Source of the DNA: Oceanibacterium hippocampi
Lineage (GTDB): Bacteria > Pseudomonadota > Alphaproteobacteria > Sneathiellales > Sneathiellaceae
Assembly (NCBI RefSeq): GCF_900172325.1
Contig: NZ_FWFR01000006.1
Location: 1 to 64,000, forward strand
DNA length: 64,000 nucleotides
Reading direction: 5' to 3'
Shown here one piece after another: positions 1-64,000 of the stretch. The position numbers and the translations under genes were made by a program. The notes beneath the pieces were generated by a model. The model searched no databases and was not told the DNA's origin. It worked only from the letters and a program-made list of their open reading frames with translations. Position 1 is the stretch's first letter. Each line of letters begins with the position of its first letter.

Positions 1-101
1 GCTGGTATAATCCCGCCAGGCGCCATTCCGCCCTCGGCTATCAGTCACCCATCAACTACGAAAGGAGCGCCCAAACGAGACTGGAATCCCCAAGCCCTTA
101 A
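1..101 (+). CDS. IS3-family transposase OrfB, C-terminal end (partial)
   Basis: Reading from base 3, the frame gives WYNPARRHSALGYQSPINYE and then runs to a TAA at 99-101. Tryptophan/tyrosine-Asn followed by RRHSALGY-SP is the characteristic C-terminal signature of the DDE integrase-type transposase (OrfB) of IS3-family elements. The gene starts outside the window, so only the last 32 or so residues are present. The protein would catalyse cut-and-paste or copy-out transposition of its own element. It lies in a short terminal segment that interrupts the neighbouring integrase gene. Family assignment is strong from the motif; the subgroup cannot be told. Confidence 0.85.
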   Translation, partial: WYNPARRHSALGYQSPINYERSAQTRLESPSP

Positions 102-127
102 CTGTCCACGAAACCGGGGGAACTCCA
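1..127 (+). mobile_element. Right end of an IS3-family insertion sequence
   Basis: Downstream of the transposase stop, the bases at 102-127 (CTGTCCACGAAACCGGGGGA followed by ACTCCA) look like an IS3-type terminal inverted repeat and end in CA, as these elements do. Immediately after this point the minus-strand integrase reading frame resumes its normal sequence. The exact boundary (about 127) and the target duplication cannot be fixed without the left end, which is outside the window. Confidence 0.7.
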
Positions 128-882
128 AGGAGCACAAAGTCATGCAGTTGCTCGGCATGCCATTTGTAGCGCTTGGTTTTCGGTTTGGCCGCGTTGTCAC
201 GCGTAGCTGTATAGAGCTGCTTGTATTCGTTGGGTGTGAACCAAGGCCGGCGTTCGATCTTGCTCTGCCGCCGGTAGGGGTCCGATAGATCGGGCAGGTT
301 CTCCAGCCAGCCATGACGCTGGGCCGTCTTGAGCACCATGCTCAGGGTGACGACTTCGTTATGGATGGTATTGCGGGCAGGCGGCTTCCAGGGCCTCGGC
401 TTCGGCTCTGCCTTCTTTTTCGCCTTGCCCTTGCCGCCCGCGTCTTTCTTGGTTTTGTCCTCGGGCGGATCGACGGGCTCCGGCTCCGTCATGCGATGCA
501 CGCGATATTCCTGCACCATGCCCGACGTGATCTGGGTGACGGTCTTCTTGCCGAAGAAGGGCAGGAGATGGAGACGGATGCGGTCCTTGTGGCCTTGCAC
601 CCATTTCGGGGAGCGTCGGCCTCGGGTGATGGCCTCATATTCCTCCTCGAACTTCTTCGCTGCCTCGGCAAAGGTCTTGCCGGTGTGCAGCTCGCCGAAG
701 CGGTCCTTGGCGCACAGTTCGAGATACCAATCCTCGGCCACGTCCTTCGCACGGGCGAGGCTCTTCTCCTTCGTGCTCTTACGCCACTCCTTGCCTTTCA
801 TGTAGGTGGAGCAGTGCCATGTCCCGCCGTCAACACGGCGGTAAATGCGGACTTTGTCGCCTAGGGTTCGGTGTATCTCCAT
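128..882 (-). pseudogene. Tyrosine site-specific integrase, 3' part lost to IS insertion
   Basis: About 251 genuine codons remain, beginning MEIHRTLGDKVRIYRR. The N-terminal arm/AP2-like part is followed by a SAM-like core-binding domain (roughly residues 68-130, with KTFAEAAKKFEEEYEAIT and GKKTVTQIT), a lysine/proline-rich insert (about 138-165) and the beginning of the catalytic domain (RRPWFTPNEYKQL). The frame is then cut at HDFVLL by the IS end, and the remaining 24 codons are IS-derived. The Arg-His-Arg-Tyr catalytic residues are therefore absent and the enzyme should be inactive. It lies 150 bases from a tRNA-fMet 3' fragment, the usual place for an integrase next to its att site. Confidence 0.85.
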
Positions 883-893
883 GGTGCGCCCAT

Positions 894-932
894 TTGTGTG
901 ATTCTGTGTGATTTTGTGTGAGTCCTGTGCGA
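894..932. repeat. Tandem 10-bp imperfect repeats beside the att site
   Basis: Four consecutive units with the core TGTGTGA (TTGTGTGATT, CTGTGTGATT, TTGTGTGAGT, CCTGTGCGAC) lie between the integrase start and the tRNA fragment. Short direct repeats in this position are typical arm-type binding sites for tyrosine integrases. This role is inferred from position and spacing only. Confidence 0.5.
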
Positions 933-992
933 CCCATTTTTATTATATCACAGGGCGATTCTGGAAAGAATCGGAAGGCTTCAGAAATAGCA

Positions 993-1027
993 AAAGCCCT
1001 TGCATGTCAATGACTTGCAAGGGCTTT
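993..1027 (-). terminator. Terminator after tRNA-fMet 3' fragment
   Basis: A perfect 12-bp inverted repeat (AAAGCCCTTGCA at 993-1004 and TGCAAGGGCTTT at 1016-1027) lies just beyond the CCA end of the tRNA fragment in its direction of reading and is followed by a short T-rich stretch. It looks like the original terminator of the tRNA gene, carried along with the att duplication or belonging to the resident locus. Confidence 0.6.
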
Positions 1028-1031
1028 GATT

Positions 1032-1083
1032 TGGTTGCGGGGGTAGGATTTGAACCTACGACCTTCAGGTTATGAGCCTGACG
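1032..1083 (-). other. Duplicated 3' part of tRNA-fMet(CAT): att site of an integrative element
   Basis: Read on the minus strand, the 52 bases give the anticodon arm with CTCATAACC (anticodon CAT), the variable loop, the T arm GGTTCAAATCC and the acceptor end CCCCGCAACCA typical of bacterial initiator tRNA. The match stops abruptly before the D arm, where the bases become GGTATAATGTATCC on the plus strand, so no complete tRNA can fold. A 3'-half tRNA copy next to an integrase gene is the standard footprint of an island integrated in a tRNA gene. The intact fMet gene must be elsewhere. Confidence 0.8.
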
Positions 1084-1260
1084 GGTATAATGTATCCTGG
1101 CTGCCAAGGGCGCTCCTGTACGCCGGCTACGTTGTCCAAACGCGAATTCTAGGCATGCGGCAATTTCGCTCTTAGACCAGTTCATAGGAATAGCACTGGA
1201 CTTCGCCCGTCTGGCAAGCATGCATGGTGGATGAGAGCTGCCCGGGCCCGATGAACCGGT

Positions 1261-1295
1261 AGCCCCGCCCCTGACCGGCCTCCCGGCGGGGCTTT
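1261..1295 (+). terminator. GC hairpin with short T tail upstream of the DUF3489 gene
   Basis: AGCCCCGCC (1261-1269) pairs with GGCGGGGCT (1285-1293) around a 15-base loop and is followed by TTT. It may insulate the recombinase cassette from transcription coming from the left. A second hairpin, AGCGCCGCG with CGCGGCGCT, follows at about 1308-1331, just before the ribosome-binding site of the next gene. Confidence 0.4.
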
Positions 1296-1348
1296 GGGTG
1301 GTGGAAGCGCCGCGATCACCGCGGCGCTGAACACCAAAGGAGGCCACC

Positions 1349-1912
1349 ATGCCCAGGCTCACCGATACCCAGCTCGTCATCCTCTCGACCGCCGCCCAGC
1401 GCGCGGATCGGGCCATCCTGCCGCCGCCCAAGTCACTTCGGCTCAACAAGGGCGCCGTGACATCGGTACTCAAGAGCCTGATCAGGAAAGGCCTGGCCGA
1501 GGAGCGACCCGCGGCCGCCGGCGCCGGGGTCTGGCGTGAGGAAAAGGATGGCAGTCGCCTGACGCTCGTCATCGCCGAGGCCGGTCTCGCGGCCATCGGC
1601 GTCGACGCTGCCAAGCCGGCCGACGCCCCCAAGACGAAGGTCAAGGCCACGGCGAAGGCGCCTCGCACGCAGGCCGCCAAGCCGCCAGCCAACGACGCCC
1701 CGCGCCCTGGCACCAAGCAGGCCCTGCTGGTCGACCTCCTCAAGCGCAAGAGCGGAGTGACCCTCGACGAGGCCGTCGAGGCCACCGGCTGGCAGCCGCA
1801 CTCGGTCCGCGGCGCGATCAGCGGCACCCTCCACAAGAAGCTCGGCCTGAGCGTCTCGTCCGAGAAGGTCGAAGGCCGCGGCCGCGTCTATCGCATCGCC
1901 GCGCAAGCCTGA
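1349..1912 (+). CDS. DUF3489 protein: two winged-helix-like segments joined by a basic linker
   Basis: This 187-residue protein starts behind a very strong ribosome-binding site (AAAGGAGG, six bases upstream). Residues 1-55 read as a helix-turn-helix/winged-helix segment (LTDTQLVILSTAAQR to LKSLIRKGLAEE). Residues about 85-125 are an Ala/Lys/Pro-rich linker resembling a histone-H1 tail. Residues about 125-187 form the DUF3489 domain proper (KQALLVDLLKRKSGVTLDEA to GRGRVYRI), again a winged-helix pattern. Proteins of this family occur next to DUF2924 and a large serine recombinase, exactly as here. A DNA-binding regulatory or recombination-accessory role is an inference; no function is established that I know of. 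Confidence 0.8.
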   Translation: MPRLTDTQLVILSTAAQRADRAILPPPKSLRLNKGAVTSVLKSLIRKGLAEERPAAAGAGVWREEKDGSRLTLVIAEAGLAAIGVDAAKPADAPKTKVKATAKAPRTQAAKPPANDAPRPGTKQALLVDLLKRKSGVTLDEAVEATGWQPHSVRGAISGTLHKKLGLSVSSEKVEGRGRVYRIAAQA

Positions 1913-1926
1913 GGTCGGCGCCGCCC

Positions 1927-2382
1927 ATGCCAAAGCCGATTGACGAGGCGCTGGAGGCCCTGCAGGCGCTCGACACGCCAGCACTGCGGACGCGCTGGGG
2001 GAAGGCCTTCAAGAGGCCTCCCCCGAAGCACGCTCGCCGTGACCTGCTCTTGCGCGCCCTCGCCCATCATGTCCAGGCGCAGGCGGCGGGCGGGCTCCGG
2101 CCGGTCGCACGCCGCAAGCTGGCCCGGGCCGCCCAGGACCTCCAGGACGGCAAGCAGGCCACGGCCCCGCCGCCGCAGCTACGACCGGGCACGCGGCTGG
2201 TCCGCGAGTGGAACGGCGAGACCCATGTCGTCGAGGTCCTGGCCGGAGGTTTCGCCTGGCGCGGCGCGACCTATGCCTCCCTCTCCGCCATCGCGCGGGC
2301 GATCACCGGTGCGCGTTGGTCCGGGCCGCGCTTCTTTGGCCTGCTGGTCAAGCGGCCAAGTGGCGGAAGGAAGGGGGCATGA
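1927..2382 (+). CDS. DUF2924 family protein
   Basis: The product is 151 residues. The N-terminal half is helical and basic (LEALQALDTPALRTRWGKAF). The C-terminal half carries the family's conserved block (GTRLVREWNGETHVVEVL, then FAWRGATYASLSAIARAITG, then GPRFFGL), which resembles a small SH3/chromo-like fold followed by a helix. It begins 14 bases after the DUF3489 gene and its stop codon overlaps the start of the recombinase gene (ATGA at 2379-2382), so the three are translationally linked. Family members are regularly found with this recombinase type; their biochemical role is unknown to me. Confidence 0.85.
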   Translation: MPKPIDEALEALQALDTPALRTRWGKAFKRPPPKHARRDLLLRALAHHVQAQAAGGLRPVARRKLARAAQDLQDGKQATAPPPQLRPGTRLVREWNGETHVVEVLAGGFAWRGATYASLSAIARAITGARWSGPRFFGLLVKRPSGGRKGA

Positions 2383-4100
2383 GAGAGCGCCTCCGCTGCG
2401 CCATCTATACCCGCAAGTCCTCCGAGGAAGGTCTGGACCAGGACTTCAGTTCCCTGGACGCCCAGCGCGAGGCCAGCGCCGCCTACATCAGGAGCCAGGC
2501 CCACGAGGGCTGGCGGCTGGTCGACGAGCGCTTCGATGACGGCGGCTTTTCAGGGGGCACCACGGAGCGGCCCGCCCTGCAGCGTCTTCTCGAGAAGGTG
2601 CGGCAGCGGCGCATCGACGTCATCGTCATCTACAAGATCGATCGCCTGACCCGCTCCCTGGCCGACTTCGCCCGGCTTGCCGAGCTGTTCGACGCTTGCG
2701 GCGTCTCCTTTGTCTCGGTCACCCAGCAATTCAACACCACGACCTCGATGGGCCGCCTGATGCTCAACGTCCTGCTCTCCTTTGCCCAGTTCGAGCGGGA
2801 GATCACCGGCGAGCGTATCCGCGACAAGATCGCCGCCTCCAAGAAGAAGGGCCTCTGGATGGGCGGCACGCTGCCCCTCGGCTACGACGCCGTGGACCGC
2901 AAGCTGGTGATCAACCAGGCGGAAGCGGAGACGGTGCGGAAGATCTTTCGGCTCTATCTGGAGCACGGCAGGGTGCGGGCGGTCGTCGAGGAGGCCGAGC
3001 GCCTCGGGCTGCGCTCCAAGTCCCGCATCGGCCCCCGCGGCCAGTCGATCGGCGGCTTCCGCCTGCTCGCCGGGAACATCTACCAGATCCTGAAGAATCC
3101 CCTCTACATCGGCCGGATCCGTCATCGGGAGCTGAGCTACCCTGGCATGCACGAGCCCATCCTCGACCTGGAGACCTGGGATGCCGCCCAGCAGCAGCTT
3201 CTCGGCAACCGCAACGGTCACCGCTCCCGACCCAATGCCAGGGAGCCGAGCCCACTTGCCGGCATGATTGTCGATGCTGACGGCAACCGGTTCACCCCAT
3301 CCCATACAACCAAAGTCGGGCGGCGCTATCGCTACTACGTCGATCAGGCCCTGATCACCGGTGAGAAGCCGAACGGCAGGCGCTTGCGGCGCCTCCCGGC
3401 CCTGGAGATCGAGGGCATCGTCCGACAAGAGCTCACGCAGCTGCTCTCCGAGCCCGGCCGCCTCCTGGCCGCCCTGGGCGACTCCCTGGACGCGGCTGAG
3501 ACCGATCAGGCACTCCGCGAGGCCGGGAACCTCCACCAGGCTTTGGCGGAGGCCACGCCGGCCGCCTGGGCTGACCGCGTGCGGCCGATCCTTCGGCAGG
3601 TGGCAATCGGCGAAGACTTCGTACGGCTGAGGATCTTGCGCGACGGCTTGCGCGCCGCGCTATCCCTGCCCGCCATGGCGAACGAGCTCCTCGTCGAGGA
3701 TGGTGACCGGGCTGACCGGGGGCTGCACGACATCCTGGTCCAGGCCCGGGTGCGCACGCGCGGCGGCCAGATCAAGCTCATCGTCGGGCCGCAGGGAGAC
3801 CACGCCCGTCGCGACAAGGACGCCGCGCTGATCAAAGCGGTGGCCCGGGCCCATCTCTGGTTCGACCGCCTGAAGAGCGGCGAGGCGACCTCGGCCCGTG
3901 CGATCGCGCGCGAAGAGCAGGTGACAGGCTCCTACGTCAGCCGGTTCCTGAAACTCGCATTCCTGGCGCCCGACATCGTCGAAGCTATCCTCGACGGGCG
4001 GCATCCTGTCGACCTGACCGCCGAGCGCCTGCTCGTCCACCAGGACCTCCCCCTGAGCTGGGACGAGCAGCGCCGGCAGCTGGGTTTCAACCCCGGCTGA
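2379..4100 (+). CDS. Large serine recombinase
   Basis: The start chosen is the ATG overlapping the DUF2924 stop, giving 573 residues that begin MRERLRCAIYTRKSSEEG. The resolvase catalytic domain is complete: YTRKS with the nucleophilic serine, then YKIDRLTRS and FAQFEREITGERIRDKI. The recombinase domain follows (GYDAVDRKLVINQAEAETVRKIF to YQILKNPLYIGRI). The region corresponding to the zinc ribbon (about residues 295-330) has no cysteines, so it cannot bind zinc in the usual way. The last 90 residues form a helix-turn-helix segment (SARAIAREEQVTGSYVSRFL). The enzyme should catalyse site-specific integration or excision. Its att sites are not evident, and nothing shows whether it mobilises this locus. 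Confidence 0.9.
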   Translation: MRERLRCAIYTRKSSEEGLDQDFSSLDAQREASAAYIRSQAHEGWRLVDERFDDGGFSGGTTERPALQRLLEKVRQRRIDVIVIYKIDRLTRSLADFARLAELFDACGVSFVSVTQQFNTTTSMGRLMLNVLLSFAQFEREITGERIRDKIAASKKKGLWMGGTLPLGYDAVDRKLVINQAEAETVRKIFRLYLEHGRVRAVVEEAERLGLRSKSRIGPRGQSIGGFRLLAGNIYQILKNPLYIGRIRHRELSYPGMHEPILDLETWDAAQQQLLGNRNGHRSRPNAREPSPLAGMIVDADGNRFTPSHTTKVGRRYRYYVDQALITGEKPNGRRLRRLPALEIEGIVRQELTQLLSEPGRLLAALGDSLDAAETDQALREAGNLHQALAEATPAAWADRVRPILRQVAIGEDFVRLRILRDGLRAALSLPAMANELLVEDGDRADRGLHDILVQARVRTRGGQIKLIVGPQGDHARRDKDAALIKAVARAHLWFDRLKSGEATSARAIAREEQVTGSYVSRFLKLAFLAPDIVEAILDGRHPVDLTAERLLVHQDLPLSWDEQRRQLGFNPG

Positions 4101-4278
4101 GTGGTACCACCGGATAGGCCCGACAGAGACAGCATCCCGGATTCGGCGGTTGGGCCCGCTGCAGACCGTCTCCCGGTCACACCCGCAAACAGCAGGACCC
4201 CGGAAACCCCGCGGAGCCGCGCGGTTCTCAGTCGACAGAAAATGCTTCTAAGACATTGATATAAAAAAGAAAAATGGG

Positions 4279-4371
4279 TGGCGGTGAGGGTGGGATTCGA
4301 ACCCACGGTACAGCTTTTGACCGTACAACTCCTTAGCAGGGAGCCGCCTTCGACCACTCGGCCACCTCACC
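4279..4371 (-). tRNA. tRNA-Ser(GCT)
   Basis: The minus strand folds as a complete 93-nt class II tRNA. The acceptor stem is GGTGAGG with CCTCACC, the discriminator is G, and CCA is encoded. The D arm is GGCCGAGTGGTCGAAGGC, the anticodon loop is CTGCTAA with anticodon GCT, there is a long variable arm, and the T arm contains GGTTCGAATCC. It reads AGC/AGT serine codons. The recombinase cassette ends 178 bases away, but no duplicated tRNA end is visible. Confidence 0.95.
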
Positions 4372-4482
4372 TCGCGCCCCCTGCAAATAACCCAGCCCAC
4401 CGGGGGACGCAAGACCCGAAAGCCGTCCGCGATGCGCCTTTCGCGGAGAAATCGCGGGCCGGGCCGGTTTCGCTAACGTTCG

Positions 4483-4505
4483 GCGCTTAATACTAAATTA
4501 AGCGC
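4483..4505. promoter_or_regulatory. CtrA-type box inside a perfect palindrome
   Basis: The arms GCGCTTAA (4483-4490) and TTAAGCGC (4498-4505) are separated by seven bases, giving an exact TTAA-N7-TTAA, the CtrA consensus of alphaproteobacteria. It lies 148 bases before the start of the small secreted protein gene. The palindrome could equally be read as a short hairpin, but it has no T run. Confidence 0.5.
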
Positions 4506-4652
4506 GTTGGCCGTATCGTGCTGTCAGTGCGGGACGCTTGCCCGGTCACAGTCGCTCGCTCAGGTTCGTCGTTGATCGTAACCGGCGGCCCATAAGTGAT
4601 CACCCGGCGTAGTGAGGCACAAGCCACCCCACTCTCGGCGATGGAGGTTGCC

Positions 4653-4952
4653 ATGTTCAGTAAGAGTATCGCAGTCGGTGTCCTGGCCGGCGTTCTCGTG
4701 TGCGGCGCCGCTGCGGCCAACCCGATGTGCAACGATCGGACGAAGTTCCTCGATCATCTGTCGGCCAAGTACGAGGAAGCGCCGGTCTCGATGGGGCTCG
4801 CCTCGAACGGAACGGTTCTCGAGGTGCTCGCCTCGGAGAAGACCGGAAGCTGGACGATCATCATCACCAACCCGACCGGCCAGGCCTGCGTGATCGCGAC
4901 CGGCGACAGTTGGGAAAACATCACCGTCGCGCTCGGCGAACCCAAGGTCTGA
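4653..4952 (+). CDS. Small secreted protein of unknown function
   Basis: The ATG at 4653 was preferred over 4596 and 4641 because GGAGG lies six bases before it and the protein then begins with a clean signal peptide (MFSKSIAVGVLAGVLVCGAAAANP). The mature part is about 77 residues and has two cysteines (NPMCNDRTKF and GQACVIATG) that could form a disulphide. The central segment GLASNGTVLEVLASEKTGSW and the ending GDSWENITV are reminiscent of small periplasmic proteins widespread in alphaproteobacteria, for which I know no function. It stands alone, with a CtrA-type box upstream. Confidence 0.75.
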   Translation: MFSKSIAVGVLAGVLVCGAAAANPMCNDRTKFLDHLSAKYEEAPVSMGLASNGTVLEVLASEKTGSWTIIITNPTGQACVIATGDSWENITVALGEPKV

Positions 4953-5326
4953 GACCGTATTCCGTCCGGGCGCCATCCAGGCGCCGGGACGGCGGTGCCC
5001 GGCGAGCGGCGGGTCGCACCCGTCTGCGCGGCAACGAGGCCCCGGCACAGCCGGGCGTCGAGGCCGATCGCCCGACACGGGAAATCCCGTCCCGACACGG
5101 CGAACGAACCGGAAACCCGCCTCGCACGAGGCCGCGAACCACCATGTAAGATCTGATTACGGGGCGCCTGCCCGGCCATGCGCCGGGTTGTTCCGCATTG
5201 CGCCTGCGCGGAGGACGCGCCGCCTGCCCGTCCGCCCTTGTCCCGGCGTCCGGACGTCCTCCGGAGAGCGCGGCCGTCAGTGCGATCCGGCGGCGAGGCC
5301 GCCAGGGCGACTCGACGGCATGGCCG
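4953..5326. other. Intergenic region with GC hairpin; no gene seen
   Basis: No reading frame here has a plausible start or protein. A 13-bp stem with one mismatch (CCGTCCGGGCGCC at 4962-4974 with GGCGCCGGGACGG at 4980-4992) directly follows the secreted-protein gene and may end its transcript, although it lacks a T run. The 14-base sequence GGCCGTCAGTGCGA occurs at 5272-5285 and again at 5322-5335, the second copy overlapping the end of the Sel1 gene. Confidence 0.5.
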
Positions 5327-5596
5327 TCAGTGCGACAGATACCATTCCCGCGCCAGGCGCTGGGCCTCGGCGATCTCGCGCGGCGTCATGTCGCGGGCGA
5401 GCTCGGAACGCAGTTCGCGAGCCTCCCGGAAACCGGCCATGGCCGCGATGTTGAACCATTTGTGGGCGGTGATCATATCGACCGGCACTCCCTGGCCGGT
5501 TGAATACATCAGGCCCAGGTCGAACTGGGCGGTCGGCTCGCCCCGCAGGGCCGCCTTCTCCCGGTTCCTGATATCGCTGCGTGCAACAGGCGTCAT
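5327..5596 (-). CDS. Small Sel1-repeat protein
   Basis: The start is the ATG of MTPVARSD, which has GGAGG five bases upstream; an in-frame ATG four codons earlier lies within that ribosome-binding site. The 89-residue product carries one clear Sel1-like repeat (AQFDLGLMYSTGQGVPVDMI, continuing AHKWFNIAAMAG) and a second degenerate helix pair ending EAQRLAREWYLSH. Sel1 repeats form alpha-alpha superhelices for protein binding. No signal peptide is seen, so it is probably cytoplasmic. It is a single-gene unit; its partner is unknown. Confidence 0.85.
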   Translation of the reverse strand: MTPVARSDIRNREKAALRGEPTAQFDLGLMYSTGQGVPVDMITAHKWFNIAAMAGFREARELRSELARDMTPREIAEAQRLAREWYLSH

Positions 5597-5761
5597 ATCA
5601 ACCTCCATCGTCTTCGGCGGGAGGGTCGTCCGACGCTGCGGTCATGCAGCCGTTACGCCTGCTCCCTATCTATGACGTATGGTGGAGCGAATTTGGTAAA
5701 CATTTTCTTTCCGGATATTAGGCAATTTTGCTTCAAACTGTATCGAGCGCGCCGGACATGC

Positions 5762-6262
5762 CTATTTGCCGGCGTCGCTACCGATGTCGTCGAGCACGAT
5801 GCCGCCGGTGAGCCGGCAGAGACCGGCGAAGTCGATGGCGAACACGCAATGGGGATGGCCGGCGGCGGCGTAGATCGTCTCGAAGCGCGCCAGCCCGGCA
5901 TCGATGGCGAGCGGCATCGCGGTCGCAAGCCCGACCGGCGACACCCCGCCGATCGTGTAGCCGGTTGCCTGGCGGACGAAATCGGCATCGGCCCGTCCGA
6001 CCCTGGCCTCGAGCCCGAGGCCGCGCCTCAGCGCCTTCGTGTCGCATTGCCGGTCGCCGGAAACGAGCGCCATCAGGGCCTGCTCGCCGGCGGCGAAGAC
6101 CAGCGACTTGACGATGGCGCCCTGCGGGCAATCCAGACTGCGGGCCGCGTCGGCGGCGGTCCGCGCGGTTTCGGCGAGCGTCAGCACCTCACCCGCCCCG
6201 GCGGCGGCAAGCACTGCGGCGACCCGGCGAACCGGTTCACGTTCAAGCAGCTTCTCGTTCAT
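5762..6262 (-). CDS. YbaK/ProX-type aminoacyl-tRNA deacylase domain protein
   Basis: This 166-residue single-domain protein matches the YbaK/EbsC fold. The conserved pattern is VKSLVFAAGEQALMALVSGD with the family lysine, followed by VRQATGYTIGGVSPVG, and then the segment around HPHCVFAIDFAGLCRLTGG. Such proteins hydrolyse mischarged tRNAs (Cys- or Ala-tRNA-Pro types) in trans. Which aminoacyl-tRNA is cleared cannot be told. It is the last gene of a three-gene minus-strand unit, 12 bases after the PLP enzyme. Confidence 0.85.
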   Translation of the reverse strand: MNEKLLEREPVRRVAAVLAAAGAGEVLTLAETARTAADAARSLDCPQGAIVKSLVFAAGEQALMALVSGDRQCDTKALRRGLGLEARVGRADADFVRQATGYTIGGVSPVGLATAMPLAIDAGLARFETIYAAAGHPHCVFAIDFAGLCRLTGGIVLDDIGSDAGK

Positions 6263-6274
6263 CGGCCGTGACTC

Positions 6275-7426
6275 TCAGAGACTGGCAAGGGTGCGGTCGA
6301 TATCGGCGATCAGGTCGCGGACATCCTCGACACCGATGGAGAGCCGGACCAGGTCGGCCGGCACCGGCGAATTCGGCCCCTCGACGCTCCGCCGATGTTC
6401 GGCGAGGCTCTCGACGCCGCCGAGCGAGGTGGCCTCGGCGAACAGCCCGAGCCTGGCCGCGAAGGACCGCGCCGCCGCCTCGCCGCCGGCGAGCCGGATA
6501 CTGAGCATGCCGCCATAGAGCCCGTCGCGCATCTGCCGGCTGGCGACCGCATGCCCGGGGTGATCGGGCAGGCCCGGGTACAGCACCGCCGCGACCGCCG
6601 GGTGGTTGCGGAAATGGCCGGCGATCTCGGCGGCATTGGCGCTTGCCTGCCGGACCCGGAGAAACAGCGTGCGCATGCCACGGAGCAGCAGCCAGCTTTC
6701 GAACGGGCCGAGCACCGCGCCGTCGCCGCCCCGGCGTTCCCGGATGGTCCGCCAGAAATCGTCGGCCGCCCGGCAGACCAGCGCACCCGCCAGCACGTCG
6801 GAATGGCCGTTCAGGTACTTTGTCGCCGAGTGCATGACGATATCGGCGCCGAGTTCCAGCGGCCGCGTGATGACCGGGGTCGCGACCGTGGAATCGACGG
6901 CGACCTGCGCACCGGCCTGGTGGCCAAGCTCGGCGGCGCGGGCGATGTCGGTCACCTCCCAGGTCGGGTTGGCCGGCGTCTCGATCCAGAGCAGCCGGGT
7001 CGCGCCCGGATGCAGCGCCGCCTCGAGCGAGGCGATGTCGTCATTCTCGTAGTAATCGAGGGTCAGGCCACGGTCCGCCGCCTCGCGCTCGAGAAAGGCG
7101 CGGAAGCCCCAGTACATCCGGTGCGGCACGGCGATCCGGCTGCCGGACGGAACCGCGCGGATCACCGCCGCCGCCGCCATGCCGGAGGCGAAGAGCAGCG
7201 CCTCGGCGCCCCCCTCGAGGGCGGCAAGGACCGCCTCGGGCGTCGCATAGCCGGGATTGCGGTCACGGGTGTAGCGGACCGGTCCGGCGCCGCTCTCGTC
7301 GTGCTCGCGGACGAAGGTGGTCGCGACATGGATCGGCGGCACGACGGCGCCGAACGGCGCCGCCTCCCCGAAGGACGCCTGCACCGCCTGGGTCTCGGGC
7401 GTGAGCCCGTTGGTCTTGCCGCTCAT
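6275..7426 (-). CDS. Cys/Met-metabolism PLP-dependent lyase/synthase (cystathionine gamma-synthase family)
   Basis: The 383-residue length is normal for the family. PLP contacts are visible: the phosphate-binding FASGMAAA (about residue 80), the ring-stacking region WGF at 106, IETPANPTWEVTDI (148-161), and the Schiff-base lysine 203 in MHSATKYLNGHSDVLAG. The C-terminal SLGGVESLAEHRRS supplies the substrate arginine region. It may be a cystathionine gamma-synthase, a cystathionine or methionine gamma-lyase, or a thiol-utilising synthase; residues alone do not decide. It lies between a YfcG-type GST and a YbaK protein, which suggests work on thiol amino acids. Confidence 0.85.
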   Translation of the reverse strand: MSGKTNGLTPETQAVQASFGEAAPFGAVVPPIHVATTFVREHDESGAGPVRYTRDRNPGYATPEAVLAALEGGAEALLFASGMAAAAVIRAVPSGSRIAVPHRMYWGFRAFLEREAADRGLTLDYYENDDIASLEAALHPGATRLLWIETPANPTWEVTDIARAAELGHQAGAQVAVDSTVATPVITRPLELGADIVMHSATKYLNGHSDVLAGALVCRAADDFWRTIRERRGGDGAVLGPFESWLLLRGMRTLFLRVRQASANAAEIAGHFRNHPAVAAVLYPGLPDHPGHAVASRQMRDGLYGGMLSIRLAGGEAAARSFAARLGLFAEATSLGGVESLAEHRRSVEGPNSPVPADLVRLSIGVEDVRDLIADIDRTLASL

Positions 7427-7447
7427 GGATTGCCTTTGCCGGGGTTG

Positions 7448-8137
7448 TCAGCGGGCGCGCTGGCCGAACAGGATTTTCTGCGCTTCCGGATCCGTTACCT
7501 TGCCCTGCTCACGCAGTTCGGCGGCGAGCGCCTTGCCTTTCACGACGGCCGGACGCGCCGCGATGGTCTCGAACCAGCGTTTCAGGTTCGGGAATTCGTC
7601 CAGGTCCTGGCCCTGCCGCTCGTAAGACACGACCCAGGGCCATGACGCCATGTCGGCGATCGAGTAGTCGCGGGCCAGGAATTCGCGGTCGGCAAGCCGA
7701 CGGTCCATGACGCCGTAGAGGCGGTTGACCTCGTCGGTATAGCGCTTGACCGCGTAGGGCGCCTGCTCAGCGGCATAGTGCCGGAAGTGATGCGCCTGGC
7801 CGCACATCGGTCCGAGGCCGCCGATCTGCCAGAACAGCCATTGCTGGACGTCGTACCTGCCGCGCAGATCACGCGGCATGAAGCGGTCGTGCTTCTCCGC
7901 CAGATAGGTCAGGATGGCGCCGGATTCGAAGATACTGAGCGGGCCGCCGCCATCCGCCGGGGCATGATCGACGACCGCCGGCATGCGGTTGTTCGGCGCG
8001 ATGGCGAGGAAGGCCGGCTCGAACTGCTCGCCCTTCATGATGTTGACCGGCTTGAGCGTGTAGGGCGCCGCCAGTTCCTCGAGCATGATGGAGATTTTCC
8101 ACCCGTTCGGCGTGGGCCAGTAATATAGATCGATCAT
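7448..8137 (-). CDS. Glutathione S-transferase, YfcG-like disulphide-bond oxidoreductase
   Basis: The 229-residue protein starts after GGGAG. The N-terminal thioredoxin-like domain begins MIDLYYWPTPNGWK. Thr9 and Asn11 sit where E. coli YfcG, as I recall, has its key residues in place of the usual Ser/Tyr/Cys. PNNRMPAVVDH and FESGAILTYLAEK form the glutathione site, and QWLFWQIGGLGPMCGQAHHF is the hallmark of the YfcG/YghU branch. These enzymes reduce disulphides using glutathione. It is the first gene of a likely operon with the PLP enzyme (21-base gap) and the YbaK protein. Confidence 0.85.
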   Translation of the reverse strand: MIDLYYWPTPNGWKISIMLEELAAPYTLKPVNIMKGEQFEPAFLAIAPNNRMPAVVDHAPADGGGPLSIFESGAILTYLAEKHDRFMPRDLRGRYDVQQWLFWQIGGLGPMCGQAHHFRHYAAEQAPYAVKRYTDEVNRLYGVMDRRLADREFLARDYSIADMASWPWVVSYERQGQDLDEFPNLKRWFETIAARPAVVKGKALAAELREQGKVTDPEAQKILFGQRAR

Positions 8138-8304
8138 TCGGCAACTCCCGTTCCGCGCCCCAACAGTGCCTCTCGACAGTCATCGTCAAAACCCGGCGCG
8201 CCGCACAGGAGCTTTGCGAGAACGCCGCGCGGTGCGACATTGAGTGTCCGGCCGGATCGCGCAGCTAGAATGGCACCGGTCACGCCCTGGCAGGAAGGAC
8301 ACCC

Positions 8305-8982
8305 ATGTCGCATGAACTGAACGCCGATTTCCACGCGCGCGTCGCTATGGATACAGCGGCGATGGCCTGGCAAGCAAGCCCGAGCCCGAGTGTCTGGCGA
8401 AAACGCCTCGATCTCTCGGGGCCGGCCGAGGCCGGCCGGGTGACCGCCCTGGTCCGCTACGAACCGGGCAGTCGCTTCCCCGCCCATGAACATCCGGACG
8501 GGGAGGAAATCCTTGTCCTCGAAGGGACCTTCTCGGACGAACATGGCGACTATCCGGCCGGCAGCTACCTGCTGAACCCGGAAGGATTCCGGCATGCCCC
8601 CTTCTCCGTCGACGGCTGCCTGCTGTTCGTCAAGCTGCGCCAGTTCGGCGGCCCGGGGCGGGCGCATCACGCGATCGACACGGCGGCGCTCGACTGGCAG
8701 CCGGGCAACATGCCGGGGCGGTCGGTGAAGCCGCTCTATGCCGCCCCCGACGGGATCGAGCAGATGCGCCTCGTGCGCCTCGATCCGGGCGCGCAGGTCC
8801 CGCGCCATGTCCATGACCGGGGCGAGGAAGTGCTGGTCCTCGAAGGGGCGATCGCCGACGAGGACGGGACCTACGGCAAGGGCAGCTGGCTGCGGTTCCC
8901 CGACGGCAGCGCGCACAGCGTGCGGAGCGAGCACGGCGCCGTGATCTACGTCAAGCAGGGCCATCTGCCGCCGGCGTCGTAG
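8305..8982 (+). CDS. Bicupin protein, ChrR-type cupin domains
   Basis: The product has 225 residues and follows a good AGGA ribosome-binding site. Two tandem cupin domains are evident. The first (about 40-110) has FPAHEHPDGEEILVLEG, with two histidines and a glutamate for a metal ion. The second (about 145-215) repeats VPRHVHDRGEEVLVLEG. The ChrR-like anti-sigma cupin domain binds zinc or iron, but the N-terminal zinc-finger anti-sigma part of ChrR is missing and no sigma factor gene is adjacent. It may be a metal-dependent dioxygenase or isomerase-like enzyme instead. It is divergent from the GST gene. Confidence 0.8.
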   Translation: MSHELNADFHARVAMDTAAMAWQASPSPSVWRKRLDLSGPAEAGRVTALVRYEPGSRFPAHEHPDGEEILVLEGTFSDEHGDYPAGSYLLNPEGFRHAPFSVDGCLLFVKLRQFGGPGRAHHAIDTAALDWQPGNMPGRSVKPLYAAPDGIEQMRLVRLDPGAQVPRHVHDRGEEVLVLEGAIADEDGTYGKGSWLRFPDGSAHSVRSEHGAVIYVKQGHLPPAS

Positions 8983-9056
8983 GACGCGGCCTTCTGGCGC
9001 TTGCGCGAACCGCCCGAGGCACTAGGCTTTTCCCGAACCACAGGGGGAAGGACGAG

Positions 9057-10466
9057 ATGTCTGACGATGCATGGCGCCTCGGCGCGATCGAACTGGCGGG
9101 CCGGATCGCCAACCGCGAGCTATCGGCGCGCCAGGCGGCGGAATCGGTGCTGGCGCGGATCGATGCGGTCAACCCGGCGCTGAACGCGGTCACGGTGATC
9201 GACCGCGACGGCGCGCTCGCCGCCGCGGACGCCGCCGACGAACGGCAGGCCGCCGGCAAGCCGCTCGGCCTGCTGCATGGCGTGCCGGTCACCGTGAAGG
9301 AGAATATCGACCAGGCGGGCCAGGCAACGACCATGGGCGTCGTCGCCATGAAGGACCTGGTGGCCCGGGACGACGGCCCGGACATCGCGCGCCTCAGGGC
9401 CGCCGGAGCGATCTTCGTCGGGCGCACCAACACCCCCGACTTCGGCCTGCGCTGGCATACCGACAACGCGCTGCGGGGCGCCACGGTCAATCCCTGGAAC
9501 GCAGGCGTCACGCCCGGCGGATCGAGCGGCGGCGCCGCCGCCGCGCTCGCCACCGGCATGGGGCCGATCGCGATCGGCAACGATCTCGGCGGCTCGGTCC
9601 GCTACCCGGCGCAATGCTGCGGGATCGCCTCGCTCCGCCCGACCTTCGGCCGCAACCCGCGCTATACCGCGACCCAGACCGCCGAGCCGCTGCCGATGTC
9701 GCAACTGATGGCGGTCAACGGCCCGATGGCCCGCTCGGTCGCCGATGTCCGCCTCGCCTACCGGGTCGCCGCCGGCGCCAGCGCCGACGATCCGTGGTCG
9801 GTCCCGGCCCCGCTCGACGACATGCCGGCGGCCGAACCGGGCCGCGTCGCCCTGACCCGGGCGCCGGGCGGCAACGCCGCCGACCCACAGGTCGAGGCCG
9901 GGCTGGATCGCGCCGCCGCGGCGCTGCGCGATGCCGGCTACGAGGTCGAGGAAATGGAGCCGCCGGCGATCGCCGAGGCGTCCAATCTCTGGCAGGACCT
10001 GCTGTTCGCGGAGATCGCCGAGGTCACCTACCCGCGGCTGCGCGACATCGTCGGACCGGGCGCGCGGGAAGTGCTCGACCAGATGCTTGTCATGCGCCGC
10101 CCGCTCGACCTCCCCGGCTACATGCAGGGCGTGGCGAAACGGGCCACCCTGCTCCGCGAATGGCAGCAATTCCTGGTCCGCTACCCGATCGTTCTCGGGC
10201 CGATCTCGACGCGGGTACCGTTCGCCGTCGGCGCCGATATCGGCGCCGGTTCCGATTTCACCGGGATCGCCGACAGCATGCGGCTGGTCATCACCGTCAA
10301 CCTGCTCGGCCTGCCCGCCGCCGTTGTCCCGGTCGGCGCCGACGGCGGCCTGCCGCAGGCGGTCCAGCTCATCGGCGCCCGCTTTGCCGAGGAATCCTGC
10401 CTGCGCGCGGCCGAGGCGATCGAGGACCGGCTCGGCCCCCTGACCCCGATCGACCCGCGCAACTGA
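9057..10466 (+). CDS. Amidase-signature family hydrolase
   Basis: The 469-residue protein is of normal length for the family and starts after GGGGGAAGGA. The Ser-cisSer-Lys triad can be placed at Lys81 (PVTVKENID), Ser156 in the Gly-rich GGSSGGAAAALA, and Ser180 in NDLGGSVRYPA. Such enzymes hydrolyse amides of widely varying structure. Absence of GatB/GatC neighbours and the divergent C-terminal half argue against GatA. The physiological substrate is unknown. It converges on era with a 15-base gap. Confidence 0.9.
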   Translation: MSDDAWRLGAIELAGRIANRELSARQAAESVLARIDAVNPALNAVTVIDRDGALAAADAADERQAAGKPLGLLHGVPVTVKENIDQAGQATTMGVVAMKDLVARDDGPDIARLRAAGAIFVGRTNTPDFGLRWHTDNALRGATVNPWNAGVTPGGSSGGAAAALATGMGPIAIGNDLGGSVRYPAQCCGIASLRPTFGRNPRYTATQTAEPLPMSQLMAVNGPMARSVADVRLAYRVAAGASADDPWSVPAPLDDMPAAEPGRVALTRAPGGNAADPQVEAGLDRAAAALRDAGYEVEEMEPPAIAEASNLWQDLLFAEIAEVTYPRLRDIVGPGAREVLDQMLVMRRPLDLPGYMQGVAKRATLLREWQQFLVRYPIVLGPISTRVPFAVGADIGAGSDFTGIADSMRLVITVNLLGLPAAVVPVGADGGLPQAVQLIGARFAEESCLRAAEAIEDRLGPLTPIDPRN

Positions 10467-10481
10467 GAACGCGACAGCCGT

Positions 10482-11414
10482 TCAGTCGGAATAGTCGAGG
10501 CCCATCTCGCGATAGCGTTCCGGATCGTCCTCCCAGCGCGGCCGGACCTTGACGAACAGGAAGAGGTGGACCCGGCCGTCGAGTATGGTTTCGAGTTCGG
10601 CGCGGGCGGCGGCGCCGATCTTCTTGATCATCGAGCCGCCCTTGCCGAGGACGATGGCCTTCTGGGTCTCGCGCGCGACATAGATGACCTGCTCGATCCG
10701 GACGGCGCCCTTGGCGGCGTCCTTCCAGCTTTCGGTCTCGACCGTCGTCGCGTAGGGCAGCTCCTCGTGCAGCTGGGTATAGAGCTGTTCGCGGGTGATC
10801 TCGGCGGCAAGCTGGCGGAGCGACGCCGTCGCGAGCTGGTCCTCCGGGAACAGCCAGGGGCCGGCCGGCAGGCGCGCGGCGAGATGGGCCTTCAGGTCCT
10901 CGACCCCGTCGCCGGTCAGCGCCGAGATCATGAACACGGCCTCGAAGGGAAGCATCTCGCTGAGCTGCTGCGCGAGATCGAGCAGGGTCACCCGCTTGAC
11001 CGAGTCGACCTTGTTGAGGGCGAGAACGAGCGGCCGCTTGTCACCTTCGAGACGGCGCACGATTTCCCGGACGTCGCCGGTCAGTCCGCGCTTGGAATCG
11101 ACCAGCAGGACGACCATGTCGGCGTCGGCGGCGCCGCTCCAGGCGGCCTCGACCATTGCCCGATCGAGCCGGCGACGGGGCTGGAAGATGCCCGGCGTGT
11201 CGACGAACACGAGTTGTGCCGGCCCGGCCATCGCGATGCCGGTGATGCGCGTCCGGGTCGTCTGCACCTTGGGCGAGACGATCGCGATCTTCGAGCCGAC
11301 AAGGGTGTTGAGCAGGGTCGACTTGCCGGCATTGGTCGCGCCGATCAGGGCGATGAAGCCGGCCCGCGTGGTTTCGGCCGTGCCTTCCGCTTCGGGTCCG
11401 GTCGGTTCAGTCAT
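10482..11414 (-). CDS. era: GTPase Era, 16S rRNA maturation
   Basis: The 310-residue protein has the G1 motif GATNAGKSTLLN, G3 DTPGI and G4 NKVD within the first 160 residues. A type II KH domain lies near the C-terminus (KAIVLGKGGSMIKKIGAAAR). Era binds the 3' end of 16S rRNA during 30S assembly. Its start overlaps the end of rnc by eight bases, the usual rnc-era coupling. The C-terminus is complete. Confidence 0.97.
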   Translation of the reverse strand: MTEPTGPEAEGTAETTRAGFIALIGATNAGKSTLLNTLVGSKIAIVSPKVQTTRTRITGIAMAGPAQLVFVDTPGIFQPRRRLDRAMVEAAWSGAADADMVVLLVDSKRGLTGDVREIVRRLEGDKRPLVLALNKVDSVKRVTLLDLAQQLSEMLPFEAVFMISALTGDGVEDLKAHLAARLPAGPWLFPEDQLATASLRQLAAEITREQLYTQLHEELPYATTVETESWKDAAKGAVRIEQVIYVARETQKAIVLGKGGSMIKKIGAAARAELETILDGRVHLFLFVKVRPRWEDDPERYREMGLDYSD

Positions 11415-12102
11415 GATCGATACGCCCCAGCAGGTCCTGTGCCGCCGCCTGTTCCGCCTTGCGCTTGGAGAGCCCGGTCGCCCGTGCCGGCCGGCGCTCG
11501 CCGAGCTTCACCTCGACGGTGAAGACCGGTTCGTGCGGCGGTCCCTCGGTACTGACAATCCGGTATTCCGGGAGCCCGAGGCCGCGGCGATGGGCAAGTT
11601 CCTGCAACAATGTCTTGGGGTCCTTCGTGCTCTCGGATTGTTCGAGACGGCTTTGCCAGTGGTCGATGATGAAGCGTCGGGCGACATCCATGCCGCCGTC
11701 GAGAAACAGTGCGCCGATAACCGCCTCCAGGCAGTCGGCGAGGATGGCCGGCTTCTCCCGGCCGCCGCTCGCCGCTTCGGAGGTGGCCATGCGGATATGC
11801 TGGCCGAGGCCGATTTCCAGGGCGATCGCCGCCAGGCTCTCGCGCCGGACCAGGGCATTCAGGCGCGGCGCCAGGTCGCCGGCCGGATCGCTCGGATGGC
11901 GTTCGAACAGCAGCGTCGTGATGACCAGGCCGAGGACCCGGTCGCCGAGAAACTCCAGCCGCTCGTAGTCGCCGCCGCTCTCCGAGCCCTGGAGCGAGGA
12001 ATGCGACACCGCCTCGCGGAGCAGCCCCTGGTCGGCGAAGCGATGCCCGAGCGTTTCCTGCAGCGCGGCGAAATCCCCTGGCGTTTCGGTCAATGGAGCC
12101 AT
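11407..12102 (-). CDS. rnc: Ribonuclease III
   Basis: Starting at MAPLTETPGDF gives 231 residues; a start 12 codons earlier is possible, but this one overlaps the lepB stop in the manner of coupled genes. The catalytic domain shows ERLEFLGDRVLGL and DCLEAVIGALFLDGG, carrying the acidic metal ligands. A double-stranded-RNA-binding domain occupies the last 70 residues (DPKTLLQELAHRRGLGLPEY to SKRKAEQAAAQDLL). It processes rRNA precursors and structured mRNAs. Confidence 0.95.
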   Translation of the reverse strand: MAPLTETPGDFAALQETLGHRFADQGLLREAVSHSSLQGSESGGDYERLEFLGDRVLGLVITTLLFERHPSDPAGDLAPRLNALVRRESLAAIALEIGLGQHIRMATSEAASGGREKPAILADCLEAVIGALFLDGGMDVARRFIIDHWQSRLEQSESTKDPKTLLQELAHRRGLGLPEYRIVSTEGPPHEPVFTVEVKLGERRPARATGLSKRKAEQAAAQDLLGRIDHD

Positions 12103-12836
12103 TCGAGGAAGCGGCTCCAACGCCAGGCCCAGGGCCATTTCCAGAATTCGAAGAAGGCCGCGCTGCCGTCATGGGAGAAGAAGATGATCTCCGCCCGGCC
12201 GACCAGGTTGACCGCCGGCACGTAGCCGACCGCGCGCTGCACGCGGCTGTCCTGGCTGTTGTCGCGGTTGTCGCCCATCGCGAAGAAATGGCCCTCGGGA
12301 ACCGTGTAGACATCGGTGTTGTCGAGATCGCCGCGCGGCGTCATGTCTAGGACATTGTAGCTGACCCCGTTCGGCAGCGTCTCGCGATATTGCGGGATGC
12401 GCCGGAAGTTGCCGTAGGGATCGGTATAGACGAAATCCTCGATCTTGGTCTTCTCGACCGCCATGTCGTTGATGTAGAGGACGCCTTCCCTGACCTGGAT
12501 ATGATCGCCCGGCAGGCCGACGATGCGCTTGATATAGTCGGTCTTGTTGTCGGCCGGCAGCTTGAAGACGGCGATGTCGCCGCGCTCGGGCTGGTCGAAG
12601 AAGACCCGGCCGGGAACGAGCGGCAGGCTGAACGGCAGGGAATGACGGCTGTAGCCGTAGGAAAATTTCGAGACGAACAGATAGTCGCCGACCATCAGGT
12701 TCGGCAGCATCGATTCAGAGGGGATATTGAACGGTTCGAACAGGAATGTCCGGATGCCGACCGCGATCAGGACCGCGTAGACAATCGTCCGGACCGCTTC
12801 GCCGAAACCGCCTTTGGCGGTCGTATTCGCTCGCAT
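12090..12836 (-). CDS. lepB: Signal peptidase I
   Basis: The 248-residue protein has one N-terminal membrane segment (IVYAVLIAVGIRTFLFEPF) and then the catalytic serine in IPSESMLPNLMVGDYLFVSKF. The general-base lysine lies in TDYIKRIVGLPGDHI, and the conserved box GDNRDNSQDSR follows. It cleaves signal peptides from exported preproteins at the periplasmic membrane face. It overlaps rnc by 13 bases; the order lepB-rnc-era is the standard alphaproteobacterial arrangement. Confidence 0.96.
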   Translation of the reverse strand: MRANTTAKGGFGEAVRTIVYAVLIAVGIRTFLFEPFNIPSESMLPNLMVGDYLFVSKFSYGYSRHSLPFSLPLVPGRVFFDQPERGDIAVFKLPADNKTDYIKRIVGLPGDHIQVREGVLYINDMAVEKTKIEDFVYTDPYGNFRRIPQYRETLPNGVSYNVLDMTPRGDLDNTDVYTVPEGHFFAMGDNRDNSQDSRVQRAVGYVPAVNLVGRAEIIFFSHDGSAAFFEFWKWPWAWRWSRFLEWLH

Positions 12837-12927
12837 TACGCCAACCTTCCCGTCTCATTCCGATTATGTGTGTCTGTTCTGGGTATCGGCCGCCACCCGG
12901 CGCAGGCGCGCGGGCGCGCGGCGCCGG

Positions 12928-13344
12928 TCATTCGGACGCCGCCTGGCCGGACGGGATCGCGGAAATCAGGACGATCGCCTGCGCCTGCGGCGGCTCGTCG
13001 GTGATGGTCAGGTCGATCTGCGCGACCATCCCCTCCGGCGTGATCTCCTCCAGCCGGCGCAGCGCGCCGTTGGTGAGCCGCATGGTCGGCTTGCCGGACC
13101 GCATGTTGACGACCCCCATGTCGCGCCAGAACACGCCTTTCCGGAAACCGGTGCCGAGCGCCTTCGAGCAGGCCTCCTTGGCAGCGAAGCGCTTGGCGTA
13201 GGAAGCGATGCGGTTGCGGCGGCGCTCCGACTTGGCGATCTCGACATCGGTGAAGATGCGGTCGATGAAACGCTGGCCGAAGCGCTCGATCGTCCGTTCG
13301 ATCCGCCGGATGTCGATGATGTCGTTGCCGATGCCGATAATCAA
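12928..13344 (-). CDS. acpS: Holo-[acyl-carrier-protein] synthase
   Basis: I place the start at a TTG (13344-13342) that reads [16 protein letters not shown] and has GGGGA eight bases upstream; no ATG or GTG gives a family-like N-terminus. The 138-residue product carries the magnesium-binding Asp in GNDIIDI and the [14 protein letters not shown] motif. It transfers 4'-phosphopantetheine from CoA to apo-ACP. It lies 14 bases after pdxJ. The C-terminal 25 residues are somewhat divergent but complete. Confidence 0.92.
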
Positions 13345-13358
13345 GAAACTGTCCCCGT

Positions 13359-14114
13359 TCAGGCGCTGCGCGCGCCGGCGGCGTCCGCGCGCGCCTTGTC
13401 CATTAGGCCGCGCATCCGGCGGATCGCGCTGTCGAGACCGGAGAAGATCGCCTCGCCGATCAGGAAATGACCGATATTGAGTTCGACGACGGTGCGGATC
13501 GCCGCGACGGGCGCGACAGTCTCGTAGGTCAGACCATGCCCGGCATGGCATTCGAGACCGAGCTCGTCGGCCAGCGCCGCGGCGCGGACGAGCCGGTCGA
13601 GCTGCGCCGCCCGCTCCTCGCCCTCGGCATCGCAATAGGCGCCGGTATGAAGCTCGATCACCGGGGCACCGAGCGCCCGGGCGGTCTCGATCTGCACGGG
13701 ATCGGCCTCGATGAACAGCGAAACGCGGATCCCGGCCTCGTTCAGGCGGTCGATATAGGGGGCGAGCGTCTCGCGCTGACCGGCAATGTCGAGGCCGCCC
13801 TCCGTCGTCCGTTCCTCGCGTTTCTCGGGCACGAGGCAGCAGGCGTGCGGGCGATGGCGAAGCGCGATCGCCAGCATCTCCGGCGTCGCCGCGATCTCGA
13901 GGTTGAGCGGCAGGGCGATGGCGTCCATCAGGCGGCTGATATCGCCGTCGCCGATATGGCGGCGATCCTCGCGCAGATGGGCGGTAATGCCGTCGGCTCC
14001 CGCCGAGGCGGCCTGAACGGCGGCGCGCACGGGATCGGGATGCCGGCCGCCGCGTGCGTTCCGGATCGTCGCGACATGATCGATATTGACGCCCAACCGT
14101 AGCTTGTCTGCCAT
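13359..14114 (-). CDS. pdxJ: Pyridoxine 5'-phosphate synthase
   Basis: The 251-residue protein begins [23 protein letters not shown], the diagnostic PdxJ N-terminus. HLREDRRHI follows at about 46, and GHGLTYETV lies in the C-terminal half. It condenses 1-deoxyxylulose 5-phosphate with 3-amino-2-oxopropyl phosphate in vitamin B6 synthesis. The pdxJ-acpS-lepB-rnc-era order is common in proteobacteria and supports all the assignments in this block. Confidence 0.97.
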
Positions 14115-14123
14115 CTTGTCAGC

Positions 14124-14738
14124 CTATTGCCTTGGCGCTTCGTCGGCATTCACGCGTCGACGGCCGCGCCGCTTCGCGCCCTGGCCGCGCCGCCGCCTGC
14201 GCTCGTTCTGGTACGATTCTATCAGGAAGCGCAAGGGGTAAAAAGTCGCGACCCAGGCGATCACGGCGATCGGCACCGCGGCAACCATCATCGGCAGCAG
14301 GATGCTCCAGGCAATATGGGTCAGCACCGCCCACTCGCCGTTGAGCGCCGCTTCCCAGAACCGCTGCAGGGCGGCGCCGATGCCGATCGCGGTCGCCGGA
14401 TCGTCGCGCCCGATCAGCCAGCTTCCGACCTCGTAGAGAAAGGTCCAGATGAAGGGAAAGGTCCACGGATTGCCGACCACGGTACCGATCGCCGAGGCCA
14501 GGATATTGGCCCGGGTCGCCCAGGCGCCGAGCGCGGCGAGAAAGAAGTGCAGGCCCACGAAGGGGGTGAAGGAGACCGCCGATCCCCAGGCGAAGCCGGC
14601 CGCCAGCGAGTACGGCGTGCCCGGCATCCGCGCGACGCGATGCGCGACATATGTCGCGAAGCGCCGGAATCCCATCGTCGGCCAGAGAAAATCCCTGAGA
14701 CGGTGATGGGTGGGGCGATTCTGGCGGCGGCGGAACAT
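14124..14738 (-). CDS. DUF2062 membrane protein
   Basis: The 204-residue protein has the DUF2062 pattern: a basic N-terminus, PYSLAAGFAWGSAVSFTPFV and GLHFFLAALGAWATRANILA as a first hydrophobic pair, then GTVVGNPWTFPFIWTFLYEVG, and a last membrane segment (LLPMMVAAVPIAVIAWVATF). The C-terminal tail is strongly basic (RRRRGQGAKRRGRRR). It is probably an inner-membrane protein. Its function is not known to me. It is packed between pyrE (6 bases) and pdxJ (9 bases). Confidence 0.88.
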   Translation of the reverse strand: MFRRRQNRPTHHRLRDFLWPTMGFRRFATYVAHRVARMPGTPYSLAAGFAWGSAVSFTPFVGLHFFLAALGAWATRANILASAIGTVVGNPWTFPFIWTFLYEVGSWLIGRDDPATAIGIGAALQRFWEAALNGEWAVLTHIAWSILLPMMVAAVPIAVIAWVATFYPLRFLIESYQNERRRRRGQGAKRRGRRRVNADEAPRQ

Positions 14739-14744
14739 GTCGGT

Positions 14745-15332
14745 TCAGGCGAGCCCGCGGCTGCCTGGTTTCACCGCCGGTGTTGCCGCGAGCGCGGCCG
14801 GAACCTCGTCCGGCGCATAACTCGGCACCTCGACCCGGGCCAGCGAAATCAGCGGCACGCCGAGCGCCGCGCTGCCCCCGGAGCGGTCGATCAGGGACGC
14901 CTCGGCGACCACCTCGCCGCCGGCGGCGCGGATGCAGTCGAAGCATTCGAGGCTCGACTTGCCGGTGGTGACCACGTCCTCGACGACCAAGACCCGGGCG
15001 CCCGGCGCCAGCGTGAAGCCGCGGCGGAGCGCGAAACGTCCCTCCACCCGTTCGGCAAAGATCGAATCCAGGCCCAGATGGCGGGCCAGCTCGTAACCGA
15101 CGATGACGCCGCCCATGGCCGGCGCGACGACGATATCGACCGCATCGTCACCCAGTTCCGCCCGCACCATCGCGGCCAGCGCCCGACACAGCCGCCCGCC
15201 GCGATCCGGCGACATCATGACGCGGGCGCATTGCAGGTAAAGCGGACTGTGACGGCCCGAAGTGAGCAGGAAGTGCCCCTCCAGAAGCGCCCCGGCGTCG
15301 CGGAATTCCGAAAGTACCTCTTCATGCGTCAT
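14745..15332 (-). CDS. pyrE: Orotate phosphoribosyltransferase
   Basis: The 195-residue protein contains the phosphoribosyltransferase PRPP-binding loop VLVVEDVVTTGKSSLE and the OPRT patterns FLLTSGRHSPLYLQ near the N-terminus and APAMGGVIVGYELAR. It converts orotate and PRPP to OMP in pyrimidine synthesis. The length matches the family. It follows rsh after 27 bases and should be cotranscribed. Confidence 0.96.
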   Translation of the reverse strand: MTHEEVLSEFRDAGALLEGHFLLTSGRHSPLYLQCARVMMSPDRGGRLCRALAAMVRAELGDDAVDIVVAPAMGGVIVGYELARHLGLDSIFAERVEGRFALRRGFTLAPGARVLVVEDVVTTGKSSLECFDCIRAAGGEVVAEASLIDRSGGSAALGVPLISLARVEVPSYAPDEVPAALAATPAVKPGSRGLA

Positions 15333-15359
15333 GGCGGATCCGAATGTCTGCTGAATGTC

Positions 15360-17501
15360 CTAGCCGCTGGCCCGGTCGACGGAGCTGACGACCGGGTCGG
15401 CACGTAGCGCGGCGATGATGTTGGTCAGATGCCGCACGTCGCGGACCTGTATATCGATGATCATCTCGAAGAATTCCAGCGACCGGCTGGTGATCTTGAG
15501 ATTGTTGATATTGCCGCCGTTCTTGGCAATCACCGTGGTCAGGCTGGAGAGCGCGCCGGGCTCGTTCGCGATGACCGTCGTGATCCGCCCGATGTGGTAG
15601 TCCTCGGGGCTGCTGTCGGGGCTCCACGAGACGTCGAGCCAGCGTTCCGGGGTCTCGGCATATTGCTCCAGCGTCTCGCATTCGATGGTATGGACGGTGA
15701 CGCCGCGCCCGGTGCTGACGATGCCGACGATGCGGTCGCCCGGCAATGGGTGGCAGCAACCGGCGAAATGCACGGCCATGCCGGGAATGAGGCCGCGAAT
15801 GGGCACCGAGTGGCGGTGCTTGCTCTTGCGGTCGGTCCGCGCGCGGGCGAGCGGGACCACGTTGTCGTCCGGTTTCGCCGCCTCCGGAAACAGCACGTCC
15901 TTGACCTGGCGCGGCGTCAGCGTGCCCTCGCCCAGCGCGACATAGAGGTCGTCGGACTTGTCGCACTTGAAGAAGCGGACCGCCTCCTGGATCGCGCGCT
16001 CGGTCAGGGTCTGGCCGGCCTCGCGGAGGATCTTCTCGGCGATCGCCTTGCCGAGCTCGTGATATTCGACCCGCTGGCGGTTGCGGGTGAAGCGCCGGAT
16101 CGCCGACCGCGCCTTGCCGCTGACGACGAAGTTCTCCCAGGTCGGCGATGGCGTCTGGTTCTTGGAGCGCAGGATCTCGACCTGGTCGCCGTTGCGCAGG
16201 ATGGTGCGGAGCGGCGTCATGCGCTGGTTGACCTTGGCACCCACGCAGGTGTCGCCGACCCCGGTATGAACGGCATAGGCGAAATCGACCGGCGTCGCCC
16301 CGGCCGGAAGGGCGATCAGGTCGCCCTTCGGGGTGAAGCAGAAGACCTGGTCCTGGAACATGGAGAGCTTGGTGTGCTCGAGGAATTCCTCCGGGTCCGA
16401 GGCATGCTCGAGGATCTCCAGCAGTTCGCGCAGCCAGCGATAATCCCTGCCCTCGCCGGTCTCGACCCCCTGCTTGTACTGCCAGTGGGCGGCGACGCCG
16501 AGTTCGGCGATCTCGTGCATTGCCTGGCTGCGGATCTGGATCTCGATGCGCTGCTTCTCCGGCCCGATGACCGAGGTATGCAGCGACTGGTAGCCGTTCC
16601 GCTTCGGCGTCGAGATGTAGTCCTTGAAGCGATCCGGGACCATCTTGAAGTGGGAATGGAAGACGCCGAGCGCCTGGTAGCATTCCGCGATATTGGCGAC
16701 GATCACCCGGAAGGCGATGATGTCGGAGAGCTGCTCGAAGGAGACGTTCTTCCGCTCCATCTTGCGCCAGATCGAGAACGGCCGCTTCTCGCGCCCGTTG
16801 ACGATCGCCTTGACGCCGTATCGGGCGAGGGTCTCGGTAAGCTGCTGGCTGATCCGGCTGACGACGTCGGCGCCTTCCTCGCGCAGATAGCTCAGACGCT
16901 TCTGCACCGACGCGCGGGCGTCCGGATTGAGCTCCGCGAAGGCCAGGTCCTCGAGCTCGTCCTTCATGCTCTGCATGCCGATCCGCTCGGCCAGCGGCGC
17001 ATAGATCTCCATCGTCTCGAGCGCGATCCGGTGCCGCTTCTCCGGGCGCTCGATGAAATGCAGCGTGCGCATGTTGTGCAGCCGGTCGGCCAGCTTGACC
17101 AGCAGGACGCGAATGTCGTTCGACATCGCGATCAGCAGCTTGCGGAAATTCTCCGCCTGCTTGGTCCGGTCGGATTGCAGTTCGAGCTGCGACAGCTTGG
17201 TGACGCCGTCGACCAGGGTCGCGACTTCCTCGCCGAATTTCGCGGCGACTTCCTCGCGCGTCGCGACCGTGTCCTCGATCGTATCGTGGAGCAGCGCGGT
17301 GACGATGGTCGCGGTATCGAGCTTGAGGCCGGTCAGGATGCCGGCGACTTCGATGGGATGGGAGAAATACGGGTCCCCGGAATCGCGCAGCTGGCTTCCA
17401 TGGGCCCTGACAGTGAACACGTAGGCGCGGTGGAGCAGATCCTCGTCGGCGTCCGGATCGTATGCGAGAACACGATCGACTAGCTCGACCTGTCGCAGCA
17501 T
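15360..17501 (-). CDS. rsh: Bifunctional (p)ppGpp synthetase/hydrolase (Rsh)
   Basis: Starting at MLRQVELVDRV (GAGGG seven bases upstream) gives 713 residues. The HD hydrolase domain is intact, with HSHPIEVAGIL-like metal residues and LLHDTIEDT. The synthetase domain follows (RPFSIWRKMERK, SDIIAFRVIV, GYQSLHTSVIGP, EIQIRS), so both activities are expected. A TGS domain (DLIALPAGATPVDFAYAVHT) and a C-terminal ACT domain sense starvation. This single long Rsh is usual for alphaproteobacteria. DksA, its usual partner, is also encoded in this window. Confidence 0.95.
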   Translation of the reverse strand: MLRQVELVDRVLAYDPDADEDLLHRAYVFTVRAHGSQLRDSGDPYFSHPIEVAGILTGLKLDTATIVTALLHDTIEDTVATREEVAAKFGEEVATLVDGVTKLSQLELQSDRTKQAENFRKLLIAMSNDIRVLLVKLADRLHNMRTLHFIERPEKRHRIALETMEIYAPLAERIGMQSMKDELEDLAFAELNPDARASVQKRLSYLREEGADVVSRISQQLTETLARYGVKAIVNGREKRPFSIWRKMERKNVSFEQLSDIIAFRVIVANIAECYQALGVFHSHFKMVPDRFKDYISTPKRNGYQSLHTSVIGPEKQRIEIQIRSQAMHEIAELGVAAHWQYKQGVETGEGRDYRWLRELLEILEHASDPEEFLEHTKLSMFQDQVFCFTPKGDLIALPAGATPVDFAYAVHTGVGDTCVGAKVNQRMTPLRTILRNGDQVEILRSKNQTPSPTWENFVVSGKARSAIRRFTRNRQRVEYHELGKAIAEKILREAGQTLTERAIQEAVRFFKCDKSDDLYVALGEGTLTPRQVKDVLFPEAAKPDDNVVPLARARTDRKSKHRHSVPIRGLIPGMAVHFAGCCHPLPGDRIVGIVSTGRGVTVHTIECETLEQYAETPERWLDVSWSPDSSPEDYHIGRITTVIANEPGALSSLTTVIAKNGGNINNLKITSRSLEFFEMIIDIQVRDVRHLTNIIAALRADPVVSSVDRASG

Positions 17502-17624
17502 CAACAGCCCTCGCAAGTCATCGGTCTACCCTGCGCACCCACTAAACTCCGTCGACTGTCGCTGCCGACGTTCTCAGCGTGAGCCAACCGGCAACGGCGC
17601 GTCCGCTGCCCGCGGCCGGCGCCT

Positions 17625-18020
17625 TCACTCGACCTCGGTCTGGCCTTCTTCCTCGTCAGGCACGACAACCGGCTCGGCATCGCTCGACACCTCGATGATG
17701 CTGTCGCCACGGGGCTGCTGTTCCTGGGTGACGCCGGCCCATTCGCTTTCGGCCATGAGCAGCGCCATGTTGTCCTCTTCCGGCTCGTCGACCTCGACCC
17801 GGCGCTGCAGGCCATGGATCAGATCCTGCCGCAGTTCGTCGACCTCGACCATGCTGTCGCCGATCTCACGCAGCGCGACGACCGGGTTCTTGTCGTTGTC
17901 GCGATCCACCGTGATCGAGGCGCCGGCCGAGATCGCGCGCGACCGCCGGGCCGCTAGCAACACCAGTTCGAACCGGTTCGGAACCTTCTCTACGCAATCT
18001 TCGACGGTAACGCGAGCCAT
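17625..18020 (-). CDS. rpoZ: RNA polymerase omega subunit
   Basis: The start is the ATG of [20 protein letters not shown], giving 131 residues. The conserved omega region covers residues 1-70 ([20 protein letters not shown] and [11 protein letters not shown]). The remaining 60 residues are an acidic tail ([11 protein letters not shown] to [12 protein letters not shown]), a common alphaproteobacterial extension. Omega stabilises beta prime and forms part of the ppGpp site, which fits its position directly upstream of rsh. Confidence 0.95.
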
Positions 18021-18125
18021 TCGACGAATTCTCCACATGCGGCAGGGGCCGCGCCAGCGCGGCAACGGGGCCGTCATTGATATTTCATTTGGCGGTCGGA
18101 AATCAAGGCTGATGCGCGGTTTGCC

Positions 18126-18668
18126 TCAATTCTCCCGCGCCGCCGCCGGCGCCCCGCCAAGGGGCCGGAGACTGTCGCTGATGTCGCCGAGCCGGGACAA
18201 CAACTCGGTTGCCGTGAGCCCGCTCATCGGATGCCGCCAGTCGGGCAGGATATCGACCAGCGGACGCAGCACGAAGGGGCGGTTCTCGAGGCGCGGATGC
18301 GGCAGCGTCGCGACCCCGTGGCGGTGCGGCACGGCTGGCGCGACCACATGCCCCCGGTAGTCGAGCAGGTCAAGGTCGACGGTGCGCGATTCCCAGCGCG
18401 CCTTGCGGACGCGGCCGAGTGCGGCCTCGATCTCGTGCAGCATGGCCAGCAGGCTGTTGGCCGCGAGCACGGTATCGACCTGGGCGACGCCGTTCACATA
18501 CCAGGGCTGCCCTTCGTCCGGCACGGGGCGGGTCAGGTACCAGGGGGACAGACGGACGACGGAGACGCCGCCGAGGGCGAGGGCATCAAGGGCGGCGAGC
18601 AGCGTTTCTCTCGGACCGCCGTGAACGGGATGATCGAGGTTAGCGCCAAGACCAATCAGTACTACCAT
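18126..18668 (-). CDS. folK: 2-amino-4-hydroxy-6-hydroxymethyldihydropteridine pyrophosphokinase
   Basis: The ATG at 18668 (MVVLIGLGANLDHP) has AGGGGATC ahead of it and matches the HPPK N-terminus; 180 residues result. Conserved HPPK features are SPWYLTRPVPDEGQPWYVNG, WESRTVDLDLLDYRG with the magnesium aspartates, and LPHPRLENRPFVLRPL. It pyrophosphorylates the pterin precursor of folate. folK-rpoZ-rsh is a frequent gene order. Confidence 0.95.
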   Translation of the reverse strand: MVVLIGLGANLDHPVHGGPRETLLAALDALALGGVSVVRLSPWYLTRPVPDEGQPWYVNGVAQVDTVLAANSLLAMLHEIEAALGRVRKARWESRTVDLDLLDYRGHVVAPAVPHRHGVATLPHPRLENRPFVLRPLVDILPDWRHPMSGLTATELLSRLGDISDSLRPLGGAPAAAREN

Positions 18669-18821
18669 AGTGATCCCCTGAAAGTTACGAGACGCGGCAA
18701 AAAGCAGATCCGGGAGGCTCCGGCCCGTCAATTCCTGTATTTTTTGGCGTCGCCCGCCGCTATACAATCGGAAGCGCATTTTTGCGACACGTAATCCATT
18801 CTCGTATTCAGGTAACGATCA

Positions 18822-19445
18822 ATGCCATTTTATCCACAGGAACGAATTGCCTTGTTTATCGACGGCGCGAACCTCTATGCCGCCGCCCGATCGCTCTCGT
18901 TCGACATCGACTACAAGAAACTGTTGGAGGAATTTGCCTCGAAGGGGCAACTCGTCCGCGCTTTCTATTACACCGCCCTTGTCGAGGATCAGGAATATTC
19001 GCCGATCCGGCCGCTGGTCGACTGGCTCGACTACAACGGCTACACGATGGTCACCAAGCCGACCAAGGAATTCACCGATTCCCTCGGCCGGCGGAAGATC
19101 AAGGGCAACATGGACATCGAGCTCGCCATCGACGTGATGGAGATGGCCGAGCATCTGGATCACGTGGTGCTGTTTTCCGGCGACGGCGACTTCCGTCGCC
19201 TGGTCGAGGCGGTGCAGCGCCGCGGCAAGCGGGTGACGGTGGTCAGCACGATCCGCTCGCAACCGCCGATGGTCGCCGACGAGCTGCGCCGCCAGGCCGA
19301 CACCTTCCTCGAACTGCAGTCGCTCATGCCGCGCATCGCACGCAACCTGCCGCAGCGCGAACAGGCGGCGGCCGGCGACGATTACGACGACTACGAGGAC
19401 GACGAGGAATATGACGAGCCCGAGAGCCTCGACGGCAACGCATGA
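18822..19445 (+). CDS. NYN-domain (LabA/DUF88-like) putative RNase
   Basis: The 207-residue protein has a PIN-like NYN domain in its first 165 residues. The acidic active-site residues are visible as LFIDGANLYAAARS, the segment VTKPTKEF, KGNMDIELAIDVMEMA and LFSGDGDFRRLVEAV. The C-terminal 35 residues are almost purely acidic (DDYDDYEDDEEYDEPE), suggesting a flexible regulatory tail. Such proteins are expected to be metal-dependent ribonucleases; the target is unknown. It overlaps the downstream UDGb gene by four bases (ATGA), so the two are translationally coupled. Confidence 0.85.
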   Translation: MPFYPQERIALFIDGANLYAAARSLSFDIDYKKLLEEFASKGQLVRAFYYTALVEDQEYSPIRPLVDWLDYNGYTMVTKPTKEFTDSLGRRKIKGNMDIELAIDVMEMAEHLDHVVLFSGDGDFRRLVEAVQRRGKRVTVVSTIRSQPPMVADELRRQADTFLELQSLMPRIARNLPQREQAAAGDDYDDYEDDEEYDEPESLDGNA

Positions 19446-20107
19446 CGGCACTTCCGAAAGACCAGCCGGCGGCCGCTGAGCCGCCGGTCGACTGCCGCCT
19501 GTGTCCCCGGCTCGCCGAATTCAGGGCCGCGAACCGGGTTCGCCACCCGGATTTCCGGAACGCCCCCGTCCCCGCCTTCGGCGACAGGGCGGGACGGCTG
19601 CTGATCGTCGGGCTGGCGCCGGGGCTGAAGGGAGCGAATGCCACCGGCAGGCCGTTCACCGGCGACTATGCCGGCGACCTCCTCTACGCGACATTGCTCC
19701 GCTTCGGCTGGGCCGAGGGCCGTTACGACCGCCGCCCCGACGACGGCCTGCGGCTGATCGACTGCCGCATCACGAACGCGGTGCGCTGCGTGCCGCCCGA
19801 GAACAAGCCGGTCGGCGCCGAGGTCAAGGCCTGCCGGGGCTTTCTCGAGACCGACATCGCCGGCATGACGGGGCTGAAGGGCCTGCTGGCGCTCGGCGGG
19901 CTGTCACACAACGCGATCCTGGGCACGCTCGGCGTCCGCCGGGCGTCCTATCCGTTCGGCCATGGCGCGCGCCATGCCCTGCCGAACGGCCTGACCCTTT
20001 TCGACAGCTATCACTGCTCGCGCTACAACGTGAATACCCGGGTCCTCACCGAGGACGGCTTCTACGACGTCTTCCGCGGCATCAACGCCTTTTTCGGGCG
20101 CGCCTGA
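19442..20107 (+). CDS. Family 5 (UDGb-type) uracil-DNA glycosylase
   Basis: The 221-residue protein shows the iron-sulphur cysteines of family 4/5 enzymes (CRLCPRL at about residue 18, with further cysteines in NAVRCVPPENKP and VKACRGFL). The family 5 active-site motif 1 is GLAPGLKGANATGRPFTGD, and motif 2 lies in SYHCSRYNVNTRVLT. UDGb enzymes excise uracil and other deaminated bases without the usual catalytic Asp/Asn in motif 1, as seen here. It is coupled to the NYN gene and converges on smpB. Confidence 0.85.
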   Translation: MTALPKDQPAAAEPPVDCRLCPRLAEFRAANRVRHPDFRNAPVPAFGDRAGRLLIVGLAPGLKGANATGRPFTGDYAGDLLYATLLRFGWAEGRYDRRPDDGLRLIDCRITNAVRCVPPENKPVGAEVKACRGFLETDIAGMTGLKGLLALGGLSHNAILGTLGVRRASYPFGHGARHALPNGLTLFDSYHCSRYNVNTRVLTEDGFYDVFRGINAFFGRA

Positions 20108-20123
20108 AACGGCCGAAGCGACC

Positions 20124-20579
20124 TCAGACCGAGCGTTTGAGCATCCGCTGTTTCGCGCGCTGCCAGTCGCGGTCGCGCATGTCGGCGCGCTTGTCGTACT
20201 GCTTCTTGCCGCGCGCCAGGCCGAGCGAGACTTTGGCGATACCGCGCTCGTTGAAATAGATCGACAGCGGCACGAGGGTCGCGCCGCCGCGTTTCAGCAG
20301 GCCGAGCAGTTTGTCGATCTCGCGGCGATGGAGTAGCAGCTTGCGCGGCCGCCGCAGTTCGTGGTTGAAGCGGTTGCCGTGGCCGTATTCCGAGATATGC
20401 AGGTTGAGCAGGTAGATTTCCTCACCCTGCGGCGCGGCATAGGAATCGGCGATGTTGGCGCGCGCGGCGCGCAGCGCCTTGACCTCCGTGCCGACAAGCT
20501 GGATGCCGGCCTCGAACGTCTCGTCGATGAAATAGTCGTGTCGCGCCTTGCGGTTTTCCGCAACGGTCCGGGATTTCAT
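20124..20579 (-). CDS. smpB: SsrA-binding protein SmpB
   Basis: Starting at [18 protein letters not shown] gives 151 residues, the normal size. The conserved features are the N-terminal [47 protein letters not shown]-like HISEYGHGN, and the basic tail [20 protein letters not shown]. SmpB delivers tmRNA to stalled ribosomes. It lies 32 bases after dapA on the same strand, a common pairing in this class. Confidence 0.96.
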
Positions 20580-20611
20580 CTCGATGCTCCGAAGGACAGT
20601 CTGTCGTCCCG

Positions 20612-21487
20612 TCAGTTGATCAGGCCGGCGCCCCGCATGGCCGCCTCGACCGCCCGCTTGGTCGGGTCGGTGATGCCGACCAGCGGCAGGCGGATCTCGT
20701 CGCGGCACTTGCCGAGCAGCGACAGCGCGTATTTCGCCGGCGCCGGATTGGACTCGATGAATAGCGCCTTGTGCAGCGGCATCAGTTGATCGTTCAGCTC
20801 GATCGCGCGGTCGCGCTCGCCGGCGAGCGCCGCCTCCTGGAAGGCCGCGCAGAGCCGGGGCGCCACGTTGGCGGTCACCGAGATGCAGCCATGCCCGCCG
20901 AGCGCGTCGAACCCGAGCGCGGTCGCGTCCTCGCCGGAAAGCTGGATGAAGTCGGTGCCGCAGGCGAGGCGCTGCTCGCTCACCCGCTCGATCTTCGCCG
21001 TCGCGTCCTTGACGCCGACGATGTTGGGCAGTTCGGCAAGCCGGGCCATCGTCTCGACGCTCATGTCGATCACCGAGCGGCCGGGAATGTTGTATATGAA
21101 GATCGGCAGCTCGACGGCGTCATGTATCGCCTTGAAATGGGCGTACAGGCCTTCCTGGGTCGGCTTGTTGTAATAAGGCGTCACGATGAGCGCGGCATCG
21201 GCCCCGGCTTCCTTGGCATGCCGGGTCAGGTCGATCGCCTCGGCGGTCGAGTTCGAGCCGGCGCCGGCGATGACCGGCAGCTTGCCGCCAGCCGTCTCGA
21301 TGCAGAGTTCGACGACCCGCTTGTGCTCGTCATGGTCGAGGGTCGGCGACTCGCCGGTCGTGCCGACCGGCACGAGGCCGTGCGTGCCTTCCGCGACATG
21401 CCACTCGACAAGCCTGCGGAACGCGTCCTCGTCCACTTTGCCGTCCGCAAAGGGTGTAATGAGGGCAACGAAGGAACCGGAAAACAT
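20612..21487 (-). CDS. dapA: 4-hydroxy-tetrahydrodipicolinate synthase
   Basis: The start is the ATG of [16 protein letters not shown], giving 291 residues. Family signatures are [16 protein letters not shown] near residue 40, the tyrosine loop [15 protein letters not shown] and the Schiff-base lysine in [15 protein letters not shown]. It condenses pyruvate with aspartate semialdehyde in lysine and diaminopimelate synthesis. The neighbouring smpB and the slt gene downstream of pepN are common companions. Confidence 0.94.
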
Positions 21488-21716
21488 GGCGTAGCCTCCC
21501 CTTTGCTGGATGTGGTGCCACAGGCACGCGAAATCGCCGGGCCCGTGCCCGTGCGTCCCCGGTGAACTAACGGATGCCCGGCCCGAAGGCAAGATCCAAG
21601 AAGACGCGGCCCGCCCTTCCCCGTGCCGCCCGGCATCACTATGTTGCACGGATATCGTCTTCCGTCGCCGCACCGAACGCCGCCGGCGCACGCCCCGCAA
21701 GCAACCAGAGCCCGAC

Positions 21717-24350
21717 ATGCCGCAGAACAACCCGGACGTCATTCATCTCGAGGATTACAGGGTCCCCGACTTCCTGATCGAGCACGTCGAACTGCATGTC
21801 GACCTGGGCGACGGCGGCACCCGCGTCGGCTCCCGCCTGACCTTGCGGCGGAACGGCGAGCACGGCCGGCCCCTCGTGCTGCACGGCGAGGGGCTCGAGC
21901 TTCTGTCGATCGCGCTCGACGGCAAGTCGCTCGCTGCCGGGCGCTACCGGCTCGACGACGAGACGCTGACCGTCGAGGGCCTGGGCGCGGAGGCGGTGCT
22001 CGAAACCGAATGCCGGATCGATCCGGACGGCAACACCGCGCTCGAAGGGCTCTACCGTTCGAACGGAACCTTCTGCACGCAGTGCGAGGCCGAGGGCTTC
22101 CGCAAGATCACCTGGTATCTCGACCGCCCCGACGTCATGGCGCGCTTCCGCACGACCATCGTCGGCGACCGGACGACCCAGCCGGTCATGCTGTCGAACG
22201 GCAATCCGGTGGCCAGCGGGACGACCGGCGACAACCGGCACTGGGTGACCTGGGAGGACCCGTTCCCGAAACCGTCCTACCTGTTCGCGCTCGTCGCCGG
22301 CGACCTTGCCGTGGTCGAGGACAGCTTCACCACCCGCTCGGGCCGGGAGGTGGCGCTCAGGATCTATGTCGAACATGGCAACGAGGACCGGTGCGGGCAC
22401 GCGATGACGGCACTGAAGCATGCCATGGCCTGGGACGAACGGGTCTATGGCCGGGAATACGATCTCGACATCTTCATGATCGTCGCGGTCAGCGACTTCA
22501 ACATGGGGGCGATGGAGAACAAGGGCCTCAACGTCTTCAACGCGAAATACATACTGGCCAAGCCGGAGACCGCGACCGATGTCGATTTCGACGGCATCGA
22601 GAGCGTGGTCGCGCACGAGTATTTCCATAACTGGACCGGCAACCGGGTGACCTGCCGCGACTGGTTCCAGCTTACCCTGAAGGAAGGCCTCACGGTGTTC
22701 CGCGACCAGCAGTTCTCGGCCGACATGAACTCGGCCGCGGTCAAGCGGATCGCCGACGTGCAGCGGCTCCGCGCTGCCCAGTTCCCCGAGGACGGCGGCC
22801 CCCTCGCCCATCCGATCCAGCCGCAGTCCTATATCGAGATCAACAACTTCTACACCGCGACGGTGTACGAGAAGGGCGCCGAGGTCATTCGCATGATCCA
22901 CCGCCTGCTCGGCACCGACGGTTTCCGCAAGGGCAGCGATCTCTACTTCGAGCGCCATGACGGCCAGGCCGTGACGACCGAGGATTTCGTCGCGGCGATG
23001 GAGGATGCCAACGACGCCGATCTCGGCCAGTTCCGCCGCTGGTACGTGCAGGCCGGAACGCCGCGGCTGATCTGCTCGGGCGACTATGACGCGGCGGACG
23101 GGAGCTATCTCCTGACGGTCCGCCAGGAAACCCCGGCGACCCCCGGGCAGCCCGAGAAGGCGCCGCTGCACATGCCGTTCGCCGTCGGCCTGATCGGCCG
23201 CGACGGAGCGGACCTGCCGCTCCGCCTCGCGGGCGAGAACTCGGCCGAGGCAGGAACGCGGGTCCTGCAACTTCGCGAGGCCGAAAGCCGTTTCCGCTTC
23301 GTCGACATTCCCGAGCGCCCGGTGGCCTCGCTGCTGCGCGGCTTCTCCGCCCCGGTCCGGCTCGAATTCGCCCAGCCGGCCGAGGACCTCGCCTTCCGGA
23401 TGGCGCATGACAGCGACGACTTCAATCGCTGGGAAGCGGCGCAGGAACTGCAGAACAAGGTCCTGCTCGGCCTCGTCGCCGACCGCCGCGCCGGCCGGCC
23501 GCTGGTCCTGCCGGATATGCTTGCCGAGGCGCTCGGCACGGCCCTCGACGATGACGGCGCGGATCCCTCCCTGCTTGCCCTGATGCTGACCCTGCCGGGC
23601 GAGGTCATGCTCGCCCAGCATATGGAGGTGATCGACGTCGAGGCGATCCACGACGTCCGCGAATTCGCCGTGAAGGCCCTGGCCGAACGGCTTCGCGACC
23701 GCCTGCTGGCGCGCTACCGTGCCTGCCACGCAGCCGCCCGCCCGGGCTTCGACGGGGCATCGATGGCCGCCCGCCATCTGCAGAACGCCTGCCTCGCCTA
23801 TCTCAGCCAGCTCGACGATATCGGCCGGGAGACCGCGCTCGCCCAGTATCGGGAGCGCCGGACGATGACCGAGACGATGGCCGCACTCGCCCGCATCGCC
23901 GCCAGCGACTGGCCGGAACGTGACGAGGCCCTGGCCGATTTCCACGCCGCCTGGCGGAACGATCCGCTGGTCATCGACAAGTGGTTCACGGTGCAGGCGA
24001 CGGCGGCCCGGGCCGATACCCTGGAGCATGTCCTGGCGCTCGCCGGACACGAGGATTTCACGCTTCGCAATCCGAACCGGGTGCGTGCCCTGATCGGCGC
24101 CTTCGCCAGCGCCAACCCGACCGCGTTCCATCGCGCCGACGGCGCCGGCTATGATTTCGTCGCCGAGCGGATCCTCGCGCTCGACGCCAGCAACCCGCAG
24201 GTGGCGGCCCGGCTAATCGCGCCGTTCGGCCAGTGGCGGCGCTATGACAAGGCGCGTCAGGAACGAATGCTTAACCAGCTGAAACGTATCGTGAGCCAGC
24301 CGGGGCTCTCGAAAGACGTCCGCGAAGTCGCTTCCAAGAGCCTGAACTAA
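21717..24350 (+). CDS. pepN: Aminopeptidase N (M1 family)
   Basis: I start at [20 protein letters not shown], giving 877 residues, close to the E. coli enzyme's length. The exopeptidase motif [12 protein letters not shown] and the zinc site [14 protein letters not shown] with the downstream glutamate in [13 protein letters not shown] are intact. The C-terminal helical domain is full length. It removes N-terminal residues from peptides in the cytoplasm. It is divergent from dapA, with a 229-base spacer that has no clear promoter match. Confidence 0.95.
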
Positions 24351-24424
24351 AGGGACGCGTCGTGGGATTCGCGGCGAACGGATGATATCGTCGACGCAGT
24401 CGACCTTGCTGACGGGAGAGTGAG

Positions 24425-26632
24425 TTGCGCCTGGTCGCCAGTCTCTCTGGGATCGCCTGCCGGACCGTCTGCGGTCTGGCGCTTGCCCTGGCCGTTCTGC
24501 CGGACGGCACCACGGCCCTGGCCCGGAGCGTGCCGTTGCCGGTCGCCAAGCCCGACGTGCCCGCCAGGGCATCGGCCGCGCCGGCCGCAGACCCGGAAAC
24601 GCCCGTCGCCGCCGACGATGCCGCGCCGCTTCCGGCGGCAAAGCCGGTCGTGCCGACCGCTGCCGCCGACGGCACCCCGCTCCCGCTCGACAAGCCGCTG
24701 CATCTGGTCGCGCCGCGTTACCTCACGCCAACGGACCTTCAGCTCTACCGCGCCGCCTTCAAGGAAGCACACGCACGGCGCTGGGCCGAGGCCGAACGGA
24801 TCGCCGGCAAGGCCTCCGAACGATTGCCCGGCGTCGCGGTGACCTGGATGCGGCTCAGAAGCGATGACGACGCGTCCTATGCCGAGATCGAGGCCTTCCG
24901 CCTTCGCCACCCCGAATGGGACGCGCTCGGCGACCTCGACGGCCGGGCCGAGGAGGCGCTGGCCCGGCAGGGCTCCAATGCCGCCCTGCTCGCCCGCTTC
25001 GCGGCCAGCCCGCCCGGCCGGCCGCTCGCCATGGTCCGCTACGGCGAGGCCCTGCTCGCGACCGGCGAGACCGCGAAGGGCGAGGACTGGATCCGCCGGG
25101 GCTGGGTCGCGGGCGATTTCGACGCTGCCGACGAGGCCCGGATCTGGCGCCGCCATCGCGCGCTGTTCACCGCCTCGCACAACATCGAACGTCTCGACCG
25201 CCTGCTCTGGGACCAGCGCCGGAGCGCCGCCGGCCGCATGCTGCGCCGGGTCGACCAGGACTATCGCAGTCTCGCCGAGGCCCGCCTTGCCCTGATGGGC
25301 CAGTTGCCGGGCGTCGACGGCGCGGTGCGCCGGGTCGCCGCCCGCTACCGCGACGATCCGGGCCTCGCCTTCGAACGGGCCCGCTGGCGCCGCCGCGCCG
25401 GACTCGACGACGGCGCCCAGGAGATCCTTCTCGACCCGCCGGCCGCGCTCGGCCGCGCCGACGCCTGGTGGGGGGAAAGCCGGATCCAGGTGCGCGAGCT
25501 GCTGCGCAAGGGTTTCATCACCGACGCCTACCGCCTCGCCGCCGGACATCGCCTCGAGAGCGGCGGCAGCGAGTTCGCCGAGGCCGAATGGCTGGCCGGA
25601 TGGGTGGCGCTGCGCTTCCTTCGCGACAGCCAGGTCGCGCTCACCCATTTCCGCACGCTCTACGAGAATGTCAGCTACCCGGTCAGCCGGGCCCGCGGAG
25701 CCTACTGGGCCGCCCGCGCCGCCGAGGCCATGGGCGAACGCAACGGCGCGGCCCGCTGGTACGGGCTCGCCGCCACCCATCGCACCACCTTCTACGGCCA
25801 GCTTGCCGCCGGGAAGGCCGGCCTGCGTCCCGGCCTGGACGAGGCGCCGCCGATCACGATACGGGCCGCGGCGCGGCGCGACTTCGACCGGCGCGAGCTG
25901 GTCCGGGCGGCACTGATGCTGGCCGAGGTCGGCGAGGATTCTCTGGTCCGACGGATCGTCCGCAACCTTTCAAGGACGGCGAAGACGCGCGAGGATCACC
26001 TGCTGGTGGTCGGCCTGGGCGAGCGCATGGGGAGCACCGCGCTGGCGCACCGCGCCGCGAAGGACGCCCTGAAGGACGGCATCGTCCTGCTCGACCAGGG
26101 CTGGCCGGTCGAACTCGGCGTGGCCCCCGCCCCCGACATCGAACTGCCGCTGGTGATGGCGGTGATCCGGCAGGAAAGCGGTTTCGACGACGGCGCGGTC
26201 TCGCATGCCGGGGCGCGCGGCCTGATGCAGATCATGCCGGCCACCGCCCGGCAGGTCGCCGGCGAGCTCAAGATCCGCTATTCGCACGAACGGCTGCTCG
26301 GCGATCCCTTCTACAACAGCCAGATTGGCAGCCGTTACCTCGCCGACCTGATCGCCCGTTTCGACGGCTCCTACGTGCTGGCGCTGGTCGCCTACAATGC
26401 CGGCGAAGGGCGGGCCCGGCGCTGGATCCGCGACTGGGGCGACCCGCGCTCGGGCGCCATCGACCCGATCGACTGGATCGAGCTCATCCCGTTCACCGAG
26501 ACCCGCAACTACGTGCAGCGGGTGCTGGAAAATCTCCAGGTCTACCGCTCACGCATGCATGGCAGCGGGGCATTGCCGGACAGCCTCCGCACCGATCTCG
26601 AACGCGCCATGCGGGGCCGCGCCGATTCCTGA
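24425..26632 (+). CDS. slt: Soluble lytic murein transglycosylase
   Basis: It starts at a TTG with GGGAG six bases upstream and has 735 residues. A signal peptide covers about residues 1-35. Next comes a Pro/Ala/Lys-rich linker holding three copies of a PLPxxKP motif (PLPVAKP, PLPAAKP, PLPLDKP). A long alpha-superhelical U domain runs from about 95 to 560. The SLT catalytic domain (about 575-720) carries the catalytic glutamate in IRQESGFDDGAVSHAGARGL followed by MQIMPATA and VAYNAGEGRARRW. It cleaves peptidoglycan glycan strands in the periplasm. Confidence 0.92.
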   Translation: MRLVASLSGIACRTVCGLALALAVLPDGTTALARSVPLPVAKPDVPARASAAPAADPETPVAADDAAPLPAAKPVVPTAAADGTPLPLDKPLHLVAPRYLTPTDLQLYRAAFKEAHARRWAEAERIAGKASERLPGVAVTWMRLRSDDDASYAEIEAFRLRHPEWDALGDLDGRAEEALARQGSNAALLARFAASPPGRPLAMVRYGEALLATGETAKGEDWIRRGWVAGDFDAADEARIWRRHRALFTASHNIERLDRLLWDQRRSAAGRMLRRVDQDYRSLAEARLALMGQLPGVDGAVRRVAARYRDDPGLAFERARWRRRAGLDDGAQEILLDPPAALGRADAWWGESRIQVRELLRKGFITDAYRLAAGHRLESGGSEFAEAEWLAGWVALRFLRDSQVALTHFRTLYENVSYPVSRARGAYWAARAAEAMGERNGAARWYGLAATHRTTFYGQLAAGKAGLRPGLDEAPPITIRAAARRDFDRRELVRAALMLAEVGEDSLVRRIVRNLSRTAKTREDHLLVVGLGERMGSTALAHRAAKDALKDGIVLLDQGWPVELGVAPAPDIELPLVMAVIRQESGFDDGAVSHAGARGLMQIMPATARQVAGELKIRYSHERLLGDPFYNSQIGSRYLADLIARFDGSYVLALVAYNAGEGRARRWIRDWGDPRSGAIDPIDWIELIPFTETRNYVQRVLENLQVYRSRMHGSGALPDSLRTDLERAMRGRADS

Positions 26633-26717
26633 ATCGGGGCGGCAATCGGTCACTGGACAAAGGCAGCCGTTCGGCTACCGTACCGCCCGAAGCGAGTAGT
26701 GGCAGAGGAAGCGGTTG

Positions 26718-27407
26718 ATGAGCGATATCCGGTTCGACGATATCGGCGCCTGCGTATTCGACGCCTATGGCACGTTGTTCGACGTCAACGCGGCGGCCCG
26801 CGAGGAAGCGGCGGCGCTGGGCGATGACTGGCAGCGGCTCGCCGAGACCTGGCGGAGCCGCCAGCTGCAGTACACTTGGCTGCGCAGCCTGGCCGGCCGC
26901 CACGCCGATTTCTGGCAGGTCACCGGCGATGCGCTGGATTTCGCCCTTGCCGAGATCGGAAAGTCGGACAGCGCCCTTCGCGAACGCCTGATGGCGCTCT
27001 ATCTGCGCCTAGACTGCTACCCGGACGTGCCGGCAACGCTGGCCAGGATCAAGGCGGCGGGAATACGGACCGCGATCCTCTCGAACGGCTCGCCCGACAT
27101 GCTGGCCTCGGCGGTCGCCAATGCCGGCATCGGCGACAGTCTCGATGCCGTTCTCTCGGTCGAGGAGGTCGGCATCTTCAAGCCCCATCCCCGCGTCTAC
27201 CAGCTTGCCGTCGACCGCCTCGGCGTCGGGGCCGGGCGGATCTCGTTCCAGTCGTCGAACGGCTGGGACGCCTACAACGCGAAGGCATTCGGCATGCGGG
27301 TGGTCTGGTGCAACCGCTTCGGCCAGCCGGCCGAGCGGATCCCCGAGAGCCCGGATGCCGAGGTGACCAGCCTCGCCGCGCTGCCCGCAATCCTCGGCAT
27401 CGCCTGA
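26718..27407 (+). CDS. Haloacid dehalogenase type II
   Basis: The ATG at 26718, six bases after GAGGAA, is preferred to the TTG just before it; 229 residues result. HAD motifs are clear: the nucleophilic aspartate in CVFDAYGTLFD, ILSNGSPDML (motif II), the lysine of KPHPRVYQLAV (motif III), and SSNGWDAYNAKAFG with W-NR-FG (motif IV), the arrangement of L-2-haloacid dehalogenases. Many such proteins act on other 2-substituted acids or phosphates, so the substrate is open. It is followed after 2 bases by the hydrolase gene. Confidence 0.85.
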   Translation: MSDIRFDDIGACVFDAYGTLFDVNAAAREEAAALGDDWQRLAETWRSRQLQYTWLRSLAGRHADFWQVTGDALDFALAEIGKSDSALRERLMALYLRLDCYPDVPATLARIKAAGIRTAILSNGSPDMLASAVANAGIGDSLDAVLSVEEVGIFKPHPRVYQLAVDRLGVGAGRISFQSSNGWDAYNAKAFGMRVVWCNRFGQPAERIPESPDAEVTSLAALPAILGIA

Positions 27408-27409
27408 TC

Positions 27410-28276
27410 ATGGCCCTGGCCTTCCGTGACATCGTCTTTCACGCCCAGGACGACCTGCCGCTCTACTATCGCGATTACGGCGATCATGACGCGCCCCGTA
27501 CGCCGCTGGTCTGCCTCGGCGGCCTGACCCGGAACTCGAAGGATTTCCACGACTTCGCCCAGCGCTACGCGGACGAGCGCCGGGTCGTCGCGCTCGACCT
27601 GCGTGGCCGGGGCCGGTCCGGTTACGACACGAATTTCCGCAACTACCGGCCGGAAACCTACCTGCTCGACATCGTCGCCCTGCTGGCCGCGGCCAACCTG
27701 CATCGCGCGGTTTTCGTCGGCACCTCGCTCGGCGGGCTGCTGACCATGGGGCTTGCCGCCTTCCGGCCGAGCGTGCTCGCCGGCGTGGTGCTCAACGATG
27801 TCGGACCGGCCGTGAGCGCCGACGGGAGCGCCCGGATCGCCGGTTACGTGGGCGAGGACAAGCGTTTCGCGGATCTCGACGAGGCGGCCGAGCATCTTCG
27901 CGGCCAGTTCACCGGCGCCTATCCCGACCTCGACGCGCCGGGCTGGAAGCGCATGGCGGCCGCCACCTTCGTCGCTGACGACGAGGCGGGCAACGTGCGT
28001 CTCGACTACGACCTGGCGATCGGCAAGGCACTGCGGGAACAGCTCGCCAACGGCGCCACCCCGGATCTCTGGCCGCTGTTCGGGGCGCTCCGCAGCATCC
28101 CGACCCTGCTCATCCATGGCGCGCGCTCGGACGTGCTCTCCCTCGAGACCGTGCAGGCCATGCGGGCGGTCAAGCCCGACCTCGAGATCGTCACGCTTGC
28201 CAATCGCGGCCATACCCCTAACCTCGACGAAGCCGAACTGCTGCCCCGACTGGATGCCTTCCTTGAACGGTTCTGA
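27410..28276 (+). CDS. Alpha/beta hydrolase
   Basis: The 288-residue protein has the fold's landmarks: the oxyanion region CLGGLTRNSKDFHD, the RVVALDLRGRGRSGYD strand-loop, the nucleophile elbow FVGTSLGGLLTMGLA with the catalytic serine, an acid near LLIHGARSDVLS, and the histidine in ANRGHTPNLDEAELL. No signal peptide is present. The substrate cannot be told. It follows the HAD gene by two bases and overlaps the dehydratase gene, forming a probable three-gene operon. Confidence 0.88.
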   Translation: MALAFRDIVFHAQDDLPLYYRDYGDHDAPRTPLVCLGGLTRNSKDFHDFAQRYADERRVVALDLRGRGRSGYDTNFRNYRPETYLLDIVALLAAANLHRAVFVGTSLGGLLTMGLAAFRPSVLAGVVLNDVGPAVSADGSARIAGYVGEDKRFADLDEAAEHLRGQFTGAYPDLDAPGWKRMAAATFVADDEAGNVRLDYDLAIGKALREQLANGATPDLWPLFGALRSIPTLLIHGARSDVLSLETVQAMRAVKPDLEIVTLANRGHTPNLDEAELLPRLDAFLERF

Positions 28277-29252
28277 ACCCGAATTCGCCGACATCAGGCG
28301 CGCCGCCGACCGCCTGGACGGTCTCGCGGTCCGCACGCCGCTGCTCGAATCCCCGCTCCTGAACGAGCGCCTGGGCGGCCGCCTGCTGGTCAAGGCCGAA
28401 CCCCTGCAGCGCACCGGGTCATTCAAGTTTCGCGGCGCCTACAATTGCCTACAGGCGATGCTCGAAACCGATCCGCCGAAGGCAGTGATCGCCTATTCGT
28501 CCGGCAACCACGCCCAGGGCGTCGCCGCCGCCGCCGGGCTGGCCGGCGTTGCCGCGACCATCGTCATGCCGTCGGACGCGCCGGCCCTGAAACGGGCGAA
28601 CACCGCCGCCTACGGGGCGCGCGTCGTGCTGTATGACCGGGCAAACGAGGACCGCGAAGCGATTGCCGAAGCGCTCCGACGCGAAACCGGCGCTACCCTG
28701 ATCCGGCCCTACGACGATCCGAACATCATTGCCGGACAAGGCACGGTCGGCCTCGAGATCGCCCAGCAGTGCCGCGAAGCGGGCATCCGGCCCGACGCGG
28801 TGCTGGTGCCCTGCGGCGGCGGCGGGCTGGTCTCCGGCACGGCACTCGCGCTCCACGGCGAATGGCCGGACCTGCCTATCCACGCGGTCGAGCCGGACGG
28901 TTTCGACGATACCCGGCGGTCGCTGATCGAGGGCATCCGGGTCCGCAACGCCGCCATGACCGGCAGCATTTGCGACGCGCTGCTGTCGCCGATGCCGGGG
29001 GAACTGACCTTCGCGATCAACGCCCGCGAGCTGGCCGGCGGCATCGCGGTGAGCGATGACGATGTCCGGGGGGCGATGCGGGCGGCGGTCGAGAACTTCA
29101 AGCTGACGATAGAGCCGGGCGGCGCCGTCGCCGTTGCCGCGGTCCTGTCGGGCCACCTCGACTGCCGCGGCAGGACGGTCGTCGTCGTGGCCTCCGGCGG
29201 CAACGTCGATCTTGCCGCGTTCGCCGCGGAGCTTGCGCCGGCCACGCCTTGA
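28254..29252 (+). CDS. Threonine/serine dehydratase-like PLP enzyme
   Basis: I use the ATG at 28254 (332 residues), which overlaps the hydrolase gene by 23 bases; a TTG at 28263 is the alternative. The PLP lysine lies in RTGSFKFRGAYN, the substrate loop is SSGNHAQGVA, the glycine-rich phosphate site is CGGGGLVSG, and the C-terminal VASGGNVDL closes the pyridine pocket. There is no ACT-like regulatory domain, so it resembles the catabolic threonine dehydratase or serine racemase branch rather than IlvA. Confidence 0.87.
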   Translation: MPSLNGSEPEFADIRRAADRLDGLAVRTPLLESPLLNERLGGRLLVKAEPLQRTGSFKFRGAYNCLQAMLETDPPKAVIAYSSGNHAQGVAAAAGLAGVAATIVMPSDAPALKRANTAAYGARVVLYDRANEDREAIAEALRRETGATLIRPYDDPNIIAGQGTVGLEIAQQCREAGIRPDAVLVPCGGGGLVSGTALALHGEWPDLPIHAVEPDGFDDTRRSLIEGIRVRNAAMTGSICDALLSPMPGELTFAINARELAGGIAVSDDDVRGAMRAAVENFKLTIEPGGAVAVAAVLSGHLDCRGRTVVVVASGGNVDLAAFAAELAPATP

Positions 29253-29285
29253 AAGCCGGCCCGGACCGGGCGTCCGGCCCGGCTT
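29253..29285 (+). terminator. GC-rich hairpin after the dehydratase gene
   Basis: AAGCCGGCCCGGA (29253-29265) pairs with TCCGGCCCGGCTT (29273-29285) with one mismatch. It directly follows the stop codon. There is no uridine tract, so it may be a weak terminator or an mRNA-stabilising 3' hairpin. Confidence 0.45.
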
Positions 29286-29314
29286 ACACGTTAAGGTTAT
29301 CCTGACACGGCTTG

Positions 29315-29329
29315 TTAAGCCTTGTTTAA
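29315..29329 (+). promoter_or_regulatory. CtrA-type box upstream of secreted protein
   Basis: TTAAGCCTTGTTTAA is an exact TTAA-N7-TTAA. It lies 46-60 bases before the start codon of the secreted protein, in an AT-rich patch, which is where a CtrA-activated promoter would be. An additional single TTAA lies at 29291-29294. Confidence 0.55.
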
Positions 29330-29374
29330 ATAGGATAAGACGCTGATGCACGGGATGTGAGGAGGAATCCGAGA

Positions 29375-29926
29375 ATGAAGAGGCCCGAACCGGCCAGACG
29401 CTTCAATGCGAAGCGCGGCCACTCCCGCACCAGGATCGCGGCCGCGGTTGCGGCGACGCTGGCATTGTCGACCGGCATCACCTCGCTCGCCGAGGCGGCG
29501 ACCAGCTGCGTCAACGCCGACGTGATGAGCGCGGTCTCGCTGCGGGTCCTGCAAAGCGACCTGATGGTCGTGGCGCTCGGCTGCGGCTCGCGCGACGCCT
29601 ACAACCGGTTCGTCGTCCAGAACAAGGATCTCCTGGCCGGGAACGGCGCGGTCCTCCGCCGCCATTTCTCCCAGCGCTACGGCGCGAACGGGACCAAGAA
29701 GCTGAACCGCTTCATCACCTTCCTCGCCAACCAGGCGTCGATCCAGCGTAATCACGGCGGGCCGGATTTCTGCGAGGTCGCGGCCGAGCGCTTCGAGGCC
29801 GTGCTGACGCTCCCGCCGAAAGACCTGCATCGCTTCTCGGTCGAACGTGCCCGCGAGACGGGCTACTCGTCGATCGCCTGCGCCGGCGACATCGCCTCCA
29901 TGGAATCCGCCGTCGCCGAGAAGTAG
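29375..29926 (+). CDS. Secreted protein of unknown function
   Basis: The ATG at 29375 follows GGAGG by nine bases; a GTG at 29357 would place the ribosome-binding site inside the gene. The 183-residue product has a basic N-terminus and then a signal peptide (IAAAVAATLALSTGITSLAEAA). The mature part has four cysteines (TSCVNADVM, LGCGSRDAYN, DFCEVAAE, SIACAGDIA), probably two disulphides, and a helical character. I do not recognise a family. It is monocistronic with a CtrA-type box upstream and a strong terminator downstream. Confidence 0.75.
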   Translation: MKRPEPARRFNAKRGHSRTRIAAAVAATLALSTGITSLAEAATSCVNADVMSAVSLRVLQSDLMVVALGCGSRDAYNRFVVQNKDLLAGNGAVLRRHFSQRYGANGTKKLNRFITFLANQASIQRNHGGPDFCEVAAERFEAVLTLPPKDLHRFSVERARETGYSSIACAGDIASMESAVAEK

Positions 29927-29984
29927 GACCGGGGCCGGGCCTCGGCCCGGAACCGCCCGCGCTTCCCGCCGCCGGCCGCATCGG

Positions 29985-30028
29985 CCAAAAGAAAAGGGGC
30001 GCCCCGCGAGGGGCGCCCCTTCCTTTTG
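29985..30028. terminator. Bidirectional terminator
   Basis: A perfect 12-bp stem AAGGGGCGCCCC / GGGGCGCCCCTT closes on a GCGA tetraloop (30006-30009). It is flanked by A-rich sequence on the left and T-rich on the right, so it can end transcripts from both the secreted-protein gene and the convergent OmpA-lipoprotein gene. Confidence 0.85.
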
Positions 30029-30044
30029 GTGCGATCGCTGCTGG

Positions 30045-30914
30045 TTACTTCAGCATGATCTCGACGCGCCGGTTCTGCGGCTCGCGGACACCGTCGTCAG
30101 TCAGGACGAGCGGATCCTCTTCACCGCGGGCGTTCACTTCCATGACCGAGGCCGGAATGCCCATGGCCTGGAGAGCCGCCTGGACCGCTTCGGCGCGGCG
30201 CAGCGACAGGCCCATGTTGTAGCTGTTCGGGCCCGAACGGTCAGCATGGCCGACCAGGGCAACGCCCTTGGCGCCGCTGAGCTTCATGTTGCCGGCGACA
30301 TCCGCGAGGATGGAGTCGGCCTCGCCGAGAACCTTGCTGCTGTCCCAGTCGAAGAAGACCAGGTAGGAGCGCGGCACTTCCGGGGCCTTCGGCGCCGGCG
30401 CAGGGGCCGGGGCAGGCTGGGCGACCGGCTTCGGCATCATCGCCTCGACCTTCTCGATCGCCTGGATGAAGCCGTCACGGCAGGCCGCGATGTCGCGGGG
30501 CTGGAAATTCTCTTCCTGCTCCTGCATCCAGCAATCGAACATGCCCTGGGCCATCGCGGCCTCGGCCGGCGAATTGTCACGGGCGCCCTTCGAGAAGGCA
30601 CTCATCAGGCGTTCGCGCGCGCCACGAAGGACGGACACGCGGTCGGCCGGAAGCTCGCGGCTCTCGATTTCCTCGGGAAGGACGAGCTCGCCCTTGGCCG
30701 CGGCAATCGCGCGCATCGCGAAGGTGTCCGAGTCGGCGTAATCGCCTTCCTCGTACTCGGCCGCCGAAAGGTCCAGATAGACCTTGTAGAGGGCCTTGTC
30801 GAAGGACGTGCCTTCAGCCGTCACATCGCGGGCATGGTCGAGCTGGAACCCGGCGCAGCCTGTGAGCAACGCGGCAAACGTCGCCACGATGACGAATTTT
30901 GCGGATCTTATCAT
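30045..30914 (-). CDS. OmpA-family lipoprotein
   Basis: The 289-residue protein has a lipoprotein signal peptide with lipobox LLTGC (cysteine about residue 19) and a strong AGGAGG ribosome-binding site. A helical region of about 140 residues is followed by a Pro/Ala linker (PKPVAQPAPAPAPAPK). The C-terminal OmpA/peptidoglycan-binding domain has VALVGHADRSGPNSYN and SLRRAEAVQAAL and ends QNRRVEIML. It should tether a membrane to peptidoglycan. It is a single gene; its 270-base upstream spacer is unusually AT-rich for this genome. Confidence 0.88.
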   Translation of the reverse strand: MIRSAKFVIVATFAALLTGCAGFQLDHARDVTAEGTSFDKALYKVYLDLSAAEYEEGDYADSDTFAMRAIAAAKGELVLPEEIESRELPADRVSVLRGARERLMSAFSKGARDNSPAEAAMAQGMFDCWMQEQEENFQPRDIAACRDGFIQAIEKVEAMMPKPVAQPAPAPAPAPKAPEVPRSYLVFFDWDSSKVLGEADSILADVAGNMKLSGAKGVALVGHADRSGPNSYNMGLSLRRAEAVQAALQAMGIPASVMEVNARGEEDPLVLTDDGVREPQNRRVEIMLK

Positions 30915-31185
30915 TCGATACCTCCTGGTGGTGCAGTGACCCCACGCGTTTGCTCATATTCCATACAACGCTGGTCGTGGGAAACTACTTAGAAGCCATG
31001 ACCCGGTACGCGGACGCCAGCCGGGCACTGATTTTTGGTGGGATGTGTGATTTCTGTCGCAACGCATCACTTGAGAAGGCGGTTCGCACGCTCAAGGAGC
31101 CATTTTCATTCATGCATATTGCATATAGTGCAGACCCCGGTAGTGCAAGCGCCTATTACCCTCACCATAACACACTAACGCGGGT

Positions 31186-34100
31186 TTATGTATTTGGTTC
31201 ACTCGGCGTGAACAGGCCGCCGCGCTCGAGTTGCTGGCGATAGTTGGTCATGAATGCTTCCAGCCGATTGACTTGCGCGATACTGCTGGCCAACTGGCGG
31301 AAATCGGTTTCATCCCGATTGACCTGGGCGGTGATGACCTCGAAAGCATCGCTCTCCGGCGTATCGTGCAGCAACGGCCCGTACCGACCCCGCAACTCGG
31401 CGAGCGCCTCCCAGTCATTCGCCATGCTGAGCGCCACCGCCCGCTTCATCACATGCTCCAGATCCGACCGGTCGAGCGGCGATTCGTCATTCCAGCGCTC
31501 GCCGAGCAGCGCCTGGTAGGCCTTCTCCGCCGCCGCCCAGTCACGCGAGCGCCAGTGAACGTCGGCGCGCAGCATCTGCGCCTCGTGGCTCGCGTCGTTG
31601 CGCAGCAGGGAAAGCGCCTCCCCGTAACGTTCGAGATCGACCAGGGCGCGCGCCTCCAGGTGCGCCCGGGTTTCCCGGATCGGCGCTTCCAGGCCGAGAT
31701 TGTTGGTGGTTCGCAGCACCTCGAGCGCGCTGGAGGCCTGCCGGTCGAGCAGGTAGATGACGGCGAGCCGGGCCGCGACCTCCGACTGCTCGGCACCTTT
31801 CAGGCGGTATTTCACCTGGTGCTGCAGCAGGTCGGCCGCGTTGCCGAGCAGGTCGACCGAGACCAGGCGCTCGGCAAGACGCCGCACCATCTCGTCGCCG
31901 GCCCTGCCGACCGGGGTCAGTTCCTGGAAGTCGTAATAGAGACCGAGCGCCTGGATCGGCGGCAGGCTGTCGGCCTCGCCGCTGACATAGAGGCCGGTGA
32001 AGACCTCGCTCATGCGCCGCGCGATCGACTGGGTCTCGCTCGACTTCGGGAAATAGCCGACCGCCTGGCGAAGCGTGTTCAGGCCCTCCGCATACTTGTG
32101 CTCGGCGATGTAATGTTCGCCGAGATCGACCAGAAGATGCCGTTCGAAATCGTCGCCGCGCCATGTGAAGCGCAGGCCTTCCAGCTCGGCGGCCTTCTCC
32201 TCCGGCGTGATCTCGTTCATCGCCTCGCGCAGCTTGACCTTCTCCAGGCGCGCCTCGACCGCCGCCTTGCGGTCGACGCCGGCGATCGTCGCGTCGAGCC
32301 GTTCGCGGGCCTCGTCGAAGGCGCCGTCGAGAAAGGCGAGCCTGCCACGGGCAAGATTGATCCACGACCGCTGGCGCGGTTCGATGAAGGGCTTCTCGTC
32401 GCGTTCGAGGATGTCGAGCGTCGCTTCCGCGCGATCCGGCTCGTCGAGCTGCATCATCGCCTCGACCTGCTGCAGCGTGAAGGCGATGCGGGATTCCGGA
32501 TCCATGACCGGCATGGCGTCGGCCCCGGTCGCGAATTCCAGCCGCGCGGCGGTCCAGTCCTTCAGGCGGGCCGACACGGCGGCCCGCCACAGGCCGATTT
32601 CCGGGATGTCGTCGAAAGCCGGCCGGTCGAAGATCTGGCGCGCCTCCTCGTAACGACCGAGACCGTATTCGGCGAGCCCGCGCATGGCGAGATAGACCGG
32701 GTCCAGGGCAACGTCGCGGCTCTTCGCCACCAGGCGCTCGAGAACGCCCAGCGCGTCGGCATAGAAGCGGTGGCCGAGGTAGAACTTGGCGAGATCCATC
32801 CGCGCGGCCGCGCGGCCACCCTCCGGTGCCAGCGCCAGTGCCCGCTGAAGATCCTGGCGCACCAGGTTGAACGGCCCTGCCCCGTCGCGCCGCCATTCGG
32901 CCAGCTTGAGCAGGCTCGGTTTCATCGCGATCGTGCCGCCGCCGCTCTCGGCCTGCATCTCGAAGGCGGAGGCCGCCGCGGTTCGCGAAAGCAGCAGGCC
33001 GTCCCGGGCAGTGACCCGGACGCCGGTGGCCGCGACCTCGACCGCCAGATCGTCGGCGCGCACGGCCATCGCCACGCCGAGCCGGCTCGGCAGCACCTCG
33101 AACTGCGTGAAGGCGCGGCCGGTGGCAACACCAGGCCCCTCGGAGAGCAAGGGCACGGCAATGATCGTGTCGCCGACCTCGGGGTCAGTGAAACTGACCC
33201 GCGGCGCCGCATCGGTGACCGGGAAGAAGATCTCGGGGCCGCCTTCGGCGCGCGGCTGCGGCTTGACGTCGATGACCTTGCCGAGCGGCGGCGCCGGTGT
33301 CGGCAGGAAGTCGGCGATCCACCGGAAATCGCGGCGGCTCACCTCCGGGTAGACCTTGTCGGTGGCGCGGATTCGAACCACGGTCGCGCCGCCATGGGCG
33401 ACCTGCTCGGCCTCGACGATATCGCTGCCATAGCCGGCCCGGACCTCGCCGTCGTCGACGATGGCCTTCCTGTCGAACACGAAGTACCAGTTGCCGCCGC
33501 GCTCGAAGGCGGCGAGACCGGTCGCCTCGTGCCAGGCGAAGACCAGCCGGGTCGCATCGCCGCGCCGCTCCGGCTCGATCACGACGGTCGGCAGATCGCT
33601 GGGCAGTGACGAGGGCGCGGCGGCACTGGCGCCCTGCACGTCGGTGTCGGCGAGAAGGTTCCGGGGTGCCGGCGCGGGCGCCGCATGGGCCGGCGCGCGC
33701 GGGCTCTCGACCACCGGGAGCGTCGACGGCCTGGCCGCGGGCTTCGCGGCCGGCGGCGCCGCCGGCATGGCCGCCGGTTTCCCGGCACCGGTGTCGGCGG
33801 CGACATCAGGCTTCGGCGCGGCGGACGGCTTGGACGCGGCTGCGGTGGAAGGTTGCGGGGCGGCCGCGCGGCGTTCCTCGACCCCGGTGCCGCTCTTTCC
33901 GTTGCCGGCGCCGGGCTTCGGCCGCATGACGTCGACGACGATCTTGTTGCCGAGCCTGAAATGGCGAAGGTCCGAACCTTCCGGGACCGCGAAGCGGGTC
34001 TCCGATCCATCCGCGCCGCTTTGCGCCGAGAGCCGGCCAACGAAGGCCGGCAGGTCGCGATTGACCTCGGACAGGTCGAGGCTTGCCGGGGCAGCGAAGC

Positions 34101-34662
34101 GGATCGTGACCCGGTCGCCCTCCTGCATCGTCTCGTACTCGACCTTGCGCGGCCAGTCGAAGACCAGCCGGCTGTAGGCGTCGTGCTCGCCCCGGCGGAC
34201 CGCGACACGGGGCGGCGACGCCGCTTCGGCGGCAGGCGCGCCGGTCGCGACGGTGCGGACCGGCGGTGTCGCCGCCGCCTTCACCTCGGTCGCCGGCAGC
34301 AGATCGATCGCGACGACATTGTCGTAGGACTCGCTCCGGACCCGGAAGTCACCGGTCAGTTCGAACCGCACGCTCCTGCCGTCCTCGCCGGGCACCACGC
34401 CGGTCACGTAGCTGCCGAGCTGGTCGGTCACCGAGCCGTAGTCGGCCGTGAACGGGTGGTCGAAACGGACCACCAGCCCGCCCTCCTCGATGGCCGCGCG
34501 GTAGGGCTCGGCGCTCGCCCACTGGAAGGCGATCCGGCCATGGCCGTCATGGGCCCAGGCCCGCACCGCGATCCGGGCAGGTTCGGCCAGGGTCGCGCCG
34601 GCGAGAAGCGTCAATGCCAGCAAGGCAAGCGAGAGGCGCGTGAACAGGGTGCGGATAGCCAT
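31186..34662 (-). CDS. Giant periplasmic protein: repeated beta domains plus TPR array, in flagellar cluster
   Basis: The start is the ATG of MAIRTLFTRLSLALLALTLL; 1158 residues. A signal peptide covers about residues 1-26. Three related beta-rich segments follow at about 28-125, 151-250 and 358-455. Each has a GRIAFQW / SRLVFDW / TRLVFAW strand and then a VVRFDHP / VTIRFAAP / YFVFDRK strand, reminiscent of AMIN-type domains. A Pro/Ala linker occupies 250-350. From about 585 to the end are tetratricopeptide-like helical repeats (MDLAKFYLGHRFYADALGVL, IYLLDRQASSALEVL, YQALLGERW). It follows the MotB-like pair by 11 bases and is the last gene of the fliL operon, so a role in the flagellar basal body or motor envelope is inferred. 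Confidence 0.75.
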   Translation of the reverse strand: MAIRTLFTRLSLALLALTLLAGATLAEPARIAVRAWAHDGHGRIAFQWASAEPYRAAIEEGGLVVRFDHPFTADYGSVTDQLGSYVTGVVPGEDGRSVRFELTGDFRVRSESYDNVVAIDLLPATEVKAAATPPVRTVATGAPAAEAASPPRVAVRRGEHDAYSRLVFDWPRKVEYETMQEGDRVTIRFAAPASLDLSEVNRDLPAFVGRLSAQSGADGSETRFAVPEGSDLRHFRLGNKIVVDVMRPKPGAGNGKSGTGVEERRAAAPQPSTAAASKPSAAPKPDVAADTGAGKPAAMPAAPPAAKPAARPSTLPVVESPRAPAHAAPAPAPRNLLADTDVQGASAAAPSSLPSDLPTVVIEPERRGDATRLVFAWHEATGLAAFERGGNWYFVFDRKAIVDDGEVRAGYGSDIVEAEQVAHGGATVVRIRATDKVYPEVSRRDFRWIADFLPTPAPPLGKVIDVKPQPRAEGGPEIFFPVTDAAPRVSFTDPEVGDTIIAVPLLSEGPGVATGRAFTQFEVLPSRLGVAMAVRADDLAVEVAATGVRVTARDGLLLSRTAAASAFEMQAESGGGTIAMKPSLLKLAEWRRDGAGPFNLVRQDLQRALALAPEGGRAAARMDLAKFYLGHRFYADALGVLERLVAKSRDVALDPVYLAMRGLAEYGLGRYEEARQIFDRPAFDDIPEIGLWRAAVSARLKDWTAARLEFATGADAMPVMDPESRIAFTLQQVEAMMQLDEPDRAEATLDILERDEKPFIEPRQRSWINLARGRLAFLDGAFDEARERLDATIAGVDRKAAVEARLEKVKLREAMNEITPEEKAAELEGLRFTWRGDDFERHLLVDLGEHYIAEHKYAEGLNTLRQAVGYFPKSSETQSIARRMSEVFTGLYVSGEADSLPPIQALGLYYDFQELTPVGRAGDEMVRRLAERLVSVDLLGNAADLLQHQVKYRLKGAEQSEVAARLAVIYLLDRQASSALEVLRTTNNLGLEAPIRETRAHLEARALVDLERYGEALSLLRNDASHEAQMLRADVHWRSRDWAAAEKAYQALLGERWNDESPLDRSDLEHVMKRAVALSMANDWEALAELRGRYGPLLHDTPESDAFEVITAQVNRDETDFRQLASSIAQVNRLEAFMTNYRQQLERGGLFTPSEPNT

Positions 34663-34673
34663 TCTGCCGTCCT

Positions 34674-35381
34674 TTACTTGTCGGCGCGCACGACGACATC
34701 GACCCGTCGTGCCCGCTCGTAACGCTCTTCCAGCGGCAGGTTGCCGGGAAGGCGGAAGAATTGTGAATCGGCGAGGCCCAGGACCCCGATCGGCCGGCGG
34801 TAGCCGGTTCGGCGAAAGGCATTCTCGACCGCCAGCGCCCGGGCCAGCGAAAGCTCCCAGTTGCTCGCGAAGGCGCCGGCGCCGCTGACCGGGTCGGGAT
34901 CGGTATGGCCCTGGATCTCGATCCGGTTCGGCACCAGCCGCAGGACATAGCTGAGCACGGCGGCAACCGACATCACCTTGTCGTTGACCGAGGCCTCGCC
35001 GGCGCCGAACAGGATCGCGCCGGGCAGCGAGACGACCACCCTGTCCTCGCCGCGCTCGACCCGAGCACCGGCAAGCAGCGGCTCGCCCGTGATCTTCTCC
35101 GCGAGCAGCGATTCCAGATAGCTGAGGTCGGTGGCGTACTCGACCGCCGTCGTCGAGACATTGTCGCGGGAGGTCGGCCCGACATGGACTTCGGAATCGA
35201 TCTCCGCGTCGCGTGACGACAGCGCCTGAACGACCTGCCGCCAGGCATCGGCCTTCACCTCGCTCATCGAATAGAGCAGGACGAAGAAGGTCAGCATCAG
35301 CGACAGGAGGTCGGCGAAGGTGATCAGCCACGGCGCATCCATCGGGCCGGGCAATTTCTGGTTGGGCGCGCGCTCGTCCAT
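34674..35381 (-). CDS. MotB-like protein B: membrane anchor with Asp24 and OmpA-type domain
   Basis: The 235-residue protein has one transmembrane helix near the N-terminus (WLITFADLLSLMLTFFVLLY). It retains the aspartate (Asp24) that in MotB binds the driving ion, within the pattern FAD-L-S-ML-FF. The C-terminal domain carries the OmpA/MotB peptidoglycan signature: IEIQGHTDPDP, then NWELSLARALAVENAF. It is flanked by a paralogue with altered key residues and by MotE. No motA is adjacent, so whether it is a true stator subunit or a motor accessory is undecided. Confidence 0.82.
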   Translation of the reverse strand: MDERAPNQKLPGPMDAPWLITFADLLSLMLTFFVLLYSMSEVKADAWRQVVQALSSRDAEIDSEVHVGPTSRDNVSTTAVEYATDLSYLESLLAEKITGEPLLAGARVERGEDRVVVSLPGAILFGAGEASVNDKVMSVAAVLSYVLRLVPNRIEIQGHTDPDPVSGAGAFASNWELSLARALAVENAFRRTGYRRPIGVLGLADSQFFRLPGNLPLEERYERARRVDVVVRADK

Positions 35382-35384
35382 CGC

Positions 35385-36074
35385 TCAGCCCCCGAGGCTT
35401 CGGAACAGGCCGGGGCGGCTCTCGAACTCGCGCTCCGGCACGAAGACGAAGGTCACCTCGCGCGGATCGCCCCGATGCAGGCCAATGGCGATCGATTCCG
35501 CGGCAACGCCGCGCTCGCGGAAGTCGCGGGCGACCATTCCCGCCCGCTGTATCTGCAGGATGCGCCCGGGATTGGCCGCATCGGGCAGCGTCGCGCCGCT
35601 GCCGAAGAGGACTTCCATGCCATAGCGCTTGCCGCGCTGGCGATCGGTCATGGCCTTGGCGACCGCCCGGAACAGCCCCGTCCGGGTGCGCAGCAATGTC
35701 GCCCTTCCAGGCTCGAACAGGCGGTCGGCGGGAACCGTGATCGACATCTGGTTGGTGTCTTCGTTGAATTCGTAGCGCGCGACAGAGATTGCCGTCTCGA
35801 AGACCCGGCGTATGCGCGTCTGGATCTGGTCGGCGCCGAGCGTCACGCCCTGGGCAAGGCTCTGCGCGACCTGCACGGCGTCGGCCGGGCGCGGCGCATT
35901 GAATTCCGCGTTGACGCTGGCCATTGCCGCCTTGGCCCGTTCGGCCTGCTGTTCGGAGATCGAGTTCATCAGGATGAAGAAGGCGAGCAGCAGCAGGTAG
36001 AGCGACAGGAAGACGACGATGCTGGGATCGCTGCGCGGTCCTGGCTCGAAGGTGTCGAGATCGTCGCCGGTCAT
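35385..36074 (-). CDS. MotB-like protein A: degenerate paralogue lacking Asp and OmpA signature
   Basis: The 229-residue protein has the same plan as its downstream neighbour: a short N-tail, then a membrane helix (SIVVFLSLYLLLLAFFILMN) ending in NSISE where the neighbour has YSMSE. Aligning the two helices puts Ser24 where the neighbour has Asp24. The C-terminal domain keeps the length of an OmpA-like fold, but GHTD is replaced by LFGSGA and the NW-LS-RA segment by ILQIQRAGMVARDF. It therefore should neither conduct ions nor bind peptidoglycan in the usual way. It is separated by three bases from protein B, suggesting a heteromeric complex. Confidence 0.78.
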   Translation of the reverse strand: MTGDDLDTFEPGPRSDPSIVVFLSLYLLLLAFFILMNSISEQQAERAKAAMASVNAEFNAPRPADAVQVAQSLAQGVTLGADQIQTRIRRVFETAISVARYEFNEDTNQMSITVPADRLFEPGRATLLRTRTGLFRAVAKAMTDRQRGKRYGMEVLFGSGATLPDAANPGRILQIQRAGMVARDFRERGVAAESIAIGLHRGDPREVTFVFVPEREFESRPGLFRSLGG

Positions 36075-36186
36075 CGCGGTCTAGCCGCGCGTCATGCGCG
36101 GCGCGGCGGTCTCGCCCCGCCTGCTCAGATCGTCACTGAACGCTGCCATGCACATCATTGATAACCTTCAGAAAAGCGCGCCGAGA

Positions 36187-36858
36187 TCAGCCGCTGTTGC
36201 TTTCGCCCGGCAATTGCCGCCGCGTCGCCAGTTCGACGGTAAGCTCCTTCGCCTTCTCCTGGTCCATGGCCGCCAGGACCGGCGCGAAGCGGATGCCGCT
36301 CATCCGCTCGGCCATCTCGATCAGGATCGGCATTTCCAGGGAGTTGAAGATCCGCGCCGCGTCCTTCGGCTTCATCTTCTCGTAGACCTTGACCAGCGCC
36401 GCCATCTGGGCGTCCTTCTCGGCGTCGTGCTGCTTCAGAAGGCCGCGGATGGTTTCCTCGATCTTCTTCAGCTCGGCGATCTTGTCGTCGATCCGGGCTT
36501 CCGTGACGTTGAGGAGCTGCTCGCGCATGTCGAGGTCGCCCGCGCGCTCGTCGAGTTCCGCCCGGCGCGCCGACAGGCGCCCGAGGACATCGATCTCGCT
36601 CTCGGTATAGCCGGCCGGTGCGGGCCGGATGGCCGGCGCCGGCATCTCTTTCTCGGCTGCCTTGCCCTCGCCCGCCGGGCTGTCCCCCTGCGCCGCCTCG
36701 TTCTTCTTCTCCTCTTCCGGCGCGGCCGAAGACGCGGCCGCTTCCGGCACGGCGACGGTCAGGGCGATCGTGTCGTCCCAGACCACCCCGAGCTTGAGGA
36801 CGAACAGGAAGGCCGAAGCGAAGATCACCAGCGGCAGAAGCCTGATGCGCGTGAGCAT
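36187..36858 (-). CDS. motE: MotE-like protein (MgtE-N-type domain)
   Basis: The 223-residue protein has an N-terminal membrane anchor (LLPLVIFASAFLFVLKLGVV) and a low-complexity Ala/Glu/Pro linker (about 40-85). A long coiled coil (LSARRAELDERAGDLDMREQ to ETIRGLLKQH) follows, then a C-terminal domain with LVKVYEKMKPKDAARIFNSL and MDQEKAKELTVELA, the MgtE-N-like pattern found in MotE. In rhizobia, MotE is a periplasmic chaperone for the motor protein MotC. It lies between DUF6468 and the MotB-like pair, which is a plausible place for its client. Confidence 0.82.
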   Translation of the reverse strand: MLTRIRLLPLVIFASAFLFVLKLGVVWDDTIALTVAVPEAAASSAAPEEEKKNEAAQGDSPAGEGKAAEKEMPAPAIRPAPAGYTESEIDVLGRLSARRAELDERAGDLDMREQLLNVTEARIDDKIAELKKIEETIRGLLKQHDAEKDAQMAALVKVYEKMKPKDAARIFNSLEMPILIEMAERMSGIRFAPVLAAMDQEKAKELTVELATRRQLPGESNSG

Positions 36859-36869
36859 GGCGCCGTCCC

Positions 36870-37349
36870 CTATTTCCGGGCCGAGCGCCGCAGCGCCTCG
36901 ACCAGTTCCCGTTCGGCGACAGAATTGCCGTCGGCTGAATCGTTGTCGTCATCGCCGGCGCGACCGTCCGTGCCCGCTTGCGGCCGGGACTTGGCGGCCG
37001 GCGACTTGCGGGAACCGGCGTCGCGATGTCGGTCGACCGCGGCCTCGAGACGTTCGGCAAGATTCTCGCCGGAGCGGGTCATCAGGGCGAGTTCGTCGAC
37101 CAGGCTGCGCGCCGTCGCGATCCGCTCATCCAGCTCGGTGCCGGCCCCGGCGCTCGCCGCGACCAGGTCGTCAACCCCGTGGCGGGCGCTCTGGAGCGAT
37201 TTCTCGAGTTCCTTCCCGAGTTCGCGCATCTCGTCCTGGGCATTCCTGAGCTTGTTGAGACGTCGATTGAGGATGACGCAGTAAACAATTGTCGTCGCGA
37301 GAAGTGCGGCGAGAAGAACTTCCAGGATGAAGGTGGGATCAGCGATCAT
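36870..37349 (-). CDS. DUF6468 flagellar-cluster protein
   Basis: The 159-residue protein has one N-terminal membrane helix (FILEVLLAALLATTIVYCVI), then a coiled-coil segment (LNKLRNAQDEMRELGKELEK to ATARSLVDELALMTRSG). A Lys/Asp-rich linker and a short terminal helix (AERELVEALRRSARK) close it. Proteins of this kind sit directly behind fliM in many alphaproteobacteria. The start overlaps the fliM stop (ATGA), implying coupled synthesis. Its function is not established to my knowledge. Confidence 0.78.
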   Translation of the reverse strand: MIADPTFILEVLLAALLATTIVYCVILNRRLNKLRNAQDEMRELGKELEKSLQSARHGVDDLVAASAGAGTELDERIATARSLVDELALMTRSGENLAERLEAAVDRHRDAGSRKSPAAKSRPQAGTDGRAGDDDNDSADGNSVAERELVEALRRSARK

Positions 37350-38362
37350 GACCGGCCTCCGCCGTTGGCCGCGTGCATCGATTTCTCGACCCGGATCGCG
37401 ATCTTCTGACCGATCCGGCCCATCCGCCCCTCGACCATGTCGATGTTGCCGCATCGCAGCATGATCGGGCTTTCGGGGCTGGCATTGAGCATCACCGTGT
37501 CGCCGATCTGAAAGGCCATCACGTCGCTGAGCGACATGACCTGCTCGTCGAGCACGGCATGCAGGTCGAGCTTGGTATTCCACAACTCGGTCGCCAGATG
37601 GTTTTCCCAGATCGAGTCGCGGCCGAACTTCTCGCCCATGAACATCTGCAGCAGGAGTTCGCGGACCGGCTCCAGCGTCGCATAGGGCAGCAGCAGCTCG
37701 AGCCGGCCGCCGCGATCCTCCATGTCGATGCGGAGCTTGATCAGGATGGCGGCATTGGCCGGCCGGGCGATCGAGGCGAAGCGCGGATTGGTCTCGACCC
37801 GCTCGTGGGCGAAGCGGACCGGGCTCAGCGGCTCGAAGGCGGCCGTCATGTCGTCGAGGACGACATCGACCATGCGCTCGACGAGATTGCGCTCGATCGT
37901 CGTGTAGGGCCGCCCCTCGATGCGGAGCGGCGCGGTCCCGCGGCGCCCGCCGAGCAGGACGTCGACGATCGAGTAGATCAGCGAGCTGTCGACCATCATC
38001 AGGCCGTAATTGTCCCATTCGACGGCCCGGAAGACGCTCAGGATCGCCGGCAGCGGGATCGAGTTCAGATAGTCGCCGAAGCGGATCGAGGTGATGTTGT
38101 CGAGGCTCACCTCGACATTGTCGGAGGTGAAGTTCCGGAGACTGGTCGTCATCATCCGGACGAGGCGGTCGAAGACCACCTCGAGCATCGGCAGCCGCTC
38201 GTAGTTGACCAGCGCCGAGTTGATGATCGCCTTGATGCCGGAGCGATCCTTGTCGCCCTCGCCGTCCATGTCGAAGCCCAGCAGGCTGTCGATCTCGTCC
38301 TGGTTCAGGACGCGCGCGGACTCGTCACCGTCAGCGGCGGGTGCACTCTCTTCTTCAGCCAT
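37346..38362 (-). CDS. fliM: Flagellar motor switch protein FliM
   Basis: The 338-residue protein has the N-terminal CheY-P binding peptide (VLNQDEIDSLLGF, residues about 18-30). The CheC-like middle domain contains the FliM-specific YERLPMLEVVFDRLVRMM and the LLGGRRGT loop. The C-terminal SpoA/FliN-like domain ends DTVMLNASPESPIMLRCGNI to GRIGQKIAIRV. It forms the rotor C-ring. It lies between fliL and DUF6468 on the minus strand, an arrangement also seen in Caulobacter (fliL-fliM). Confidence 0.96.
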   Translation of the reverse strand: MAEEESAPAADGDESARVLNQDEIDSLLGFDMDGEGDKDRSGIKAIINSALVNYERLPMLEVVFDRLVRMMTTSLRNFTSDNVEVSLDNITSIRFGDYLNSIPLPAILSVFRAVEWDNYGLMMVDSSLIYSIVDVLLGGRRGTAPLRIEGRPYTTIERNLVERMVDVVLDDMTAAFEPLSPVRFAHERVETNPRFASIARPANAAILIKLRIDMEDRGGRLELLLPYATLEPVRELLLQMFMGEKFGRDSIWENHLATELWNTKLDLHAVLDEQVMSLSDVMAFQIGDTVMLNASPESPIMLRCGNIDMVEGRMGRIGQKIAIRVEKSMHAANGGGRS

Positions 38363-38422
38363 GTTCGCTCACTCGCCCGCCTTACTCTGGTCGGCACTCG
38401 CCGTCTCGTTGGTCATACTCAC

Positions 38423-39004
38423 CTACTGAACAAGCATTTCCTTGAACAACACGTCGTTGATCCGGACCGGCTTCAGGGCCGTGTTGACGCGGATCAGCAA
38501 TTCTTCCTTCAGGCGATAGAGGCCGCCGGATCCCTTCAGGTCCTCGTTGCGCAGTTCCCGCAGATAGGTCTGGAAGTTGTCGAGGACGCGCGGCAGCAGG
38601 TGCTCGATCTGCGGTACCGCCGCCTCGTCGGCGAGTTCCAGCGAGACACGGATCTTCAGGTAGCTCGTCCGCTTGCCGCCGGTATTCAGGTTCACCAGCA
38701 TTTCCGGCAGGTCATAGAAGACGACACCGCCGCCATGGCTGACATTCTCGTTTGCCGGGGCGGCGCCGTGGCCGCCTTCCGCCTCGGCGCTTGCATGCTG
38801 CTCCCCCTCGCCCGCGTCGGCCGTATCCTCGGCACCGAGCAGGCCGTCGAGGGCGCCGGCGAAATAGGCCCCGGCCCCGCCGCCGACCAGCAGCAGCACC
38901 GGCAGCACGACAAAGAGGATGAGCTTCTTGCCGCTCATTCCCTTCTTTTTCTTCTTGGCCTCCTCGCCGTCGACTTCGGCGTCTTCGTTCTCTGAATCTG
39001 CCAT
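38423..39004 (-). CDS. fliL: Flagellar basal-body associated protein FliL
   Basis: I use the ATG at 39004 (193 residues); a GTG four codons earlier is possible. After an acidic/lysine-rich tail (EEAKKKKKGMSGKK) there is one membrane helix (LILFVVLPVLLLVGGGAGAYF). A linker follows and then the periplasmic domain with YDLPEMLVNLNTGGKRTSYL and IEHLLPRVLDNFQTYLRELR, ending RINDVLFKEMLVQ as in FliL. It rings the stator and supports torque. It is the first recognised gene of the minus-strand motor operon. Confidence 0.93.
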   Translation of the reverse strand: MADSENEDAEVDGEEAKKKKKGMSGKKLILFVVLPVLLLVGGGAGAYFAGALDGLLGAEDTADAGEGEQHASAEAEGGHGAAPANENVSHGGGVVFYDLPEMLVNLNTGGKRTSYLKIRVSLELADEAAVPQIEHLLPRVLDNFQTYLRELRNEDLKGSGGLYRLKEELLIRVNTALKPVRINDVLFKEMLVQ

Positions 39005-39055
39005 GTTCTCTGTCACTCAATACCGGACGGTCAGGGCTCGGTTCCTCGAAACACT

Positions 39056-39241
39056 CTATGGGGCCGTGGTTAACAACTCGTTGCCCGGGGCCCACTTGGA
39101 CGCCGGCCCGGAAAGATTGTCCCCGGCGGCAGCTTCTGCCGGGCCGAAGCCGGCGAGATCCTGATCCGCCGACTGGGCGAGATCCATTAATTGATTGATT
39201 TCATTCACGGTTTTCTGGGAACGGCGATTGGCACGGCGCAT
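39056..39241 (-). CDS. Possible small protein upstream of fliL
   Basis: An open frame of 61 codons (43 from the internal ATG at MDLAQSADQDLAGF) reads in the fliL direction and stops 52 bases before the fliL start. Its codon use (GCC, CTC, GGC, CCG) looks like the neighbours'. There is no convincing ribosome-binding site, and the frame covers regulatory sequences for flgF (sigma-54 promoter and GGCA-N5-TGCC palindrome) and a weak CtrA-like match, so it may be chance. No family is recognised. Confidence 0.2.
   Translation of the reverse strand: MRRANRRSQKTVNEINQLMDLAQSADQDLAGFGPAEAAAGDNLSGPASKWAPGNELLTTAP
39070..39084 (-). promoter_or_regulatory. Weak CtrA-like box upstream of fliL
   Basis: TTAACAACTCGTTGC has one perfect TTAA half and a second half matching two of four bases, at the right N7 spacing, 66 bases from the fliL start. 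In Caulobacter the fliL operon is CtrA-controlled, which is the only reason to note this weak match. Confidence 0.25.
39128..39140. promoter_or_regulatory. GGCA-N5-TGCC palindrome (FlbD/ftr-like enhancer) for flgF
   Basis: GGCAGCTTCTGCC is an exact match to the palindrome seen upstream of other sigma-54 promoters here. It lies about 90 bases upstream of the flgF -24 element, a normal distance for a bacterial enhancer-binding protein site. It also falls between fliL and flgF and could affect both. Confidence 0.55.
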
Positions 39242-39243
39242 GC
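39229..39243 (+). promoter_or_regulatory. Sigma-54 promoter of the flgFGAH operon
   Basis: TGGCACGGCGCATGC matches the consensus TGGCACG-N4-TTGC with one difference. The invariant GG and GC are ten bases apart. Transcription should start near 39255, 28 bases before flgF. Confidence 0.8.
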
Positions 39244-39282
39244 AGATACGTCGGGGCCAGCAGCGGCCAGAAAGGCAGGCAG

Positions 39283-40005
39283 ATGGAAAACGCGGTTTAT
39301 ATCGGACTATCGAAGCAAATGGCGATGCGGCGCGAGCTGGACATCATCGCCAACAATATCGCGAACATGAACACCACGGCGTTCAAGAGCGAGACGGTCC
39401 TGTTCGAGGAATATCTCGTCGACACCGCCGTCGGTGAGAAGGCATCGTTCGTGCAGGACTACGGCGTGCTGCGCAATGTCGGCGAAGGCGCGCTGCGCGA
39501 AACCGGCAATACGCTCGACGTCGCCCTCCGTGGCAACGGCTACATGGTCGTGCAGACCCCGGGCGGCGACCGCTATACCCGGGTCGGCCAGCTTCATGTG
39601 GACGATGCCGGCAACCTGGTGACCGGCGACAACCACCCGATCCTGGACAGCGGCGGCAGCCCGATCTTCCTCGATCCGCAGGGCGGACGGCCGGTGATCG
39701 CGACGGACGGTTCGGTTTCCAACGGTTTCGGGCCGCTCGGCCGTATCGACCTGGTCACCTTCGCCAACGAACAGGCGCTGAAGCCGGTCGGTACCGGCCT
39801 CTATGCCGCCGGCGACCAGGTGCCGGAGCCAGCCGAAGGGACCGAGGTCCTGCAGGGCTGGCTGGAAAGCTCGAACGTCCAGGGCCTGCAAGAAATGACC
39901 CGGATGATGGATGTGCTGCGCAGCTACCAGTCGCTGCAGCGGCTTCTCGACGCCAACAACGAATTGCAGACCCGCGCCGTCGAACGGCTGGCGCGGTTCG
40001 GCTGA
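39283..40005 (+). CDS. flgF: Flagellar proximal rod protein FlgF
   Basis: The 240-residue protein starts MENAVYIGLSKQMAMRRELD with the rod-protein N-terminal motif DIIANNIANMNTTAFK. The central domain has FLDP and GYMVVQTPGGDRYTRVGQL, and the C-terminal rod motif includes ESSNVQGLQEMTRMMDVLRS. It is shorter than FlgG and lacks that protein's sequence hallmarks. It is the first gene of flgF-flgG-flgA-flgH, headed by a sigma-54 promoter. Confidence 0.95.
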   Translation: MENAVYIGLSKQMAMRRELDIIANNIANMNTTAFKSETVLFEEYLVDTAVGEKASFVQDYGVLRNVGEGALRETGNTLDVALRGNGYMVVQTPGGDRYTRVGQLHVDDAGNLVTGDNHPILDSGGSPIFLDPQGGRPVIATDGSVSNGFGPLGRIDLVTFANEQALKPVGTGLYAAGDQVPEPAEGTEVLQGWLESSNVQGLQEMTRMMDVLRSYQSLQRLLDANNELQTRAVERLARFG

Positions 40006-40027
40006 CCCCTAACGCAAGGAACCCGTC

Positions 40028-40813
40028 ATGACTGCACTCGGTACCGCCGCCAGCGGCATGGAAGCCCAGCAGCTGAATGTCGAGGTGATCTCGAACAACA
40101 TCGCCAACATGTCGACGACCGGCTTCAAGCGCCAGCGCGTCGCCTTCCAGGATCTGCTCTACCAGAACCTGAAGAGGGTCGGCTCGTCCTCGTCCGACGC
40201 CGGGACGATCGTCCCCTCCGGCATCCAGATCGGCGTCGGCGTCAAGCCGGGCTCGGTCTATCGCATCGACGAGCAGGGCAACCTGCAGCTGACCGAGAAC
40301 AAGTACGACCTGGCGATCCAGGGTTCGGGCTATTTCCGGGTCCAGATGCCGGACGGCAGCGAGGCCTACACCCGCGACGGGGCCTTCCAGGTCAGCGCCA
40401 CGGGCGAGCTCGTGACTCTCGACGGCTATACCGTGCAGCCGGGCATCACGATCCCGCAGGATGCCATCGACGTCACCATCAACCCGACTGGCGAGGTCCA
40501 GGTGAAGCTCGCCGGCCAGGTGTCGCCGCAGACCGTCGGCCAGCTCGACCTGGCGATCTTCTTCAACGATTCCGGCCTCGAGTCGATCGGCGACAACCTC
40601 TATCTCGAGACCCCCGCCTCGGGCACCGCGACGACCGGCGTGCCAGGCGCGCCGGGCTACGGCACGGTGGTCCAGGGCTACCTCGAGACCTCGAACGTGA
40701 ACGCGGTCCAGGAGATCACCACCCTGATCGCCGCGCAGCGCGCCTACGAGATGAACTCCAAGGTCATCACCACCGCCGACGAGATGATGGCCGAAGTCAG
40801 CCGTCTCCGCTAA
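40028..40813 (+). CDS. flgG: Flagellar distal rod protein FlgG
   Basis: The 261-residue protein has the FlgG N-terminus (MTALGTAASGMEAQQLNVEV followed by ISNNIANMSTTGFKRQRVAF). The FlgG-specific insert reads FQDLLYQNLKRVGSSSSDAG, and the C-terminus (ETSNVNAVQEITTLIAAQRA, then YEMNSKVITTADEM) is conserved. It builds the distal rod. It follows flgF by 22 bases, with AAGGAA as ribosome-binding site. Confidence 0.97.
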   Translation: MTALGTAASGMEAQQLNVEVISNNIANMSTTGFKRQRVAFQDLLYQNLKRVGSSSSDAGTIVPSGIQIGVGVKPGSVYRIDEQGNLQLTENKYDLAIQGSGYFRVQMPDGSEAYTRDGAFQVSATGELVTLDGYTVQPGITIPQDAIDVTINPTGEVQVKLAGQVSPQTVGQLDLAIFFNDSGLESIGDNLYLETPASGTATTGVPGAPGYGTVVQGYLETSNVNAVQEITTLIAAQRAYEMNSKVITTADEMMAEVSRLR

Positions 40814-40832
40814 GCGGCCGAAAGGATTGATC

Positions 40833-41795
40833 ATGCGTATCGCAACATTCGTTCTGGCGCTCGGCCTGGCACTCGGCGTCTTCACCGCCGAGGCGACCGC
40901 GGAGACCGTGGTCACGCTTCGCCACGACGCGGTCGTGGACGGCAACCAGATCCGCGTCGGCGATGTCTTCGACGGCGCGGGCGCGGCGGAAAAGCTGATC
41001 CTGTCCGGCGCCCCCCGGCCCGGCGAGACGGTCGTCTTCCGGCCGTCCAGCCTGGTCAGCTACCTGCACCGCAACAATCTCGCCTGGCGACCGTCGCCCG
41101 ACCTGCGGCGCGTCGTCGTGCGACGGGCCGGCAACCTGGTGTCGAGCGAGGCGATCGTCGACGAGATCCGCTACGCGATCGAGCAGCAGGGGCACGACGG
41201 GTCGTTCGACATCCAGCTTTCGCTGCGCAACTTCTCGCTCTATGTCGCCAGCGACGAGATGCCGACGGTTGCCGTCCGCGACCTCGTCTACGATGCCCAT
41301 CGCGGCCAGTTCCAGGCCCTGATCGTCGCCCCGGCGACCGGCGAGGGCGGCCAGCGCCTGCGCGTTTCCGGCCGGGTCTTCAAGAGCGTCGAGGTGCCCG
41401 TCCTGGCCCGGCAGCTGTCGCCGGGCGAGGTGATCGCGGCCGATGACGTGCGCCTGGTCGCGGTGCGCGAGTCGACGGTTCGCCGCAATACCGTGCTCGA
41501 GTCCGACACCCTGGTCGGGATGGCCGTCAAGCGCCCGATCCGGGCCGGCCAGCCGGTCCGCGTCGGCGACCTGACGACCCCCAAGCTGGTGACCAAGGGC
41601 GAACTCGTGTCGATCCGCCTGCGCTCGGGTTCCCTCTCGCTGACCGCGAGCGGCATTGCCCAGGAGTCGGGCGCTGCCGGCGACATCATCCGGGTCGTCA
41701 ACCAGCAGAGCCGCAAGACCATTCAGGCCACCGTCGAGGGTCCGCGTATCGTGACCGTCGACCTTCAGCGCCGCGTCCTCGCTGACGCCCGCTGA
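40833..41795 (+). CDS. flgA: Flagellar P-ring chaperone FlgA
   Basis: The ATG at 40833 follows AAAGGA by six bases and starts a signal peptide (MRIATFVLALGLALGVFTAE); 320 residues. The C-terminal SAF domain is well formed: PVLARQLSPGEVIAADDVRL, RAGQPVRVGDL, and KGELVSIRLRSGSLSLTASG, then IIRVVNQQSRKTIQATV. The N-terminal 170 residues are more variable, as usual for alphaproteobacterial FlgA. It assists FlgI polymerisation in the periplasm. Confidence 0.93.
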   Translation: MRIATFVLALGLALGVFTAEATAETVVTLRHDAVVDGNQIRVGDVFDGAGAAEKLILSGAPRPGETVVFRPSSLVSYLHRNNLAWRPSPDLRRVVVRRAGNLVSSEAIVDEIRYAIEQQGHDGSFDIQLSLRNFSLYVASDEMPTVAVRDLVYDAHRGQFQALIVAPATGEGGQRLRVSGRVFKSVEVPVLARQLSPGEVIAADDVRLVAVRESTVRRNTVLESDTLVGMAVKRPIRAGQPVRVGDLTTPKLVTKGELVSIRLRSGSLSLTASGIAQESGAAGDIIRVVNQQSRKTIQATVEGPRIVTVDLQRRVLADAR

Positions 41796-41809
41796 GCAGG
41801 AGCAGTAAC

Positions 41810-42577
41810 ATGTACCAGACCGCGAAAGCCCGCTCGGGCCTTGCCCGCCTCGCCCTCTCGGCAATTCTCCTGACCGCGCTCGCAGGCTGCAACGCCTACA
41901 GCCGGATCGCTTCGATCGGCGAGGAGCCGCCGCTTTCCCCGATCGAGAACCCGGTCCAGCAGCGCAACTACAAGCCGGTGGCGTTGCCGATGCCGAAGCC
42001 GGAGCCGATGGTGCACCAGGCCAACTCGCTCTGGCGGCCGGGCTCGCGCGCCTTCTTCAAGGACCAGCGGGCATCCCGGGTCGGCGATATCCTGACCATC
42101 AACGTGACGATCGAGGATTCCGCCTCGCTCGACAACACGACCAGCCGCACCCGTGCCAGCGGCGAGGACGCGAACCTGACCAACCTGCTGGGTCTCGAGA
42201 CGCAGCTTGCCCGCCTGCTGCCGAACGCCGTCGATCCGACCAACCTGGTCAATCTCGGGGCGAATTCGTCGGCGACCGGCAGCGGTACCGTCGACCGGGC
42301 GGAGAAGATCAACCTGAAGCTTGCCGCGATCATCACCCAGGTCCTGCCGAACGGCAACTTCGTGATCACCGGCCGGCAGGAAATGCGCGTCAACTACGAG
42401 GTCCGCGAACTCCAGGTCACCGGCGTGGTGCGCCCGGAGGACATCTCCTCGCTCAACACGGTCAACAGCGCCCAGATCGCCGAGGCCCGCATCGCCTACG
42501 GTGGCCGCGGCCACATCTCGGACGTCCAGCAGGCCCGCTACGGCCAGCAGCTCTACGACATCATCTTCCCGTTCTGA
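41810..42577 (+). CDS. flgH: Flagellar L-ring lipoprotein FlgH
   Basis: The 255-residue protein has a lipoprotein signal peptide (LLTALAGCNAYSR, cysteine about residue 27). The FlgH hallmarks are SLWRPGSRAFFKDQRASRVG with DILTIN, LPNGNFVITGRQEMRVN, and the terminal ISDVQQARYGQQLYDIIFPF. It forms the outer-membrane bushing. It is the last gene of the flgF operon, followed by two hairpins. Confidence 0.96.
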   Translation: MYQTAKARSGLARLALSAILLTALAGCNAYSRIASIGEEPPLSPIENPVQQRNYKPVALPMPKPEPMVHQANSLWRPGSRAFFKDQRASRVGDILTINVTIEDSASLDNTTSRTRASGEDANLTNLLGLETQLARLLPNAVDPTNLVNLGANSSATGSGTVDRAEKINLKLAAIITQVLPNGNFVITGRQEMRVNYEVRELQVTGVVRPEDISSLNTVNSAQIAEARIAYGGRGHISDVQQARYGQQLYDIIFPF

Positions 42578-42625
42578 TGGCGTCCGCCGCCGGCGGGTCG
42601 CCGGGGCACCCCGAATAACCGCGTC

Positions 42626-42647
42626 GTGTGCCACGCCAAGGCACACA
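42626..42647 (+). terminator. First hairpin after flgH
   Basis: GTGTGCC and GGCACAC (about 42627-42647) can pair around a short loop. It has no T run and is followed five bases later by the stronger terminator. Confidence 0.35.
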
Positions 42648-42652
42648 GCGAA

Positions 42653-42686
42653 AGGGCCGGTGCAAAATGCACCGGCCCTCAGCCTT
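42653..42686. terminator. Strong terminator between flgH and dksA
   Basis: A perfect 12-bp stem (AGGGCCGGTGCA / TGCACCGGCCCT) with an AAA loop is followed by CAGCCTTTTC. The genes converge here, so it can serve both. Confidence 0.85.
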
Positions 42687-42739
42687 TTCAGGATCATGTC
42701 GTCCGGAAAGCACCTGCGACGGCGATCATCCGCCGCCCG

Positions 42740-43156
42740 CTAGTCGTCCCGATAGAGCCGCTCGCGGCGCTCGTGCCGCTCCTGGGCCTCAATGCTCAGC
42801 GTGGCGACCGGCCTGGCCTCCAGCCGCTTCAGGGAAATCGGCTCGCCGGTTTCCTCGCAATAGCCGTAGGTTCCGTCCTCGATCCGCCTGAGCGCCGCGT
42901 CGATCTTGCTGATCAGCTTGCGCTGGCGATCGCGGGTACGCAGTTCCAACGCCCGTTCCGTCTCCGTGGAGGCCCTGTCCGCGATATCTGGCACTTGCGC
43001 GGTATCCTGCTGAAGGCTCCGAAGCGTCTCGTTCGCCTCGTCGAGGATCTCCTTGCGCCAGCGCTCCAGTTTCCGACGGAAATAGGCGAGCTGCTGCGGA
43101 TTCATAAACGGTTCATCATCTGACGGACGATAGTCTGCAGTGATGTGAGTTCCCAT
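42740..43156 (-). CDS. dksA: DksA-type RNA polymerase-binding transcription factor, single-cysteine form
   Basis: The 138-residue protein starts at the ATG with GGAG seven bases upstream. The coiled-coil domain (FRRKLERWRKEILDEANETL, with DIADRASTETERALELRTRD) carries the DksA tip acidic residue region. The globular domain reads YGYCEETGEPISLKRLEARP and TLSIEAQERHERR, with only one of the four zinc-finger cysteines, a form described in alphaproteobacteria. It acts with ppGpp on promoters; rsh and rpoZ are in the same window. Confidence 0.9.
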   Translation of the reverse strand: MGTHITADYRPSDDEPFMNPQQLAYFRRKLERWRKEILDEANETLRSLQQDTAQVPDIADRASTETERALELRTRDRQRKLISKIDAALRRIEDGTYGYCEETGEPISLKRLEARPVATLSIEAQERHERRERLYRDD

Positions 43157-43195
43157 AACGCAACTCCACCGTGTTTCGCGAAAGAGTGAGCGCGG

Positions 43196-43224
43196 AATAT
43201 ATAGAGGCTGTGCGTCAGCCGCAA
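43196..43224 (-). promoter_or_regulatory. Sigma-70-type promoter of dksA
   Basis: On the minus strand TTGCGG (43224-43219) and TATATT (43201-43196) are 17 bases apart. The start would be near 43189, about 33 bases before the dksA ATG. Confidence 0.55.
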
Positions 43225-43279
43225 GAATTCTGGTCGAGCATGCCGATATATTTTTACAACTGCATTTTGGCGCGTAAAA

Positions 43280-43699
43280 TCAATATCCTAGCTTCGCCAA
43301 TTCGACTGCTACCCTAATTTCAATCTCGCTGACGATCACTGCGAGGCGAGGATCGGCCGCGGCCCCCGCCCTGTTCTTCAGACGCTCCTGCAGCGCCAGC
43401 AGCCGGCGTTCGGGCACCCTGCCGAGCAGCATGTCGTGTCGAAGCTGCTCCAGCTCACCGAGCAGATCCTCGGCGCGCTCGACCTGTTCCCGCTGACCGC
43501 GGCGGCCGTCCTCGTCGACTTCCTGCGCGGCCAGGATGCCGCTCAGGGTCGCGATCTGCCCGACCGGTGCGGAACTCCATGTGGCCGCCGTCTCCTTTGG
43601 CCCTTCCGGGATCGAGAATTTTGCGCCGGACACACCCCCGGCGCGCTCTTTCGAGCCCGCCGGGCTGGATCGCGTGCTCCGCGGTCCGGTAATACGCAT
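43280..43699 (-). CDS. fliX: Flagellar assembly regulator FliX
   Basis: The 139-residue protein follows GGAGGA. It has the FliX layout: a conserved N-terminus MRITGP, a low-complexity middle, then the helical core (ILAAQEVDEDGRRGQREQVE, DLLGELEQLRHDMLLGRVPE) and the ending DPRLAVIVSEIEIRVAVELA. In Caulobacter, FliX is a class II factor that couples flagellar assembly to activity of the sigma-54 activator FlbD. It is divergent from flgI, as in Caulobacter, with a CtrA-type box ahead of it. Confidence 0.9.
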   Translation of the reverse strand: MRITGPRSTRSSPAGSKERAGGVSGAKFSIPEGPKETAATWSSAPVGQIATLSGILAAQEVDEDGRRGQREQVERAEDLLGELEQLRHDMLLGRVPERRLLALQERLKNRAGAAADPRLAVIVSEIEIRVAVELAKLGY

Positions 43700-43747
43700 G
43701 ACGCCTCATTCCTCCACTTCGACAGGGTGCAGTCTGCAGGCAACAGC

Positions 43748-43762
43748 TTAATGGCCGGTTAA
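43748..43762 (-). promoter_or_regulatory. CtrA-type box upstream of fliX
   Basis: TTAATGGCCGGTTAA is an exact TTAA-N7-TTAA, 49 bases from the fliX start. It suits class II (CtrA-dependent) expression of fliX; the sigma-54 signals for divergent flgI lie farther right. Confidence 0.65.
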
Positions 43763-43778
43763 GTATATCGGGCAACAG

Positions 43779-43812
43779 GGCAAAGAATGCCCCCGACCCG
43801 GCAATTTCCGCC
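43779..43812. promoter_or_regulatory. Two FlbD/ftr-like palindromes upstream of flgI
   Basis: GGCAAAGAATGCC (43779-43791) matches GGCA-N5-TGCC exactly, and GGCAATTTCCGCC (43800-43812) with one change. Their centres are 21 bases apart, two helical turns, so a protein could bind both on one face. They lie 73-106 bases upstream of the flgI sigma-54 promoter. Confidence 0.55.
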
Positions 43813-43884
43813 CGGCGCCTCCGGGGCGCCCACCGGGACGGCGGAGAAACCGCAGGATCGCGGGGTTTCCGGGTATCGCCGATC

Positions 43885-43899
43885 TGGCACGATATTCGC
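43885..43899 (+). promoter_or_regulatory. Sigma-54 promoter of flgI operon
   Basis: TGGCACGATATTCGC matches TGGCACG-N4-TTGC with one change; GG and GC have the required ten-base spacing. Transcription should start near 43911, before all candidate flgI start codons. Confidence 0.75.
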
Positions 43900-43970
43900 T
43901 ACGGACACGGCGAGTTCTATTCTTGTGTTGGATGGCCAGAATGACCTTCTCCCGGAAAACCCCGACCCTG

Positions 43971-45101
43971 ATGCACGACGGCGGCCGTTTTCTCCGCCTC
44001 GTCGCATCGCTCTGCGTCTTCGTCGCCCTTCTGGTGCCGGCGACCGGCGCGGGCGCCACGTCGCGGATCAAGGATATCGCCGAATTCGAGGGTATCCGGG
44101 ACAACATGCTGGTCGGCTACGGCCTCGTCGTCGGCCTGAACGGCACTGGCGACACGCTCAACAATTCGCCCTTCACCCGCCAGAGCCTGGAAGCGATGCT
44201 GGAACGGCTCGGCGTCAACACCCGCGACCAGAACCTGAAGACCGAGAATTCCGCCGCCGTCATGGTGACCGCCACCCTGCCCGCCTTCGCGCGCCAGGGC
44301 GGCCGCATCGACATCACGGTAAGCGCCCTCGGCGATGCCTCGAACCTGCTCGGCGGGACGCTGCTGGTGACCCCGCTGCTCGGTGCCGACGGCGAGGTCT
44401 ACGCGGTCGCCCAGGGGTCGGTGACGGTCGCCGGCTTCTCCGCCGGCGGTGCCGCGGAAACGGTCACCAAGGGCGTGCCGACGTCGGGCCGGATCGCGAA
44501 CGGCGCCATCGTCGAGCGCGAGGTCGCCTTCGAGCTCGCCTCGCTCGACACCATTCACATCATGCTGCGCAATCCCGACCTGACCACATCGCGACGGGTC
44601 GCCGGCGCGGTCAATGCCTATTTCGGCAACAACGCGGCGCGCGCGCTCGATCCGTCCACTATCGCCGTCGCCATGCCGTCCGGCGCCGGAGTCGACCGGG
44701 TCTCGCTGATCACCGACATCGAGCAGCTGCGCGTCGAGCCTGACCAGATCGCCCGCGTCATCATCGACGAACAGTCCGGCGTCATCGTCATCGGCCAGAA
44801 TGTGCGCGTCGATACCGTCGCGATCGCCCAGGGCAATCTCACCGTCCGCGTCACCGAAACGCCGCAAGTCTCGCAGCCGGCGCCGTTCTCCGAGAATGGC
44901 GAGACCGTCGTCGTGCCGCGCACCGACGTCACGATCGACGAGGACAAGGACAAGCGGCTCGCCGTGCTGCAGCAGGGTGTCAGCCTGCAGGACCTGGTCG
45001 ACGGCCTGAACGCCCTCGGCATCGGTCCGCGCGACATGATCGCGATCCTGCAGGCGATCAAGGCCGCAGGCGCGCTGCAGGCCGAAATCGAACTGATGTA
45101 G
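43971..45101 (+). CDS. flgI: Flagellar P-ring protein FlgI
   Basis: Starting at MHDGGRFLRLVASLCVFVAL gives 376 residues and a normal signal peptide; in-frame ATGs at 43932 and 43941 are alternatives and none has a clear ribosome-binding site. Mature FlgI begins SRIKDIAEFEGIRDNMLVGY, with GLVVGLNGTGDTLNNSPFT, then MVTATLPAFARQGGRIDITV and the C-terminal VSLQDLVDGLNALGIGPRDM. It forms the periplasmic P-ring. It heads flgI-flgJ-flgN under a sigma-54 promoter. Confidence 0.95.
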   Translation: MHDGGRFLRLVASLCVFVALLVPATGAGATSRIKDIAEFEGIRDNMLVGYGLVVGLNGTGDTLNNSPFTRQSLEAMLERLGVNTRDQNLKTENSAAVMVTATLPAFARQGGRIDITVSALGDASNLLGGTLLVTPLLGADGEVYAVAQGSVTVAGFSAGGAAETVTKGVPTSGRIANGAIVEREVAFELASLDTIHIMLRNPDLTTSRRVAGAVNAYFGNNAARALDPSTIAVAMPSGAGVDRVSLITDIEQLRVEPDQIARVIIDEQSGVIVIGQNVRVDTVAIAQGNLTVRVTETPQVSQPAPFSENGETVVVPRTDVTIDEDKDKRLAVLQQGVSLQDLVDGLNALGIGPRDMIAILQAIKAAGALQAEIELM

Positions 45102-45112
45102 GATCCGATCCG

Positions 45113-45442
45113 ATGCAGAGCGACATGCTGGACTCATCGACGATGCCGACCGCGGCCACGCTGCGGAAGGCGCTCGCCCACCCGCGCCCCGGCCAGACCG
45201 AGCTGCCGGATCGCGCCCTCGACGCGGCGAAGGACTTCGAGGCGGTCTTCCTCACCGAGATGCTGAAGTCGATGTGGGCCGGGATCGAGACCGACGGTCC
45301 CTTCGGCGGCGGCCACGGCGAGGAGATGTTCCGCTCGCTGCTGACCGAGGAATATTCCAAGACATTGAGCCGGGCCGGCGGCCTCGGGATCAGCGACGCC
45401 GTCCACCGCGAGATTCTTGCGCTACAGGAGATCCATCGATGA
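45113..45442 (+). CDS. flgJ: Rod-binding protein FlgJ (short form, no muramidase domain)
   Basis: The 109-residue protein contains only the rod-binding domain (DAAKDFEAVFLTEMLKSMWA, then HGEEMFRSLLTEEYSKTLSR and GGLGISDAVHREIL). The C-terminal glycan hydrolase domain of enteric FlgJ is absent, as usual in alphaproteobacteria, so another enzyme must open the cell wall for the rod; the Slt in this window is one candidate only by family. Its stop overlaps the start of the next gene (ATGA). Confidence 0.92.
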   Translation: MQSDMLDSSTMPTAATLRKALAHPRPGQTELPDRALDAAKDFEAVFLTEMLKSMWAGIETDGPFGGGHGEEMFRSLLTEEYSKTLSRAGGLGISDAVHREILALQEIHR

Positions 45443-45915
45443 ACGAACAGAACGGCGGCCATAATGCGGGCCTTCTCAGTCCGGGCGAACTGCAGTCCCT
45501 GCTCGCCAAGCTGACCGACATCCTCGAGCAGGAGAACCGGCAGCTCGATGCCCGCAAGCCTCGGGCCCTGCAGGAAACGGCGCAGGAGAAGAACCGGCTG
45601 GTCGCGATCTACAATCAGCAGATGCGCCTGATCGCCGCCTCTCCCGACGCCTTCCGGAAGGCGAGCGACGCGCGCGCCGTCGAGGCCCTGAAAACCGCGA
45701 GCCGGAGCTTCCACGAGAGCCTGGACGAGCATTTCCGCAAACTCTCGACGGTAAAGTCGGTAACCGAGGGGATCGTCAAGTCGATCTCGGCGGAAGTCGA
45801 GAAGCAGTCCCGTCCGGCGCCGGGCTATGGCGCCAATGCCCATCTTCGGCCGGCCGGCGTCGCGGCGCGGCAGACCAGTGCCGCCACCTCGATCGCCCTG
45901 AACCGGGTCATCTGA
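45439..45915 (+). CDS. flgN: FlgN-like flagellar export chaperone
   Basis: The 158-residue protein is helical in its first 125 residues (LSPGELQSLLAKLTDILEQE, then QETAQEKNRLVAIYNQQMRL and LDEHFRKLSTVKSVTEGIVK), the FlgN pattern, with a flexible C-terminus. FlgN chaperones the hook-filament junction proteins. Sequence similarity is modest, but its coupling to flgJ supports the call. A strong terminator follows. Confidence 0.75.
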   Translation: MNEQNGGHNAGLLSPGELQSLLAKLTDILEQENRQLDARKPRALQETAQEKNRLVAIYNQQMRLIAASPDAFRKASDARAVEALKTASRSFHESLDEHFRKLSTVKSVTEGIVKSISAEVEKQSRPAPGYGANAHLRPAGVAARQTSAATSIALNRVI

Positions 45916-45963
45916 CGACCCCGACCCGCTGGCGGCATCCGCCGGCGGACCTTCGAAGACCGG

Positions 45964-45992
45964 AAAGGCCCGCGCCCGTCGCGGGCCTTTTT
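45964..45992 (+). terminator. Terminator of flgI-flgJ-flgN
   Basis: AAAGGCCCGCG pairs with CGCGGGCCTTT around CCCGT and is followed by more T residues, a textbook intrinsic terminator 50 bases after flgN. Confidence 0.9.
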
Positions 45993-46301
45993 CGTGCGGG
46001 ACGGTACCAACCGAGCCGGCACGCAGGCCATTCCATCCCGGCGTCGACCGGCCCTGCCTGCGCTCTCCCGGGCCTGCCCGAGCCGCGCCGGTCCTGTCTG
46101 CCGCATTGATGCCGACGGGCGCCCCGGGAAGCCGGCGGACACGCGGTCGGCGGCACCCCTCTCGCCTGCGTTCCGGCGGACACCGCGGCGCATATCCCCG
46201 TGGCCCGACCGCCTGCCGGCGCATCGGCCAGGACGGCTCTCCGTCGCCCCGGCCAAGCGATCGACCATGGCCCGGAGAGATGGTCGCGGATTCCGGGCAC
46301 G
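45993..46301. other. Intergenic spacer without recognisable gene
   Basis: The 300 bases between the flgN terminator and the flagellin 1 terminator are very GC-rich. Several open frames cross them, but all have Arg/Pro/Ala-rich translations without starts or family patterns. I see no RNA structure or promoter of note. Confidence 0.5.
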
Positions 46302-46328
46302 AAAAAGGGGCCGCCCGCGGGCGGCCCC
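46302..46328 (-). terminator. Terminator of flagellin 1 gene
   Basis: A perfect palindrome GGGGCCGCCCG / CGGGCGGCCCC (46307-46328) is followed on the minus strand by TTTTT. Confidence 0.9.
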
Positions 46329-46364
46329 CAGTTCGTGAGTTCGTGATGGTCTGTCAGGCGGAGC

Positions 46365-47198
46365 TCAGCTCCGGAACAGGCTGAGGATCGACTGCGGCGC
46401 CGAGTTGGCGATAGAGAGCGCCTGCACGCCGAGCTGCTGCTTGACCTGCAGCGACTGCAGCTTGGCGCTTTCGACCGCCATGTCCGCATCGACCAGGTTG
46501 CCGATGCCTGCATCCAGGCTGTCGATCAGCTTGCTGACGAAATTGTTGTGGATCTCGAGGCTCTTCGAACCGGTGCCGAGCACGCCGAGGCGCTGGTTGA
46601 CCGTCAGGATCGCGTTCTCGATCGCGGTGACCGCGGCCTGGGCGTCTGTCGTCGTCGTCAGCCCCTCACCCGAGATATTGAGACCGGTCGCGCCCACCGA
46701 CAGGTCCTGCGCGGCCACCGTGATGGTATTGGTGCCGTCCTCGTTGGCGATCGAGACGACATCGTCGCCGTTCGCCTTGATGATGTTCAGGCCGTTGAAC
46801 TCGGCATTGGTGACGATCGTGGTGATCTGCTGCATCAGCGCCTGGAAATCGGCATCCAGCAGGGTCTTGGAGACCGTGTCCATGCCGTTGTCGGCGGCGA
46901 GCACGGCCTTTTCCTTCATCTCGATCAGGATGTCCGAGATCGCCCGCCCGCCGGCGATCGCTACATCGACCGCGCTGACCGCGTTCGAGAGCGCCGTCGA
47001 AACGGAATGCAGACCTCCGACGGATCCGCGCATGTTCTGCGCGATCGCGAAAATGGAGGCATTGTCCTGGGGACCCGAGATCTTCAGACCGGTGTTGATC
47101 CGGTTCTGGTTCTGGGCAAGGTCCTGCGCTGTCTTGTTGAGATTCTGCAGCGCGGTCATCGCACCGATATTGGTGTTCACGGACATCGAAACGGCCAT
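46365..47198 (-). CDS. Flagellin 1
   Basis: Starting at MAVSMSVNTNIGAMTALQNL, with GAGGAG seven bases upstream, gives 277 residues. The D0/D1 domains are typical: NQNRINTGLKISGPQDNASI near the N-terminus, and VESAKLQSLQVKQQLGVQAL with IANSAPQSILSLF at the C-terminus. The central D2-type region is short. It is noticeably divergent from flagellins 2 and 3 (for example GGRAISDILIEMKEKAVLAA and the segment GATGLNISGEGLTTT) and has a different mRNA leader, so it may be a minor or basal filament subunit. Confidence 0.95.
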   Translation of the reverse strand: MAVSMSVNTNIGAMTALQNLNKTAQDLAQNQNRINTGLKISGPQDNASIFAIAQNMRGSVGGLHSVSTALSNAVSAVDVAIAGGRAISDILIEMKEKAVLAADNGMDTVSKTLLDADFQALMQQITTIVTNAEFNGLNIIKANGDDVVSIANEDGTNTITVAAQDLSVGATGLNISGEGLTTTTDAQAAVTAIENAILTVNQRLGVLGTGSKSLEIHNNFVSKLIDSLDAGIGNLVDADMAVESAKLQSLQVKQQLGVQALSIANSAPQSILSLFRS

Positions 47199-47223
47199 CG
47201 ATCTTCTCCTCGAACTCACGTTG

Positions 47224-47238
47224 CCGGCATTCGGCCGG
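47224..47238 (-). promoter_or_regulatory. Leader hairpin of flagellin 1 mRNA
   Basis: On the minus strand CCGGC-CGAAT-GCCGG forms a five-bp stem with a five-base loop, about nine bases after the predicted transcription start. It differs from the paired hairpins in front of flagellins 2 and 3. Confidence 0.4.
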
Positions 47239-47258
47239 ATATTCTCCTCAACTACTTA

Positions 47259-47273
47259 GCAATCGTCGTGCCA
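47259..47273 (-). promoter_or_regulatory. Sigma-54 promoter of flagellin 1
   Basis: The minus strand reads TGGCACGACGATTGC, an exact match to TGGCACG-N4-TTGC. The start is expected near 47247, leaving a leader of about 49 bases. Confidence 0.88.
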
Positions 47274-47349
47274 GTTCGAAATTGTCCATAACTATCTGAT
47301 TTTATTTTTCTTTTTTATCTTCTTCCGGACCGAGCCGTGCCGGGTCGGC

Positions 47350-47392
47350 GGCAATTGCCGGATCCGGCCCGGTGTGCCCTGCAGGAATTGCC
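47350..47392. promoter_or_regulatory. FlbD/ftr-like elements upstream of flagellin 1
   Basis: GGCAATTGCC (47350-47359, the same arms with a two-base spacer) and TGCAGGAATTGCC (47380-47392, one change from GGCA-N5-TGCC) lie 77-119 bases upstream of the sigma-54 promoter. The matches are weaker than at the other flagellin genes. Confidence 0.35.
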
Positions 47393-47484
47393 CGGGCGTG
47401 CGCGCCTCGCGCGGCACCCTGCGGTCGGGCACAGACGGATGCACCCGCGCGTGGCACGGGTGGCGATCAGATTCCCGGATCGAG

Positions 47485-47518
47485 GAAAAGCGGTGGGGCC
47501 GGCCGCAGCCGGCCCCAC
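47485..47518 (-). terminator. Terminator of flagellin 2 gene
   Basis: GTGGGGCCGGC (47493-47503) pairs perfectly with GCCGGCCCCAC (47508-47518) and is followed on the minus strand by CTTTTCC. Confidence 0.85.
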
Positions 47519-47527
47519 GGGAAGTGC

Positions 47528-48343
47528 TTACCTGAACAGGCTGAGGATCGACTGCGGGGCCTGGTTCGCAATCGACAGCGCCTGGAGGCCGAGCTGCTGC
47601 TTGACCTGCAGTGACTGCAGTTTCGCACTTTCGACCGCAAGATCGGCATCGACCAGGTTGCCGATACCGCGATCGAGCGAGTCCTGCAGCTCCGTGACGA
47701 AGGAGGAATGGACCTCGAGCGCCTTCGCGCCGGTGCCCAGCGATCCGAGGCTGGTATTCAGGCTCGTGATCGCCGCATCGACCGCGGTGATGGCGGTCGA
47801 CGCATTGGTCCCCGTCGTCAGGTCGTTCGACGTGATGCTCAGACCGGCCAGAGACAGATCCTGCGCGGCGACGGTGATGGTGTTGGTGCCGTCGGAGTTG
47901 GCAATCGTCACCACATCGTCACCACTCGCCTTGATCATGTTGATGCCGTTGAACTCGGCATTGTTCACGATCGTGGTGATCTGCGTCTTCAGGGCCTGGA
48001 AGTCGTTGTCCAGGGCGGTACGCTGATCCGTCGTGAGACCGGAATCGGCGGCGAGAACCGCCTTTTCCTTCATCTCGATCAACAGACCGGCGATGCCCGA
48101 GCCAGCGGAAAGCGCGACATCGACGGAGGAGACGCCATTCTCGAGGGCAGTCTTCACCGAGCGAATACCGGCCACTTCCGACCGCATCGTCTGGGCAATA
48201 GCGAAGACCGCGCCGTTATCCTTGGCGGTCGACACCTTGAAACCCGTGTTGATGCGGTTCTGGGTCATCTCAAGCGCGTTGTTGGTCTTGTTCAGGTTCT
48301 GGAGCGCGATCATCGCGCCGACGTTGGTGTTGACGGACATCAT
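47528..48343 (-). CDS. Flagellin 2
   Basis: The start is the first of two adjacent ATGs (MMSVNTNVGAMIALQNLN), downstream of AGGAGA; 271 residues. Conserved ends are TQNRINTGFKVSTAKDNGAV and VESAKLQSLQVKQQLGLQAL with IANQAPQSILSLFR. By eye it is very close to flagellin 3 over most of its length (LIEMKEKAVLAADSGLTT, TIVNNAEFNGINMIKASGDD). It has its own sigma-54 promoter and a two-hairpin leader shared with flagellin 3. Confidence 0.96.
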   Translation of the reverse strand: MMSVNTNVGAMIALQNLNKTNNALEMTQNRINTGFKVSTAKDNGAVFAIAQTMRSEVAGIRSVKTALENGVSSVDVALSAGSGIAGLLIEMKEKAVLAADSGLTTDQRTALDNDFQALKTQITTIVNNAEFNGINMIKASGDDVVTIANSDGTNTITVAAQDLSLAGLSITSNDLTTGTNASTAITAVDAAITSLNTSLGSLGTGAKALEVHSSFVTELQDSLDRGIGNLVDADLAVESAKLQSLQVKQQLGLQALSIANQAPQSILSLFR

Positions 48344-48367
48344 GGTCAGGGTTCTCCTAGGCTTGAT

Positions 48368-48395
48368 TAGCGTTCTGCTATCGGGCGTTTTGCCC
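48368..48395 (-). promoter_or_regulatory. Two-hairpin RNA leader of flagellin 2 mRNA
   Basis: On the minus strand the predicted mRNA starts almost directly with GGGC-AAAAC-GCCC, two spacer bases, then TAGC-AGAAC-GCTA. Both are 13-nt hairpins with four-bp stems. The same element with a compensatory stem change stands before flagellin 3. It ends 24 bases before the start codon, just ahead of the ribosome-binding site. A role as FlbT-binding or mRNA-stability element is inferred. Confidence 0.6.
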
Positions 48396-48408
48396 TGCCC
48401 CACAGAAA

Positions 48409-48423
48409 GCAATCACCGTGCCA
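48409..48423 (-). promoter_or_regulatory. Sigma-54 promoter of flagellin 2
   Basis: The minus strand reads TGGCACGGTGATTGC, an exact consensus match. The transcription start would be near 48397, immediately before the leader hairpins. Confidence 0.88.
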
Positions 48424-48508
48424 ATCGGGACTTTCCCATAACTCATTGATATTATTTATGTAAATCAAATTCCCGAGCCCGCCGGCAGCAACGGAACATG
48501 ACCTGCCC

Positions 48509-48521
48509 GGCAATCCCTGCC
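48509..48521. promoter_or_regulatory. FlbD/ftr-like palindrome upstream of flagellin 2
   Basis: GGCAATCCCTGCC is an exact GGCA-N5-TGCC, about 86 bases upstream of the sigma-54 promoter. A GGCA half site lies at 48484-48487. Confidence 0.5.
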
Positions 48522-48573
48522 TGGCTGGCCGGGGCGAAATGACCCCCTCACACCGCGCGGACGGCCTCGACAC

Positions 48574-48601
48574 AAAAAAAGACCCGCCGGAATGGCGGGC
48601 C
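48574..48601 (-). terminator. Terminator after PEP-CTERM gene
   Basis: CCCGCC (48583-48588) pairs with GGCGGG (48594-48599), and the minus strand continues into seven T residues. Confidence 0.75.
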
Positions 48602-48654
48602 TTGAAGTGGGTAACAAGTCGGTCCGTCAAGACCTTGAGAGAGGAACCACTGAA

Positions 48655-49287
48655 CTACACGATCCGGCGCCGCCGCACGGCGAACACGAGAAGCCCGATA
48701 CCGAGCATGAAGAGGATGAGGAACGGCGGTTCCGGCACTTCCGTCGACAGGCTGACCTGATCGAGCAGGGCGCCGATATTGTCGCCGCCGACGCCGGAGA
48801 TGCGGAGCGATGCCGAGGTCGCGTCGGTGACGGTGATCTCGAAACTGTACCGGGTCCAGCTCTGGTTGCCCTCGACCTCGATCTCCTTGCTGAAGAGATC
48901 GCCGAGCGCGACGATGACCTTGTCGCCGCTTCGCGTCCGCTGGTTTCCCGAGAGCCAGAACTCGAGCGTGTAACTGCCCGGCGCGAGCGCCAGGGCCGCG
49001 GTCTGGAGGCCGCCGGCCTTGCCGGTCGAGCCGTCGAGGTCGACGCAATTGCCGTCGTCGCCGAGGCAGTTGATCGAGTAATCGCTGTTGTAGACGATAT
49101 CGACCGTGCCGTCGAAAATGGACCAGTTGTCGTCGCCCAGCCAGTTCAGGTCGGACATCCGCGACCTGCCTTCGTTGCCGTCGGCCACGCCATCGAAATT
49201 GTCGGAGAAGATGACGCCCGCCTGGGCCCCGGTGGCGATCCCGACGGCGAGGGCGATACCACCGACAATCCTGCTGATCCTGCGCAT
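48655..49287 (-). CDS. PEP-CTERM sorting-signal protein
   Basis: The start at MRRISRIVGGIALAVG gives 210 residues with a signal peptide (cleavage near GAQAG). The mature part is beta-rich (VIFSDNFDGVADGNEG, SYTLEFWLSGNQRT, ASASLRISGVGGDNIGALLD), resembling carbohydrate-binding-type jelly rolls of secreted PEP-CTERM proteins. It ends with VPEPPF, a hydrophobic helix and RRRR, the exosortase recognition tail. It is therefore expected to be exported and processed by an exosortase/EpsH system encoded elsewhere. Its position between two flagellin genes is unusual. Confidence 0.88.
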   Translation of the reverse strand: MRRISRIVGGIALAVGIATGAQAGVIFSDNFDGVADGNEGRSRMSDLNWLGDDNWSIFDGTVDIVYNSDYSINCLGDDGNCVDLDGSTGKAGGLQTAALALAPGSYTLEFWLSGNQRTRSGDKVIVALGDLFSKEIEVEGNQSWTRYSFEITVTDATSASLRISGVGGDNIGALLDQVSLSTEVPEPPFLILFMLGIGLLVFAVRRRRIV

Positions 49288-49308
49288 CTCGATCCTTCTC
49301 CCCGCGCT

Positions 49309-49332
49309 GTCGCCGGTTGAACCGGTGGCGAC
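49309..49332. repeat. Interrupted inverted repeat upstream of PEP-CTERM gene
   Basis: GTCGCC and GGCGAC flank an inner GGTT-GA-ACC, centred about 33 bases before the gene's start. It may be an operator or a leader hairpin; there is no further evidence. Confidence 0.3.
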
Positions 49333-49446
49333 TGCATTCGTCATGAATTCGGCTAAAATTTGAACTTTCGGTCCGGCGGATTGGCCATCCCGCGTCCCTC
49401 GTTCCCGAGGCGAGGCAGGCTTCAGCGGCGTTTCCGTTCCTGGCCT

Positions 49447-49827
49447 TCAGACCTGCTTGTCAACAGAGAGCCCGGACAATCCCCGGAAGTAGGCGATACG
49501 TTTCAGCGCCTCTTCGCTCGGGAACTGCTTGATCACCTCGCCGTCCTCGTTGTTCACGAGGAGGTAGACGAAGTTGTTGGACTCCTTGTGGAAATCGACA
49601 GCAAAGCGGGCATTGGGATAATCGGGTAACTGCACCGCGCTGTTCAGTGTCGTTTCCAGAATCTCGCGGAGGCTCTTGCGTTCGTCCTTGACGTCCGCTT
49701 CTTCCTCGCGCTTGACAATCGGCTCGACGGTCTCGCTTTCCTTCTTTGCGGGACGCGTCTCGGCGGTGGCTTTCACCTCGCCGACGCCGCGGGTCTGCGC
49801 CAGTCCTGGTAATGCGGATATATTCAT
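49447..49827 (-). CDS. flaG: FlaG-like protein
   Basis: The 126-residue protein has a low-complexity charged N-terminal half (AETRPAKKESETVEPIVKRE) and a compact C-terminal domain: ARFAVDFHKESNNFVYLLVN, then NEDGEVIKQFPSEEALKRIA. This matches the FlaG family (F-..-D-..-..-V-.-V-D-..-G-EVI-Q-P). FlaG influences filament length in other bacteria. It lies between flagellin 3 and the PEP-CTERM gene. Upstream there is a near-palindrome GACCATTCGAACGGTC (49851-49866). Confidence 0.82.
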   Translation of the reverse strand: MNISALPGLAQTRGVGEVKATAETRPAKKESETVEPIVKREEEADVKDERKSLREILETTLNSAVQLPDYPNARFAVDFHKESNNFVYLLVNNEDGEVIKQFPSEEALKRIAYFRGLSGLSVDKQV

Positions 49828-49850
49828 GACGTTTCGTCCATAAACATATC

Positions 49851-49866
49851 GACCATTCGAACGGTC
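49851..49866. promoter_or_regulatory. Near-palindrome upstream of flaG-like gene
   Basis: GACCATTCGAACGGTC is symmetric around TTCGAA except for one pair and lies 24-39 bases before the start codon. It could be an operator; no protein is suggested by the sequence. Confidence 0.3.
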
Positions 49867-49929
49867 ACTTGCTCACTCGACCGCTCACTCTCCAGTTACC
49901 GGGGTTGATTCATCGTGCGAACGCTGACC

Positions 49930-49959
49930 GGGGAATGGCGCTGGTGGGCGCCATTCCCC
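49930..49959 (-). terminator. Hairpin after flagellin 3 gene
   Basis: A perfect 12-bp stem (GGGGAATGGCGC / GCGCCATTCCCC) with a six-base loop lies eight bases beyond the flagellin 3 stop. The T run is missing, so it may act mainly as an mRNA 3' stabiliser. Confidence 0.7.
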
Positions 49960-49967
49960 GACGGCCA

Positions 49968-50789
49968 TTAACGGAAGAGGCCGAGAAGCGTCTGCGGGGC
50001 CGAGTTGGCGATCGACAGCGCCTGGAGGCCGAGCTGCTGCTTGACCTGCAAGGACTGAAGTCGGGCGCTTTCCACGGCGAGGTCGGCGTCGACCAGGTTG
50101 CCCACACCGCGTTCCAGCGAGTCCTTCAGTTCGCCGACGAAGCTCGAATGGACCGAGAGCGCCTTGGCGCCGGTGCCGAGCTGGCCGAGCGAGCTGTTCA
50201 GTGTGGTGAGCGCTGCATCGACCGCGGTGATGGCGGTCGAGGCGTTGGTCCCGGTCGTCAGGTCGTTGGCCGAGATGCTGAGGCCGGCCAGAGACAGATC
50301 CTGCGCGGCGACCGTGATCGTGTTGGTGCCCGAGGAGTTGGCGATCGAGACGACGTCGTCGCCCGAAGCCTTGATCATGTTGATGCCGTTGAACTCGGCG
50401 TTCGACACGATCGTGGTGACCTGGGTCTTGAGGGCCTGGAAGTCGTTGTCCAGGGCCGTGCGCTGCGCCGTCGTGAGGCCGGAATCGGCGGCGAGAACCG
50501 CTTTTTCCTTCATCTCGATGAGCAGGTCGCCGATGCCCGAACCGGCCGAGAGGGCCACGTCCACCGCCGAGACGGCGTTGTCGAGGGCGGTCTTGACGCC
50601 GTTGATGCCGGCGACTTCGGCCCGCATCGTCTGGGCGATCGCGAAGATGGCGCCGTTATCCTTGGCGCTGGAGACTTTCAGGCCCGTGTTGATACGGTTC
50701 TGAGTCATCTCGAGGGAATTGTTGGTCTTGTTCAGGTTCTGCAGCGCAATCATCGCGCCGACATTGGTATTCACTGAAAAGCCAGCCAT
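49968..50789 (-). CDS. Flagellin 3
   Basis: The 273-residue protein (MAGFSVNTNVGAMIALQNLN) follows AGGAG by eight bases. It shares nearly all blocks with flagellin 2 (MTQNRINTGLKVSSAKDNGA, LIEMKEKAVLAADSGLTTAQ, AVESARLQSLQVKQQLGLQA) and ends IANSAPQTLLGLFR. It has a sigma-54 promoter, a two-hairpin leader and an array of enhancer-like palindromes. It and flagellin 2 are probably the major filament subunits. Confidence 0.96.
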   Translation of the reverse strand: MAGFSVNTNVGAMIALQNLNKTNNSLEMTQNRINTGLKVSSAKDNGAIFAIAQTMRAEVAGINGVKTALDNAVSAVDVALSAGSGIGDLLIEMKEKAVLAADSGLTTAQRTALDNDFQALKTQVTTIVSNAEFNGINMIKASGDDVVSIANSSGTNTITVAAQDLSLAGLSISANDLTTGTNASTAITAVDAALTTLNSSLGQLGTGAKALSVHSSFVGELKDSLERGVGNLVDADLAVESARLQSLQVKQQLGLQALSIANSAPQTLLGLFR

Positions 50790-50814
50790 TACCGGTACTC
50801 CTGTTCTAGGGTCT

Positions 50815-50842
50815 GAGCGTTCTGCTCCGGGGCATTTTGCCC
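50815..50842 (-). promoter_or_regulatory. Two-hairpin RNA leader of flagellin 3 mRNA
   Basis: The minus strand reads GGGC-AAAAT-GCCC, two spacer bases, then GAGC-AGAAC-GCTC. Loop AGAAC, stem lengths and spacing equal those of flagellin 2, while the outer pair of the second stem changes from T-A to G-C, which preserves pairing. It ends 25 bases before the start codon. Confidence 0.6.
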
Positions 50843-50856
50843 ACGTCCCTTACACA

Positions 50857-50871
50857 GCAAGTCGCGTACCA
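50857..50871 (-). promoter_or_regulatory. Sigma-54 promoter of flagellin 3
   Basis: The minus strand reads TGGTACGCGACTTGC, one change from TGGCACG-N4-TTGC. The start is expected near 50845, just before the leader hairpins. Confidence 0.82.
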
Positions 50872-50957
50872 GTTTGGCGAGTTTCCCCTAGTGGATTGTT
50901 TTGCCTGGATAATTATTGCCGGGTGTCGGAATTGCCGGGCGGCAGATCTGGCTCGGC

Positions 50958-51003
50958 GGCAGTTCTTGCCCGGCAAAATCTGCCGCGACCGGCAGAAATT
51001 GCC
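50958..51003. promoter_or_regulatory. Array of three FlbD/ftr-like palindromes upstream of flagellin 3
   Basis: GGCAGTTCTTGCC (50958-50970), GGCAAAATCTGCC (50972-50984) and GGCAGAAATTGCC (50991-51003) all match GGCA-N5-TGCC exactly. They lie 87-146 bases upstream of the sigma-54 promoter. Additional half sites (TTGCCGGG) occur at 50917-50940. Confidence 0.6.
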
Positions 51004-51012
51004 GATCCGGGT

Positions 51013-51378
51013 TCAGCCGGCGGGCTCGGCGGCCTGGCGCGCGGCAAGGCCTTCCATGATGTTCCGGTTGACGTCGATGAGGGCGGAAATGTCGGCATCG
51101 CCACGCATCGTCTGGGAGCTGTACTTGCCGACCCAGAGCGCGATCGAGATCAGGTTGGCGCGAAGCGCGGCCGGCAGGCCGTTCGCCTCCTGGGACAGGT
51201 CGTTGCTCAGCGCATTCCAGACCTGACGGTTCCAATGCACGGCATCGACGAACTTGCGTTCGTAGGGCTTCATCTCGCGGGCCTCGATGAGGGCCCGGGT
51301 AACCTGCGCGAAGAGGCGATACTCGACGCTACGCGGACTGCCGGTGTTCTTCTGTATCTGCTGATACGCCTGAAGCAT
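51013..51378 (-). CDS. flaF: Flagellar biosynthesis regulator FlaF
   Basis: Starting at MLQAYQQIQKNTGSPRSVEY gives 121 residues with the FlaF pattern (LFAQVTRALIEARE, FVDAVHWNRQVWNALSNDLS, then ALRANLISIALWVGKYSS). In Caulobacter, FlaF promotes and FlbT restrains flagellin translation. The start lies inside flbT: the two genes overlap by 50 bases, and the ribosome-binding site is within flbT coding sequence. Confidence 0.93.
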   Translation of the reverse strand: MLQAYQQIQKNTGSPRSVEYRLFAQVTRALIEAREMKPYERKFVDAVHWNRQVWNALSNDLSQEANGLPAALRANLISIALWVGKYSSQTMRGDADISALIDVNRNIMEGLAARQAAEPAG

Positions 51379-51763
51379 CGCCAAGCCTTTCCTTCTCATA
51401 CGCGATCAAACGCTTGGCCAGGGCGAGCGCCTTGTAGTAGCGCGCGTCCATGACCTCCTTGCTGACGGCGACGCAAAGCGTCTTGCCCTCGCCGCTGACA
51501 AGCGCGGCCATCAGTTCGGTCATCCGGACCACGAATTCCTCGTAGTAGGTGGCCCGGTTCGCCTCGTCGATATACATCATCATGACCGAGAAATAGATCC
51601 GCCGGGCGGGCGAGTTGACGTCGCTTTCCTGGAGGATGTCGCGCTCGCGCAGGATCGCGGCGCGGTTCTTGATCACGAGATTGGAGCGCCGGTCGCCATT
51701 GGCGATCACGGCACCGTTCACGACCAGTTGTTCGTTCGGCTTCAGCGACAGTTTCAGTGCCAT
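51329..51763 (-). CDS. flbT: Flagellin translational repressor FlbT
   Basis: The ATG of MALKLSLKPNEQLVVNGAVI gives 144 residues. The FlbT hallmarks are the N-terminal ALKLSLKPNE, NLVIKNRAAILRERDILQE, ARRIYFSVMMMYIDEANRAT and KEVMDARYYKALALAKRLI. FlbT binds flagellin mRNA leaders in Caulobacter and promotes their decay when the basal body is incomplete. Two flagellin leaders in this window have a shared hairpin pair that would be a natural target. Confidence 0.94.
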   Translation of the reverse strand: MALKLSLKPNEQLVVNGAVIANGDRRSNLVIKNRAAILRERDILQESDVNSPARRIYFSVMMMYIDEANRATYYEEFVVRMTELMAALVSGEGKTLCVAVSKEVMDARYYKALALAKRLIAYEKERLGDASGVSADTEEHRQSA

Positions 51764-51868
51764 GTCCGCCTCGTTCCTTCCGGCAAGCATCGGCCGCGGT
51801 CTCGGGGGGCGAGGATTCAGCCCCTGCCCGCCCGCGTCCATCGAAGTCCAAAGTTAGAAGGAAAGCGG

Positions 51869-51883
51869 TTAATGCTTTACTAA
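51869..51883 (-). promoter_or_regulatory. CtrA-like box upstream of flbT-flaF
   Basis: TTAATGCTTTACTAA matches TTAA-N7-TTAA with one change and lies 106 bases before flbT. No sigma-54 promoter is seen for this operon, so CtrA-type control is a reasonable alternative. Confidence 0.4.
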
Positions 51884-51975
51884 GGCGGCACTTCTGCGCC
51901 CCCTTGGCCGGCTCTTCCGCGGCCCCGGCGATCCCGCCCGGGTCCGCCGCGGCGCCGGCGGCAACTCGCGGGCCG

Positions 51976-52482
51976 TCAGAGCCCGTAGTTCATCAGATCG
52001 GACCAGAACCGTTCGAGACGGCGCAGCGTCTGGTGCGTCTCGTTGAGGTCGAAGGGCGGGTTCTGTTTCCCCAGGGCTTCTTCCTGCTTCTTCTCGAACA
52101 GGTCGATCGCGCGGCAGAGCTCGCGGCCCTTCTCGGTCACGCTGATCAGCGTCGCCCGGCGATCATGCGGCGATTTCTGCTGCACGATATAGCCGGTCTC
52201 GACCAGCTTCTTGAGATTGTAGGAGGCGTTCGAGCCGAGATAGTAGCCGCGGTTCATCAACTCGCGGACATTGATCTCTTCGTCGCCGATATTGACCAGC
52301 AGCAGGGCCTGGACCGCATTGATGTCCTCGATCTCGCGCCGGTTCAGTTCGCCGCGCAGCACGTCGAGAAAGCGACGGTGCAAACGCTCGATGAGCCGGG
52401 TGAGCTCATGATAATTCTCCAGGCCGGAGGTCACGGGGCTGGCCTCGGTGGTGCGGTTTGCGAAGGCGGCGTTGTCCAACAT
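51976..52482 (-). CDS. MarR-family winged-helix regulator
   Basis: The 168-residue protein has the MarR dimer/winged-helix layout: LIERLHRRFLDVLRGELNRR, the recognition segment INVRELMNRGYYLGSNASYN with LKKLVETGYIV, and the wing QKSPHDRRATLISVTEKGRE. The YYLGSNASYNLKKL recognition helix resembles alphaproteobacterial LdtR/PetP-type regulators rather than classical MarR. A TTAA-N7-TGAA near match to the CtrA box lies at 52507-52521. Its ligand and targets are unknown. Confidence 0.88.
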   Translation of the reverse strand: MLDNAAFANRTTEASPVTSGLENYHELTRLIERLHRRFLDVLRGELNRREIEDINAVQALLLVNIGDEEINVRELMNRGYYLGSNASYNLKKLVETGYIVQQKSPHDRRATLISVTEKGRELCRAIDLFEKKQEEALGKQNPPFDLNETHQTLRRLERFWSDLMNYGL

Positions 52483-52552
52483 GATTCCGGCATACCGCGC
52501 CAGGAGTTAAAAGTTGGTGAAGGGCCGCCGTCCGCCGTCGAACCGGCGACGC

Positions 52553-53263
52553 TCAGCCGAGGCTTTCCAGCAGCAGTTGCGCCTGCTCGCGGCACCCCTT
52601 GTCGATCATGTAGGCGGCCTCCCGAACCGGGCCATCCAGCCCGCCGGGCACGAGGTGGACGGTCAGCCGGGACGCGGTGAACGCGCCCTGCATCTGGACG
52701 AGATACTCGCCGCCATCCTTGAGCGGCACGCCGTCCGGCCAGGCCGTCAGCGGTTCGCCGGCCTTCCAGCGCAGGTCGCCGCGCTTGTTGCGGGCGACTT
52801 CCTTGACCGAGGCCGAGCCCTTGCCGGACTTGCCCTCGCGCCAGAAATTCGCGGTCTTGCCGTCAGCCACGCAATAGGTGCCCGACTTCTCCGCGTTGAT
52901 CGCCCAGATCTCGCCCGAGGTCGGGCCGCCGCCGTCGCGCGTCGCGCCGAGCTTGGCGCCGCCCGCCTTCTGTTCCCTCATGAACACGCTGATCCGCTTC
53001 AGCAGGTTGGCATCGCCGCCGCCCGAATCCGCCGCGACCCCGTCGAACGGGCCCTTGAAGGAAATCGGCTTGCCGCTTTGCGACAGCAGCGTCAGCGTTT
53101 CCCCCTTGCCGAGCGCGATCTTTGCGCCGGCCGCCACCTGCTGGCCCGGCTGATAGGCCTGGGCGGTCGATTTGATGACCACGAGTTCGGCCGCGAACGC
53201 GCTTGCCAGAGGCAGGGACAGCGTCAACGCGACGATCAGGGGCAGCCCGGGAATGCGCTTCAT
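52553..53263 (-). CDS. Periplasmic protein with FecR-like segment, partner of the adenylate cyclase
   Basis: The ATG at 53263 follows GGAAGG at a normal distance and gives 236 residues with a signal peptide (LPLIVALTLSLPLASAFA). The N-terminal mature part (VIKSTAQAYQPGQQVAAGAK, then LTLLSQSGKPISFKGPF) looks like a FecR-type beta domain. Two cysteines (GTYCVADG, DKGCREQA) probably form a disulphide. The gene overlaps the cyclase stop region, so the two are coupled. A sensory or structural role with the CHASE2 domain in the periplasm is inferred. Confidence 0.75.
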   Translation of the reverse strand: MKRIPGLPLIVALTLSLPLASAFAAELVVIKSTAQAYQPGQQVAAGAKIALGKGETLTLLSQSGKPISFKGPFDGVAADSGGGDANLLKRISVFMREQKAGGAKLGATRDGGGPTSGEIWAINAEKSGTYCVADGKTANFWREGKSGKGSASVKEVARNKRGDLRWKAGEPLTAWPDGVPLKDGGEYLVQMQGAFTASRLTVHLVPGGLDGPVREAAYMIDKGCREQAQLLLESLG

Positions 53264-53265
53264 CA

Positions 53266-55257
53266 CTATTTTCCTTCCATTACGACGCGCGCTCCGCCTT
53301 CGCCCTTCTGCAGACGCCTGTGGTGGAACGCGATCAAGCCGTCTTGCCCATATATATGATGCAATTCGGTGAACGCCGCCTTGGCGGCCGTCACATCATT
53401 GTCGATCAGCAAGGCGAATGCACGGGCGTAACGCTCGACCGACGGATCCCCGGCGCGCTCGCCGGACAACGGTTCGCAGACCGTGATGCCGGTTTCCTTG
53501 CCCATCGCGACCACGTCGCCCACGGGACGGAACACGTAACCGGAGGCACAGTCCGCGACCGCGCTGCTGACCAGGATGCGGGTGCCGAAATACTTGTTCA
53601 TGCCCTCCAGCCGGGCGGCGGTGTTCACCACGTCGCCGATCGCCGTGTAGTCGAAGCGCTTCTCGCCGCCGAAATTGCCGACCGTGGCCTCGCCGGCATG
53701 GAGGCCGATGCGGGTGTGGCCGAAGGTGATGCCCTTCTGGCGCTGTTCCTCGCGGAAGCGTTCGGCGAATTCGTCCATTTCGAGCGCGCAGGCGAGTGCC
53801 CGCTGCTGATGGTTCTCCATCGGCTTCGGGGCGCCGAAGAAGGCGACCACCGCGTCGCCGACGAACTTGTCGATCGTCCCGCCGTGCTTCAGCACGATCT
53901 GGCTCATGCCGTCGAGATAGCTGTTCAGAAGCGGCACGAGGAAGCGCGGCCGGGTCGATTCGGAAAGCGTCGTGAAGCCCGCGACATCGGTGAAGATGAA
54001 GGTCATCTCGCGCTTCTCGCCATGCACGGCGAGACGGTCGGGATCCTCCTCCAGTTCCTGCACGATCTCCGGCGGCACGAAGGCGGTGAAGGCGCGGCGG
54101 ATGGTCTGGCGCTGCTTCCACTGGCGCCCGCGTTCGTAGGCTTCCTTCAGGAAGCTCCCGAGCAGCAGGCCCGCCGACGGCGCCACCACCGGCAGCAGCA
54201 GGCCGCCATAATAGAAGACCAGGATCGCGACGCCGGTCACCAGCGTCGGCCCGCCGATCACGACCAGCGCCAGGCGCCCCGCGATGTTGATGCGCCAGTG
54301 AACGAGGATCATCCCGAACAGCACCGCGAGGGTACAGACGACCGCCCGCAGGAAGGTCGAGGCCAGCGGCAGGCGCCGGCCATCGATCATCTGGGCAAAG
54401 GCGTGGGCATGGATCAGCACGCCCGGCATCTCCCGCGTGTGACTCTGGAAATCGGCACCGAACGGCGTTCCGTGGCGGTCGCTCTGCGGCTGGTCGGCGC
54501 CGATGAAGACGGCCCGGCCGGCGAACCAGTCGGCCGGCAGGACCCAGCTCCCGTCGTCGTTCCGCCTGACAACCCAGGCGGCATCGTAGGCGGCGAAGGC
54601 GGCAGCATCCGGCCCCGGCCCCTGGCGATAGGCCAGCCGGCGCGGCTCCTCCGACGGCTCGAAGCCGAGGCTGCGGGCGAGTGCCAGGGCGAGCCCGTCA
54701 ACCTCGGTTCCGTCGACGACGAAGCGCAGCGGCAGGTCGCGGACCTTGCCATCACCGGCCTGGGACAATTCCGCGTAGCCGGTCAGGATCCCGTCCAGGT
54801 AATCCCGCTGGAACGCGAGCTGCGCGTCGGTCAGGCCGGCCTTGCTGTCGCCCGTGGCCACCACGATCGGCACGCTGGCGCCGGTGAGAACCGATCGCAG
54901 CCGCTCGTCGACGCCGCTGAGCGTGCGCTGGTCGAACAGGATGTCGATGGCGATCCCGGCGACCTCGCGGGCCTCGAGCGCCTCGACGAGATCGGCGAGA
55001 AAGTCGCGGTTCACGGGCGAGCGGTAGGGAAACGCGGCCAGCGTGTCCTCGGTGATCGTCACGACCACGATGCGCTCGTCCAGCGGCTCGCTGCGGCCGA
55101 GCGTTCCCTGCATGCGGTCCGCGACGTAATTCTCGGTTCGCTCGACGAACCCGAACAGGTTCGGGCCGACCGTGGCGGCAACGGCGCAACCGGCGCCGAT
55201 CAGCAGGAGCGCCAGCCATTCCTTTGATTCCCGCTTGCGCCGAGTTCCAGCCGCCAT
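53266..55257 (-). CDS. CHASE2-domain class III adenylate/guanylate cyclase
   Basis: Starting at MAAGTRRKRESKEW gives 663 residues. A first membrane helix (LALLLIGAGCAVAATVGPNL) leads to an extracytoplasmic CHASE2 domain (ERIVVVTITEDTLAAFPYRS, RAVFIGADQPQSDRHGTPFG). Three clustered membrane helices follow (about 305-380), then the cyclase domain. This has the metal aspartates in TFIFTDVAGFTTLSE and KFVGDAVVAFFGAP, and the transition-state Asn/Arg in GDVVNTAARLEGMN. It should make a cyclic nucleotide in response to a periplasmic signal. Confidence 0.93.
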   Translation of the reverse strand: MAAGTRRKRESKEWLALLLIGAGCAVAATVGPNLFGFVERTENYVADRMQGTLGRSEPLDERIVVVTITEDTLAAFPYRSPVNRDFLADLVEALEAREVAGIAIDILFDQRTLSGVDERLRSVLTGASVPIVVATGDSKAGLTDAQLAFQRDYLDGILTGYAELSQAGDGKVRDLPLRFVVDGTEVDGLALALARSLGFEPSEEPRRLAYRQGPGPDAAAFAAYDAAWVVRRNDDGSWVLPADWFAGRAVFIGADQPQSDRHGTPFGADFQSHTREMPGVLIHAHAFAQMIDGRRLPLASTFLRAVVCTLAVLFGMILVHWRINIAGRLALVVIGGPTLVTGVAILVFYYGGLLLPVVAPSAGLLLGSFLKEAYERGRQWKQRQTIRRAFTAFVPPEIVQELEEDPDRLAVHGEKREMTFIFTDVAGFTTLSESTRPRFLVPLLNSYLDGMSQIVLKHGGTIDKFVGDAVVAFFGAPKPMENHQQRALACALEMDEFAERFREEQRQKGITFGHTRIGLHAGEATVGNFGGEKRFDYTAIGDVVNTAARLEGMNKYFGTRILVSSAVADCASGYVFRPVGDVVAMGKETGITVCEPLSGERAGDPSVERYARAFALLIDNDVTAAKAAFTELHHIYGQDGLIAFHHRRLQKGEGGARVVMEGK

Positions 55258-55690
55258 GCCGCCCCTTATCCGTTCATGGCCCGCCCCCTGGCCGGGGGAT
55301 CGGTCGCCGGCCGGCAGGATAACACCGCCCGGCCCGGGTCGACACCGGTTGAGGCGCGCCCGATTGTAACGCCCGTCATGACATGCGCAGGTTGTCCGCC
55401 GCCGCGCCCGGTTCCGCCGCGGCGAACGGCCCGGCGACGCCGCCTGGACGACAATCTCCGGCCGGGCGCCCGCACTTAATACGGGCTTAAGAAAGAACTG
55501 GTAAACTGCGAATCGGGTGTGGTAGATGAATCTATCAAGGATTGTAACGGGATAGGTTCGTATTTTCAGCTTGGTTCTGAGCAACGCAATAGCCGGCGCC
55601 GAAAGTTAGGCCGGAAAAGCCGATCAGGGGGACTATAATGATCGGCTATTGGCGGCGCGAAGGCATTGGAGGGGGCCTATCAGTACGGTA
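55258..55690. other. Regulatory intergenic region before first DUF2336 gene
   Basis: The 430 bases fall from very high GC on the left to a moderately AT-rich right part. They contain an exact CtrA-type box (55476-55490) and an eight-bp hairpin (AGCCGATC at 55618-55625 with GATCGGCT at 55640-55647) whose loop includes TATAAT. GGAGGGGG at about 55668-55675 is too far from the chosen start to be its normal ribosome-binding site. No gene is seen. Confidence 0.45.
55476..55490 (+). promoter_or_regulatory. CtrA-type box upstream of DUF2336 gene 1
   Basis: TTAATACGGGCTTAA is an exact TTAA-N7-TTAA, 200 bases before the gene. The distance implies a long leader unless the promoter is farther downstream. 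Confidence 0.5.
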
Positions 55691-56815
55691 ATGGTAGAAG
55701 CAGGCGACGCGTACATATCGGGCCTGATTGCGCTGGCCCGGGACAAGCGATCCGAGAGCCGGAAACGGCTCATGGAGAATATGTCCGACCTGTTCGTGAG
55801 TGCGAACGGCCGTCTGAACGACCGTGAGCGGGCCATGATGTCGGACATCCTGCGCAAACTCGTCATCAGCATGGAAATGGCCGTCCGACGGGACCTTTCC
55901 GACCGGCTGGCTGCGAACGACGCGGCGCCGCGCGATCTCGTCAACCAGCTCGCCAACGACGAGATCGAGGTTGCCCGGCCGATCCTTCTGCGCAGCAAGG
56001 TGCTGGAGGAACTCGACCTCATCGAGGTCATCAAGCATCGCGGACAGGAACACCAGATTGTCGTCGCCCAGCGCGAGGGCCTGAGTGCCGCCGTCGCCGA
56101 CGTGCTCATCGATTTCGGCGACGAGGACGTGATCAGCGCCCTCATCGAGAATCACGAGGCGGAGATCTCGGCGCGCGCGCTCGATTACCTGGTGAGTGAA
56201 TCGCGCCGCATCGACCGCTTCCAGGAACCGCTCCTGCAGCGCGAGGACCTGCCGACCCGCCTCGCCCAGCGCATGTTCTGGTGGGTCTCGGCGGCGCTCC
56301 GCAAGCATATCCTGAGTGAATTCGATGTCGACGAGGGCATGCTCGACGACGAGCTCGAGGCGGCCACGCAGTCGATCGTCGACGAGGCGACGTCGCCGCG
56401 CATGACCGAGGCCGAGCAGCTCGTTGCCGAGCTCGAGGCCCGCCGCGAACTCAACGAGCGTTTTCTCGTCCAGTCGCTCCGCAACAACCAGGTATCGGTC
56501 TTCATCGCCGGCCTGGCGCGGATTGCCGGTATCGACCGCTTCATCGCGCGCCGCATCGTCTTCGACATGGGTGGCGAGAGCCTCGCCGTCGCCTGCCGCG
56601 CGGCCGGCTTCGACCGGACCAGCTTCGGCGCGATCTTCATGCTGACGCGCGCCGGCGCGCAGCCGGGCGGCCGCGGCGCCGATCCGGCGACGCTGCAGGC
56701 AATCCTGCAGTTCTTCGACAAGTTGACGGTGCAGCGCGCCCATTCGGCGCTGCGCTACTGGATGCGCGACGAAGGGTATCTTGCCGCGATCGAGCGGCTC
56801 GAGGCGATGGCGTGA
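55691..56815 (+). CDS. DUF2336 protein 1
   Basis: The first in-frame ATG gives 374 residues (MVEAGDAYISGLIALARDKR); a TTG 14 codons earlier is the alternative. The protein is almost all helical with HEAT-like pairs: NDEIEVARPILLRSKVLEEL, DLIEVIKHRGQEHQIVVAQR, then VADVLIDFGDEDVISALIEN. This is the DUF2336 signature. The C-terminal third (RRIVFDMGGESLAVACRAAG, FDRTSFGAIFMLTRAG) is also conserved between family members. It lies beside a histidine kinase and a second DUF2336 gene. DUF2336 has no established role that I know of. Confidence 0.88.
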   Translation: MVEAGDAYISGLIALARDKRSESRKRLMENMSDLFVSANGRLNDRERAMMSDILRKLVISMEMAVRRDLSDRLAANDAAPRDLVNQLANDEIEVARPILLRSKVLEELDLIEVIKHRGQEHQIVVAQREGLSAAVADVLIDFGDEDVISALIENHEAEISARALDYLVSESRRIDRFQEPLLQREDLPTRLAQRMFWWVSAALRKHILSEFDVDEGMLDDELEAATQSIVDEATSPRMTEAEQLVAELEARRELNERFLVQSLRNNQVSVFIAGLARIAGIDRFIARRIVFDMGGESLAVACRAAGFDRTSFGAIFMLTRAGAQPGGRGADPATLQAILQFFDKLTVQRAHSALRYWMRDEGYLAAIERLEAMA

Positions 56816-56959
56816 TCGAACAGCGGTCGCCGATGGTGTATGAATAGTCTCAAGAGCGTAGTGGTGTGAGGGGCATTAGCGGTCTGATCGGTGCACAACC
56901 GACATGCGACCGTCCTGCAGAACGAAGAATTCGATCTGGTGGGTGACAGGGGGCTATTG

Positions 56960-58585
56960 ATGAGCCGGCAACAGAATGAGCGGCTCGCGTCGGTCGACGA
57001 ACGATTGGCCGGTCGCGGACGGGGTACCGATACGGTGATGAAGGGGGTCGTCGGAAACGTCTTCTTCGACGCGCTGTTCGAGCAGGCGCCGCCGACCTAC
57101 GTGGCGCGACAGGACGGCACCCTGATCTATGCCAACAGCGCCTTCCGGCGCGCCTTCCGGCTGCCGGGCGGCAGTGCCGGCGGCACCCTGCCCTCGCTGC
57201 CCGACCAGCATCTCGCGATCATCCGCGAAGTCGCCGACAACGGCCGGATCAGCGCCCGGCGGATCACCCATGACTGCGGCAACCAGCGGCTTCACTTCCT
57301 CGGCCGCCATTTCCCGATCCGCGACCAGGGCGAACAACTTCTCGCGGTCGGCGCCACCTTCATCGACGCGACCCGCGAGGCGGAGGTCGAGGAACGGCTC
57401 CGCCGCGAACGGAAGCGCTTTTCCGATGTCGCCCGCGCCGCGTCCGACTGGATCTGGGAAACCGACGCCAAGCTGCGCCTCACCTTCGTTTCCGATCCGG
57501 TGACCCAGGCCCTTGGCCTGCCGCCACTGCTCCTCAAGGGGCGCCGCCTGCACGAGCTCGGCCGTCTACCCGAGACGGGACACGACCTGGAGAACATCGC
57601 CACTTCCGCCTTCCGCGCCCACAGCCCGTTCCGCGATGCGCCCTTCGAGATCGACACCCCGGACGGGACGACGCGGAACTACCTGCTGAACGGCGTTCCG
57701 GTCTTCGACGAAGAGGGCGATTTCGACGGCTATCGCGGCACCAGCACCGACGTGACCGCCCGCCTCAGCGCCGAGAACGAGGCCAACACTTCCAAGAACG
57801 AGCTGGAAAAGGCGCTCGAGGCACTCACCAACAAGAATCTGCAGCTCGAACTCGCGGTCAAGGAAGCCAATTCCGCGATCCGCTCGAAAAGCGAGTTCCT
57901 CGCCAACATGAGCCACGAGCTGCGCACCCCGCTGAACGCGGTGATCGGCTTCGCCGAGGTCATGAAGCTGGAGACCTTCGGCGCGCTCAGCGACCACTAC
58001 CGGGGCTACGTCGACAACATCCTGAATGCCGGGCGGCACCTGCTCAGCCTGATCGAGGATATCCTCGATATCGCCCGCATCGAGAACGACATCGTCACCA
58101 TCAACGTGACGCCGATCCCGCTCTCCGACATCATCCGCGACGCCCGGGCACTGATCGAACTGCGCGCCGGCGACCGGGGCATCGATATCGGCGAGGTCGC
58201 CTACGACGGCCCGATGACCCTGCGGGTCGACGGGATGCGGACCCTGCAGATCTTCGTCAACCTGCTCGGCAACGCGGTCAAGTTCACCCAGCCGGGCGGC
58301 AAGGTCGGCATCGACGTGCGCCTGGATGCCACGCGCCAGCTTGCCGATATCGTGGTCTGGGACAACGGCCCCGGCATCTCCGATGAAATGCGGGAGACGA
58401 TCTTCGATGCGTTCCGGCAGGGCCAGGAAGGCGTCATGACCAGCCCGCAGGAGGGCGTCGGCCTCGGCCTGACCTTGTCGCGCAAGCTTGCGCGCCTGAT
58501 GGGCGGTGACGTTACCCTCGAGAGCGCGGGGGGCGAGAGCTGCCGGTTTGTCGTCAGCCTGCCTGTCGGCACCGGCGAGGACTGA
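56960..58585 (+). CDS. PAS-domain histidine kinase
   Basis: The ATG at 56960, after GGGGG, gives 541 residues; a GTG at 56891 is possible. No membrane segment is seen, so the kinase is cytoplasmic. PAS domains lie at about 35-140 (APPTYVARQDGTLIYANSAF) and 150-270 (DVARAASDWIWETDAKLRLT). A short coiled coil precedes the HisKA domain with His319 in NMSHELRTPLNAVIGFAEVM. The ATPase has NLLGNAVKFTQ, DNGPGI and GVGLGLTLSRKLA. Its organisation recalls the PleC/DivJ class. No response regulator is adjacent; the flanking DUF2336 proteins are its candidate partners. Confidence 0.92.
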   Translation: MSRQQNERLASVDERLAGRGRGTDTVMKGVVGNVFFDALFEQAPPTYVARQDGTLIYANSAFRRAFRLPGGSAGGTLPSLPDQHLAIIREVADNGRISARRITHDCGNQRLHFLGRHFPIRDQGEQLLAVGATFIDATREAEVEERLRRERKRFSDVARAASDWIWETDAKLRLTFVSDPVTQALGLPPLLLKGRRLHELGRLPETGHDLENIATSAFRAHSPFRDAPFEIDTPDGTTRNYLLNGVPVFDEEGDFDGYRGTSTDVTARLSAENEANTSKNELEKALEALTNKNLQLELAVKEANSAIRSKSEFLANMSHELRTPLNAVIGFAEVMKLETFGALSDHYRGYVDNILNAGRHLLSLIEDILDIARIENDIVTINVTPIPLSDIIRDARALIELRAGDRGIDIGEVAYDGPMTLRVDGMRTLQIFVNLLGNAVKFTQPGGKVGIDVRLDATRQLADIVVWDNGPGISDEMRETIFDAFRQGQEGVMTSPQEGVGLGLTLSRKLARLMGGDVTLESAGGESCRFVVSLPVGTGED

Positions 58586-58660
58586 CCGCAACGGCACTCC
58601 CTGCTCCGACCCAATTTCTGGTTACCGGATTCTGAAATTGATCGTAACGCCGAAATCGCT

Positions 58661-58675
58661 TTCAGGTTTTGTTAA
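58661..58675 (+). promoter_or_regulatory. CtrA-like box upstream of DUF2336 gene 2
   Basis: TTCAGGTTTTGTTAA matches TTAA-N7-TTAA with one change, 52 bases before the start codon. It overlaps an imperfect palindrome (CAGGTTTTGTTAAACCTG, 58663-58680). Confidence 0.35.
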
Positions 58676-58726
58676 ACCTGCTGGTGCAATCTGTGCGTAG
58701 TTCAGTAGTAGATCCCATCAACCAGT

Positions 58727-59821
58727 GTGTCCGAAGTGCCAGAAGCTCAATTCAATGTCTCTCCAGACCTGGTCTCGCCGGCTCGTCTCCGCTCCGCGGA
58801 AGGTCGTCGCCATCTGTTTGGAGAACTGAGCGGCACGCTCGTTCGCGGCAGCGCGAACCTGACACCTGCCGAACGCCGGCTGACCGAGGAAATCCTCTGC
58901 CAGCTGCTCTCGAGCGTCGAGGTATCGGTACGCCTGGGACTGGCGGAACAGATCGCCGACATGCCGGAGCCGCCCCGGGATCTCGCCATTGCCCTGGCCA
59001 ACGACGCGATCGAGGTCGCAACGCCGGTCATCCTGCGCTGCACGGCGCTCACCGACAACGACCTGCTGGATCTGATCCGCGCGCGCGACCTGCCCCACCA
59101 GCTCGCTGTCGCGGTTCGCGAGAATATCGGCGAGGCCGTCACCGAAGCGCTGGTCGAGATCGGCGACCCGAAGCTCATCGAGGCCCTGGTCGACAATCTC
59201 ACGGCCCGGATCTCCACCTCGGTCATGTGCCAGCTGATCGACCTCGCCGCCGATAACGCGGCGTTGCACGGCCCGCTTTCCCGTCGCCGCGACATCGACA
59301 GCGACAATGCGAAGAAGCTCTATCTCACGGTGTCGCTGGACCTGAAGCGCGACATCTACCGGAACTTCGACCTGCAGGGGCTGGTCGCCGAACCGCTCGA
59401 CGCGGTGCTCGGTACCGCCCTCAACCCGGACCGCGCCGCGCGGCCCGACCTGCTGATCGGAAAGCTTCACGCCGCCGGCCAACTCACGGCCGGGTTCCTC
59501 GTCAAGTGTCTTCGTGACGACAATGTCGAACTGTTCGAGCTCGGCCTCGCCCGTCGCCTCAACATGGCGCCGGCACTGGCACGCCATATCGTCCGGAACG
59601 GCTCGCTGGACGAGCTCATCGCGGCCTGCCGGGCGATCTCGATCGACCGGCTCGTCTTCGGCTCGATCTTCGACGCCCTTGCCGGAGCCCGCGCCAGCAA
59701 CGCGCTTGCCGCAGCGAACGGCCGCGAGGCCGTGCTCGCCGCCTACGGACAGATGTCGGCCGAGGACGCCGACCGGATCCTGACCGACGCCGGGCAGGAA
59801 TTCCAGCAACGGCTCAATTAG
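58727..59821 (+). CDS. DUF2336 protein 2
   Basis: The GTG at 58727 (MSEVPEAQFNVSPDLVSPAR) gives 364 residues. The same helical plan as DUF2336 protein 1 is visible: LTPAERRLTEEILCQLLSSV, ANDAIEVATPVILRCTALTD, then ARDLPHQLAVAVRENIGEAV. The C-terminal block is LTAGFLVKCLRDDNVELFEL with IDRLVFGSIFDALAGA. The two are diverged paralogues flanking one kinase. No membrane or signal segment is seen. Confidence 0.85.
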   Translation: MSEVPEAQFNVSPDLVSPARLRSAEGRRHLFGELSGTLVRGSANLTPAERRLTEEILCQLLSSVEVSVRLGLAEQIADMPEPPRDLAIALANDAIEVATPVILRCTALTDNDLLDLIRARDLPHQLAVAVRENIGEAVTEALVEIGDPKLIEALVDNLTARISTSVMCQLIDLAADNAALHGPLSRRRDIDSDNAKKLYLTVSLDLKRDIYRNFDLQGLVAEPLDAVLGTALNPDRAARPDLLIGKLHAAGQLTAGFLVKCLRDDNVELFELGLARRLNMAPALARHIVRNGSLDELIAACRAISIDRLVFGSIFDALAGARASNALAAANGREAVLAAYGQMSAEDADRILTDAGQEFQQRLN

Positions 59822-59951
59822 CGCGCCGGCGCCGGACGCCTTTCCGGCTGGCGGTCATCACCTTCCCGTTCCGATCGCGCCACCGCTCTTTACCCGCGGG
59901 CTCCGCTTCGCCATGTTATGATGGCAGAGGGGAAAATCGGAGCCACATTCC

Positions 59952-60941
59952 ATGATCGACCCGTACGGACGTGAAATCACCTATCTCCGCGTTTCGGTGA
60001 CCGATCGCTGCGATTTCCGCTGCGTCTACTGCATGTCCGAGGACATGACCTTCCTGCCGAAGCGGGACATCCTCTCGCTTGAGGAACTGGAGCGCCTGTG
60101 CGGCGCCTTCATCCGCAAGGGCGTGCGGCGTCTGCGCCTGACCGGCGGCGAACCGCTCGTCCGCCGCAACGTGATGAACCTGATCGGCGCTCTCGGCCGC
60201 CATATCGCCGACGGCAATCTTGACGAGCTGACGCTGACCACGAATGGCAGCCAGCTCGCCCGCTTCGCCGATCAGCTTTATGCATCCGGGGTCCGTCGCA
60301 TCAACGTATCCCTCGACACCCTAGATGCGGACCGGTTCAAGGCGATCACCCGCTGGGGGCGGCTCGAACAGGTGCTCGGCGGGATCGAGGCCGCCAAGCA
60401 GGCCGGCATCCGCGTCAAGATCAACACGGTGGCGCTCAAGGGCGTCAACGAGGGCGAGTTCGATCGCTTCGTCAACTGGTGCGGCGCCGAGGGATTCGAC
60501 TGGACCCTGATCGAGACCATGCCGCTCGGCGATATCGACGGGGACCGGACCGACCAGTATCTCCCGCTCGACGGTGTGCGCGAGCGGCTGGGCGAACGCT
60601 GGACGCTCACCGAAAGCGGCTATCGGACCGGCGGACCCGCGCGCTATGCCGACGTGGCCGAGACCGGCGGACGGATCGGCTTCATCACCCCGATGAGCCA
60701 CAATTTCTGCGAATCCTGCAATCGTGTGCGGCTCACCTGCACCGGCACGCTCTACATGTGCCTCGGGCAGGAGGACGCGGCCGACCTGCGGGCGCCGCTC
60801 CGTGAAAGCGCCGAAGACGACCTGATCGAGGCGGCAATCGACCGGGCGATCGGGCGCAAGCCGAAGGGCCATGATTTCGTCATCGACCGCGCCGGCCGGA
60901 AGCCGGCCGTCGCCCGTCACATGAGCGTCACCGGCGGCTGA
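59952..60941 (+). CDS. moaA: GTP 3',8-cyclase MoaA
   Basis: The 329-residue protein starts after GGAG. The radical SAM cluster motif CDFRCVYC lies at residues about 18-25. The SAM region includes [13 protein letters not shown]. The C-terminal second cluster motif is [18 protein letters not shown]. The protein ends in the Gly-Gly tail (VTGG) required for activity in this family. It performs the first step of molybdenum cofactor synthesis. No moaC is adjacent. Confidence 0.96.
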
Positions 60942-60942
60942 C

Positions 60943-60959
60943 CGGGACGCGTCGTCCCG
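60943..60959. terminator. Hairpin between convergent moaA and secreted-protein genes
   Basis: CGGGACG-CGT-CGTCCCG is a perfect seven-bp stem directly after the moaA stop. No T run follows on either side, so termination is only a possibility. Confidence 0.35.
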
Positions 60960-60977
60960 TGCCAACGGGGTCGGGCG

Positions 60978-61460
60978 CTAGTCCAGCGAGACTTGGTGCG
61001 AGTAGGTCAGGCCGTTCGAGACGGTGATCTGGGTGAACCCGAGAAGCTTCGCCAAGTCGAAGAAGGTGAACAGGTCCTCGACCTCGTATTCCCGGAACAG
61101 ATCGGTCGTCCGTGCCACCGCGGTGAGCTGCGCGAGCAGGCCCCGCATCTGGTAGATCGTCGCGTAACTGCTGTCGCTCAGGGCGACGATGATCAGTTTC
61201 TCGGCCTCGGCGCCCTTGGCGAAAATCGCGTAATCCGGGGGATAGGGTCGCGAGAACTGGGCCTGGGTCATCCCGGTGACAAAGCCGAGCCGTATCGTCC
61301 GGCTCGCATCCGGCATGACCTGGGCGCGGGCCTCGTATCGCTCGGCGGTTGCCGGACCCGGATAGTAGTAGCCGGCATGTTCGTCGTCGGCCGCCCGGAC
61401 CTCGCTCGCTCCGATGCCGAGCGCGGCGACGACGATGCAGGCAACGGCAATGACTTTCAT
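60978..61460 (-). CDS. Periplasmic protein of unknown function near moaA
   Basis: The 160-residue protein has a signal peptide (VIAVACIVVAALGIGASEVR followed by AADDEHAGYYYPGP). The mature domain has conserved-looking blocks: TIRLGFVTGMTQAQFSRPYP, PDYAIFAKGAEAEKLIIVAL, then DLFTFFDLAKLLGFTQITVS. I believe similar proteins are sometimes labelled molybdopterin-guanine dinucleotide synthesis protein A, but there is no MobA nucleotide-binding motif and it is exported, so that label would be unsupported. Position next to moaA hints at a link with periplasmic molybdoenzymes, nothing more. Confidence 0.75.
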   Translation of the reverse strand: MKVIAVACIVVAALGIGASEVRAADDEHAGYYYPGPATAERYEARAQVMPDASRTIRLGFVTGMTQAQFSRPYPPDYAIFAKGAEAEKLIIVALSDSSYATIYQMRGLLAQLTAVARTTDLFREYEVEDLFTFFDLAKLLGFTQITVSNGLTYSHQVSLD

Positions 61461-61628
61461 CGGACATCCTCACTTCGGTACGAGATGCGGCATGGCGTGC
61501 CGGCCGATCATGACGCGCCCGGTGCGATCGCACAATAAGCGGCGGGTAATCCCGGCCCGGGTAGCGCGGCCGTTGCATTCCGCTATACTGCGGCGCGACC
61601 TGGTTCTATGTCCAAAGGAGACGTCTCG

Positions 61629-62396
61629 ATGGCGTTCAGCAAGTTGCATTTCGCCGCAAGCCGAAGCGAGACGGCTCAGGCCTCCAAGGAACTCCTGATC
61701 GAACGTTACGGACAGGCGGAGGTGAAGGATGCCGACGTGATCGTGGCCCTCGGCGGGGACGGCTTCATGCTGGAAACGCTGCACCGGAACATGGAATCCG
61801 GACTGCCGATCTACGGCATGAACCGTGGCACGGTCGGCTTCCTGATGAATACCTTCGACGCCGACAACCTGGAATTGCGCCTCAACAGCGCGGAAGTGGG
61901 CGAGATCCACCCGCTGCGCATGGAGGCGATCAACATTTCCGGCAGCAAGCAGGTCTCGCTCGCGATCAACGAGGTCGCCCTCCTCCGCCAGACCCGCCAG
62001 GCGGCGAAGATCAAGATCTCCATCGACGACAAGATCCGGATCCCGGAATTGATCTGCGACGGCGCGCTGGTCTCCACGCCGGCCGGCTCGACCGCCTACA
62101 ACCTGTCGGCCCATGGTCCGATCCTGCCGCTGTCGGCAGGCGTCCTCGCACTGACACCGATCAGCGCCTTCCGGCCGCGACGCTGGCGCGGCGCGCTGGT
62201 GCCCCGCTCCGTCAACATCGAGATGGAGATCCTCGAGGCCTACAAGCGGCCGGTCAGCGCCACCGCCGACGCGACCGAGGTTCGCGAGGTCGAGCGGGTC
62301 ACGATCACGGAGGCCCGCGACATCACCCTCCGCCTGCTCTTCGATGCCGAGCACAATCTGGAAGAGCGTATCCTGAACGAGCAGTTCACGCCCTGA
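61629..62396 (+). CDS. nadK: NAD kinase
   Basis: The start at [14 protein letters not shown], eight bases after GGAG, gives 255 residues, the short alphaproteobacterial form. Key motifs are [11 protein letters not shown] (GGDG loop with catalytic aspartate), [13 protein letters not shown] and the NAD-binding [20 protein letters not shown]. It phosphorylates NAD to NADP. It is monocistronic and converges on the VOC gene. Confidence 0.95.
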
Positions 62397-62409
62397 CCCG
62401 GTAGCACCG

Positions 62410-62766
62410 TCACGCGGGCAGGTGGCTCAGCACGTTGACGACGTTGCCGAACGGATCACGGACGTAGAAGCGCCGGACGCCCCAGGGTTCGTCGACCAGA
62501 TCGTAGACGATCTCCCAGCCGCCCGACCGGGCGCGGGCATGGACCTCGTCGACATCGTCGACCTCGATCGAGAGTACCGGGACCGCCGTGCCCGAGCCGC
62601 CTTCGCTGGCCACGCTCAGTTGCGGCGCCATGCGCTCCCCGCTGGAGAGCGTGACGATCCAGCCATGGTCCATGACGACCTTCAGGCCGAACAGGTCGCC
62701 ATAGAAGGCATTCGCGCGCGCCGGGTCGGCGACGGCAAGATTGGCGACGATACGCTTCACGGCCAT
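62410..62766 (-). CDS. VOC-superfamily (glyoxalase-like) protein
   Basis: The ATG of MAVKRIVANLAVADPARANA, seven bases after AAGGA, gives 118 residues. Two beta-alpha-beta-beta-beta modules are visible, with FYGDLFGLKVVMDHGWIVTL and the C-terminal WGVRRFYVRDPFGNVVNVLS typical of VOC proteins. The metal-ligand pattern of glyoxalase I is not complete (no N-terminal histidine ligand). It could be a bleomycin-resistance-like or other small-molecule binder. Confidence 0.85.
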   Translation of the reverse strand: MAVKRIVANLAVADPARANAFYGDLFGLKVVMDHGWIVTLSSGERMAPQLSVASEGGSGTAVPVLSIEVDDVDEVHARARSGGWEIVYDLVDEPWGVRRFYVRDPFGNVVNVLSHLPA

Positions 62767-62850
62767 TTTCATATCCTTGTCACGACACGGGAGACAACAG
62801 CCCAACGTTTCCGGGCGTTCCCTGTCAAGCGACCGGGAGCAATCGCCCGC

Positions 62851-64000
62851 TCAGTCGCGGCCCCGGTTCCGCCGGCGATTGCGCCGGCCGCCCTCGGCCG
62901 TCGAATCGTCCGGGTCGACCGCCTCCGGCACGACGATCGCGGCGCGAAGCTTCGGAAACGGGTCGCGGCGATGGGGCAGCGCGATCGCATCCACGAAATG
63001 TTCCTGGAAGCGCGGCTCGACGGCCGTCTCGATCTTCTCGACGCGCCGCACGACCTGCTCGATCTCGGTTCGCGACGCATTGTTGAGCAGGGCGATCCGC
63101 GCGCCGGTGCCGGCGGCATTGCCGGCCGAGGAGACATGCGGGATCTCGCAGTCCGGGATGAGCCCGAGGACCATCGCGTAAGTCGGATCGATGTAGGAGC
63201 CGAAGGCGCCGGCGAGGTTGATGCGCTCGACCGCCGTGACACCGAGCCGGTCCATCAGCAGCTTGACGCCGGCATAGAGCGCGGCCTTGCCGAGCTGAAT
63301 GGCGCGGACATCGTTCTGGGTCACCAGGATCTCCCGGCTGCCGGTGACCAGCCGGTAGGAGAAGGTGCGGCCGTCGGCGATCACCCGGTCCGGGTTGCGG
63401 GCCGCCGAGGCGCCGTCGATCACTCCGTCGCGGGTGATGACGCCGGACAGGAACAGCTCGGCGATCACCTCGATGATGCCCGACCCGCAGATCCCGGTCG
63501 CGTTGCCGGCGAAGCCCGCCTCGTCGGACCAGCGTTCGTCGCCGATCACCCGGTAGCGCGGCTCCAGCGTCTCCCGGTCGATCCGGACCCGCTCGATCGC
63601 GCCGGGCGCCGCGCGCTGGCCGGAGGAAATCTGCGCCCCCTCGAAGGCCGGGCCGGTCGGCGAGGAACAGGCGAGGATGCGTTCGCGGGTACCGAGGACG
63701 ATTTCCGCGTTCGTCCCGACATCGACCATGAGCGTCAGCGCGTCGGCGAGGTGGGGCGACTCCGAGAGCATCGCGGCGGCGCAATCGGCGCCCACATGGC
63801 CCGCGATGCAGGGCAGGAAATAGGCCCGCGCGCCGGGATGGAAGGCAAGATCCAGTTCGCCGGCCATCACCGTCACCGCATTGTCCACGGCCAGCGCGAA
63901 GGGCGCGCCGCCGAGCTCCTGCGGATCGATGCCGAGCACCAGGTGATGCATGATCGGGTTCCCGACGATCACCAGTTCGACGATGTGATCGCTCTCCACC
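62851..64000 (-). CDS. ASKHA-domain corrinoid-protein reductive activator (DUF4445), C-terminal part
   Basis: The gene runs off the right edge, so only about 383 C-terminal residues are present. The ASKHA-type ATPase features are VIVGNPIMHHLVLGIDPQEL, LMVDVGTNAEIVLGTRERIL, ATGICGSGIIEVIAELFLSG and INLAGAFGSYIDPTYAMVLG. In RACo proteins this domain follows an N-terminal 2Fe-2S domain and uses ATP to re-reduce inactive Co(II) corrinoid proteins of methyltransferases. The terminal 20 residues are a basic tail (EGGRRNRRRNRGRD). The methyltransferase partners would be to the right, outside the window. Confidence 0.85.
   Translation of the reverse strand, partial: VESDHIVELVIVGNPIMHHLVLGIDPQELGGAPFALAVDNAVTVMAGELDLAFHPGARAYFLPCIAGHVGADCAAAMLSESPHLADALTLMVDVGTNAEIVLGTRERILACSSPTGPAFEGAQISSGQRAAPGAIERVRIDRETLEPRYRVIGDERWSDEAGFAGNATGICGSGIIEVIAELFLSGVITRDGVIDGASAARNPDRVIADGRTFSYRLVTGSREILVTQNDVRAIQLGKAALYAGVKLLMDRLGVTAVERINLAGAFGSYIDPTYAMVLGLIPDCEIPHVSSAGNAAGTGARIALLNNASRTEIEQVVRRVEKIETAVEPRFQEHFVDAIALPHRRDPFPKLRAAIVVPEAVDPDDSTAEGGRRNRRRNRGRD

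Follow-up and report, generated by a model that had tools for sequence, protein, structure and literature searches.

The flagellin locus and its leader hairpins

In the 64,000-nt stretch of Oceanibacterium hippocampi DNA analyzed here (hereafter, the window), three flagellin genes lie on one strand together with the genes for FlbT, FlaF and FlaG, all within 6 kb. Flagellins 1 and 3 are 67% identical. A gene for a PEP-CTERM protein (48655–49344, minus strand) is located inside this flagellin cluster, between flaG and the flagellin 2 gene. The features of the locus considered below are as follows.

47224–47238, minus strand: flagellin 1 leader hairpin, CCGGC-CGAAU-GCCGG, with a loop unlike ARAAN
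47528–48343, minus strand: flagellin 2 gene (Flagellin_N, Flagellin_C)
48347–48359, minus strand: flagellin 2 third hairpin, UAGG-AGAAC-CCUG, with the Shine-Dalgarno GGAG within the 5' arm and loop
48368–48380, minus strand: flagellin 2 leader hairpin 2, UAGC-AGAAC-GCUA
48383–48395, minus strand: flagellin 2 leader hairpin 1, GGGC-AAAAC-GCCC
48409–48423, minus strand: flagellin 2 sigma-54-like -24/-12 element, TGGCACGGTGATTGC (from sequence)
49968–50789, minus strand: flagellin 3 gene
50800–50810, minus strand: flagellin 3 third hairpin, CCU-AGAAC-AGG, overlapping the Shine-Dalgarno AGGAG
50815–50827, minus strand: flagellin 3 leader hairpin 2, GAGC-AGAAC-GCUC
50830–50842, minus strand: flagellin 3 leader hairpin 1, GGGC-AAAAU-GCCC
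50857–50871, minus strand: flagellin 3 sigma-54-like -24/-12 element, TGGTACGCGACTTGC (from sequence)
51013–51399, minus strand: flaF, flagellin secretion chaperone / FlbT partner (PF07309, E = 1e-33)
51329–51763, minus strand: flbT, candidate hairpin reader (PF07378, E = 1e-41)

The leaders of flagellins 2 and 3 carry the same two-hairpin pattern, as the initial annotation of this DNA had claimed. The joint pattern GGGCAAAAYGCCCNNNAGCAGAACGCT gave two exact 27-base matches, both on the minus strand, at 48369–48395 and 50816–50842, with none expected in shuffles. The two hairpins are separated by the 2-nt spacer that had been described (GA in flagellin 2 and CG in flagellin 3), stem 2 ends 24 and 25 nt before the ATG as annotated, and the reported compensatory outer pair of stem 2 is indeed T-A in one leader versus G-C in the other. 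The count of two hairpins per leader did not hold: both are present, but a third hairpin, also with an AGAAC loop, lies at the Shine-Dalgarno and had been overlooked. The third hairpin of flagellin 3 was absent from the single-sequence minimum-energy fold. C-ARAAN-G hairpins with a stem of at least 4 bp occur five times in the whole 64 kb, four of the five being the flagellin 2 and 3 leader hairpins, and tandem pairs of such hairpins numbered zero in shuffles. The folding energies of the window leaders by themselves were unremarkable (z of -1.2 and -1.4, not significant); the evidence for leader structure comes from comparison. Elsewhere in the window, a perfect hairpin of 11 bp with an AAAAU loop (42653–42679) lies between two convergent ORFs, and is probably a bidirectional terminator and not a leader.

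Position of the hairpins relative to the promoters

Elements of the form TGGCAC/TGGTAC-N5-TTGC are found upstream of both window leaders. At sigma-54 promoters, the first transcribed base is about 12 nt downstream of the -12 C, and the start predicted on this basis lies 2–3 nt before stem 1 in the window leaders. Among 60 flagellin leaders with a sigma-54-like element, drawn from the relatives and the window, the distance from the -12 C to the start of the first loop was 16–19 nt in all but one (59/60). This fixed distance from the sigma-54-like promoters would place hairpin 1 at the 5' end of the mRNA, beginning at about +1 to +4 across the 60 leaders.

An RNA family preceding flagellin genes

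A scan of named genomes, using flagellin 3 as the query, yielded 76 loci from Maricaulaceae, Kordiimonadales, Hirschia, Minwuia and others. In these relatives, loop 1 of the array is usually AAAAN (an AGAA tetraloop in Maricaulis), loop 2 is usually AAAAN or AGAAC, and the Shine-Dalgarno hairpin is often CUCC-AAAAA-GGAG or UCUC-AGAAYG-GAGA; the loop consensus of the family is A(A/G)AAN, with a C-G closing pair. A short-pattern genome search for the array was too unspecific and was discarded. With a covariance model built from 12 of the relatives' leaders, window sequences excluded, the flagellin 2 and 3 leaders took ranks 1 and 2 in the 64 kb (E values of 0.010 and 0.026, with the next match at 1.6). 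Over 97 sources, the covariance model gave 111 matches; every match within the loci was on the flagellin sense strand, and 47 of the 48 extra matches were directly upstream of other flagellin ORFs.

The first alignments, made with MAFFT, put gaps inside the stems, so a gap-free set was used instead. In the loop-anchored alignment, in which pairing played no part, 89 of the 95 cells of stem 1 (AAAAN class) were paired, where 2000 shuffles averaged 71 and never exceeded 80; for stem 2 the figure was 127 of 145, against a shuffled mean of 94 and a maximum of 110. In the model-fitted alignment of 111 leaders, which is biased toward structure in a way that the loop-anchored alignment is not, standard pairs accounted for 96.3% of the paired cells, all ten pairs varied on both sides somewhere (214 such cells versus 51 shuffled), and the covariation score was 0.604 versus 0.173 shuffled and at most 0.087 slid. 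The loop and the C-G closing pair are nearly invariant and the stems change freely. The ARAAN loop looks like a protein-recognition code. The further covariation seen in related flagellin leaders, together with the fixed promoter distance, the sense-strand matches and the placement before flagellin genes, strongly supports the earlier proposal that a predicted RNA structure at the 5' end of the flagellin mRNA is under selection. Of the two outcomes that the initial annotation had named as refuting it, an absence of further covariation and starts mapped downstream of the hairpins, neither was encountered, the starts here being predicted ones.

The window leaders are members of an RNA family found before flagellin genes across the Alphaproteobacteria and absent from Rfam, where no relevant match was obtained at gathering thresholds or at E values up to 10. 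RF01736 (flg-Rhizobiales), a flagellar-gene leader, was rejected as a parent family, as it gave no match in the window or in the O. hippocampi genome, where it stayed below the family cut-off; none of 58 genomes of the class had a match above that cut-off, and none was found in nine array-bearing loci. RF01736 comprises three stem-loops (PMC3765529) and occurs in Rhizobiales (PMC2864571). Three stem-loops are common to RF01736 and the window leaders, which are set apart by model score.

Co-occurrence with FlbT and possible exchange with CsrA-FliW

In an even, class-wide draw of 240 alphaproteobacterial genomes, FlbT was found in 81 and flagellin domains in 145. An ARAA hairpin, counted if its stem had 4 bp or more and it lay no further than 100 nt from the start, preceded 39 of 69 flagellins near FlbT; for other ORFs of these loci the figure was 32 of 796 (p = 2e-29). 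The remaining 30 of the 69 leaders had no such hairpin at this threshold. ARAA hairpins also preceded 8 of 15 flagellins located elsewhere in FlbT genomes. In genomes lacking FlbT, they preceded 2 of 45 flagellins, both from genera that have an FlbT-bearing member. The fitted model (R2), run genome-wide over the draw, was specific and insensitive, matching seven genomes, six of them with FlbT. Over the loci scanned, the array is restricted to flagellin leaders, and it co-occurs with FlbT. Spot checks revealed an AGAA Shine-Dalgarno hairpin before the FljK-like flagellins L346 and L350, whose genomes (G146 and G201, 94% and 88% complete) had no detected FlbT; G146 also encodes CsrA and FliW. 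Either these assemblies happen to lack FlbT or there are exceptions to the rule, and since AGAA hairpins occur in genomes without detected FlbT, flagellin lineage confounds the association with FlbT.

FlbT and FliW were mutually exclusive among the 145 flagellin-bearing genomes, with 79 carrying FlbT only, 40 FliW only, none both and 26 neither (p = 1.8e-18); the overlap with CsrA in the same FlbT comparison was 2. One genus (g123) has one FliW genome and one FlbT genome. In the O. hippocampi genome (G000), FlbT is present, and CsrA and FliW were not found. The flagellin leaders of FliW genomes have the same scaffold of tandem pentaloop hairpins with CsrA-type loops, AGGAN/AGGUA (L209, L211, L217, L223, L233 and L237–L239 among others), examples being GGUUAGC-AGGAA-GCUAAC, GGAAC-AGGUA-GUUCC and, at the Shine-Dalgarno, AUUCC-AGGAA-GGAAU. 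These hairpins of FliW-bearing Alphaproteobacteria are apparently CsrA sites. Upstream of the Shine-Dalgarno region, CsrA-type loops were present in 18 of 33 leaders of FliW genomes versus 9 of 69 leaders of FlbT genomes, and ARAA loops in none of the 33 flagellin leaders of FliW genomes.

In Campylobacter, CsrA represses flaA via a pair of GGA hairpins, of which the second covers the ribosome site, and the authors of that study named FlbT/FlaF as a possible analogous system (PMC4894983). CsrA/FliW leaders resemble the window family in that they are short, their hairpins stand in tandem, the stems covary around loops of identical sequence, and the last hairpin lies over the ribosome-binding site; they differ from it in having ANGGA instead of ARAAN loops; the GGA expected in the hairpin loops of a CsrA target does not occur in loops 1 and 2 of the window leaders (AAAAY and AGAAC). 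The reciprocal distribution of FlbT and CsrA-FliW suggests two interchangeable ways to match flagellin synthesis to flagellum assembly.

FlbT as the candidate reader

Post-transcriptional regulation of flagellin by FlbT was recognized more than two decades ago. According to reviews, FlbT of Caulobacter represses flagellin mRNA up to the completion of the hook-basal body (PMC3930126), this repression requires the flagellin FljJ (PMC7591256), and FlbT is reported, with citation of Anderson & Gober 2000, to bind the flagellin 5' UTR (PMC3930126, PMC4347634). The FlbT of Brucella was proposed to be an activator (PMC4347634), which counts against a repressor reading, and the same 2015 review left the FlbT binding motif blank and called the mechanism unresolved. 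The Caulobacter fljK 5' UTR is like the window leaders in being a flagellin mRNA leader, in a flbT-flaF genome, of the same hairpin family. The Caulobacter-genus leaders, so assigned by 98% identity to FljK, carry GUGGGC-AAAAC-GCCCAC, GUC-AAAAU-GAC and, at the Shine-Dalgarno, CCU-CGAAU-AGG before an FljK-like gene, and were matched by model R2, itself built without Caulobacter-genus sequences. Their loops are AAAAC, AAAAU and CGAAU, compared with AAAAY, AGAAC and AGAAC in the window, where the flagellin 2 and 3 leaders are likewise 5' leaders of flagellin genes in an FlbT-bearing genome. We infer from these leaders that ARAAN loops are probably what FlbT reads; a covarying array common to the window, Kordiimonadales, Maricaulaceae and Caulobacter makes the question of the FlbT target directly testable by loop mutation.

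Our preferred reading, to which we assign a probability of roughly 0.7, is that the leaders are protein-binding hairpin arrays, most likely the operator of FlbT and a counterpart of the CsrA hairpins. Since matched base changes preserve the array before flagellin genes in FlbT-bearing relatives, it is probably a docking site for FlbT, and the co-occurrence with FlbT, the exclusion of FliW and the membership of the Caulobacter leaders indirectly support FlbT as the binder. The array may control mRNA decay or translation. In the mechanism that we propose, flagellin mRNA would start with two pentaloop hairpins of the form stem-C-A(A/G)AAN-G-stem, with a third at the Shine-Dalgarno, and FlbT, encoded 0.5 to 3 kb upstream, would bind their loops. 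Bound FlbT would keep the ribosome-binding site closed and promote decay of the flagellin mRNA, and this repression would last until the hook-basal body is complete, a mode of action similar to that of CsrA on GGA-loop flagellin leaders in bacteria with CsrA and FliW. A protein-read hairpin leader on flagellin mRNA is known in kind; the ARAAN loop code in FlbT-bearing Alphaproteobacteria, most likely forming the FlbT operator, is new.

Flagellin mRNAs need to be abundant, and hairpin 1 begins only a few bases from the predicted start, as would suit a structured 5' end that, independently of FlbT, shields these mRNAs against 5'-end-dependent decay and leaves the ribosome site accessible. Stems would suffice for such protection, yet the A(A/G)AAN loop and C-G pair are near-invariant while the stems vary, and the array is nearly missing in FlbT-less genomes; we therefore consider a plain mRNA stabilizer unlikely and set it aside on account of the near-invariant loops that track FlbT. 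The link to FlbT is correlative, and the array might be read by another factor, such as Hfq, which can bind A-rich single strands, an as yet unrecognized protein, or a small RNA that base-pairs with the loops. This appears improbable, since the motif tracks FlbT and, within the loci searched, occurs only in flagellin leaders, and CsrA, a known reader of flagellin leaders, is absent from the O. hippocampi genome. That the inverted repeats function at the DNA level, for instance as an operator for a sigma-54 activator, is very hard to maintain and was likewise set aside, for although they lie just downstream of sigma-54-like promoters, it is on the sense strand alone that their loops are A-rich, every locus match is on the flagellin strand, their spacing is fixed relative to the start, the array extends into the Shine-Dalgarno, and Caulobacter-genus and sister-genus leaders retain the hairpins despite a weak or missing sigma-54 site.

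Comparison of FlbT with CsrA

The predicted structure of FlbT (pLDDT 89) has five short strands first and then helices, in the same order as in CsrA. Profile comparison aligned residues 3–40 of FlbT to residues 2–45 of CsrA, N-terminus to N-terminus, pairing the invariant E11 of FlbT with the invariant E10 of CsrA and the near-invariant R39 with the invariant R44. The hhalign score of FlbT versus CsrA was 22.8, whereas 100 column shuffles gave no score above 16.7 and 41 unrelated windows none above 15.2. The match of the FlbT N-terminus had a P value of 2e-4 to 6e-4 and a probability of just 30–50%. No Pfam CsrA match was found among 76 FlbTs, and a Foldseek search of the full-length FlbT model against the PDB gave no significant fold match, CsrA included; the single-chain AlphaFold model of CsrA was itself of low confidence, as is to be expected of a protein that forms an intertwined dimer. 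These comparisons point to a weak resemblance of the FlbT N-terminus to CsrA, which we regard as a lead and not as a claim of membership. We tentatively entertain, at somewhat less than even odds, the idea that FlbT is a far-diverged RNA-binding protein of the CsrA fold, and that the FlbT/ARAAN and CsrA-FliW/AGGAN pairs interchange on one leader scaffold. If this were true, the number, place and size of the hairpins would have stayed constant, and the loop code and its reader protein would have changed.

Flagellin 1 and other flagellins with different leaders

The flagellin 1 leader (47198–47273, minus strand) has a sigma-54-like site and three predicted hairpins, with loops GAAUA, CGAAU and one containing GGAG. 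The initial annotation had given flagellin 1 a different single hairpin; the difference in loops was borne out, and the single hairpin was not quite correct. The CGAAU loop is common to the flagellin 1 hairpin and the Shine-Dalgarno hairpin of the Caulobacter leaders. Flagellin 1 may be regulated separately from flagellins 2 and 3 and could, speculatively, be an FljJ-like regulatory flagellin or co-repressor.

The second flagellins of Maricaulis-group genomes (L042, L053, L056, L058, L062, L063, L066, L073 and L075, upstream of 2995) have neither a sigma-54 site nor the array, and have a different leader, possibly representing an FljJ-type class. The sequence CCAACCGAAAACAGGUUGG is conserved in several of these second-flagellin leaders.
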